Of a stretch of DNA of 36,998 nt, positions 1-36,998 are shown one piece after another. The stretch covers positions 1-36,998 of the forward strand of contig JAKARZ010000019.1 of assembly GCA_021828405.1 (NCBI GenBank), given 5' to 3'. Numbering within the stretch: the first letter of the stretch is position 1; every line of letters begins with the position of its first letter. Both the position numbers and the translations under genes were made by a program. Source of the stretch: Bacillota bacterium. GTDB taxonomy: Bacteria > Bacillota_E > Sulfobacillia > Sulfobacillales > JAIMBI01. A model generated the notes under the pieces. The model was not told where the DNA came from. It saw only the letters and a program-made list of their open reading frames with translations, and did not search any database.

Positions 1-32
1 TGCAATTCCTTGACGCGGCGTTGCTGATCCAT
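1..32 (-). CDS. Start of a gene running off the left edge, possibly istA transposase
   Basis: On the minus strand GGCAGGAGG is followed after 10 bases by ATG at 32, reading M-D-Q-Q-R-R-V-K-E-L before the window ends. A second in-frame ATG at 41 sits too close to the ribosome site. The position just inside the IS21-like end fits the first transposase gene of such an element. With only ten codons visible, identity cannot be confirmed. Confidence 0.35.
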   Translation of the reverse strand, partial: MDQQRRVKEL

Positions 33-130
33 CCGTACCATACCTCCTGCCGATCCCCCTCTCGTGAGCGTGCCGTCGGCACGCCGGCTCCACCGTAGAG
101 CGGGGGGGCGTGTTTGCCCAGGACCCGCGA

Positions 131-171
131 TGACAATGGGGAATTCCCGATGATGACGATGGGGAATTCCC
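131..171. repeat. Two direct repeats in the IS21-like end
   Basis: TGACAATGGGGAATTCCC at 131-148 and TGACGATGGGGAATTCCC at 154-171 differ at one base and start 23 bp apart. Each contains the palindrome GGGAATTCCC. A weaker related stretch, GGGTATTTTGAGGGTA, lies at about 184-199. Such repeats are probable transposase binding sites of the element. Confidence 0.7.
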
Positions 172-249
172 CTTGCCGATCCTGGGTATTTTGAGGGTAC
201 GATTTACAGGTGGTGGACCGACCGAGCCGGACCCAATATCCCGGAGCGC

Positions 250-500
250 ATACGTTGACCATTGTGGCCGACGGCGGCGGCCGCCACGGATCCCGACCGC
301 CTCTCGTTCACCCACGCGGTGCATGTGGTCCGGCGCACGCTCACCCGGCCCCCGGCCTTTTCCCCCTAACGCCTGGGCGCGCCGCCGAGCCCAGGTGTTG
401 GGGGAGATCGCGGCGGTCCGGCTCCCGCCCCGCCGTTGCCGGGTCAACCTCCGGGTCGTGAAACGCAAGATGTCCAACTGGCACCGAAAACGCGGGCGCC
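250..500 (+). pseudogene. C-terminal remnant of an IS4-type transposase
   Basis: One frame from about 280 reads ATDPDRLSFTHAVHVVRRTL and stops at 367-369. A second frame then continues with GEIAAVRLPPRRCRVN followed by VVKRKMSNW up to about 485. These two blocks are recognisable as the adjoining C-terminal parts of GC-rich IS4-type transposases (DPDRLSFT, then RLPPRR and KRKMSN). They are now in different frames, so at least one frameshift separates them. No catalytic core is present. This is a dead fragment bordered by the IS21-like end on the left and an IS3-type fragment on the right. Confidence 0.65.
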
Positions 501-560
501 CTCAACTTCCGGTTTGGCGAGACCCCGTGAGCGTCCCTCAGTCAACGGTATTGGGGCTAG

Positions 561-1110
561 GACTACCGGCTCTATGTGATTCTGGACATCTACCGCCGCA
601 CCGTGGTGGGGTGGCTCGTGGCCCCGACGGAGGCCACATGGCGGGTCGCCGCGGTCATCCGCGCCACCGTGCGGCGCCACGGCGTCGCGTGCGACCCCTT
701 GACTTTGCAGGCCGGCCACGGGGCCGCGATGGTGTCCCCGCCCGTCGCGGCCCTCTTGACGGAGCTCGGCGTGACGAAGAGCCCCGCCCGGCCCCAGACC
801 TCCAACGACAACCCGTACTCCGAAGCCCAATTCACGACCCTCACGTATCGGCCCGACTTCCCGGATCGCTTCCCCCGCCTCGCGGCGGCGCGCCGGTGGC
901 TGCGGCGGTTTTTCCACTGGTACAACACGGAACACCGGCACAGCGGACTGGGGTGGTTGCCCTCGGCGGTGGTGCACCGCGGCGACGGGCCCGCCGTCCA
1001 GCGGCACCCGGCCGCCGGCCTGGCGGCGGCCTACGCTCGCCACCCTCAGGTATGGGGCCGGCCCACCCCAGCCCCCGGCCCTCCCGGACCGCGTGGCCAT
1101 CAATCCCCCC
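561..1110 (+). pseudogene. Decayed IS3-family integrase (rve domain) fragment
   Basis: From about 561 the frame reads DYRLYVILDIYRRTVVGW, then SNDNPYSEAQFTTL and FHWYNTEHRHSGLG, the standard order of the IS3-family OrfB catalytic domain. The first Asp (LDIY) and the Glu (SEAQF) are kept. The second catalytic Asp is lost: the usual LHADRG is LQAGHG here. A TAG at 558-560 closes the frame just upstream and the N-terminal half of the transposase is missing. The open frame continues to 1364, but nothing transposase-like is seen beyond roughly 1110. It is therefore an inactive, 5'-truncated copy. Confidence 0.8.
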
Positions 1111-1369
1111 GAGGGTCCCCCGTAACAAGAGTGCGTGCATGTCTTGGCCTGATCTGTCCCCAGGGGCTTGACACCTACCGATCCGGGGGGCCCTCCCACG
1201 AGGCAGGCGGCGGCTTGCGGTCGGGTGCCCGCCACGGCCCGCCTGGACGCCGGCCGTGCGTTGCGCCCGCCAGGTCGTCAAGGGCGCCGCGCAGAACCCC
1301 CGGCGTCGCTCGGCACGCACTCCGGTGCCCATGCACAGCCGCGGTCACGGTCGGCGTCGTGTAGCACTA

Positions 1370-1600
1370 ACGGGTTTTCCGCCGAGCCCATGCGTCTAAC
1401 GAGAGCGCGTGCCGCAACAGGTTGCGTAGCGCGTGCACCCGACACCGCTGCCACGGGGCCCCTGGGAACACGGGGTGAATCGCCGCCGCCAAGCCATGGT
1501 GCGCGTCGCTGATGACCAAGTGGCACCCCCGCGAGCTTTGTGCCGTCAGGTCCCGCCAGAAGCCGGTCCGGCACGGCAAGGGGGCAAAGTCGTTTCCTCC
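1370..1600 (-). pseudogene. IS256-family (mutator-type) transposase fragment
   Basis: On the minus strand the frame ending near 1370 reads FWRDLTAQ, then HLVISDAHHGLAAAIHPVFP and WQRCRVHALRNLL. This is the central block of IS256-family transposases, including the catalytic Asp in SDAH. Upstream residues are unrecognisable and the frame stops soon after the WQRCRVH block, so both the N-terminal half and the last catalytic Glu region are gone. It is a third type of transposase debris within less than 2 kb. The 260 bases between this piece and the IS3-type fragment show nothing I can assign. Confidence 0.75.
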
Positions 1601-1930
1601 CGCAGCGTGGGCCTCTGCCTGGGGACCCGTGTGGGCCGGCACTCCCTCCACGGTGGCCCAATCACTCCGCAGCTGGTCGTCTATCGAAGCACCCGGTGGC
1701 CTCGCTGTTAGCCTCGCTTCCTCACAAAGGCATTGAACCGGCGCGGGAGTCCCGCACACCGATCCAATCGAGCCTCCTCCGGATCAGAAGGATCTCCCGC
1801 AAGCCTAAGAGGACCCCGCTACGGGAGTGGGGTGAGGATCGTCCACTCCACCGGCGGCTCTTCGCCGCCGCCGATGTTGATTCTCCTGGCGCACTGTACG
1901 GCCAAGAGCCGTCTGGTTGCAGCCGTGCGG

Positions 1931-3160
1931 TCACGAGCCGAGTTGGATGGGCTGTATCGCCACGGCCCCCGCCAGTCCGGCACTCCCTCCGGTGGCCGGA
2001 AAACCCGCGCAGTCACCCAAGCCTCCACCGCCACCGGACCCTACTGGAACTCCAAGGGAGACGTCGCCCCCCACGCCCCCTGCCCTGCTGCCTCCCCAGG
2101 TGTCTCCAAGGTAGCGGTCAGCAGCGTGGTGGGCCCCAAGTCGACGATCGTTCCACTTTCGCTGTAGAGGGAGGGGTAGTGAACGATACCGTCCAAATTG
2201 CCGCTGGCATGCCGGCACCCCCTGCGGATCCGGCTCCACCTCCAGCCCCGCCGATGGCCTCCACCATCGGGTGAATAACCGATGCACCCCAGACGGAAGA
2301 GCTCTGCCCGCCGCTGCCGACCTCTCCCGGCGCCCCTCCCGCCCCTCCATTTCCGACCAGCACATTGATAGACTCTCCCGGACTCACTTCCGTGACCACC
2401 TTGCCAAACTCCCCGCTGGCGCCCCCACCCCCGGCCTGAGAGCTCGTGGCACCGGCTCCGCCGCCCCACGCCTCCATCTCAACCGCATTCACTCCGGTGG
2501 GCACCGTGTAGGTGTAGGTGCCTGGCGTCGTGTAGACGACCGACCCCGTGAATCCCGGAACGTCCTGGGGTCCCTGGGGTCCTTGCGAGCCGGGAAGCCC
2601 GGTGAGCCCGGGTTGGCCTTGGCTGGCCAATGAAGTGACACACCGGAGCCCCAGTCGGCTTGGGTCAGCGGGCCGTACAGTTACTCAGTCGCGGTGTCCA
2701 CATACATGTCGCCAAGATTCCCCCGCCCCACGGTCGGCGCTGTGGATCCCGTGAGCAGTTGCGTCGGTGGCTGGGCGTCCACGACCGCTCCGGAGCCGAG
2801 GGCAGCCGACCACGCCTGCTTCGCCAGCTCGGCGGCTGGCAGCACGTACGCCATGATGCGGTAGACCGTGTTGAGGACGAAGCTGTCCCTGTTGGAGTAG
2901 TTCTGCGCGTCCGTCCAGGACCCATTGGGACTTTCGACCCACAATTGGTACTCGGGTGATGGAACGTTGTTCGCCGTGGCGGTAATTACCACGGCTTCTC
3001 CAGGGATCTCAAGGGTGTCAGCCAGCCGTACCGCCAGCGTGGGGAGCCCCGCTGCCGACCAGTCTGAGAGCTTCGCCTGACCCGAGGGAGTGGCGCCCCG
3101 CTGGCTGTGCTCGTGTCCCGCCACAGCGAATGTCCAATGGAATTTGGCGCCAGAAACTCG
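1931..3160 (-). pseudogene. Broken surface protein: Ig-like domain, collagen-like repeat, glycine-rich C-terminal domain
   Basis: Read on the minus strand, the first part (about 3124-2690) contains GEAVVITATANN, YQLWVESPNGSW and QNYSNRDSF, an Ig-like repeat of the kind found in surface proteins of Firmicutes. It ends in GNLGDMYVDTATE followed by TAA. The same frame then continues LYGPLTQADWGSGVSL, so the stop is internal. A frameshift leads into a Gly-X-Y segment (GQPGLTGLPGSQGPQGPQ) near 2630-2570. Next come VPTGVNAVEMEAWGGGAG and a glycine-rich stretch, with more frame changes near 2200 and 2055, ending at GAVAIQPIQL near 1935. The order matches secreted or phage-tail-like collagenous proteins. 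At least one stop and three frameshifts make it a pseudogene. Signal peptide and original N-terminus are not visible. Confidence 0.65.
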
Positions 3161-3928
3161 GCGCCGACATCACGCCGACCGGCTGGGTCGTTTGCGCCTC
3201 ACCTACGTGAAGAGATCCTGAAGGAGAAGGGATTTGGTCCCGGAACGGAGAAACTTTCCGTTGGGATCCCGTCTGCAGAACCGGCGCGTCCGTGTGTGGA
3301 GGGGACAGCGTGCAGCCATGAAGCCCAATGTCCACATGGGTTTGATCATAACATGACCGCGCGGCGTTGGAACGGGGGACGGTGGCGGCCTGCCTGTGAC
3401 CCAGGGCCTCGCCCCAGACGCGTCAGAAGCTGACGATTCCGGTCATCCCGCGCCAGCCGTGCGTGTTGGGGCGGCCCTACGCCTGGGCAGTGGTTCCGGA
3501 GCATCGCGCATTAGAACGGCTCACCATCGGACCGAAACGTCGCTCGACCGACAGGGTTTCAGGAGGAAGAACTCGCCGGGTCACTGGGACTATCCAATTT
3601 CCCGTCAATCTTGCGGCAGCGCCCCCCTGGTCCTGGTTTGGGGTCGGAGCGCGCTGGGCATCGGGACAAAGGCGCCACGCAAGCGGTACGGCTCCCCGGA
3701 ACCCACGCGTCGCTAGGCCCCAGTCCACTCTTCTTCGGCGCCAGGTTGCCTCCCCGTGAAAGCCATGCGCGGGCGTGGTGCCTGTCCAAACCTCCCCGTT
3801 GTTCTGATGCGTCGGTCGTGTCGCCCGCGGCACTTGCGATGAGGGGGGGCGGGTGCTGTACCCCTAATCGCGACTGCCGCTTGGCATCACCTTTGACCCC
3901 AGTCCCTCGCCCCAGACCGTAACGCCCC
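3161..3928. other. No recognisable gene
   Basis: Open frames occur on both strands, but none has a good ribosome site plus a recognisable protein sequence. Their compositions (Arg, Pro and Gly-rich, with no hydrophobic periodicity) look like chance frames in GC-rich DNA. The stretch probably contains the decayed N-terminal end of the surface-protein pseudogene and spacer DNA. No RNA gene or clear terminator was seen. Confidence 0.5.
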
Positions 3929-3964
3929 ATGGCTAGGGCGTTGCACTTGTGCTACGACGACTTC

Positions 3965-4219
3965 ATGCACAGGAGCATCACGCAACGAGCGTTGCGCAAC
4001 AACAGCGGCGCCATCATGCGAGCCCTGGATCGCGGCGAGACATTTGTGCTCACGCGGAACGGCGTGCCGGTGGGCGAGCTGGCGCCGTTTTCCCGTCGAC
4101 GATTCGTGCCGGCCGCCGCCGTGTGGACGGCGTTCCGTGGAGCACCCGACATCGACGCGGCCCAGTTCCGATCCGACGTTGATGCGATGCTTAACCAAAC
4201 GATCGCGGCGCGTGAGTGA
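3965..4219 (+). CDS. Phd/YefM-type antitoxin
   Basis: This 84-residue protein reads RALRNNSGAIMRALDRGE, then FVLTRNGVPVGELAPF, the usual N-terminal DNA-binding fold of Phd/YefM antitoxins. The C-terminal part (DIDAAQFRSDVDAMLNQ) would bind and neutralise the toxin. An in-frame ATG at 3929 would add 12 residues. I prefer 3965 because the family motif begins right after it, though neither start has a clear ribosome site, so leaderless translation is possible. The stop overlaps the next start by 8 bases, the standard arrangement for a toxin-antitoxin pair. The pair would be autoregulated by antitoxin binding upstream; that is known for the family and not shown here. Confidence 0.85.
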   Translation: MHRSITQRALRNNSGAIMRALDRGETFVLTRNGVPVGELAPFSRRRFVPAAAVWTAFRGAPDIDAAQFRSDVDAMLNQTIAARE

Positions 4220-4637
4220 ACTACGTTTGGTTCGCGGTCTTGTGGACACGTGCGTCATCATCGATTTGCCGCACATCGACCCACAGCAGCTTCCCCAAGA
4301 GCTCGTGATTTCGGCCATCACCCTGGCTGAGCTGGCCGCAGGACCGCACGCAACGGGCAATTCGCAGGAGCGCGCTCGGAGACAGGATCGTCTGCAACGG
4401 GTAGAAGCCCTCTTCGACCCGTTGCCTATCGATGCGCCCGTGGCGAGAGCCTACGGGCAACTGTATGCGGCGGTGGTCGCTGCGGGTCGCAAAATGCGGG
4501 GGCCTCGCGCATTTGACTTGATGATTGCGGCGACCGCGCTGGCCAATCAACTTCCCCTCTACACCAGCAATCCCGGGGACTTTCGTGATGTCACCACCCT
4601 TGTGGAGATCCGGTCAGTGTCCCCCGCGATGCGGTGA
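4212..4637 (+). CDS. VapC-type PIN-domain ribonuclease toxin
   Basis: The 141-residue product begins at GTG 4212, overlapping the antitoxin stop. It shows the PIN-domain acidic residues in order: Asp12 (LVDTCVIID), Glu40 (ITLAELAAG), Asp102 (RAFDLMIAATA) and Asp123 in SNPGDF. PIN toxins are Mg-dependent endoribonucleases, usually cutting tRNA or rRNA to halt growth. A frame open from 4044 would give a longer product running through the antitoxin gene in another frame; the start at 4212 removes that overlap and gives the normal VapC length. All active-site residues are intact, so the pair may be functional, although it sits among decayed genes. Confidence 0.9.
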   Translation: MSELRLVRGLVDTCVIIDLPHIDPQQLPQELVISAITLAELAAGPHATGNSQERARRQDRLQRVEALFDPLPIDAPVARAYGQLYAAVVAAGRKMRGPRAFDLMIAATALANQLPLYTSNPGDFRDVTTLVEIRSVSPAMR

Positions 4638-5137
4638 TAAATGGCGGTGCATCGCGGAACATCTCACGGCGCAGCTAACCACCTTTGCACGACGCCTGGT
4701 CGATCGGTGACTTCCGCAGCGGCCCGGGACCGATTCACCCGTGGCCAGGCGCAGTGTGAGGAGAACCTCTCACGTCATTCTTCCAGACCTCCCCATCGTG
4801 CCGCCTCGCTCGGATGTACGGCTGGCTCCCTCCCCCGCAGAGGTGGAGACCCCTTCCGGCCTGGCGCGGGGCTCGACGTGTGGCAGCCGAAAGACTGGAC
4901 GCTCAGCCTGTGGCTTTCCGTCGGCCGTCAGGACGGAGCGCGTCCTTTCTCTACTGCGACCACCCGGCCGTGGCTCCCGGGGGGTCCCACGGGGTCCTTG
5001 CGCATGGCGCGGGGCACGGGGCGGGGAAACTACACGGCGTCGACGATCCATCTGCGGCAGGGCACGCGCCACTGACCCGTGGCCGTGATGGCATGTCTCC
5101 GTCGTGGCCCGGTGCGCAGGGTGGGCCCCCGTCACGC
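4638..5137. other. Spacer without a recognisable gene
   Basis: About 500 bases between vapC and the gyrA promoter. A plus-strand frame through 4860-5075 reads WQPKDWTLSLWLSVGRQ and TASTIHLRQGTRH, which has a protein-like feel and might be the tail of a degraded gene, but I cannot place it in a family and it has no credible start. No hairpin terminator for vapC is evident. Confidence 0.4.
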
Positions 5138-5143
5138 TATAAT
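5138..5143 (+). promoter_or_regulatory. Probable -10 box of the gyrA promoter
   Basis: A perfect TATAAT lies 38 bases before the gyrA start and would place transcription start near 5150 with a short leader. The -35 position (about 5115-5120, CGCAGG) does not resemble TTGACA, so the promoter is weak, needs an activator, or uses other contacts. Confidence 0.5.
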
Positions 5144-5180
5144 TGAGACGTTACACAGCAGGGTCCAGAGAGGGAGCGTC

Positions 5181-7622
5181 ATGGCCGAAGCTGGTCGGGT
5201 ATTACCTATCGATATCGAAGTGGAGATGCGCCGGTCCTACATCGACTACGCAATGAGCGTGATCGTGAGTCGTGCGCTGCCCGATGCGCGCGATGGCCTA
5301 AAGCCCGTACACCGCCGCATTCTGTACGCGATGCACGAGCTTTCGAACGGGCCCACCCAGCCGCACAAGAAGTCGGCCCGTGTGGTGGGCGAAGTGCTGG
5401 GCAAGTACCACCCGCACGGCGATCCGGCCGTGTACGACGCGATGGTGCGAATGGCCCAGGATTTTTCCTGCCGCTACATCCTCGTGGATGGCCACGGGAA
5501 CTTCGGGTCGCTGGACGGCGACCCACCCGCCGCCATGCGCTACACCGAGGTACGCATGTCGCGCCTGGCCACCGAGATGCTGGCGGACATCGGCAAGGAC
5601 ACCGTGCCGTTTCAGCCCAACTTTGACGAGGAATTTCAGGAGCCGGTGGTTCTGCCGGCGCGCATCCCCAACCTTTTAGTCAACGGCACGTCGGGCATTG
5701 CCGTGGGCATGGCCACCAACATCCCGCCCCACAACCTGACGGAGGTGGCCAACGCCACCATCCACCTGATTGACCACCCGGATGCGCCCATCGAGGACCT
5801 GCTGCGGATCGTCCCCGGGCCGGACTTTCCCACCGGCGGCCTGATCCTGGGCCGCGAAGGGATCCGCCAGGCCTATACGACCGGCCGCGGCATCATCACC
5901 ATGCGAGGAGTGGCCGCCACCGAAGAGGGTCTGCCGGGCCGCATGCGTATCGCCATCACCGAGATCCCGTTCCAGCTCAACAAGGCACGCCTCTTGGAGC
6001 GTATCGCGGCGCTGGTGCAGGAGCGCAAGATCGAGGGCATCGCCGACCTGCGCGACGAGTCGGACCGGCACGGCGTGCGGGTGGTGCTAGAGCTAAAGCG
6101 CGACGCCAAGCCGTTGGTCATCCTGAACCAGCTGTACAAGTACACGCCGCTGCAGCAAACATTTGGGATTATCATGCTCGCGCTGGTCAACGGGCGGCCA
6201 GTTGTGCTGACGCTGGCGGAGATGCTGCAGGAGTTCATCGCCCACCGCGAAGTGGTCATCACGCGGCGTACCCAGTTTGATCTCGAAAAGGCGGAGGCGC
6301 GTGCGCACATCCTGGAGGGCCTCCGGATTGCGCTGGAGCACCTAGACGAGGTCATTGCCCTGATTCGGGCCTCGGAGAGCCCTGAAGCAGCGCGCACGGG
6401 CCTGGAAGAGCGTTTTGGGCTCTCGGAACGGCAGGCTCAGGCAATTTTGGACATGCGCCTCCAGCGGCTGACCGCGCTGGAGCGCGACAAGATTGAAGCC
6501 GAGTACCAGGAGGTGGCGGCCGAGATCGCCCGCCTGAAAGGCATTCTGGCCGACCCAGCGCTGGTGCGCGGCATCGTGAAGGACGAGCTCATTCAGGTGC
6601 GCGACCAGTATGGGGACGCGCGGCGCACCCAGATTGTCGCCGCCGTTCAGAGCTTCGCGGACGAGGACCTGATTCCCGAGCAAGCGATGGTGGTGACGAT
6701 GACGCACCGGGGCTACATCAAGCGGCAGCCGGTGGCCACTTACCGGGCGCAGCACCGCGGGGGCCGGGGCATCAGTGGGGGATCGGTGCGCGAGGACGAT
6801 TTCTTGGCGCACCTGTTCACCGCCTCTACGCACGACTATCTGTGCTTTTTCACCAACAAAGGCCGGGCCTACCGGGTGAAGGTGCATGAAATTCCCGAGG
6901 CGTCGCGGCAAGCGAAAGGCAACGCGGTCGTGAACCTGCTGCCGCTGGATGCGTCCGAACGCATTGCCGCTGTGCAGGTGCTCCCCAAGGACGCCACCGA
7001 AGGCTTTTGGGTGTTTGCCACCAAGCGCGGCACGATCAAGCGGACGCCGCTGGAAGCTTACCGGTCCTGGCGCGGGGCGGGGCTCATCGCCATCAGCCTG
7101 GATGACGACGATGAGCTGATTGCCGTGGACACCGGGGCTGGCGGGGGCGACATCCTGCTGGGCACCGCCAAGGGCGTCGTGATTCGCTTTTCGGCCGATG
7201 ACGTCCGCCCGATGGGGCGGCAGGCGCGTGGCGTGCGCGGCATCCGGCTCAAGCCGGGAGACCGGGTGGTGAGCCTGGCGCTGGTCAAAGACACGGGCCA
7301 GCTACTGGTGGTGTCTGCCAACGGCCAGGGCAAGCGCACGCCGATTTCCCGCTTTCGGGTTACCGGCCGCGGCGGGCAAGGTATCATAGGCATGCAGCGC
7401 ACCGCGAAGACTGGTGATCTGGTGAGCCTCATCCCCGTTCAGGGTACCGAGGAAATCATGCTCATCTCCGCCGAGGGTACAATGATCCGCACCCCGGTGG
7501 CCAGCATTTCCGTCCAGGGACGCCCCTCGCAGGGGGTGTCCGTGATGCGGCTGGGCGAGGCGCAAAGTGTGGCGGCCGTGGCGCTCATCCGTAGCGAGTC
7601 AGACGAAGTCGAGGAGCCATGA
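5181..7622 (+). CDS. gyrA: DNA gyrase subunit A
   Basis: This 813-residue protein is the breakage-reunion subunit of gyrase, which introduces negative supercoils together with GyrB. The start ATG follows GAGAGGGAG and gives the expected N-terminus ([20 protein letters not shown]). The catalytic Tyr121 lies in AAMRYTEV. The C-terminal domain has the GyrA-box variant QHRGGRG at residues 524-530, which supports gyrase rather than topoisomerase IV. In the quinolone-determining region the sequence is [10 protein letters not shown]: Pro82 replaces the usual Ser (E. coli Ser83), while Asp86 is kept. The gene is not next to gyrB; it faces it from the opposite strand about 4 kb away. The stop overlaps an ATG (ATGA) in the pdxS frame, and pdxS probably starts further down. 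Confidence 0.98.
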
Positions 7623-7693
7623 CGGACGCAGCAGACGAGTACGAACCCACAGACACGAGAGTGGCTGTCATGCGGCAAAAAGGTGGCGAAGAG

Positions 7694-8593
7694 ATGGCAC
7701 AGGTAAATCAGCGTGATCGGGGGACCGCCAGCGTCAAAGAGGGCTTGGCGGAAATGCTGAAGGGCGGCGTTATTATGGACGTCACCACCCCGGAGCAAGC
7801 TCGCATTGCTGAGCAGGCGGGCGCGGTGGCCGTCATGGCGCTCGAGCGCGTCCCGGCCGACATTCGCGCGGCGGGTGGCGTGGCCCGCATGGCCGACCCC
7901 AGCATCGTCAAGGCCATCAATGCAGCGGTTGAGATTCCCGTCATGGCCAAGGCGCGCATCGGGCACTTCGTCGAGGCGCAGGTGCTGGAGGCGCTTGAGG
8001 TCGACTACATCGATGAGAGCGAAGTGCTGACCCCGGCCGACGAGCAGCATCACATCGACAAGTGGAACTTCAATGTGCCGTTTGTCTGCGGCGCCCGTAA
8101 CCTCGGTGAGGCTCTCCGGCGCATCGCCGAAGGCGCGGCCATGATCCGCACCAAGGGGGAGCCCGGAACCGGCAACGTCGTCGAGGCGGTGCGGCACCTC
8201 CGGACCGTACTTGGCGAGATTCGGCGCGTGACGGCGGCGCCCGCGGAGGAGCTGGGCACGCTGGCTAAAGAGTTCGGCGCCCCGCTGGAGCTGGTGCGCC
8301 GCGTCCGAGAGATGGGGCGCCTGCCCGTCGTGCATTTCGTCGCCGGCGGCATTGCCACCCCCGCCGATGCCGCTCTGATGATGCAGCTGGGCGCCGACGG
8401 CATCTTCGTCGGGTCTGGGATCTTCAAGTCGCAAAACCCCGCCGCCATGGCACGGGCAATTGTGCGTGCCACCCTGCACTACAACGACCCCGCCGTGATT
8501 GCGGAAGTGTCCGAGAGCGTGGGGCAGGCTATGCCCGGGTTGGAGATGTCCACCCTCGCGCCGAGCGACCGGATGCAGGAGCGCGGCTGGTAG
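7694..8593 (+). CDS. pdxS: Pyridoxal 5'-phosphate synthase, PdxS subunit
   Basis: PdxS condenses ribose 5-phosphate, glyceraldehyde 3-phosphate and ammonia into PLP in the cytoplasm. The 299-residue protein has the catalytic Asp29 ([12 protein letters not shown]), Lys86 ([11 protein letters not shown]) and Lys154 ([13 protein letters not shown]), and the phosphate-binding [12 protein letters not shown] near the C-terminus. An in-frame ATG at 7619 overlaps the gyrA stop and would add 25 residues ([10 protein letters not shown]...) not seen in the family. I choose 7694 because AGGTGGCGAAGAG precedes it and the length then fits. The pdxT start follows the stop codon directly. Co-transcription with gyrA is likely, with 71 bases between. 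Confidence 0.97.
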
Positions 8594-9205
8594 GTGCGCG
8601 TCGGCGTCTTGGCCATCCAGGGGGACGTGCGGGAGCATCGCCGCCACCTGGGGCGGCTGGGGGTTGATGCCCCAGAGGTGCGGAGACCGGGCGAGCTTCT
8701 AGGGCTCGCCGGTCTCATCATGCCGGGCGGCGAGAGTAGCACGATCGGGATGCTGATGTCCGAAACCGGTCTCTTGGATGCCCTGCGCGTCAAGGTGGCC
8801 GAGGGATTCCCCGTGTATGGCACGTGCGCCGGGATGATCCTGCTCGCCGATCGCGTGCAAGGAGCTCGAGGCGCCTCGCCCACCTGGCTGGGGGGCCTGG
8901 ATGCCACGGTGGCCCGCAATGCCTATGGGCGGCAGGTCCAGTCGTTTGAAGCCGACATTCCGGTGAGCGTGCTGGGCCCGGAGCCGGTGCACGTCGTGTT
9001 CATTCGCGCCCCGCGCATTCTGTCCGCAGGCTCCGCGGTGCACGTGCTGGGGGAACTTGACGGCGAGCCCGTGCTGGTGGAGCAAGGGGCCATTCTGGCC
9101 TCGAGCTTCCACCCGGAACTCACGGACGATCTGCGCATCCACCGCTATTTTGCCGCCAAGGCCCGGCGGTTTCTGGAGGAAGTCGCCGCCCAACCCGCCA
9201 CATAG
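8594..9205 (+). CDS. pdxT: Pyridoxal 5'-phosphate synthase, glutaminase subunit PdxT
   Basis: PdxT hydrolyses glutamine and passes ammonia to PdxS. The 203-residue class I glutaminase shows LAIQGDVREH at the start, the oxyanion segment PGGESSTIGML, the nucleophile Cys78 in YGTCAGM, and the His173/Glu175 pair in SFHPEL. The GTG start abuts the pdxS stop (TAG-GTG) with no spacer, so translation is surely coupled. No separate promoter is visible, and the gene ends an apparent gyrA-pdxS-pdxT transcript. Confidence 0.96.
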   Translation: MRVGVLAIQGDVREHRRHLGRLGVDAPEVRRPGELLGLAGLIMPGGESSTIGMLMSETGLLDALRVKVAEGFPVYGTCAGMILLADRVQGARGASPTWLGGLDATVARNAYGRQVQSFEADIPVSVLGPEPVHVVFIRAPRILSAGSAVHVLGELDGEPVLVEQGAILASSFHPELTDDLRIHRYFAAKARRFLEEVAAQPAT

Positions 9206-9516
9206 GCTCGGGCCCGACACCTTTTCCGGTGCCCTCGCTTCCCGGCTGCAGGTAGCGGTCCTTCTCCCGTTGCATGACCCCATTCGCTTCGGCCACCTCA
9301 TCTCGGAGCCCGACACGCCCAATTTCGCGGCGGATGGCCGCCGGCCTCCCCGTGACGCCTGTCACCGCACCGCCCCCCTTGACGGCCGGGTGCACAACCC
9401 CGGTTCTCAGAAAGTTAACTCCGCGATCTCAAGGGCTTAATACGAACTATTCATAATGACTCCGGGACCGTGTCCCCGAGTGCCACGGGGTTTATCAGAA
9501 AGGAAGATCGGGCGTT
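9206..9516. other. Spacer between pdxT and the transporter gene
   Basis: No gene is seen. CCCCG (9474-9478) and CGGGG (9486-9490) can pair and are followed by TTT, a weak hairpin. The right half turns AT-rich (TTAATACGAACTATTCATAATG at about 9437-9458), and CATAAT could be a -10 box, but no matching -35 was found. AAAGGAAG near 9499-9506 is the ribosome site of the next gene. The AT-rich character runs on into that gene. Confidence 0.45.
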
Positions 9517-10932
9517 ATGAGCGACGGATCTAACGAGTCCATCCGTGATCGAGTACTCCAACCACTAGAAGACACGGGCTTGCAGAGATTTCATTTCCGT
9601 ACATGGCTTACTGCTGGTATGGGGTTTTTCACGGATGCCTACGACTTGTTTATCATCGGTGTAGTCACCACTCTTCTGGTCCCAATTTGGCACCTGACAA
9701 CATTGAATCTTATGTTGTTAAACAGCTCAGCTTTGTTTGCTGCAGTGATCGGCGCTCTTTTCTTTGGAAGACTCATGGATCGACTGGGGCGCAAAGCGGT
9801 GTATGGGATAGAGGCAGTTCTGCTTGCTGCGGGAGCCCTGTTATCAGCATTTTCCGTCAACTTTTGGATGTTGCTGGCGCTCCGCTTCGTTGTGGGTCTC
9901 GGTGTCGGCGGGGACTATCCCATGAGCGGCGTCATCATGAGCGAGTACTCCAATCGCCGCCGGCGCGGCTTCCTGGTGAACTCCGTCTTTGCCATGCAGG
10001 GCTTCGGCCTGTTGGTGGGCCCCTTGGTCGCCGTGTTGCTGCTGCGCAGCGGCGTAGCGCCGACCCTGGCGTGGCGGATCATGCTGGGCCTGGGAGCCAT
10101 TCCGGCGGCCGCCGTCATCTACCTGCGGCGGCGCATCGCCGAGACGCCCCACTTCTCGCTGGGGGTCAAAGGCGCCGTGCAAGAGACGGCCGAGACGGTG
10201 GAACGTCTCACGGGGGTCCCGGTGACAGCAGCGGGCGTTCTCTCAAGCTTGGACAACCACATCTCCGTGCTGTTCCGCAATCGCACGTTCCTGCTCACGC
10301 TAGTCGGGACGGCGTTCTCCTGGATGTTTCTCGACATGGCCTTCTACGGCAACAGCGTGTCGTCAGGATTGGTGATGACCGCCCTGCAGCCGAACGGCAC
10401 GCTCCTGACGCACACGTTGACTTCGTTCTGGATCTTTTTGGCCGCCGCCGTACCAGGGTATTGGGTATCGGCGCTCTTGATAGACCGCCTGGGCCGGAGG
10501 TTCATCCAAGTGCTGGGGTTCTTGGTCATGGCAGCGGCTTACGCGGTGCTGTGGCTGGCTCCGGGCATCACCGCGGTCCCAGTCACCTTCCTCTTGGTTT
10601 ACGCGGTGAGCTACTTTTTCATCGAGTTCGGGCCCAATAGCACCACCTTCGTCTATCCGTCAGAGGTATTTCCGGTTACGGTGCGGGGCATCGGCTTTGG
10701 CATTTCGGCCTCTGCCGGCAAATTCGGGGCGGCCGTGGCAGCCTTCTTGTTCCCCCTGCTCCTGGTTCGCCTCCAGTTGCCCGGCACCATGGGACTGTTG
10801 GCGGGAATTTCCTTGCTGGGAGCCCTTCTGACAATCTGGGTGCTGCGGGAGCCGAAGGGCTTGACCTTGCGAGAAGCCTCGCAGGAGCGAATGGTTGACC
10901 ACGATGCGACGCCCATCATGACAGCGGACTAG
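9517..10932 (+). CDS. MFS transporter, phosphate:H+ symporter (PHS) type
   Basis: This 471-residue membrane protein has the 12-helix layout of the major facilitator superfamily. The first loop signature is GRLMDRLGRKAVYG, and a second copy in the C-terminal half reads LIDRLGRRFIQ. GFFTDAYDLFIIGVV near residue 37, GGDYPMSGVIMSEYSNRRRR near 131 and a GPNSTTFVYPSEVFPVTVRG segment near 371 are typical of the PHS family (Pho84-like), so inorganic phosphate is the best substrate guess; related organic anions cannot be excluded. The start follows AAAGGAAG. The first 250-300 bases of the gene are markedly AT-rich compared with the rest, suggesting a mosaic origin. A hairpin follows the stop. Confidence 0.85.
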   Translation: MSDGSNESIRDRVLQPLEDTGLQRFHFRTWLTAGMGFFTDAYDLFIIGVVTTLLVPIWHLTTLNLMLLNSSALFAAVIGALFFGRLMDRLGRKAVYGIEAVLLAAGALLSAFSVNFWMLLALRFVVGLGVGGDYPMSGVIMSEYSNRRRRGFLVNSVFAMQGFGLLVGPLVAVLLLRSGVAPTLAWRIMLGLGAIPAAAVIYLRRRIAETPHFSLGVKGAVQETAETVERLTGVPVTAAGVLSSLDNHISVLFRNRTFLLTLVGTAFSWMFLDMAFYGNSVSSGLVMTALQPNGTLLTHTLTSFWIFLAAAVPGYWVSALLIDRLGRRFIQVLGFLVMAAAYAVLWLAPGITAVPVTFLLVYAVSYFFIEFGPNSTTFVYPSEVFPVTVRGIGFGISASAGKFGAAVAAFLFPLLLVRLQLPGTMGLLAGISLLGALLTIWVLREPKGLTLREASQERMVDHDATPIMTAD

Positions 10933-10944
10933 AACGCCGCCGGG

Positions 10945-10975
10945 GGCGGCTCACTCTTATGCGACGTGAGCCGCC
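10945..10975 (+). terminator. Strong hairpin after the MFS gene
   Basis: GGCGGCTCAC (10945-10954) pairs perfectly with GTGAGCCGCC (10966-10975) across an 11-base loop. It starts 12 bases after the MFS stop. The trailing sequence is TTCCAGG, not a T-run, so it is terminator-like but may instead be an mRNA-stabilising hairpin. A second stem, GGCCGCT (10997-11003) with AGCGGCC (11010-11016), lies just before the next ribosome site. Confidence 0.55.
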
Positions 10976-11040
10976 TTCCAGGCTCATCAAGGAGACGGCC
11001 GCTCCAGCGAGCGGCCTCAAGCCTTCAAGGAGGTGGACCT

Positions 11041-11409
11041 GTGGGCCACCAAGGTCAGCACCCGGATGCACCGCGGCCCAAGGTCATTGTGTTCCCGACG
11101 GCGCGCCGGCTCACCCGACGCCGAGGACGGCGCCTCCTCATGGGGCTTGGCCTCGCCGTGGTGCTCGTTCCGGGGGTCTTCCTCGTTGGCGCGGCGCACA
11201 ACAGGGTGCAGCAGACGGTGCTGGCGCTCTGTTGGCTCGCGGTAGGTGGGCTCTTTGGCCGCGTCCTCTGGTGGTGGGTTCAGTGGAGCGAACATCGCCC
11301 TCCCCCAGCCGAGCGCTTGCACGCTGCTCATCGCGTGCGGTCGCCGGGATTAGAGGGGCGGTCCGAACCCGAGGGCCGTCCTCGTTCCTCAGATACCCCC
11401 GAGCCCTAA
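11041..11409 (+). CDS. Small membrane protein of unknown function
   Basis: GTG at 11041 is preceded by AAGGAGGTGG at the right distance, so translation looks real. The 122-residue product has a basic segment (RRLTRRRGRR) before a first hydrophobic helix (LLMGLGLAVVLVPGVFLVGA, about residues 32-51) and a second helix (VLALCWLAVGGLFGRVLWWW, about 59-78), followed by a hydrophilic, proline-rich tail. Two helices with a positive N-terminus suggest both termini lie in the cytoplasm. I recognise no family. It lies between the MFS gene and the convergent gyrB, and a 7-bp stem sits just upstream of its ribosome site. Confidence 0.6.
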   Translation: MGHQGQHPDAPRPKVIVFPTARRLTRRRGRRLLMGLGLAVVLVPGVFLVGAAHNRVQQTVLALCWLAVGGLFGRVLWWWVQWSEHRPPPAERLHAAHRVRSPGLEGRSEPEGRPRSSDTPEP

Positions 11410-11460
11410 CGCCAATTCCGAAGGATCTGCCGGGCCGCCTCGGACCAGCCGCTGACTGAC

Positions 11461-11490
11461 AAGGCCCCTCTTGGGTCCGGCGCGGCCCTT
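11461..11490. terminator. Possible bidirectional terminator between convergent genes
   Basis: AAGGCCCC (11461-11468) can pair with GCGGCCCTT (11482-11490) with a bulge, and on the plus strand TTATTAT follows. It lies between the small membrane gene and the gyrB stop at 11493-11495. The stem is imperfect, hence the low confidence. Confidence 0.3.
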
Positions 11491-11492
11491 TA

Positions 11493-13773
<2,281 letters not shown>

Positions 13774-13819
13774 AACGTCGACTCCTCGGCCAAGCCATTG
13801 CTTGCATGGTTTAACCCAA

Positions 13820-14203
13820 TCAGTGTGATCCGTCCGGCGGGGGTTCATGCAGTCGCTCTGACAGAGCCGCGAGCCGCGCTGCCGCCTGCTGGCGATCCGC
13901 GCTGGGATTTGGGGGGGCGCTGGGGCGCACCACGGTGCGAATGCGGGTCACCTCGCCGCCGGTGATCCGCCGGTTGACGGCCGCGCGCAGCTCTTCGTCC
14001 AGATAGCGCAGTTCCTGTGTCCAGACGGGACTCGGCACGGCCACGGTCAGGACCCCGTCCAGCCACCCGATCGGCCGCGCGGCGCGTGCGATCTGGGGTC
14101 CAACGGCGTCGGGCCACACCTTCTCCACCTCCAAGAGCACCTCCGCCCGGTCCCAGCGGTAGCGCTCGGCCAAGTCAGCCAAAATGTCGTGCAATGTTTT
14201 CAT
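13820..14203 (-). CDS. DUF721 (DciA-like) protein
   Basis: This 127-residue protein opens with MKTLHDILADLAERYRWD and contains VWPDAVGPQIARAARPIGWL and LTVAVPSPVWTQELRYLDEEL, a clear DUF721 domain. Relatives include DciA, a helicase loader/operator at replication initiation in many bacteria, which would fit the origin location; this protein's role is inferred. Its ATG overlaps the recF stop (ATGA), so the two are translationally coupled. A frame extension to 14269 lies inside recF and is not used. In Actinobacteria a DUF721 gene lies in the same place after recF. In Bacillus it does not. Confidence 0.85.
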   Translation of the reverse strand: MKTLHDILADLAERYRWDRAEVLLEVEKVWPDAVGPQIARAARPIGWLDGVLTVAVPSPVWTQELRYLDEELRAAVNRRITGGEVTRIRTVVRPSAPPNPSADRQQAAARLAALSERLHEPPPDGSH

Positions 14204-15267
14204 GGCGCTCGCTCCAGGCGCTCGATCTGGCCGCCGGTCAGTCGATAGCGCCAGACCGTCAGTGGCCACATCGTCCGTGCTTCCATGTCCGCCACATCCG
14301 CGACGATCGTTTGCTGCCCTGACACCGTCATCACCTCCAGCAGCGCCCGCCGCCTAAGCTCGTCGAGCTCCGAGAACACATCGTCAAGCACCAGGAGCGG
14401 CCGCACATCCCGCTCGCGCTCCATCAGTGTTCGGGAGGCCAGGTGGAGAGCCAGCACCATCGTCCGCTGTTGCCCCTGAGACAGCAGTCGCCCCATGACC
14501 CCGGAAACCAGAAGCCGGATGTCGTCGCGGTGCGGTCCTACGCTAGTCGAGCCCCGGCGCCGATCCTGCGACCGGGTCTGCTCCAACAGACATGCCAATC
14601 CGGCGTGGTCCAGTACGGCCTCGCTGCCGCCCGGCAGGAGAGTCATTTCGGGGATTTCTCCGGGCGCCAGCCCCTGGTACACCGCCTCAACCAGGGGAAA
14701 CAGTTCGCGGACGAGCCACGCCCGTTGCTGCCAGCAGTATGCGCCGGACTCCGCCATCAGGGGCTCGAATCCCTGCAGAACCGCATCAGGTTGTTCCTCG
14801 CGGAGAGCCCGATTTCGCTGCGCGACGGCCCGCTGGTAGCGCGCCATCTCTCGATGGTAGCGGGAAAACAACTGATTCAGCATGCGGTCGAAAAACTCCC
14901 GCCGACCCTCTGGGGCCCCTTTCACCACTGAAAGGTCATCGGGGGAAAACGCCACCACCGGCATCTGGGGCCCTGTCACCTTACGCCGCGGGGGATGGAG
15001 CCAGACGGTGCGCGTAGCGCTCTGCTCCACTCCCCCCTCCCCCACCAGGGTCGCCTCCAAGTGATATCCGTCGGTGCCAAAGCGCGTGAGATCACGTTCA
15101 CTGTTCGCCCGGAGCACCTGGCGCGAGACCGCCAGCGTGGCCGCCTCCAGCACATTCGTTTTCCCCTGGCCGTTTTGCCCCACCAGCACCGTGAGCGCCG
15201 GAGACCAAGCGATCTCGGCCGCCTCGATGTTGCGAAAGTTCCGCAACAACAATTGAGACAGCTGCAC
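14200..15267 (-). CDS. recF: DNA replication and repair protein RecF
   Basis: RecF is an SMC-like ATPase that, with RecO and RecR, loads RecA at gaps. The 355-residue protein shows LLLRNFRNIEAAEI, Walker A at residues 30-37 (GQNGQGKT), the signature LLSQGQQRTMVLALHLA and Walker B PLLVLDDVFSELD. The GTG start abuts the dnaN stop (TAG-GTG). The small S4-domain gene (yaaA) that lies between dnaN and recF in Bacillus is missing here. Confidence 0.97.
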   Translation of the reverse strand: MQLSQLLLRNFRNIEAAEIAWSPALTVLVGQNGQGKTNVLEAATLAVSRQVLRANSERDLTRFGTDGYHLEATLVGEGGVEQSATRTVWLHPPRRKVTGPQMPVVAFSPDDLSVVKGAPEGRREFFDRMLNQLFSRYHREMARYQRAVAQRNRALREEQPDAVLQGFEPLMAESGAYCWQQRAWLVRELFPLVEAVYQGLAPGEIPEMTLLPGGSEAVLDHAGLACLLEQTRSQDRRRGSTSVGPHRDDIRLLVSGVMGRLLSQGQQRTMVLALHLASRTLMERERDVRPLLVLDDVFSELDELRRRALLEVMTVSGQQTIVADVADMEARTMWPLTVWRYRLTGGQIERLERAP

Positions 15268-16398
15268 CTACACCATCTGCCTCAGCGGCAACACGATGTG
15301 AAAGTAGTTCGTGCCGTCCACCTCCGAAAGGCGCGCGGGCATTTCAGGGCCCGATAAATCGATGGTCATCGCCTCAGTCTCCAGCGACTTGATTCCTTCC
15401 AGCAACATGGTTGGGCTGAACGAGAGCTCCATCGCTTGACCCTCACCATCCACGTCCAGCATCTCGTACGCCTGTCCCACGTCCACGGCCTCGGACTGGA
15501 TCTCAAGCGTACCCGCGCTGTAGGTTAAGCGAATCGAGCCGGCACGGTCTCGGTGGGCAATCAGGTTGACCCGCTCCACCGCCCCCCGCAGTTGATCCGT
15601 GTTCACGCGGATGTGGGTCAAGTAGTGTTCGGGCAGAACCCGCTGGTAGTCCGGAAAGCGTCCTTCCAGGAGCAGGGTGGCCAACGTACCGCCCGGGGTC
15701 TGGATGACCATCTGATTGCCGGCCCGCTTAACGTGGACTGCCTCCACCCCAGCCAGTCGAGCCCCCTCAGCCAGCGCACGCTGGGACAGCACAAAGTCCA
15801 AGTCCGGTCCGCGATAGTCCGGCAGGGCGACCCAAGCGTGAGAGAGCCGGATACCGTCCGTCCCCACCATCACAAGTTTTCCGTCAGCCACATGCACGCT
15901 GGTGCCCTTTAAAATGGGGCGGCTTTCGTCGTGCGCCGTGGCAAACACGGTTTGCCGCGCGAGGCGCCCGAGAGCGCCCGGCGGCAGCTCGAACGTGGCC
16001 GCCTCTGCCTCCGGCCGCGGAAACTGCGGCATTTCCTGCACCGCGAATCCCTGCAACATCGTGCGATTCCGCCCATAGGCCACCGTGGCGCGGTGGGCCG
16101 CGGCGTCCGCCTCCACGCGCACTTCGGCCGTGGGCACACGCAACACCAAGTCCGTGAGGGGGCCGGCGGGCAAGATGAGGCCGCCGGGTTCAACCCCACT
16201 TGCCAGGACCTCCACGGTAATTTCCGATGTCAGGTCCGTCGACGCCAGGCGCACGGTCCCGTGGCCATCCGTCCCGCCACTGGCAAACACCTCGATATGA
16301 ACGCCGGTCAGCGCCGGCAGGGTGTTTTGGGGACTCACGATCCGAGTTACCTGCTGGAGGGCCCGAGCCAACTGAGCTTGATCCGCTACAAAGCGCAC
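15268..16398 (-). CDS. dnaN: DNA polymerase III beta subunit (sliding clamp)
   Basis: The 376-residue protein has the three-domain clamp fold, beginning MRFVADQAQLARALQQVTRI and ending with the typical LPLRQMV. SLETEAMTIDL near the end and the central VGTDGIRLSHAWV block are also clamp-like. GTG 16398 follows AGAGGAGTG at seven bases. The clamp tethers the replicative polymerase. It lies 305 bases after dnaA in the same direction; that spacer holds the repeat array described separately. Confidence 0.97.
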   Translation of the reverse strand: MRFVADQAQLARALQQVTRIVSPQNTLPALTGVHIEVFASGGTDGHGTVRLASTDLTSEITVEVLASGVEPGGLILPAGPLTDLVLRVPTAEVRVEADAAAHRATVAYGRNRTMLQGFAVQEMPQFPRPEAEAATFELPPGALGRLARQTVFATAHDESRPILKGTSVHVADGKLVMVGTDGIRLSHAWVALPDYRGPDLDFVLSQRALAEGARLAGVEAVHVKRAGNQMVIQTPGGTLATLLLEGRFPDYQRVLPEHYLTHIRVNTDQLRGAVERVNLIAHRDRAGSIRLTYSAGTLEIQSEAVDVGQAYEMLDVDGEGQAMELSFSPTMLLEGIKSLETEAMTIDLSGPEMPARLSEVDGTNYFHIVLPLRQMV

Positions 16399-16495
16399 GT
16401 TGTCACTCCTCTGGGGTTTTGAGCCTCGGGGGCCGGCCCGTTTGTCGTCTCCGATCCCTAGATAAAGATCTAAGCCTCGTCGTAGTCATAGAGCG

Positions 16496-16688
16496 TGTGG
16501 ATACCGGGACAAGTGGCTCGAATGGGTGCCACACGGGGATTGGAGGTCGGGACAACCAGTGGATGGCCATCTCCCGGCGCCGGGGCTCGCCGTGGACAAA
16601 GCGGCGAAACTCAGCTTCGCTGGGGACAACTTCGAACGTGTCCCCAGTTTCCTCCCGACTTGTCCCCCGCTCATCCCAAGCTTGTCCC
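16496..16688. repeat. GGGACAA/TTGTCCC array in the dnaA-dnaN spacer
   Basis: Five exact copies of GGGACAA or its complement lie at 16506, 16549, 16623 (plus orientation), 16660 and 16682 (minus orientation). Two one-mismatch copies are at 16593 (TGGACAA) and 16639 (GTGTCCC). Plus-oriented copies precede minus-oriented ones. Steps are 43, 44 and 30 bases, then 21 and 22, close to whole helical turns. TGTGGATAC at 16496-16504 is an 8/9 DnaA box, and CGTGGACAA matches the GC-rich box TTGTCCACA at 8/9. This may be the downstream half of a bipartite oriC; binding by DnaA is inference. Confidence 0.55.
16620..16647. repeat. Perfect 9-bp inverted repeat inside the array
   Basis: CTGGGGACA (16620-16628) and TGTCCCCAG (16639-16647) form a perfect stem around ACTTCGAACG, which contains the palindrome TTCGAA. 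It includes two of the array motifs. Neither side shows a T-run on the transcribed strand, so it is more likely a protein site or a cruciform than a terminator. Confidence 0.6.
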
Positions 16689-16703
16689 TCCCCAGCAAAC
16701 GGG

Positions 16704-18059
16704 TTATCGGCTCTTGACCCGTCTCTCTATTTCTTCTAAAACTTGAGCCAAATGAGGATCATGCGCCTGGTCTTGGGTTATTTTGTCGAACGCGTGCATG
16801 ACCGTCGTGTGGTCGCGCCCACCAAACTCGTCCCCGATTTTTGGCAGACTGGCATCCGTCAATTGTCGCGCCAGGTACATGGCCACCTGGCGGGGGAATG
16901 CGATGGCGCGCGTGCGACGCCGCGCCTTGAAGTCTTCCAGCTTGAGGTCGTAATGCCGGGCCACCTCTTCCTGAATGGCGCGAATCGTGACCGGCCGCGG
17001 GTGGTTCAGCGCCACCACGTTTTTGAGGGCTTCGTAGGCAAGCTCCAGCGTCAGCGGGGAGCGCTTGACCGACGCATAGGCGATGACGCGAATGAGCGCG
17101 CCCTCCAGCTCACGGATGTTGGTGTCCACCCGCGAAGCGATGAACTGGAGGACGTCGGCGGTGGCGGTGAGACCGTCCAGTTGCGCCTTCTTCGCCAGGA
17201 TCGCGACCCGGGTCTCCATGTCCGGCATCTGAATATCTGACAGCATCCCCCACTCGAATCGGGATCGCAGGCGATCCTCCAACGTGGGAATGTCTTTCGG
17301 CGGGCGATCGGAAGAAATAACGATCTGCTTGCGGGATCCGTGCAGCGCCTCGAACGTATGAAAAAATTCTTCCTGGGTGCGCTCCTTGCCGGCCACGAAC
17401 TGAATATCGTCGATGAGGAGCACATCGACGTCCCGGTACCGTTCGCGAAACTGCACCATGCGGTTGTCCTGAAGCGCGGTCACCATTTCGTTGGTGAAGG
17501 TTTCCGCCGACACGTACAGGACCCGCGCCGTGGCGCTGGCGGTCAGCACCCGATGGCCGATCGCATGCATCAGGTGGGTTTTTCCCAGGCCCACGCCTCC
17601 ATAGATAAAGAGGGGATTGTAGGCGCGGCCCGGCATGTCGGCCACCGCCACGCAGGTTGCCTGGGCAAACTGATTGGAGTTGCCGATGACAAACGAGTCG
17701 AAGGTGTACTTCGGGTTGAGTCGCCGAGCGTAGTCGCTGACCCGGGGCGGATCCGTCGGCTCTGCATGGCGCGGGGCCAGCAGCGGCGCGGGATCGCGAA
17801 CCATCCCTTCGGGCGGCGACGTCAGCCGGAGCCCGACCGGAACGCCCGCCACGTCCTGCAACGACGCACGAATCACGTTGCCATAGCGCGTCTCCACCCA
17901 ATGGCGCGTGAAGTCATTCGGCACGGTCAGCTCCAAGACCCCATCTTCGAATGAGAGAGGCTCCACCTCCTTGATCCAGGAGGCGAACGTTGGGGCTTTG
18001 ATCTCGCGTTGCAGCCGATCGGAAACCTCAGTCCACAATGTGTCCAGTGCCACGGTCAT
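16704..18059 (-). CDS. dnaA: Chromosomal replication initiator DnaA
   Basis: DnaA binds DnaA boxes and melts oriC. The 451-residue protein has domain I ([16 protein letters not shown]), an AAA+ core with Walker A near residue 156 ([15 protein letters not shown]) and Walker [12 protein letters not shown], and the domain IV signature [15 protein letters not shown] near the end. A GTG two codons upstream (18065) is also possible. ATG at 18059 has better spacing from AGGGGGG. Two perfect DnaA boxes lie about 45-65 bases upstream, so autoregulation is expected. The linker domain II is short (about residues 83-105), giving a protein near the usual length. Confidence 0.97.
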
Positions 18060-18065
18060 CTGCAC

Positions 18066-18260
18066 GAGCCCCCCTGGGGAAATTCACAATGAGCCCACCG
18101 CGTTATCCACAAGCTTATGCACAAAATGTTGATATCTGCCCGGAAAACACGGACCCTCCTCGCCACGTCGCGAGGACGCCCGAGAAGGTAGGGTCATGAT
18201 AGCAGATCACCCAGGGACTCGAAACGCTGTGTGCGCGATTTGACGAATGAGTTTTTAAGC
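18066..18260. other. Probable oriC (upstream part) with DnaA boxes
   Basis: TTATCCACA at 18103-18111 and TTATGCACA at 18115-18123 are both perfect TTATNCACA boxes in the same orientation, 12 bases apart. AAATTCACA at 18080-18088 is a 7/9 match. The stretch 18111-18160 is locally AT-richer (ACAAAATGTTGATATC) and could help unwinding. Position directly upstream of dnaA is the commonest oriC location in Firmicutes. The number of strong boxes is small, so the dnaA-dnaN spacer may supply further sites. Confidence 0.7.
18196..18224 (-). promoter_or_regulatory. Possible dnaA promoter
   Basis: On the minus strand TTTCGA (18219-18224) and TATCAT (18196-18201) are separated by exactly 17 bases. The -10 matches consensus at five of six positions. 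The -35 is poor. Transcription from here would run through both DnaA boxes into dnaA, which fits autoregulation. Confidence 0.35.
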
Positions 18261-18832
18261 CGCCGCCATGGCGCCTCTTAGGTTCAGACGGCCCAGAAAG
18301 GCAGGGCGGATGGCGGCAACGCCTTCATCTGCGCGAAAAGGGCCTCCCCGCTTCCTCAGCCGGCCGGCTATGCGCACCGCGAGATTCACGCGTCCCTCCC
18401 GGTCGAAGGCGGAGACGGCCGTCGAGAGCGGTCGCCTCTCCCAGCGTTCCCAGTGCACCAGACCATCTCGGCGCTCACGTGCGCCAGCGGGTGACGACCA
18501 CGCCGACAACGTTCGCGCGGGCCCGTGAATTGGCCTCGCCGATGTCGGTGTGTCCGAACCTCCGCTGCCGTCTGGAGTGCCCGGCCCCTCGCCTCGGCAG
18601 AGGCCGCCGTGGCCATCCGCCACGCATGGTGACGAATCCCTTGCAGCATCAGGCTGTCGGGGTCGTCGTTACCCACCGATCCATTCGTTTGTTGACGGGT
18701 TGGCTGTTGTGGCGGGGGGTTTAAGCCACGAGGGCGCCCTCCGGCCGATGAAGGAACGGTTTTCGTCCCTGCAGGCGTCCCGGTCCCGCCGGGTGTGTTT
18801 GCGTGACCCCGGGGTGCGCAACAGGCAACAGG
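18261..18832. other. No confident gene; possible remnant
   Basis: A minus-strand frame near 18676-18530 reads LMLQGIRHHAWRMATAASAE and another frame continues RANVVGVVVTRWRT before a stop. This has a protein-like look and may be the end of a degraded gene, perhaps a transposase, but I cannot assign it. Other frames look like chance. The rnpA-rpmH genes that often lie on this side of dnaA are absent. Confidence 0.4.
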
Positions 18833-19129
18833 TCAGCGCAACAGGCCTTCCAGCGCGTGGCGGACATCGTCTTCCGGCGGTTTGTCGCCCGGTATCGTGC
18901 CCAGCACCTGCTCGGCGACGGCACAGGCGCTCACGATGCGGCTCACCTTCTTCACCGCGCCTTCGGCCGCCGCCAGTTGCGTCAGCACATCGGCACACGA
19001 CGCGTTGCGGTCGACCATGGCCTCGATGCCCTTGATCTGGCCAGCCAGCAGCCGGAGGCGCCGGGTGACGTCTTCCTTGTCCCAGTACCAAGCGCGCTCC
19101 GCAATCGTGCGCGCCGTCTCCTCCACCAC
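18833..19129 (-). CDS. CsoR/FrmR-family metal- or sulfur-sensing repressor, atypical ligands
   Basis: The 98-residue protein has the all-helical CsoR-family core: TRRLRLLAGQIKGIEAMVD, then NASCADVLTQLAAAEGAVKK. Copper-sensing members use a Cys-His-Cys set. Here the first Cys is present (Cys45), but the His and second Cys positions are Ala70 and Gln74, and a Cys sits one residue before the His position (Cys69). It is therefore unlikely to be a normal Cu(I) sensor and might sense another metal, an electrophile or persulfide. I start at GTG 19129 because AGAGAGG lies six bases before it; a longer frame to ATG 19183 lacks a ribosome site. No metal transporter lies next to it, so its target is unknown. 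Confidence 0.85.
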   Translation of the reverse strand: MVEETARTIAERAWYWDKEDVTRRLRLLAGQIKGIEAMVDRNASCADVLTQLAAAEGAVKKVSRIVSACAVAEQVLGTIPGDKPPEDDVRHALEGLLR

Positions 19130-19285
19130 GAGCAACCTCTCTTCTCCCCCGGATGGGTTTTCCCCGCGTCTCGTACCCATCATACCGGATCAGCGTGTTT
19201 AATGGGGAAGGAACAGCGCTGGCCATGACCAATTGGACTAACCTTCGTCCCTTGGTTGTATGTTGGAGATGCGGGGAGGTGTGTC

Positions 19286-19752
19286 GTGCCACAGGAATGG
19301 ACCGAGGGGGTTCAGACGGCGGACCGTTGCCAGGGATCGGATCGGGTCGCCCTTTAGATTCCGGATGCCGTGGCCACGGGGGCGCTCACCGTTGGGGAGC
19401 GGCTGTCCAACGAGCGGGCGCTGGCCCACCTCTTGGGCGTGAGCCGGGCCACGATTCGCGAAGCCGTCCGGCGCTTGAGGGGAGGGCCTGGTGCAGGTGC
19501 GCGGCGGCGTGACGGGCGGAACCTTTATCTCGCGGCCCGATCCGGGGCGGCTGGGCCATGCGCTGCTGGCGCCGATCCGCTTCGGGGAAGCGACGGCGCA
19601 AGACCTCAGCCACCATTGGGCGGCACGACTCGGGTGCGTGGTGCCTTGAGCAGGCGTTCCGGGGCATGGCGGCGCATGTCGAGATGAATGCGGCGATGGT
19701 CCGGGCGATTGTGGCGTCGAAGCGGATCGCGAGGGCGGTCCCGCCGGACTAG
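19286..19752 (+). pseudogene. GntR/FadR-type regulator, broken
   Basis: From GTG 19286, preceded by GGGGAGG, the frame reads VPQEWTEGVQTAD, then RVAL followed by TAG at about 19352, then IPDAVATGALTVGERLSNER and LAHLLGVSRATIREAVRRL. This is a clear GntR winged-helix with a nonsense codon. Near 19480 the frame shifts, and EGLVQVRGGVTGGTFISRP follows in another frame to a stop at 19647-19649. A possible last scrap (HVEMNAAMVRAIVASKR) runs to 19752 in a third frame. The FCD ligand-binding domain is mostly gone. Its place just before the catabolic operon suggests it once regulated that operon. Confidence 0.8.
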
Positions 19753-19791
19753 CGCCGCAGAAGGAATTGGAGCGCGAAGGAGTGGGTCGCC

Positions 19792-20679
19792 GTGCGGGAG
19801 AAGAGAGGCGTTCCGCAGTTTCCAGGCGTTTACGTGGCCATCGTGACGCCGATGACGGCGCAGGGGGACCCGGACTACGGACGACTCATGGAGCATGCAC
19901 AGTGGCTCCTCGCCGAGGGGGTGGACGGGCTGGTGGTGTCGGGGACGTGTGGTGAGTATGCCTCGCTGGACACCGGCGAGCGCGAGCGCGTGGTGGAAAC
20001 GGTGCTCGCCGCCGCAGGGACTCATCCGGTGATTGTCGGGGTGGCGGCGCCGGCCACACAATCGGTGGTGCACTGGGCCACACATGCCAAGGCGCACGGG
20101 GCCCGGGCGCTCATGGCGTTGCCGCCGATTCTGTACCGCCCCACGCTGGAGGAGGTCGAGGCGCATTTTGCCGCCATCGATGACGTCGGGCTCCCGATCA
20201 TTGCCTACAACAACACGCACGACACGCCGGTGGACCTGACGCCCGACGTGCTGTCATCGTTGGCGCATCTGAAGAATCTGGTGGCGGTCAAAGAGTTTTC
20301 CGGAGACGTGCGGCGCATCTCGACACTCATTCAACAGACGGAGCTGGAGGTGCTGGCCGGGGCCGACGATCTCGTGCTGGAAAGCTTGCTGATGGGGGCG
20401 ACGGGATGGATTGCGGGATTAAGCAATGTCATTCCCCGTGAGTCGGTGCACCTGTACCACTTGGCGCGGGCAGGGCGGCTCGCCGCCGCACGCGATCTGT
20501 ACCGCACGGTCCTGCCGCTCCTGCGCTACGACTCGACGCCGCTGCTGGTGCAGGCTATCAAGTTTGGCTTGGCGGAGCGGGGTCACAACCTGGGGGGAGT
20601 CCGGCGACCGCGCCTGCCCCTCCCGCCGACCCACCAAGCCGCGATCCGGGCCGCGCTGGCCGCGCTCCCGGCGGAATGA
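19792..20679 (+). CDS. DapA-family lyase/deaminase, probable 1-pyrroline-4-hydroxy-2-carboxylate deaminase
   Basis: This 295-residue (beta/alpha)8 barrel protein has the DHDPS-family Schiff-base Lys167 (LVAVKEFSGD), Tyr139 (LPIIAYNN) and the carboxylate-binding SGTCGEYASLD. Biosynthetic DapA is unlikely in this context. In hydroxyproline catabolism a DapA relative deaminates 1-pyrroline-4-hydroxy-2-carboxylate to 2-oxoglutarate semialdehyde, and the rest of that pathway follows in the operon. GTG 19792 is preceded by AAGGAG nine bases away. Its stop overlaps the next start (ATGA). An alternative substrate of the same superfamily is possible. Confidence 0.8.
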   Translation: MREKRGVPQFPGVYVAIVTPMTAQGDPDYGRLMEHAQWLLAEGVDGLVVSGTCGEYASLDTGERERVVETVLAAAGTHPVIVGVAAPATQSVVHWATHAKAHGARALMALPPILYRPTLEEVEAHFAAIDDVGLPIIAYNNTHDTPVDLTPDVLSSLAHLKNLVAVKEFSGDVRRISTLIQQTELEVLAGADDLVLESLLMGATGWIAGLSNVIPRESVHLYHLARAGRLAAARDLYRTVLPLLRYDSTPLLVQAIKFGLAERGHNLGGVRRPRLPLPPTHQAAIRAALAALPAE

Positions 20680-21860
20680 CCGGCCGCGCCCCGAGGGTGG
20701 TAGTGGTGGGGGCGGGCGTCATCGGCGCCGCCATCACCTTTGTGCTGGCGCGTGCCGGGGTGAGGGTGACGCTCGTGGACCGTGGCCCACTGGGGGGCGG
20801 CACCTCAAGCCGCTGCGACGGCAACGTACTGGCGATCGACAAGGCTCCCGGGTATCAGGGGGCACTCGCGCGCATGTCCCAGGATCTGCTACACGCTTGG
20901 GTGCGTGATCTGGGGGACATCGAATACCGGCGGCCCGGCAGTTATCTGGTGCTCGCGGGCGCCGACGAGGTGGAGCCGGCGCGCGCCTGGGTGGCGGACC
21001 AGCGCCGTGCGGGGCTGGACTTGCGCTATCTCGACGCGACCGAAACGCACCGGGCGCTGCCGGCCCTGGCGCCGGATGTGCCGGGCAGCGTGTACTCGCC
21101 CACCGACAGCACCCTGAATCCCCTGGCGTACGTGGCCGCTCTGGTGGCTCGGAGCCGCCAGGCGGGCGCCGAGATCCGCCCGCATGCGCCGGTGGTGGGC
21201 GTCACCGTGAGTGCGGGGCGGGTAACCGGCGTTCGGCTAGGCGACGGGGTGACCCTGCCGGCGGACGTGGTTGTGGCAGCGGCGGGGGTGTGGACCCCGA
21301 GCTTGCTGGAGCCGCTGGGGGTTCCGGTGCCCATTCGGCCGCGCCGCGGGCATTTGGTGGTCAGCACCAAGGGGCCACGGTTTGGCGACGTGAAGGTGAT
21401 GGAGTTTGGCTACCTGATGGCCAAGTTTGGACGCGAGCGGGTGGTGCCGGACGACGTGGCCCGGTACGGGGTGGCGCTGGTTTACGAGCCCACGCGCGTC
21501 GGCAATTTTCTTTTGGGCAGCAGTCGGGAATTTGCGGGGTTTGACACCACGCCTGACCCCCGCGTGCTGCGGGCGATTGTGCGGCGGGCGCTCCGGTTCT
21601 ACCCGGCGATGGCGGGGGCCACCATGCTGCGGGGGTTTGCCGGGCTGAGGCCCTGGACGCCTGACCATCTCCCGGTGGTGGGCTGGGCGCCGGGCGTTCC
21701 CGGGCTTGTGGTAGCGGCGGGCCACGAAGGCGACGGCATCGGCCTCGCGGCCGTGACGGGCACGCTGGTGGGCAACCTCGTACTGGAACAGCCGCCGCCA
21801 CTGGCACTGGAGCCGCTGGCGCTGGAGCGGTTTGCCAACGAAGGGGCGCAGGACACTTGA
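20676..21860 (+). CDS. FAD-dependent oxidoreductase (DAO family), probable D-hydroxyproline dehydrogenase subunit
   Basis: The 394-residue protein begins with a Rossmann FAD motif (VVVGAGVIGAAI, residues 9-20) and has GGTSSRCDGN shortly after. Near the C-terminus, RPWTPDHLPVVGWAP and AAGHEGDGIGLAAVTG form the second FAD-contact region of D-amino-acid oxidase/sarcosine oxidase-type enzymes. With the two small Fe-S proteins and the HcnB-like flavoprotein that follow, it resembles the multi-subunit D-hydroxyproline dehydrogenase known from Pseudomonas. That enzyme oxidises cis-4-hydroxy-D-proline and passes electrons onward. Starts at an ATGA overlap with the previous gene. Confidence 0.85.
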   Translation: MTGRAPRVVVVGAGVIGAAITFVLARAGVRVTLVDRGPLGGGTSSRCDGNVLAIDKAPGYQGALARMSQDLLHAWVRDLGDIEYRRPGSYLVLAGADEVEPARAWVADQRRAGLDLRYLDATETHRALPALAPDVPGSVYSPTDSTLNPLAYVAALVARSRQAGAEIRPHAPVVGVTVSAGRVTGVRLGDGVTLPADVVVAAAGVWTPSLLEPLGVPVPIRPRRGHLVVSTKGPRFGDVKVMEFGYLMAKFGRERVVPDDVARYGVALVYEPTRVGNFLLGSSREFAGFDTTPDPRVLRAIVRRALRFYPAMAGATMLRGFAGLRPWTPDHLPVVGWAPGVPGLVVAAGHEGDGIGLAAVTGTLVGNLVLEQPPPLALEPLALERFANEGAQDT

Positions 21861-21871
21861 CGGGAGGTGCT

Positions 21872-22165
21872 ATGGTGCAAGACGCGGCAGATCGCGATCC
21901 GGTGGTGTGCCGTTGCGAGGCGGTGCGGGTCGCCGATCTCACGCGGGCACAGCGCGCGTGGGCGATCGACAACCTGCGGCAGTTGAAGCTCTTGAGCCGC
22001 GCGGGGATGGGGATCTGCCAGGGCCGCGTGTGCGGCCCGGTGTTGGAGTCCCTCGCGCGCGGCTGGGGCTGGGATCCCGCGGGGGCCCTGGCGGCCCGCC
22101 CGCCCGCCCGCCCGTGGACGATGGCGGCGGCGGCGGGAGGGGCGATGAGCGCGGATGAGAGCTGA
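21872..22165 (+). CDS. BFD-like [2Fe-2S] small subunit
   Basis: The 97-residue protein has the Cys pattern C-x-C (Cys13, Cys15 in VVCRCEAVRVADL) and C-x4-C (Cys49, Cys54 in GICQGRVCGP) of bacterioferritin-associated-ferredoxin-like [2Fe-2S] domains. In amine and imino-acid dehydrogenases this domain is often a separate chain or fused to the HcnB-like subunit. GGGAGGTGCT precedes the ATG at 21872; a frame start at 21857 is too close to the previous stop. The Ala/Pro-rich end (PPARPWTMAAAAGG) looks like a disordered tail. Confidence 0.85.
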   Translation: MVQDAADRDPVVCRCEAVRVADLTRAQRAWAIDNLRQLKLLSRAGMGICQGRVCGPVLESLARGWGWDPAGALAARPPARPWTMAAAAGGAMSADES

Positions 22166-22445
22166 TGAGGGAGTGCTCTTCTGGCTCGACGGGGAAAAGC
22201 GGCGCGGCCCGGCCGGCGTCCCGGTGGGGTTTGTGCTGTACGCCCAGGGGGAAGGGGTGCTCGGCTGGCACGAGGGGACCGGAGCGCCGCGTGGGCTGTA
22301 TTGCGGCATAGGGCACTGCTTTGAATGCCGGGTCACGATCGACGGGGTTCGCGATCAGCGTGCGTGTCTCGTGCCACTCGCCCGGGGGATGCGCATCTCC
22401 CGCCAGACCCCGCCCCCGCCGCTCGCGTTCGAGGAGGACCCATGA
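22155..22445 (+). CDS. HcnA-like [2Fe-2S] ferredoxin subunit
   Basis: The 96-residue protein has four cysteines in the plant-type ferredoxin arrangement: Cys50, Cys55 and Cys58 (GLYCGIGHCFECRVTIDG) and Cys71 (RACLVP). Such small subunits occur in hydrogen cyanide synthase (HcnA) and in D-proline/D-hydroxyproline dehydrogenases, where they carry electrons between flavin sites. It overlaps the preceding gene by 11 bases and the following one by four (ATGA), so coupled translation and a fixed complex are likely. Confidence 0.88.
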   Translation: MRADEGVLFWLDGEKRRGPAGVPVGFVLYAQGEGVLGWHEGTGAPRGLYCGIGHCFECRVTIDGVRDQRACLVPLARGMRISRQTPPPPLAFEEDP

Positions 22446-23653
22446 GCCGAAGGACTGTGGACGCGGCGGTGGTGGGCGCGGGGCCGGCGGGCCTGTGTGC
22501 CGCCGCCACCCTCACGATCCGCGGCCAGGAGGTGCTGTTGGTGGATGAAGCGCCCGTGCCGGGCGGCCGGCTCAGGGCGCAGTGGCACCGGCGGGGAGTG
22601 GCCGTGTGGGACGGTGCCCAGGAGACGCGGCGCCTGGTGGACCGGATCGCCGGTGGGGCCAGCTGGTGCCTGGGCGGCCCCGTCCATGCGATCGCGGAGG
22701 CGGGCCCGGATGGGTTTTCGGTCGATCTGGCCCGGGATCGGGTTCTGGCGCGCACGGTGCTGATTGCGACGGGTGCCACCGAAGTGCCGCTGCCGGTGCC
22801 GGGGTGGACCCTGCCCGGCGTGCTGGCGGTCGGCGCCGCCCAAACCTTGTGGCGGGGATGGCACATTGTCCCGGGCTCCCGCGGGGTGATCGTCGGCACC
22901 AGCCCTCTGGGATTCGCGGTGGCGCAGGGGCTGGCCGATGCGGGCCTGGAGTCGCTGGACATGGTGATGCCGCCCGGTGGCCTGGCGACCGCGCACCTGG
23001 GGTCGGTCGCGGCGCAGTGGGACCGGCTGTGGGCGCTGGCGGCCGGAGCGCCTCTGTGGGCGCGGGCCGTGGCCGACCGGCTCAAGGGGCGGCCGGGCTG
23101 GACGCGGGCCGCCATGCGCTTTTTCCCCTCGTCAGGAATCCCGGTGGCGGGGGCGCGGCTTCAGCTCAGGCGACAGGCCCTGGCGCTGGAGGGGGAACAT
23201 CGTGTGGAAGCGGTCGTGCTCCAGCACCTGGATGCGGGCGGGGAGCCGGAAGGGCCCCCGTGGCGCGAGGCGGTCGACTTTGTGCTGCTGGCGGGCGGGC
23301 TGAGGCCGCTGGGCGAACTGCTGGGACAGGTGGGAGCCACCATGGGACACTATGAGGGACTTGGCGGAGACGTGCCGCTGGTGACAAGCCGGCTGGCCAC
23401 CTCCCGGCCCGGCATTTTCTCGGCGGGCAGCACCTTGGGCATCGAGTCGGCCCAGGTGGCCATGGCCCAGGGGTGGCTGGCCGGGCTCGGCATGGCCGCG
23501 GAGATGGGCGACGTGCCGGCAGACGACGAGTGGCGGCGCGCGCGCGCGGCCGTTGAGGCCGCGCGGCGCCGGGCGCCGTTCGCGTTTCAGCCCGGGCTGG
23601 ACGCGGGCCGCCGACGGCATGAGCAAGATAGCCTTAGGGAGGTGGGGCCGTGA
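22442..23653 (+). CDS. HcnB-like FAD/NAD(P)-binding subunit of an imino-acid dehydrogenase
   Basis: The 403-residue protein starts DAAVVGAGPAGLCAAATL (FAD Rossmann motif), has VLIATGATEVPLPVPGW near residue 110 and a second nucleotide-binding segment (GVIVGTSPLGFAVAQGL). GIFSAGSTLGIESAQVAMAQ near residue 360 is the usual C-terminal FAD contact of this class. ATG 22442 follows GAGGAGGACCC; a longer open frame from 22325 runs through the previous gene in another frame and is not used. It most likely pairs with the DAO-type subunit and both Fe-S subunits. Confidence 0.88.
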   Translation: MSRRTVDAAVVGAGPAGLCAAATLTIRGQEVLLVDEAPVPGGRLRAQWHRRGVAVWDGAQETRRLVDRIAGGASWCLGGPVHAIAEAGPDGFSVDLARDRVLARTVLIATGATEVPLPVPGWTLPGVLAVGAAQTLWRGWHIVPGSRGVIVGTSPLGFAVAQGLADAGLESLDMVMPPGGLATAHLGSVAAQWDRLWALAAGAPLWARAVADRLKGRPGWTRAAMRFFPSSGIPVAGARLQLRRQALALEGEHRVEAVVLQHLDAGGEPEGPPWREAVDFVLLAGGLRPLGELLGQVGATMGHYEGLGGDVPLVTSRLATSRPGIFSAGSTLGIESAQVAMAQGWLAGLGMAAEMGDVPADDEWRRARAAVEAARRRAPFAFQPGLDAGRRRHEQDSLREVGP

Positions 23654-24654
23654 AGTGGGAGCGGGTCTGGCACACCCTCGAGAGCCACACGGGGGGCAAC
23701 CCCACGCGGACCATCGTGTCCGGGGTGCCGCCGGTGCCAGGCCGCACGATGCTTGAGAAAATGCGCTATCTCGAGCGCCACCGCGATGACATTCGCCAGG
23801 TGCTGATGTATGAGCCGCGAGGGCACGGCGTCATGTCGGGGGCCGTGCTGCTGCCGCCGGCAGACCCGGCGGCGGACCTTGGCGTCGTCTACATCGAGGT
23901 CGGCGGGTATCTCCCGATGTGCGGCCACGATACCATCGGGGTGGTGACGGCGCTGCTGGAGACGGGCCATCTGCCCGCCACCGAGCCCGAGACCACGCTT
24001 GCGCTGGACACCCCCGCCGGCCTGGTGCGCGCGGTGGCCCGCGTCCACGCGGGGCGGGTTCAGTCGGTGCGGTTCACGAACGTGCCCGCTTTCGTTCTTT
24101 ATCAGGACGTGGCGCTCGAGGTGCCCGGCTTGGGGCGCGTCGCCCTCGACATTGCCTGGGGCGGCAACTTCTACGGTCTAGTGGAGGCGGCGGCCGTGGG
24201 CGTGGCGCTCGAGCCCTCGGGCGCCGCCCACGCCATCCGGGTGGCGCAAGCGATTCGCGCCGCGGCGGCGCCGCGGGTAAAGGTCCAACATCCCGCGCTG
24301 CCGGGGGTGGAGGGGCTCACGCACATTGAGTTTTTCGGGCCGGCCGCCGGGCCGGGCGCGGATGTGCGCAACCTGGTGGTGGTGCCGCCCGGGGGCGTGG
24401 ACCGGTCCCCCTGCGGCACCGGGACGGCCGCCAAGGCCGCGGTGCTGCACGCCCGGGGCCTCCTGCCGCTGGGCGGCACGTTTCGACATGAGAGTGTGAC
24501 CGGTGCTGTGTTTACCGCCACCGCGCTCGAAGCGTGCCGGGTGGGCGGCCTCCCGGCCTTGGTGGTCGCGGTCGAGGGCTCCGCCGAGGTTTACGGCGAG
24601 GCCGTGTTCGTCCGTGAGGAAGGTGACCGCCTAAGAGAGTTTGTCGTTCCCTGA
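23650..24654 (+). CDS. Proline racemase / 4-hydroxyproline 2-epimerase
   Basis: The 334-residue protein belongs to the proline racemase superfamily. Both catalytic cysteines are present, Cys91 in PMCGHDTIG and Cys255 in DRSPCGTGTAAK. This argues for a racemase/epimerase, because trans-3-hydroxyproline dehydratases have Thr at the second position. In this operon it would convert trans-4-hydroxy-L-proline to cis-4-hydroxy-D-proline for the flavin dehydrogenase. Proline itself is the main alternative substrate. It begins at a GTGA overlap, with AGGGAGG upstream. Confidence 0.88.
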   Translation: MKWERVWHTLESHTGGNPTRTIVSGVPPVPGRTMLEKMRYLERHRDDIRQVLMYEPRGHGVMSGAVLLPPADPAADLGVVYIEVGGYLPMCGHDTIGVVTALLETGHLPATEPETTLALDTPAGLVRAVARVHAGRVQSVRFTNVPAFVLYQDVALEVPGLGRVALDIAWGGNFYGLVEAAAVGVALEPSGAAHAIRVAQAIRAAAAPRVKVQHPALPGVEGLTHIEFFGPAAGPGADVRNLVVVPPGGVDRSPCGTGTAAKAAVLHARGLLPLGGTFRHESVTGAVFTATALEACRVGGLPALVVAVEGSAEVYGEAVFVREEGDRLREFVVP

Positions 24655-24682
24655 TCCGCGCCAGCGTCCGAGCGAGAGGAGA

Positions 24683-25453
24683 ATGACCGTGATCGATGTG
24701 GCGCGCGTGGTGGAAGCTTGGGACTGGCACGTGGCTGGCCAGGCGGTGCGCGTCTTTCGGCCGGGGTGGCTGAAGGAAGCTGGGGCCGACGAAGCCCGCC
24801 GCCGCCGAGGCGTGTGTGAACCGTGGGGCTTTGCGGGTCTGGTGGGCGTGGCCGCCGCGCGAGACGGCTCTCCCGTGTGCTGGGATGCCGGGGGCTCGAT
24901 CCCCGAGTCGGTGAGCGCCCGCGTCGCCCTGATCGCGTCGCGGGCGTGGGAGGCGGGCCAGGCCGCGTCGCCCGGTGTTGACGTGCGCCTCGGCGCGGCC
25001 CGCTTGCTGTCCGGCCCGCTGGCGCCGCTGTACCGGGTCGAAGGGGAAGCCGCGCTGGTGCTGGCGGCTTCATCGAGCGCGGTGCCGATGGACTGGGACC
25101 ACCTGCACAGGCTCGGTGCCCTGGCACACCAGATGCGCCTGCAGGCAGGGGACGGCGGCGCCACCGCCGTGGTGGTGGATCCCAGCACCCGGCGCGCGGT
25201 CGGCTTCCGGCCTCACGGGGAGTGTTGGCGCGGGCCGGCCGACGTCTTGCCAGCCGCCCTGGCGGCAGCCAGGGCGGAGGGATGGACCCCCTCGGAGCTT
25301 TCGGGCGACTGGACGGGGTTCACGAACATCCCGGTGTCCGTGCGGCTAAAGGGCAACGGTCAGGCGGCGCACCTGGGAGTGGCCGCCCACCTGGTGGCGC
25401 TTCGCCGCTTCTATGACCGGCCCGACGCACTCCGGCCGTTTGTACTGCGCTGA
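24683..25453 (+). CDS. Unrecognised protein, last gene of the hydroxyproline-type operon
   Basis: ATG 24683 follows GAGAGGAG, 28 bases after the racemase stop. The 256-residue product reads IDVARVVEAWDWHVAGQAVR near the start, with VDPSTRRAVGFRPHGECW and LSGDWTGFTNIPVSVRLKG later. It has no signal peptide, no membrane helix and no cofactor motif that I can see. Tight spacing and same direction argue for a role in the same pathway, perhaps a ring-opening, carrier or accessory step. The pathway's 2-oxoglutarate semialdehyde dehydrogenase is not in the window and this protein is not that enzyme. Function unknown. Confidence 0.8.
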   Translation: MTVIDVARVVEAWDWHVAGQAVRVFRPGWLKEAGADEARRRRGVCEPWGFAGLVGVAAARDGSPVCWDAGGSIPESVSARVALIASRAWEAGQAASPGVDVRLGAARLLSGPLAPLYRVEGEAALVLAASSSAVPMDWDHLHRLGALAHQMRLQAGDGGATAVVVDPSTRRAVGFRPHGECWRGPADVLPAALAAARAEGWTPSELSGDWTGFTNIPVSVRLKGNGQAAHLGVAAHLVALRRFYDRPDALRPFVLR

Positions 25454-25566
25454 CGGCTGGGAGCAACCGGCACAGAGGCGAGGGGAAATGTCCGGCTGAG
25501 GGTCGATCCTCCGGCGGCCTTGTGGTACAAACAGCCCAATTGGGGCCACGAGGCTAAAAGGCAGGT

Positions 25567-27339
25567 GTGGCGATGCGGCGACGTTTTCAGCAGCGTCCCA
25601 TGGTGATCCTGGCCCTGGCCGCGCTCTGGGTGGCGTGGATTGCCTGGCGCCTAGTGGATGTCCAGGTGGTGCAGTCGGCGCATCTGGCGAACTTGGCGCG
25701 GCAGGAGCACGTGCACACTTTCACACTCCTGGCGCCCCGAGGGTCGATCCTGGACCGCAATGGGCGGGTGCTGGCGCTGGACGAGCCGTCGTACACGGTC
25801 ACGGCGGCCCCGCGCACCATTGCCAACGCGGCCCAGCTCACCAAGGATCCGGGCCTCGTGCACCAGGAGGCGGTGCTGCTGGCGAAAACCCTGCCGTACA
25901 GCGTGTCCCAACTGGCGTCGGCGTTGTCCGGGACGCTCTGGTACCGCCTGATCGATCCGTACCTGTCGCCCAGCCGAGCGCATGTGCTACAGGCGGAGGC
26001 GAGCAAGCTGCCGGGCATCACGCTGGTGCCCACCGAGCGGCGCGTATATCCCAATGGCACCCTGGCCGCTCCCGTCCTGGGGTTTGTCAACGCGTCGTCG
26101 CAGGGGCTCGCGGGGATCGAGTATCAGGACAACAAAATTTTGGCCGGGACCAACGGGCAGTGGACCGTGGCCACTGACGTGAGTGGAGCGCCGCTGCCGT
26201 CCACCACCATCTCTCAGCAGCCAGCCAAGCCCGGAGACAGCGTGGAGCTCACGATTGACAGCAACATCCAGTACGAGGTGCAGCAGCTGTTGGCCGCGCA
26301 GGTCAAGAAGTGGCACGCCCAGAACGGGACGGTCATCATCATGGACCCCAGCACCGGGGCGGTGCTGACGATGGCCAACTATCCGACGTTCGACCCCAAC
26401 CTGTACTACCAGGCCAATCCCGCCACCCTCACCAACTGGGCTGTGTCGGACCCGGTACCGCCCGGCTCGATCTTCAAGCCGGTGACGGCCTCTGCGGGGC
26501 TGATGGACGGGGTCGTGCAGCCGACCACCATGTTTGACACGGTCGGGTACCAGTACGTCAACGGAGTCCGCATCAACGACTGGATGCCCAACGGCTGGGG
26601 CTGGATCTCGTTCACCCGCGGTCTCGAGCTGTCGTCGGACCAAGTGTTCATGGACGTCGCGCTGAAGCTGGGCGCGGCGCGCCTATACGCCATGATGAAG
26701 AGCTATGGGCTATTCCACGCGGCGCAGATCGGGTTGCCGGGCAGCAGTCCGGGCGTCTTCATTCCCCAGAGCCAGGTGAACGCCGTCGACTTGGCCACCA
26801 TCGGGTTTGGACAGGGGATGGCCGTGACGCCGATTCAGGAAGCCACGATGATTGCCGCCGTCGCCAATGGGGGCGAGCTGTACAAGCCGCGCATTCGGCG
26901 CGCCATCCTGGGACCCACGGGTCAGGTGGTGCAGCGGTTTCATCCGGTGCCGGAGGGGCGGCCCATCAACAGTACGGTGGCCCACGACCTGCATGTGATG
27001 ATGGAGCGCGAGGTGGGATACGGCACCGGGGTGCCGGTGCAAGTGCCGGGGTACACGTGGGCGGGCAAGACCGGCACGGCGCAGCAGATTGTCAACGGCA
27101 AGACGTCCAACAGCGTGTACGTGTCGTCGTACGCCGGGTATGGACCCATGCCCAACCCCCGGTTCGCTATGATCGTGATGATCAACCACCCTGAGGGGGC
27201 CATCTACGGGGCGCAGGTCGCGGCGCCGCTGTGGCGCGCGATTGCCCAGTGGCTCATGGGATACTGGCACATCGCGCCGTACGTCACCAACAACCTGCCG
27301 AACGGTGTACCGCAGGGCAATTCCATTCCCCCCGCGTAA
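25567..27339 (+). CDS. Class B penicillin-binding protein (FtsI/PBP2-like transpeptidase)
   Basis: The 590-residue protein has one N-terminal membrane anchor (about residues 12-30), then a PBP dimerisation domain (APRGSILDRNGRVLALDEP), then the transpeptidase domain. Motifs are Ser301-x-x-Lys304 (PGSIFKPVT), Ser356-Ser-Asp358 (LELSSDQVF) where many FtsI proteins have SxN, and Lys501-Thr-Gly (AGKTGTAQ). The SxD form recalls the elongation-type PBP2. It cross-links peptidoglycan outside the membrane. There is no PASTA domain and no visible mreCD/rodA or mra cluster partner. ATG at 25573 with AGGTG five bases upstream is an equally good start. It converges with the response regulator gene, with three bases between stops. 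Confidence 0.93.
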   Translation: MAMRRRFQQRPMVILALAALWVAWIAWRLVDVQVVQSAHLANLARQEHVHTFTLLAPRGSILDRNGRVLALDEPSYTVTAAPRTIANAAQLTKDPGLVHQEAVLLAKTLPYSVSQLASALSGTLWYRLIDPYLSPSRAHVLQAEASKLPGITLVPTERRVYPNGTLAAPVLGFVNASSQGLAGIEYQDNKILAGTNGQWTVATDVSGAPLPSTTISQQPAKPGDSVELTIDSNIQYEVQQLLAAQVKKWHAQNGTVIIMDPSTGAVLTMANYPTFDPNLYYQANPATLTNWAVSDPVPPGSIFKPVTASAGLMDGVVQPTTMFDTVGYQYVNGVRINDWMPNGWGWISFTRGLELSSDQVFMDVALKLGAARLYAMMKSYGLFHAAQIGLPGSSPGVFIPQSQVNAVDLATIGFGQGMAVTPIQEATMIAAVANGGELYKPRIRRAILGPTGQVVQRFHPVPEGRPINSTVAHDLHVMMEREVGYGTGVPVQVPGYTWAGKTGTAQQIVNGKTSNSVYVSSYAGYGPMPNPRFAMIVMINHPEGAIYGAQVAAPLWRAIAQWLMGYWHIAPYVTNNLPNGVPQGNSIPPA

Positions 27340-27342
27340 AGG

Positions 27343-28152
27343 TCAGCGACCCACCCGCGAGGGGGGGTGGGGGCTTAGGGTATAGCCCACCCCGCGGACC
27401 GTGTGGATTGCCAAGCGGGGACCGGCCGACGCGAGCTTCTTGCGCAGGTACCCGATATACACATCCACGGTGGCGGGCGAAACCGCCGCATCAACGCCCC
27501 ACACGGCGTCGAGCGCCATGGCCCGCGTCACGACGCGACCCTGATTGACGGCGAGATAATGCAGGAGGTCAAACTCCCGCAGGGTCAGCGACAGCAAGAT
27601 TCCATCCAGGCGCACCTCCCGCCGGGCCACCGACAGTCGGAGAGGCCCGGTGCGGACCCAATCCTCGGGCTCCACGGGGGCCCGCTCGAACTCCAGGCGC
27701 CGGCGGGTCAGCACACGCAGCTCGGCAAACAGTTCGGGCCAGGCGGCGGGCGTCCGGACCACACTGTCGGCGCCTGCGTTCAGCAGGGTCACCCGGTCGC
27801 TGGCGGTGTGGTGCGGCGAGCAGAGCACCAGCAACGGCAACGTCGCGATCGCGGTGAGGGCACGGCAGCGGGCGGGCGCGTCGGCCGGCACGCCCCGCGT
27901 CTGGTCCCACAGCACCACGTCAAAGGGAGCTTGGCCGGCGGCGCTGGGATCCAGAGCCCGGAGGCCTTCGCGAACAGTGCGATACCGCACCACGTCCCAT
28001 CCCGAGTCCCGGAGGCGCTGCATAATCGGTTTGGCGCTCGCCAGCGAGGACGCCAGGAGCAGGACCCGGCAGCCCTCGGCCCGCTCGCGGGCCCCGTCAA
28101 GCCCGAGGGTCGGCGTCCAGGGACCGTCGGCTCGGCGGCTAGACGGCTTCAT
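27343..28152 (-). CDS. OmpR-like response regulator with a degenerate receiver domain
   Basis: The 269-residue protein has a receiver-like N-terminal domain and a good OmpR winged-helix: LRLSVARREVRLDGILLSLT, LREFDLLHYLAVNQGRVVTR, VDVYIGYLRKKL and IHTVRGVGYTLSP. In the receiver the Asp83 position is kept (DVVLWDQ), but the acidic pair is replaced by Ala-Ser (LLLASS) and the conserved Lys is Arg133 (VVRTP). Phosphorylation is therefore doubtful. The frame is open far upstream to 28479, but that part lies inside the ABC gene. ATG 28152 follows AGGTGG, overlapping the ABC gene by 14 bases. No histidine kinase gene is nearby. Confidence 0.85.
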   Translation of the reverse strand: MKPSSRRADGPWTPTLGLDGARERAEGCRVLLLASSLASAKPIMQRLRDSGWDVVRYRTVREGLRALDPSAAGQAPFDVVLWDQTRGVPADAPARCRALTAIATLPLLVLCSPHHTASDRVTLLNAGADSVVRTPAAWPELFAELRVLTRRRLEFERAPVEPEDWVRTGPLRLSVARREVRLDGILLSLTLREFDLLHYLAVNQGRVVTRAMALDAVWGVDAAVSPATVDVYIGYLRKKLASAGPRLAIHTVRGVGYTLSPHPPSRVGR

Positions 28153-29248
28153 AGGCCACCTGGCTCGCGGGGTCAAAGACGTGGAGCTGGTGCGGGTCAC
28201 AGGACACCCAGACGAGGCTGTTGCTTCCACCGGCCCATCGATCCGGGGTGCGGGCAATGAGCGCGATGTCCGGGTCGAGGTTGAGGTGCAAAAGCGTCTC
28301 GTGTCCCAGCGGCTCGACGAGGCGAATACGAGCCTTAAGGCTTGGCGTACCCTTCTCGGGTGCCGTCGCCACCCGCAGGTGTTCAGGTCGGATCCCCAAT
28401 GTGGCCGCACGGCCCCCAGCGGCGGCCGCCGCGGGCATCCAAGGCAGACCGGACGGCAGGGGGAGGCGCTGCGAGCCAATGATGGCGGTCAGGGCACCAT
28501 CGACGCGACCCCAGAGGGCCGGGAAGAGGTTCATGCCTGGGGTGCCGATGAAGGTAGCGACAAATTGGTTCGCCGGGTGGTCGTAGATGGCTTCTGGGGT
28601 GTCCACCTGTTGGATGACACCGGCGTTCATCACCACAATGCGGGTCGCGAGCGTCATCGCCTCGGTCTGGTCGTGCGTCACGTAGACGAAAGTAGTAGCC
28701 AACTGGTCGTGCAGTGCCTTTAACTGCACACGGGTTTGCGCCCGCAGAGTGGCGTCCAGGTTGGACAGCGGCTCATCCATCAAGAAGGCCTGCGGCTTGC
28801 GCACCATCGCACGACCCAGGGCCACCCGTTGCCGCTGCCCGCCCGACAGTTCGCGCGGCCGACGGGTCAAAAGAGACTCCAGGCCCAGGCGGGCGGCGGT
28901 ATCCTCCACCGCACGGCGCACATCCTGGGGGGCCGTTTTCCTGAGCTTTAGGCCAAACGCCAGGTTGTCGTACACGGTCATATGCGGATACAAGGCGTAG
29001 TTCTGAAACACCATGGCGAGATCGCGGTCGCGGGGCTCTACGTGGGTGACGTCGCGCTCGCCCAGCAGCAGCCGACCGGACGTGGGGTCCTCGAGCCCTG
29101 CCGCCATGCGCAGGGTGGTGGTTTTCCCGCAGCCGGACGGACCCAGCAGCACGAGGAATTCGCGGTCCCGTGCGATGAGACTGAGCTCGCGCACCGCAGC
29201 CACCGGCCCGAACGACTTGCTTACCTGATCCCACTCAATTTGTGCCAT
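28139..29248 (-). CDS. Sugar-type ABC transporter ATPase (MalK/UgpC/MsmK family)
   Basis: This 369-residue ATPase has Walker A at residues 36-44 (GPSGCGKTT), the signature LSGGQRQRVALGRA, Walker B AFLMDEPLSNLD and the H-loop YVTHDQTEAM. The C-terminal part (LGIRPEHLRV) is a TOBE/regulatory domain typical of CUT1 carbohydrate importers. The start follows GGGAGG. It lies after the two permease genes and surE, and its end overlaps the response regulator gene. Some MsmK-like ATPases serve several importers, but here it is part of a complete set. Confidence 0.95.
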   Translation of the reverse strand: MAQIEWDQVSKSFGPVAAVRELSLIARDREFLVLLGPSGCGKTTTLRMAAGLEDPTSGRLLLGERDVTHVEPRDRDLAMVFQNYALYPHMTVYDNLAFGLKLRKTAPQDVRRAVEDTAARLGLESLLTRRPRELSGGQRQRVALGRAMVRKPQAFLMDEPLSNLDATLRAQTRVQLKALHDQLATTFVYVTHDQTEAMTLATRIVVMNAGVIQQVDTPEAIYDHPANQFVATFIGTPGMNLFPALWGRVDGALTAIIGSQRLPLPSGLPWMPAAAAAGGRAATLGIRPEHLRVATAPEKGTPSLKARIRLVEPLGHETLLHLNLDPDIALIARTPDRWAGGSNSLVWVSCDPHQLHVFDPASQVAYEAV

Positions 29249-29300
29249 GACGTGCCTCCCGTTTCTGTTTCTCCTCTATTGCTTTGCTGGGTACCGCCCG

Positions 29301-30035
29301 TCAACCGCCCAGGCGCATCGGGGTGCGTCCCGCCGTGGCGGGTGTCGGCACGACAGGCAGGACGCTGACCGCCACCAGGCCGGCGGCCACGGCGCCCACA
29401 TCCGTGGCATCGTCGGGGGACGGCCGGCGCATCGAGCGCTCCATCGTGACGGTGACGGTCCCGTCGGCGGCGGCCGGGTGCGCCACCGGGCGCTCGATCA
29501 CGGTGTCCCACGCGGGCGGCACCAGGGCACGGTGCTGTCCGGGGCCGTCGGGCCAGTTGACGTTGACCAGCGCGCCGCGCTGGTCCAGCGCCAGCGCCAG
29601 CAAGCTCGGGAGATGTCGCCGGACAGCATCGAGGGGCGGCAGCGGAAGGGGGCCCGAAAGCGCCAGCGCCGGCCAGCCCGCGAGGGCGGCTTCCCGGGTC
29701 GCGCCGATGGTGGCCGACCGATAAACCGAGGACCCGAGATTCGATCCGAGGTTCATGCCCGCCACGGCGAGGTCGGGCGCGCGGCCCAGGAGGGCAATCG
29801 CGATGCGCACGCAGTCGGCCGGCGAGCCATCGACGGCCCAGGCGGAGGCGGTGCTCCAGCCCGGCGCGGGTTCGGCATGCAGCACGCCGGTCATGCTGAT
29901 GCTCTGACTGCGGCCCGACCAGTCGCGCTGAGGCGCGACGACGTGGACTTGGTGGCCCAGGCTCGTTAGGAGTTGGGCCACGATCTGGAGCCCGGGAGAT
30001 CCAATGCCGTCGTCGTTGGTCAGTAGAATGTGCAT
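29301..30035 (-). CDS. surE: SurE-family 5'/3'-nucleotidase
   Basis: The 244-residue protein begins MHILLTNDDGIGSPGL with the metal-binding Asp pair. APQRDWSGRSQSIS gives the metal-binding Ser, DGSPADCV matches the family GTPADCV, and GMNLGSNLGSSVYRSAT gives the Asn ligand and loop. SurE removes phosphate from nucleoside monophosphates and some polyphosphates. ATG 30035 opens the conserved motif; a frame start at 30083 adds unrelated residues. It sits inside the ABC operon, between a permease and the ATPase (gaps of 34 and 52 bases). This suggests the imported compound is, or becomes, a nucleotide. Confidence 0.92.
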   Translation of the reverse strand: MHILLTNDDGIGSPGLQIVAQLLTSLGHQVHVVAPQRDWSGRSQSISMTGVLHAEPAPGWSTASAWAVDGSPADCVRIAIALLGRAPDLAVAGMNLGSNLGSSVYRSATIGATREAALAGWPALALSGPLPLPPLDAVRRHLPSLLALALDQRGALVNVNWPDGPGQHRALVPPAWDTVIERPVAHPAAADGTVTVTMERSMRRPSPDDATDVGAVAAGLVAVSVLPVVPTPATAGRTPMRLGG

Positions 30036-30069
30036 CGTTTTCCCGCTTTCTCGTGGGAGGGGGACCGCC

Positions 30070-30909
30070 CTAGATCTGTGCACGGCCCGCCACCGACGAA
30101 ATGAGATGGCGCTGGGTCAGTAGGAACACAAGGAAGATCGGCGCCAGCGTCAGCAGCGAGGCGGCCGCGAGCTCGCGCCAGTGGCTGCCGTCGAAACCCT
30201 GCAGATACGAGAGCGCCACCTCCACCGGCCGTGCGCCGTTTCCCTGGGTGATGATGAGCGGCCATTGGAACTGGCTCCACTGCGCGACAAACGTGAGCAG
30301 CGTGACGGTCATCACGACCGGGCGCGCCAGCGGGACGGCGATGTGGCGGAGATACTGCCACCACCGGGCCCCGTCCATGCGGCACGCATCCCAGAGCTCG
30401 ACGGGCAGGGTCTTGAAGAATTGGCGAAACAGGAACACCGCAAACACGTTGGCGCCAAACGGCACCACCTGCCCGGCCAGCGAGTTCAGCAGGTGGAGAT
30501 GATAGGCCACCACGTAGTTGGGGATGAGAATGGCTTCGGGCGGCACCATCAAAGCCGCCAGCAACACCCCCATGACCACCTCGCGGCCGCGGAACGGCAC
30601 TTCGGCCAAGGCGTACCCGGCCAGCACCCCGGTCACCAGCACCGCGACGATGGTGGCCCCGGTGATGATCACGGAGTGCAGGAAATACAAGCCCCACGGT
30701 GCAATGGTGAACACCCGCGCCCAACTGATGAAGTCCCAGGACGGGACGAGGTCGGGTGGCATCGTGAAAACGTTGGCGCGCGTGGCGACGGACAGGACTA
30801 CGGCCCAGTAGAAGGGCAGCAGAAAAGCCGCGGCCACGACCGCCATGAGGGCAAACCGGGCCCATCGGCGCACGAATTGCCCCGAGGGACGGGCCGTCGT
30901 ATGGGTCAT
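30070..30909 (-). CDS. ABC transporter permease, MalG-like
   Basis: This 279-residue protein has six likely membrane helices, starting FALMAVVAAAFLLPFYWAVV. The EAA loop that docks to the ATPase is at ELWDACRMDGARWWQYLRHI with VPLARP following. The ending LTQRHLISSVAGRAQI is close to the usual MalG-type end (FVQRYFVRGLTAGAVK-like). ATG 30909 has AAAGGAG at nine bases; ATG 30915 and GTG 30933 are in frame but poorly spaced. It is the second of two permeases in a CUT1 operon. Confidence 0.93.
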   Translation of the reverse strand: MTHTTARPSGQFVRRWARFALMAVVAAAFLLPFYWAVVLSVATRANVFTMPPDLVPSWDFISWARVFTIAPWGLYFLHSVIITGATIVAVLVTGVLAGYALAEVPFRGREVVMGVLLAALMVPPEAILIPNYVVAYHLHLLNSLAGQVVPFGANVFAVFLFRQFFKTLPVELWDACRMDGARWWQYLRHIAVPLARPVVMTVTLLTFVAQWSQFQWPLIITQGNGARPVEVALSYLQGFDGSHWRELAAASLLTLAPIFLVFLLTQRHLISSVAGRAQI

Positions 30910-30937
30910 GTTCATGAGCTCCTTTCGCAACACGGCG

Positions 30938-31909
30938 TCACCGATAGAAGGTGTGCCGCTCGCCGATTTGCTTTTGGGCCAGGGCCACCCCCAGCATCAC
31001 GAGGAACAGCACCACACCCACGGCCGCGCCGTAGCCGTAGTGGAAGTACACGAACGCCGACTTGTACAGGTAGATCGCGGTGGTGGTGGTAGAGTTGAGC
31101 GGTCCCCCTCCGCCTCCGAACTGGCCGCCGGTCATCTGGTAGATCGAACCAAAGGTCTGCATCGCCTGGATGGTGCCCAGGATCACCGCGAGCAGCATGA
31201 CCGGGGACAGGTGCGGGCGGATGATGTGCCAAAACGTCACGGCCCCGTTGGCCCCGTCCATCCAAGCCGCTTCGACGACGTCTTGGGGGACGTTGCTGAG
31301 GGCCGCGAGGAACAGGATCACCATGAAGCCCACATTGTGCCAGAGATTGTTGATCATGACCGCCGGGAGCGCCCAGGTGGTGCTGGTCAGCCAGCCTAGC
31401 GCCGGCAGATGGAGCGCGGTGAGCACCGCGTTGGCCAGGCCGAACTGGGGGTTGAAGATAAAGATCCAGATGATCGACGTGGCGATGGCGGGCGTGATGT
31501 ACGGCAAGAACACCGCGGAGCGGGTGAAGGTTTCCCACGCCGTCAGGCGAGGGCCCCGATTCTTGACCAGCCACGCCAGGCCGAGGCCCAGCGCAATGGA
31601 GAGCGGGACCATCATCCCCACGTAGTACGCGGTGACGGTGAGAGACTGGAGGAAGCCGGAGATCGGGTTGAAGAGCTGCGCGTAGTGGTGCAGCCCCACC
31701 CACTGCGAGGCGCCAAACCCCGCCAGATTCCATTGGAAGAGACTTATCGCGGCCACCAGCACGGCGGGCAGGTACGTGAAAAGCGCCAGGAAGGCGAGCG
31801 CTGGCAGCACCAGCGCCCAGCCCAAATTGACGGAGCGACGGCGGGCGGGCGCCGGCCAGCCCGTCGCCACGGGCGGCGGAATCGGTTGTGATGGAACGGT
31901 TTCCACCAT
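30938..31909 (-). CDS. ABC transporter permease, MalF-like
   Basis: This 323-residue protein has a cytoplasmic N-terminus rich in Pro, then six helices from WALVLPALAFLALFTYLP. The EAA loop is VVEAAWMDGANGAVTFWHII. NPQFGLANAVL and the SVNLGW opening segment are normal for MalF/UgpA-type proteins. AAGGAGG lies eight bases before ATG 31909; the GTG at 31918 overlaps that site. A run of glycine and threonine (FGGGGGPLNSTTTT) in a late periplasm-side loop is unusual. Confidence 0.94.
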   Translation of the reverse strand: MVETVPSQPIPPPVATGWPAPARRRSVNLGWALVLPALAFLALFTYLPAVLVAAISLFQWNLAGFGASQWVGLHHYAQLFNPISGFLQSLTVTAYYVGMMVPLSIALGLGLAWLVKNRGPRLTAWETFTRSAVFLPYITPAIATSIIWIFIFNPQFGLANAVLTALHLPALGWLTSTTWALPAVMINNLWHNVGFMVILFLAALSNVPQDVVEAAWMDGANGAVTFWHIIRPHLSPVMLLAVILGTIQAMQTFGSIYQMTGGQFGGGGGPLNSTTTTAIYLYKSAFVYFHYGYGAAVGVVLFLVMLGVALAQKQIGERHTFYR

Positions 31910-31942
31910 CAGGAGCACCTCCTTCCGATGCTGTTGGCGTGA

Positions 31943-33274
31943 CTACTGCGCAGCATTGCCGGAAAGGTAGGCGAGCGATTGGGACTCCATGTTGGCGAGC
32001 GCCGTCGACACCGACTCCTTGTGGGCGATGGCCGACTGGATCTGGTCCTGAATGACCGTGTCGACTTCTGTCTGCGCCGGTCCGAGGATCTTATGGATCA
32101 CATAGCCGCTTTGGAGTTCCTGGATGGCCACGCGAGTGCCGGCATACGGTCCCGGGTTGGCGGTGTATTGACTGCCGGCCATCTGCTGGACCGCCGCCAC
32201 GTCAGCCTGGCTCATGGGCGGCTCGCCGCCCACCACGGACCAGACGGCCTGTTGGGCCGGCGCATCGAAGTACTTGATGAACGTCCATGCTGCCTGCTGC
32301 TGTGCGGACGTGGCCGCCTTGAAAATCACGAATGACAAGCCCTGATACAGGACGTAGCTACGGCCGGTGGTGCCAGGAGGTGGCGCAAACACGCCTACGG
32401 GAAACTTGCCCCCAACATCCTCGCGTACCATCTCGTAGCCATCGGCCGTATTTTCCAGGATGCCGAGCTTTCCGGCTGCAAAGTCCTCAAAGCTGGTGTT
32501 GTAGGACAGGACCTTGGTGTAGGGAGCATTGTCGCGCGCGGTGACTTGCTGAATGGTTGCCGCCATAGCCGGTGTGTTCAGTGCGAGGTGACTGCCGTTA
32601 TAGTACGTACCGCCGTTGGAGTAAAACAGCGGCAGCCAGTCGTTGTGGTCGAGCCGGGCTCCGAGGCCGATCGCCCCCGTCTTGGCCTGAATCACCGCGG
32701 CATCGTGTTGCAACTGGGTCCACGTGGTCGGCGCGGAAGTCAACCCCGCCTTCTTCCACAGGTTGGCGTTGTAAAAAAACTCGGCCACTTTGACGTCTAC
32801 CGGGAACAGGTACTGCTGGTGGCTGGGAGTTTGCTCCGCGGCCCATACCGCCGGCCATATTCCCTTCAGTTGGCTGGAAGGGAACCCATTGGCGCCGTAG
32901 ATGAACCCATGGAGGTTGACGAGCGCTCCCGCCTTCTCGTAGCCATACTGGGGCTGGTGGCCAATCATGGCCATGACCGGCGGATCTCCCGCCTGCACTG
33001 CGGCGAGGGCTTTGGCGGACGCGGGCGTCACCGTTACCTCGACGCGGATGGTCGGATGGCTGTGGTTGAAGGCGTTCACGATGCGCTGGAGCGCCTTGCC
33101 CTGCTGGTTCACGGCGGCGTGTGATTCCCAAAACGTGACGACTGTCGGGTTGCCGGGGCCGTGACTGGGGTGGGATGCGGTGGCGGAGGGCGTAGCGGCC
33201 CCGCACCCCACCGCCACCGCCATCAGGCTGCCGGCGGCCGTGACGTGAAGGACTCGGGTCCATGGTGTCTTCAT
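31943..33274 (-). CDS. ABC transporter solute-binding lipoprotein
   Basis: The 443-residue protein has a signal peptide with a lipobox-like end at Cys24 (LMAVAVGCGA), so it is probably anchored outside the membrane. After a Ser/Thr/His-rich linker comes VVTFWESHAAVNQQGKALQR and FNHSHPTIRVEV, the start of a family-1 binding protein fold. LYFPVD-type segments (QYLFPVDVKVAEFFYN) and AWTFIKYFDAPAQQAVWSV are also typical. The frame is open to 33931, but ATG 33274 with AAGGAGG at eight bases and the signal peptide fix the start. It is the first gene of the importer operon. Substrate cannot be read from sequence. Confidence 0.95.
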   Translation of the reverse strand: MKTPWTRVLHVTAAGSLMAVAVGCGAATPSATASHPSHGPGNPTVVTFWESHAAVNQQGKALQRIVNAFNHSHPTIRVEVTVTPASAKALAAVQAGDPPVMAMIGHQPQYGYEKAGALVNLHGFIYGANGFPSSQLKGIWPAVWAAEQTPSHQQYLFPVDVKVAEFFYNANLWKKAGLTSAPTTWTQLQHDAAVIQAKTGAIGLGARLDHNDWLPLFYSNGGTYYNGSHLALNTPAMAATIQQVTARDNAPYTKVLSYNTSFEDFAAGKLGILENTADGYEMVREDVGGKFPVGVFAPPPGTTGRSYVLYQGLSFVIFKAATSAQQQAAWTFIKYFDAPAQQAVWSVVGGEPPMSQADVAAVQQMAGSQYTANPGPYAGTRVAIQELQSGYVIHKILGPAQTEVDTVIQDQIQSAIAHKESVSTALANMESQSLAYLSGNAAQ

Positions 33275-33746
33275 GAGGTGCCTCCTTGATATTTGCCTGT
33301 GGCCCGTTGGCTGCGCACTGGCTTGGCGAAAGGGTTTGGCCCGTGCGCGGATGCCAATCTCACTAAACCGCCGCTGTCTAAGATCATGGCTAGATGATTG
33401 GGATCCCCGCGTTACGCCGGAGTAAAGGTTGTGTGGAGGAGGAGAAGGGACAAGACTCGGCGCGCAATAATGGGATCGAGGTGACCCCAAGGAGAAAGCG
33501 GCTCGTGGACAGAGTGGGCAGCGGTGAAAGGAGGACGCATGCGCTTTCTTCCGGCGGGGGCCAGCGGCTTTGTCGGCAGGGCGGAGCCGTGGGCGTGACC
33601 GGAATCCCGACGCTGGAAGGATGCTGGCCGACGAGTGCGCTCGCCTCCCCGCGCGGCGGCACACGCCTGAAGGCGGAAACTTGCGCAAGGCCAGTCCCTC
33701 AGGGTGGATTCGTGAGGCTTCACGGGGCCTGTGGCAGAGAGTGGCG
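33275..33746. other. Spacer upstream of the importer operon
   Basis: No confident gene is seen. ATCAT (33383-33387) and ATGAT (33394-33398) form a short inverted repeat with a six-base centre, about 110 bases before the binding-protein start, and could be part of an operator. On the plus strand GAAAGGAGG precedes ATG 33539 and a 19-codon frame (MRFLPAGASGFVGRAEPWA) ending at 33598. The ribosome site is very good but the peptide is not recognised. No clear promoter or riboswitch was identified. Confidence 0.4.
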
Positions 33747-34691
33747 TCAGGGGTTGCTGGCCAGCAGTTGCTCCAGCACGTCCCGCGAGGGGCTCCGTGA
33801 AGGCCCCGGGTGCTCCACGGCCCAAGAGGCCGCGGCATTGGCGTCCTGCACCGCGCCATAAAGGTCCTGGCCCTCCGCGAGGCGAGCCAGGAGAACGGCG
33901 GTGTGGACGTCGCCAGCGCCAGTGGTGTCACGGGCAGTCACCGGTCTCACCGGCACGCGGCGCAGCGGGGCCCCGCACCCCCCGACCAAGGCCCCCTCGG
34001 GGCCTTGGCGCAGGACGACGCGGCATGCCGGGGGCAGCCGACCGAGCAGTACCGCCACGACGCTCTCGGGGTCGGCTTCTCGCGTCAGGAGCGTCCCCTC
34101 CCGCAGGTTCAGGGTAAGGAGGCTCAGCCGCTGAAAAATCGCGTCGAGGCGCCGGGCGGGGATTTCTGCCGCGAGCGGGCCCGGATCGAGAACCAGCACG
34201 GCGCCGGGCGGCAACGCGGGGCCGAGCGTCTCCAGCGTAGGCCCAGAACCCGGATAGGCGAGGTCGTAGCCAGAGAGGTAGACGCAGTCCCCGGACCGGA
34301 ACGGGAGCCGCGCCAAGTCGGCCGGCTCCAGGTGGGCCTCGGCACCGGGCGCGGTCACGAACGTGCGCTCACCGTCCGCTTCCACCACGGCAATGTCGAA
34401 TCCCGTATCCCCACGATCGCGATGGGGCGGATCCAGCAGGGCGGGCACGTCGAGCTCGCGCAGCGCTTGCCGGACCCGGTCCCCGAAGACGCCGCGGCCG
34501 ATGAGGCCGCCGTAGACCGTCGCGAGCCCCAGTCGGCGGGCCGCAGCGATGACATTGAACGCCCCGCCGACGAGGGTCGTTCCGTCCCGCGCGAGCACAT
34601 CGCCGCCGCGATCCGGCCAGCGGCCCACCCAGACGGTCACATCCATCAGGATGCTCCCCAGAACCACGAGACGCTCAGGTCGAATGTCCAA
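33747..34691 (-). CDS. PfkB-family carbohydrate/nucleoside kinase
   Basis: The 314-residue protein has the PfkB fold: VVLGSILMDVTVWVGRWP at the start, LVGGAFNVIAAARRLGL (substrate Gly-Gly motif) and the anion-hole/catalytic DTTGAGDVHTAVLLARL near residue 261. Members phosphorylate ribose, fructose, nucleosides and similar alcohols. The TTG start is preceded by GGAGGG and lies four bases after the permease stop. With an ADP-ribosylglycohydrolase and a nucleobase-type permease upstream, ribose or a nucleoside is the best substrate guess. The E. coli YegV kinase sits in a comparable operon. Confidence 0.9.
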   Translation of the reverse strand: MDIRPERLVVLGSILMDVTVWVGRWPDRGGDVLARDGTTLVGGAFNVIAAARRLGLATVYGGLIGRGVFGDRVRQALRELDVPALLDPPHRDRGDTGFDIAVVEADGERTFVTAPGAEAHLEPADLARLPFRSGDCVYLSGYDLAYPGSGPTLETLGPALPPGAVLVLDPGPLAAEIPARRLDAIFQRLSLLTLNLREGTLLTREADPESVVAVLLGRLPPACRVVLRQGPEGALVGGCGAPLRRVPVRPVTARDTTGAGDVHTAVLLARLAEGQDLYGAVQDANAAASWAVEHPGPSRSPSRDVLEQLLASNP

Positions 34692-34695
34692 CGCG

Positions 34696-36156
34696 TCAGC
34701 CCTCCACCGAGTGACCGGGCGGGGCCGCCGGGCGCGAACGGGGGCTCAGAATCAGCAGGAGCAGCCCCGACACGATGAAGGCGAACACCACCTCGAGACT
34801 CGACGACGCGAAGATGCCGTAGGCGAAGGGGCCATGGAAAAGCGGGGAACTTGTGAAGGCGAGCCCGACCACGATTCCGGCGCCCCACGCCGTGACGGCG
34901 GGCCAACTGACGCCTGCGAGTGCACCGGTCGTCCGCCCGGCAGGCCCGTAGAGCCAGGCGTCCGGATAAGGATGCTCGGGATCCTGACGGCGCCAGAGCT
35001 GGTGGACCAGGAAGGTGCCGGCCCACGCCGCCAGGCCCACGCCAAGCAGCACCAGGAACGACTCGAAGGGCCCAAAGAAGTTTTGGGCCACCAGCACCAC
35101 GTAGACGGTGCCGAGCACCATGATGGCGGCATCGATGAGAACCGTCTTGTACCGCGGCCACGGGACGAACATGTTCAGGAGATTGAGCCCAGAGGAGTAC
35201 AGGCTCAGGTCCGCTTCGGCCACGAGCCCGCCCGCCGCGGCGAGGAGGTACGGGACCGCGGCCCACGGCGGCAACGCCGATTGGATGGCGCCGATGGGAT
35301 TGCTGGCCGTCGCGATGGACGGGTCATGCGTCGCAACCAGCAGTCCCGTGGTCATGAGCGCGATAAGGGGGAGCGATCCTCCCAGTGCGGAGGCCCACAC
35401 GATTTGGGCGCTTCGCATCTGGCGCGGCAGGTAGCGGCTATAGTCCGCCGCGGCATTGGCCCAGCTAAGCCCAGTCCCAGCGATGACGATGGTGAGGGCG
35501 GGCACGAAGCCGCCCAGCCACGGGCCGGCGGGGCGGGCCAGAAGGGTGTGCCAGTGAATTCCGGGGATTAGGAGGGCGAGCACGAGCAGCGTCAAGGCGC
35601 CAAAGATGTAGCTGGCCCAGGTTTGGATCACGACCAGCGTAGCCTGCCCCAGCAGGCCGACCACGATGGTGAGCCCCAACATCACGATCATGGAGAGGAC
35701 GGCCAGCGGGGCCGTCCCTACCGGAAGTACCATCCCGAACAGCGCCATGAGCGCGAACGTGCCGGTAATCACGCTGATTGTCTCCCACCCCACCAGCGAA
35801 ACCCAGCTCACCAGGTTCGGCGCGATGTTCCCCCAGATTCCGAATACCGCCCGGGACAATGTCATCATCGGCGCCCCGCCGTCGCGGCCTGCCACGCTGA
35901 ACGCGCCAACGAGGAAGAAGGAAGCAGAGCCCAACAAGATGACCGCCAAGCCTTGGATGAAGTTCAGGCCAAACGACAGGATGATGCCGCCGTAGACGAT
36001 GGCCAGGATGCCGATGTTTGCGGCAAACCAGACCCAGAAAAGGTCAGCGGGCTTTCCAGCCCGCTCCGTGTCGGCAATCCGGTTGACGCCGTTGGTCTCG
36101 ACTTGCCACGGGCGGTTGCCGGCCGCGGCCCGGCCCTGTGTGGCTTCCCACTTCAT
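34696..36156 (-). CDS. NCS1-family nucleobase/nucleoside:cation symporter
   Basis: The 486-residue protein has about 12 membrane helices. NGVNRIADTERAGKPADLFWVW at the start, followed by GGAPMMTLSRAVFGIWGN and TGLSWANAAADYSRYLP, is typical of NCS1 cytosine/purine/allantoin permeases (the usual motifs are NxDxxP-like and ADYxRY). ATG 36156 has GAGGAG nine bases upstream; the overlapping ATG at 36165 lacks spacing. It lies five bases after the glycohydrolase gene and four before the kinase, so the three form one operon. Confidence 0.92.
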   Translation of the reverse strand: MKWEATQGRAAAGNRPWQVETNGVNRIADTERAGKPADLFWVWFAANIGILAIVYGGIILSFGLNFIQGLAVILLGSASFFLVGAFSVAGRDGGAPMMTLSRAVFGIWGNIAPNLVSWVSLVGWETISVITGTFALMALFGMVLPVGTAPLAVLSMIVMLGLTIVVGLLGQATLVVIQTWASYIFGALTLLVLALLIPGIHWHTLLARPAGPWLGGFVPALTIVIAGTGLSWANAAADYSRYLPRQMRSAQIVWASALGGSLPLIALMTTGLLVATHDPSIATASNPIGAIQSALPPWAAVPYLLAAAGGLVAEADLSLYSSGLNLLNMFVPWPRYKTVLIDAAIMVLGTVYVVLVAQNFFGPFESFLVLLGVGLAAWAGTFLVHQLWRRQDPEHPYPDAWLYGPAGRTTGALAGVSWPAVTAWGAGIVVGLAFTSSPLFHGPFAYGIFASSSLEVVFAFIVSGLLLLILSPRSRPAAPPGHSVEG

Positions 36157-36161
36157 GCGGC

Positions 36162-36998
36162 TCATCTCCTCTGCAAGCGGGTCTGTGTCCTCAGCGCGAG
36201 GAGCGCTGTGGCGCGGCGCTCGAGATCCAGGTGGTTGGCGGCGGCCACCGTGTCGCGCGCGTGAACCGGGATGGCATCGATGCCCGCCAGCGCGCCCGCC
36301 ACGGCGGTTGCCATCGCCCCGATCGTGTCGCAATCGCCACCCAGGGAGGCCGCGCGGCACCCGACGGTCCACGGGTCCCTGGGGCTCAGCGACACAATGG
36401 CAAAGGCAGCTGGCACCGCCTCGATCGTCTCCATCCCTAGCCCGATCAAGTGGACCAGCAGGTTAGCGGCCTCGGGCCACGGCTTGCCCCGCACGCTGTC
36501 GATCGCCCAGGCGATCCGCTGAGCGACGCTGGCGCCCGGAACGTAGTGCCCGAGAGTTTCGCCACATTGCGCGGCCGCCAACGCCCTGTGCAAAGCCTCG
36601 TCAAAAGGGCGCGCCTCAAGCGCCACGCTGACCGCGGCGGCTACGGCGGCGGCACCGCCGATGGCCACGCCGGTGTTGTGGGTGACCCGGACGGTGTCGG
36701 CCACCTGCCGAGCGAATCGGGCAGGCGAATCAAAGACGCAAGCCACCCCGAGGGGAGTGATGCGCATGGCGGCCCCATCGGTCGTTCCCCACCGGCCGCT
36801 TTCGTCCACCGACATGCCGCGGCCCACGGCTTCCAGCGCGCGGCGCGACGACGGGCCAAGTTGTTCAGCGCCGGTCATCTCGGCCTCTTGCGCCCAAGCC
36901 AGCAGCCGGCGCGCAAAGGCGGTGGGGTTTACCCGCCCCCGCCCCTCGACCAGCAAATCCGCCAGGATGAGGGCCTGTTCCGTGTCGTCGGTCAGATC
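36162..36998 (-). CDS. ADP-ribosylglycohydrolase family protein (partial, runs off the right edge)
   Basis: The visible 278 residues begin DLTDDTEQALILADLLVEG at the window edge, containing the TDDTE metal-binding motif near the true N-terminus. GTTDGAAMRITPLG, VTHNTGVAIGGAAAVA and the second metal motif GGDCDTIGAMATA follow. These are the binuclear Mg ligands of DraG/ARH-type hydrolases, which cleave N- or O-ribosyl bonds. In E. coli, YegU of this family is encoded with a nucleoside transporter and a PfkB kinase. Here a role in ribosyl-compound breakdown is more likely than removing protein ADP-ribosylation, but that is inference. Confidence 0.9.
   Translation of the reverse strand, partial: DLTDDTEQALILADLLVEGRGRVNPTAFARRLLAWAQEAEMTGAEQLGPSSRRALEAVGRGMSVDESGRWGTTDGAAMRITPLGVACVFDSPARFARQVADTVRVTHNTGVAIGGAAAVAAAVSVALEARPFDEALHRALAAAQCGETLGHYVPGASVAQRIAWAIDSVRGKPWPEAANLLVHLIGLGMETIEAVPAAFAIVSLSPRDPWTVGCRAASLGGDCDTIGAMATAVAGALAGIDAIPVHARDTVAAANHLDLERRATALLALRTQTRLQRR

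What the first reader, a model, noticed from the sequence alone, without database searches (positions are those of the whole stretch)
16496..16688. Helically phased, oppositely oriented GGGACAA/TTGTCCC array between dnaA and dnaN
Seven copies (five exact) occur in under 200 bases, four in one orientation followed by three in the other, with steps near 43, 44, 30, 21 and 22 bases. This is close to whole turns of DNA. One pair forms a perfect 9-bp inverted repeat with TTCGAA in its loop. The motif resembles the GC-rich DnaA box TTGTCCACA but is consistently CCC rather than CCA. It could be a lineage-specific DnaA site array, a second origin module, or the target of an unknown origin-binding protein.
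Basis: partly seen in the sequence, partly recalled or inferred. Interest (0 to 1): 0.75.

Follow-up and report, generated by a model that had tools for sequence, protein, structure and literature searches.

The report
Replication-origin array of DnaA boxes
The repeated motif between dnaA and dnaN is very probably the chromosome's replication origin, built from a cytosine-bearing version of the DnaA binding site and followed by unusual cytosine-centred unwinding triplets that match a recent biochemical prediction.

Summary
The GGGACAA/TTGTCCC array is the downstream (incC-like) half of a bipartite bacterial oriC. The window and three relatives (DnaN 83-90% identical) keep box order and spacing to the base (one step differs by 1 bp in the window), while the sequence between boxes has diverged. 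The array points outward in two arms and ends in a tandem box pair, a 4-nt gap, DnaA-trios and the weakest DNA of the spacer: a basal unwinding system (BUS).

(1) Spacer boxes carry C at position 7 (26 of 30 in the genus, 85 of 135 in 34 wider relatives), while boxes upstream of dnaA carry A (4 of 4; 39 of 52). C7 is the published mark of ATP-DnaA boxes. (2) The trios read 3'-[G/A][A/C]T-5'. C centres are fixed at three places in the genus and common in relatives; G or T centres are rare (4 of 160; 0 of 25). This is the base preference that B. subtilis experiments found. Most DnaA contact residues are unchanged, so a new origin-binding protein is not needed; the residue equivalent to L438 does vary.

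New variant of a known kind. DnaA binding, ATP gating and unwinding are inferred, not shown.

The parts
16682..16690 (+). C7 DnaA-type box TTGTCCCTC, outer end of the dnaA-side arm
   Evidence: same offset in L001, L002, L003 (TTATCCCCC in L003)
16671..16679 (+). weak box TCATCCCAA, 11 bp from both neighbours
   Evidence: same offset in L001, L002, L003
16660..16668 (+). C7 box TTGTCCCCC
   Evidence: same offset in the three relatives
16638..16646 (+). C7 box GTGTCCCCA, left member of the central outward pair
   Evidence: TTGTCCCCA in L001, L002, L003
16621..16629 (-). C7 box TTGTCCCCA, right member of the central outward pair
   Evidence: strict pair found once per genome in 4 of 4 related genomes
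16591..16599 (-). box TTGTCCACG (A at position 7), dnaN-side arm
   Evidence: TGGTCCACG in L001, CTGTCCACG in L003, TTGTCCCCG in L002, TTGTCCACG in L005
16547..16555 (-). C7 box TTGTCCCGA, dnaN-side arm
   Evidence: degenerate (TTGTCCGAG) in L002
16504..16512 (-). C7 box TTGTCCCGG, distal member of the tandem pair (box 6-like)
   Evidence: TTATCCCGG in L003
16496..16504 (-). box GTATCCACA, proximal member of the tandem pair (box 7-like)
   Evidence: GTATCAACA in L003
16492..16495 (.). 4-nt gap between proximal box and first trio
   Evidence: gap of 4 in 37 of 37 anchored spacers (of 39)
16477..16491 (+). five DnaA-trios on the + strand, 5'-TCG TCG TAG TCA TAG-3'; from the box outward the centres are A, C, A, C, C
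16458..16492 (.). weakest duplex of the spacer, likely unwinding element
   Evidence: nearest-neighbour profile, within the weakest 0.2% of the window
18103..18111 (+). canonical A7 DnaA box TTATCCACA upstream of dnaA
   Evidence: exact TTRTCCACA upstream in 4 of 4 genus and 32 of 34 wider relatives
18115..18123 (+). second upstream A7 box TTATGCACA
16704..18065 (-). dnaA
   Evidence: TIGR00362, 561 bits
15268..16398 (-). dnaN
   Evidence: TIGR00663, 201 bits

Best explanation
The array is the unwinding half of the chromosomal origin. Canonical A7 boxes upstream of dnaA hold DnaA in either nucleotide state. The C7 boxes of the dnaA-dnaN spacer are weaker sites filled cooperatively by ATP-DnaA. 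They form two outward-pointing arms on fixed spacing (an 11-bp ladder in the dnaA-side arm; 30, 43/44 and 43 bp in the other). The dnaN-side arm leads to a tandem box pair, from which an ATP-DnaA filament runs onto the DnaA-trios, captures bases of one strand and opens the weak DNA beside them. Trio centres may be A or C because DnaA (Asn187 in B. subtilis numbering) reads the amino group that both carry. Shown here by sequence: anatomy, conservation, the C7/A7 split, the A-or-C trio centres, kept trio-contact residues N187, R202 and E228. Inferred: DnaA binding, ATP dependence, order of filling, unwinding.
For: Fixed geometry over diverged sequence: box columns invariant 52 of 59 against 90 of 246 elsewhere. 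Tandem boxes, 4-nt gap and at least 3 trios with A/C centres in 4 of 5 genus and 31 of 34 wider relatives, shuffles at most 1. Position 7 A:C upstream 4:0 and 39:2, spacer 2:26 and 31:85. C7 as ATP-DnaA mark: PMC8235120 section 3.2. C can replace central A: PMC10721633 passages. Weak DNA beside the trios and the in-window minimum of cumulative GC skew over dnaA.
Against: No binding or replication data. ATP gating rests on analogy with E. coli, Caulobacter and H. pylori. The outgroup also has some C7 boxes (17 of 74 A+C upstream, 23 of 74 in the spacer), and 8 of 43 outgroup genomes show the same A-upstream/C-spacer pattern. C centres correlate with spacer GC (rho 0.60). The residue equivalent to L438, said to touch position 7, is L in 1 of 38 group sequences against 20 of 43 outgroup sequences. 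The proximal box of the genus is A7, not C7. L003 fails the trio search through one changed base in trio 2.
Confidence: 0.75

Rival explanations
1. The DnaA of this group has changed specificity, so that C7 boxes are its ordinary strong sites and not ATP-gated weak ones.
For: C7 is dominant in the spacer across 34 relatives. The L438 equivalent is M or I in 37 of 38 group sequences, L in 20 of 43 outgroup sequences.
Against: The same genomes keep TTRTCCACA upstream of dnaA (32 of 34 relatives, 4 of 4 genus). Within groups the residue does not predict C7 share: relatives M 20 A:53 C, I 11:30; outgroup I 22:11, L 24:9, M 5:3 in the spacer. The other listed contact residues are unchanged.
Confidence: 0.15
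2. The array is oriC, but C7 boxes and C-centred trios are mostly drift under high GC, tolerated by DnaA and without regulatory meaning.
For: Spearman 0.60 between spacer GC and number of C centres. C is tolerated at trio centres in B. subtilis (PMC10721633).
Against: Centres go to C but rarely to G (1 of 160 and 0 of 25), although GC pressure would allow both. C centres occur in spacers of 38-45% GC. Upstream boxes in the same genomes stay A7.
Confidence: 0.18
3. The central inverted pair is an RNA hairpin or terminator of the dnaA-dnaN transcript.
For: A 9-bp stem in the window and longer stems in L001 and L003 (sequences).
Against: No run of T follows. Over the 51 outward pairs examined, flanking bases pair in 50 of 204 positions against about 60 in shuffles, P 0.96; the four genus pairs alone give 7 of 16. 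Rfam finds nothing in the spacer.
Confidence: 0.03
4. An unknown origin-binding protein, not DnaA, reads the array.
For: The motif departs consistently from TTGTCCACA.
Against: In L003 two boxes read TTATCC, the usual A/G exchange of DnaA boxes. In most wider relatives the same place holds TTATCCC boxes abutting the trios.
Confidence: 0.04

Closest known systems
Bacillus subtilis incC and the basal unwinding system (PMC6669920, PMC8287927; passages only)
   Same: dnaA-dnaN spacer; several DnaA boxes; tandem boxes next to trios; distal boxes whose action depends on helical phase; canonical boxes also upstream of dnaA.
   Different: Boxes are mostly C7; trio centres are A or C, which the published search rule (.A.){3,} would miss in this genus; no DnaD-domain match over the cut-off in 38 of 38 group genomes.
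ATP-DnaA boxes of E. coli, Caulobacter (W-boxes) and H. pylori (PMC8235120 section 3.2)
   Same: Cytosine at position 7 of a DnaA-box core; H. pylori ts1 sits where B. subtilis box 6 and the window's TTGTCCCGG sit.
   Different: Here most of the spacer array is C7, and it is set apart from A7 boxes upstream of dnaA across 34 relatives; nucleotide dependence not tested.
E. coli oriC with two oppositely oriented arrays (PMC4285127, PMC6070618; passages; MG1655 sequence)
   Same: Outward-pointing arms (R1 left-pointing, R4 right-pointing); sites separated by 2 bp, i.e. an 11-bp step, in at least one arm; unwinding element outside one arm.
   Different: Location beside dnaA; only the dnaA-side arm has the 11-bp ladder; trios are clear here.

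Membership tests
Bacterial oriC | cluster of DnaA-box-like sites in an intergenic region beside dnaA, kept in relatives | tested here: met
Bacterial oriC | replication starts there in the cell | not testable with these tools
   only the in-window cumulative GC-skew minimum near dnaA supports it
Basal unwinding system (BUS) | tandem or single DnaA box followed, after a short spacer, by at least three trios | tested here: met
   with A/C centres 4 of 5 genus, 31 of 34 relatives; proximal box in the window has one mismatch to TTATCCACA
Basal unwinding system (BUS) | central A in every trio, as the published search rule has it | tested here: not met
   A-only rule finds 0 of 5 genus and 9 of 34 relatives; C is functionally accepted in B. 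subtilis (PMC10721633), so it works like a BUS with a wider alphabet
Basal unwinding system (BUS) | weak duplex beside the trios and DnaA-dependent opening | tested here: inconclusive
   weak duplex found; opening not testable here
ATP-DnaA boxes | C at position 7 | tested here: met
   26 of 30 genus and 85 of 135 relative TTRTCC sites in the spacer
ATP-DnaA boxes | bound by ATP-DnaA only | not testable with these tools
   needs footprinting
E. coli-type opposed arrays | two oppositely oriented arms of low-affinity sites 2 bp apart | tested here: inconclusive
   two outward arms: met; 11-bp ladder only in the dnaA-side arm; affinity unknown

The most novel reading that the evidence does not exclude
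A Bacillota group splits its origin by one base: nucleotide-independent A7 boxes upstream of dnaA, an ATP-DnaA-gated C7 array in the unwinding half. It opens DNA on cytosine-centred DnaA-trios, a natural use of the amino-group rule, possibly eased by the lack of DnaD and, in this genus, accompanied by I190V and I193L at the residues that flank the third trio base.
Probability: 0.4. Interest if true: 0.65.

Novelty: new variant of a known kind. Interest (0 to 1): 0.5.

Why it matters
It offers natural evidence, with repeated changes on a tree, for the claim so far made from B. subtilis mutants and modified bases that DnaA reads the amino group of the central trio base. It implies that origin searches requiring a central A will miss such origins. 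It also gives a system in which presumed nucleotide-gated and ungated DnaA boxes are kept on opposite sides of dnaA, which makes the gating idea directly testable.

Tried and rejected
DnaA specificity change through the L438 equivalent: the residue does differ between groups (L in 1 of 38 against 20 of 43), but within groups it does not track C7 share. RNA hairpin: no flank covariation over 51 pairs, no Rfam match in the spacer. Genome-wide enrichment of the single motif: weak, 1.3 to 2.6 times the reversed control in nine genomes. DnaD absence as the cause of C-centred trios: PF07261 over its cut-off in 0 of 38 group genomes (G006 and G035 give matches below it) and in 9 of 43 outgroup genomes; TIGR01446 in 0 of 13 group and 4 of 6 outgroup genomes. 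But DnaD-positive G053 (L076) reads by eye with C centres at some trios, and DnaD-negative outgroup loci such as L079, L085 and L098 show A centres only. I read only 7 of the 9 DnaD-positive spacers by eye, so the link is loose.

Literature: searches (TTATCCCCA with DnaA: 0 papers; 3 listed, none on the subject by title) found no report of this box. Of 8 papers listed for DnaA-trio with cytosine I saw passages of 6 and no report of natural C-centred trios; PMC5295017 and PMC6323995 were seen only as listings. Richardson 2016 (the first DnaA-trio paper) was not read. Searches gave listings, some of which led to the papers named here; one found none. The library lacks most subscription journals.

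Full report
Observation. The array is as described. Five exact copies in 200 bp were not approached in 300 simulations, whose maximum was 2. It fills most of the 305-bp spacer 16399-16703 between dnaA (16704-18065, -) and dnaN (15268-16398, -). Family models confirm dnaA, dnaN, recF and gyrB.

Close relatives. No genome is held for the window. DnaN found five loci in Bacillota MAGs. L001, L002 and L003 hold dnaA, spacer and dnaN. L005 starts inside the spacer at a contig end. L004 is a second dnaN-like gene in the same MAG as L003, without dnaA in its fetched upstream sequence. DnaA identity is 90-94% and DnaN 83-90%. Read from dnaA to dnaN, boxes in the window, L001, L002 and L003 lie at steps 11, 11, 22 (pointing to dnaA), 17 (turn), 30, 43 (44 in the window), 43, 8 (pointing to dnaN). 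Some are degenerate at a fixed place: the weak TCATCCC site in all four, the second site of the dnaN-side arm in L001 and L003, the third in L002. Columns under boxes are invariant in 52 of 59 positions against 90 of 246 elsewhere, Fisher P 2e-13. The strict central pair occurs at one place in each of four related genomes, reversed control 0. In three of them that place is this spacer. In G004 it is on another contig (C304), 1476 bases from a TTATCCACA, much as in G003 (1478), which suggests that the assembly breaks at the repeat.

Wider comparison. From the 101 genomes I made two sets by DnaN score; the labels are mine, since the tool tells no kinship. 'Wider relatives' are 34 loci from G005-G039 (G032 had no match). 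'Outgroup' is 43 loci out of 57 lower-scoring genomes with a match; 14 were not fetched. Upstream sequence was short or missing in L001 (134 bp), L069 (141), L070 (219), L103 (379), L086, L100 and L106 (none), and L005 (none). In the 34 relatives a relaxed box scan finds 262 sites against a shuffle mean of 37 (max 50). Pairs pointing to dnaA recur at 11 bp (14) and 22-23 bp (22), and outward pairs at 17-18 bp (36); shuffles give about 0. Site number varies; L071 has only three.

Position 7. For TTRTCC cores, A:C upstream and in the spacer is 4:0 and 2:26 (genus), 39:2 and 31:85 (relatives, Fisher P 2.6e-15), 57:17 and 51:23 (outgroup, P 0.35). Of the 34 relatives, 26 are A upstream and C in the spacer, 4 tie in the spacer, 2 are A in both, 1 ties upstream, 1 has no upstream box. 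Of the 43 outgroup genomes, 8 show the same split and 12 are A in both. Related genomes are not independent, so P values are a guide only. PMC8235120 section 3.2 (read whole) says that C at position 7 is shared by ATP-DnaA boxes of H. pylori, E. coli and Caulobacter, that it causes that behaviour in the latter two, and that D433 and L438 contact position 7. Nucleotide gating of the unwinding half is my inference from that.

Unwinding module. Anchored on the proximal box alone, 37 of 39 spacers (L064 and L068 gave no anchor) could be aligned with a 4-nt gap before the triplets. In trios 1-5 the last base (top strand) is A in 148 of 160 (relatives) and 24 of 25 (genus). The centre on the DnaA strand is G or T in only 4 of 160 and 0 of 25. 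C centres number 22, 15 and 26 of 32 at trios 3, 4 and 5 in relatives, and 5 of 5 at trios 2, 4 and 5 in the genus. Trio 1 is A-centred in 37 of 37. On a DnaA tree of 36 sequences the centres changed at least 18 times, a few of these to G or T. Requiring a box, a 4-nt gap and three trios, A/C centres give 4 of 5 (genus), 31 of 34 (relatives) and 11 of 43 (outgroup). A only gives 0, 9 and 5; A/G gives 0, 11 and 5; A/T gives 0, 9 and 8; shuffles at most 2. PMC10721633 (passages) reports that C, unlike G or T, supports strand separation at about the rate of A, that in vivo C works better than G or T, and that this raises the possibility of other sequences being read by other DnaAs. The pattern here fits. 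Against pure selection, C centres rise with spacer GC (rho 0.60).

DnaA. The closest solved relative is B. subtilis DnaA (8btg). Equivalents of P423, R432, D433, H434, T435 and H439 are unchanged in 38 of 38 group sequences; that of L438 is M in 4 of 4 genus, and M 19, I 14, L 1 in relatives. N187, R202 and E228 are kept in all 38. I190 and I193 are V and L in 4 of 4 genus sequences, I and I in 34 of 34 relatives; in the outgroup I190 is I in 43 of 43 and I193 in 41 of 43. This is one event in one lineage, so the link with C-rich trios is only suggestive. Residue numbers were matched by motif and by the alignment.

Context. The weakest stretch of the spacer is 16458-16492, beside the trios and within the weakest 0.2% of the window. 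An equally weak stretch lies at the upstream boxes near 18105-18138. Cumulative GC skew has its in-window minimum over 17001-19000. In E. coli MG1655, R1 points left and R4 right, i.e. outward (box names partly recalled), and low-affinity sites lie 2 bp apart (PMC6070618, passage). The window's plan resembles that arrangement seen in a mirror.

Verdict. In kind this is an ordinary bacterial origin. Less ordinary are the position-7 split across dnaA and the natural C-centred trios. Searches, with passages of the papers named, showed no report of either.

Noticed in passing
16466-16471 (AGATCT); same place in L001, L002, L003; AGATGT in L005; AGATCT also in L042 and L043: AGATCT lies just beyond the trios. 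PMC4285127 (passage) describes AGATCT as a single-strand DnaA site in the E. coli unwinding element. It may be chance.
   Followed up: no
L004 / L010 (G003): The MAG behind L003 holds a second dnaN-like gene, 79% identical to the window's, not beside dnaA in the fetched sequence: paralogue or mixed bin.
   Followed up: no
G001-G039: No DnaD-domain match over the Pfam cut-off in 38 of 38 genomes (two below it), though B. subtilis rings as control. How this group loads its helicase is open.
   Followed up: partly
18833-19183: A metal-sensitive repressor gene (PF02583) is a near neighbour upstream of dnaA; a simple motif scan found no L34 (rpmH) gene in the window.
   Followed up: no
17535-17603: Sub-threshold Rfam match to AsdA, antisense RNA of dnaA (28.6 bits, gathering 52). 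It lies inside dnaA and may only reflect coding conservation.
   Followed up: no
DnaA residues 195 and 198 of the window protein: I190V and I193L (B. subtilis numbering), at residues that flank the third trio base, are found in 4 of 4 genus sequences only as a pair.
   Followed up: partly
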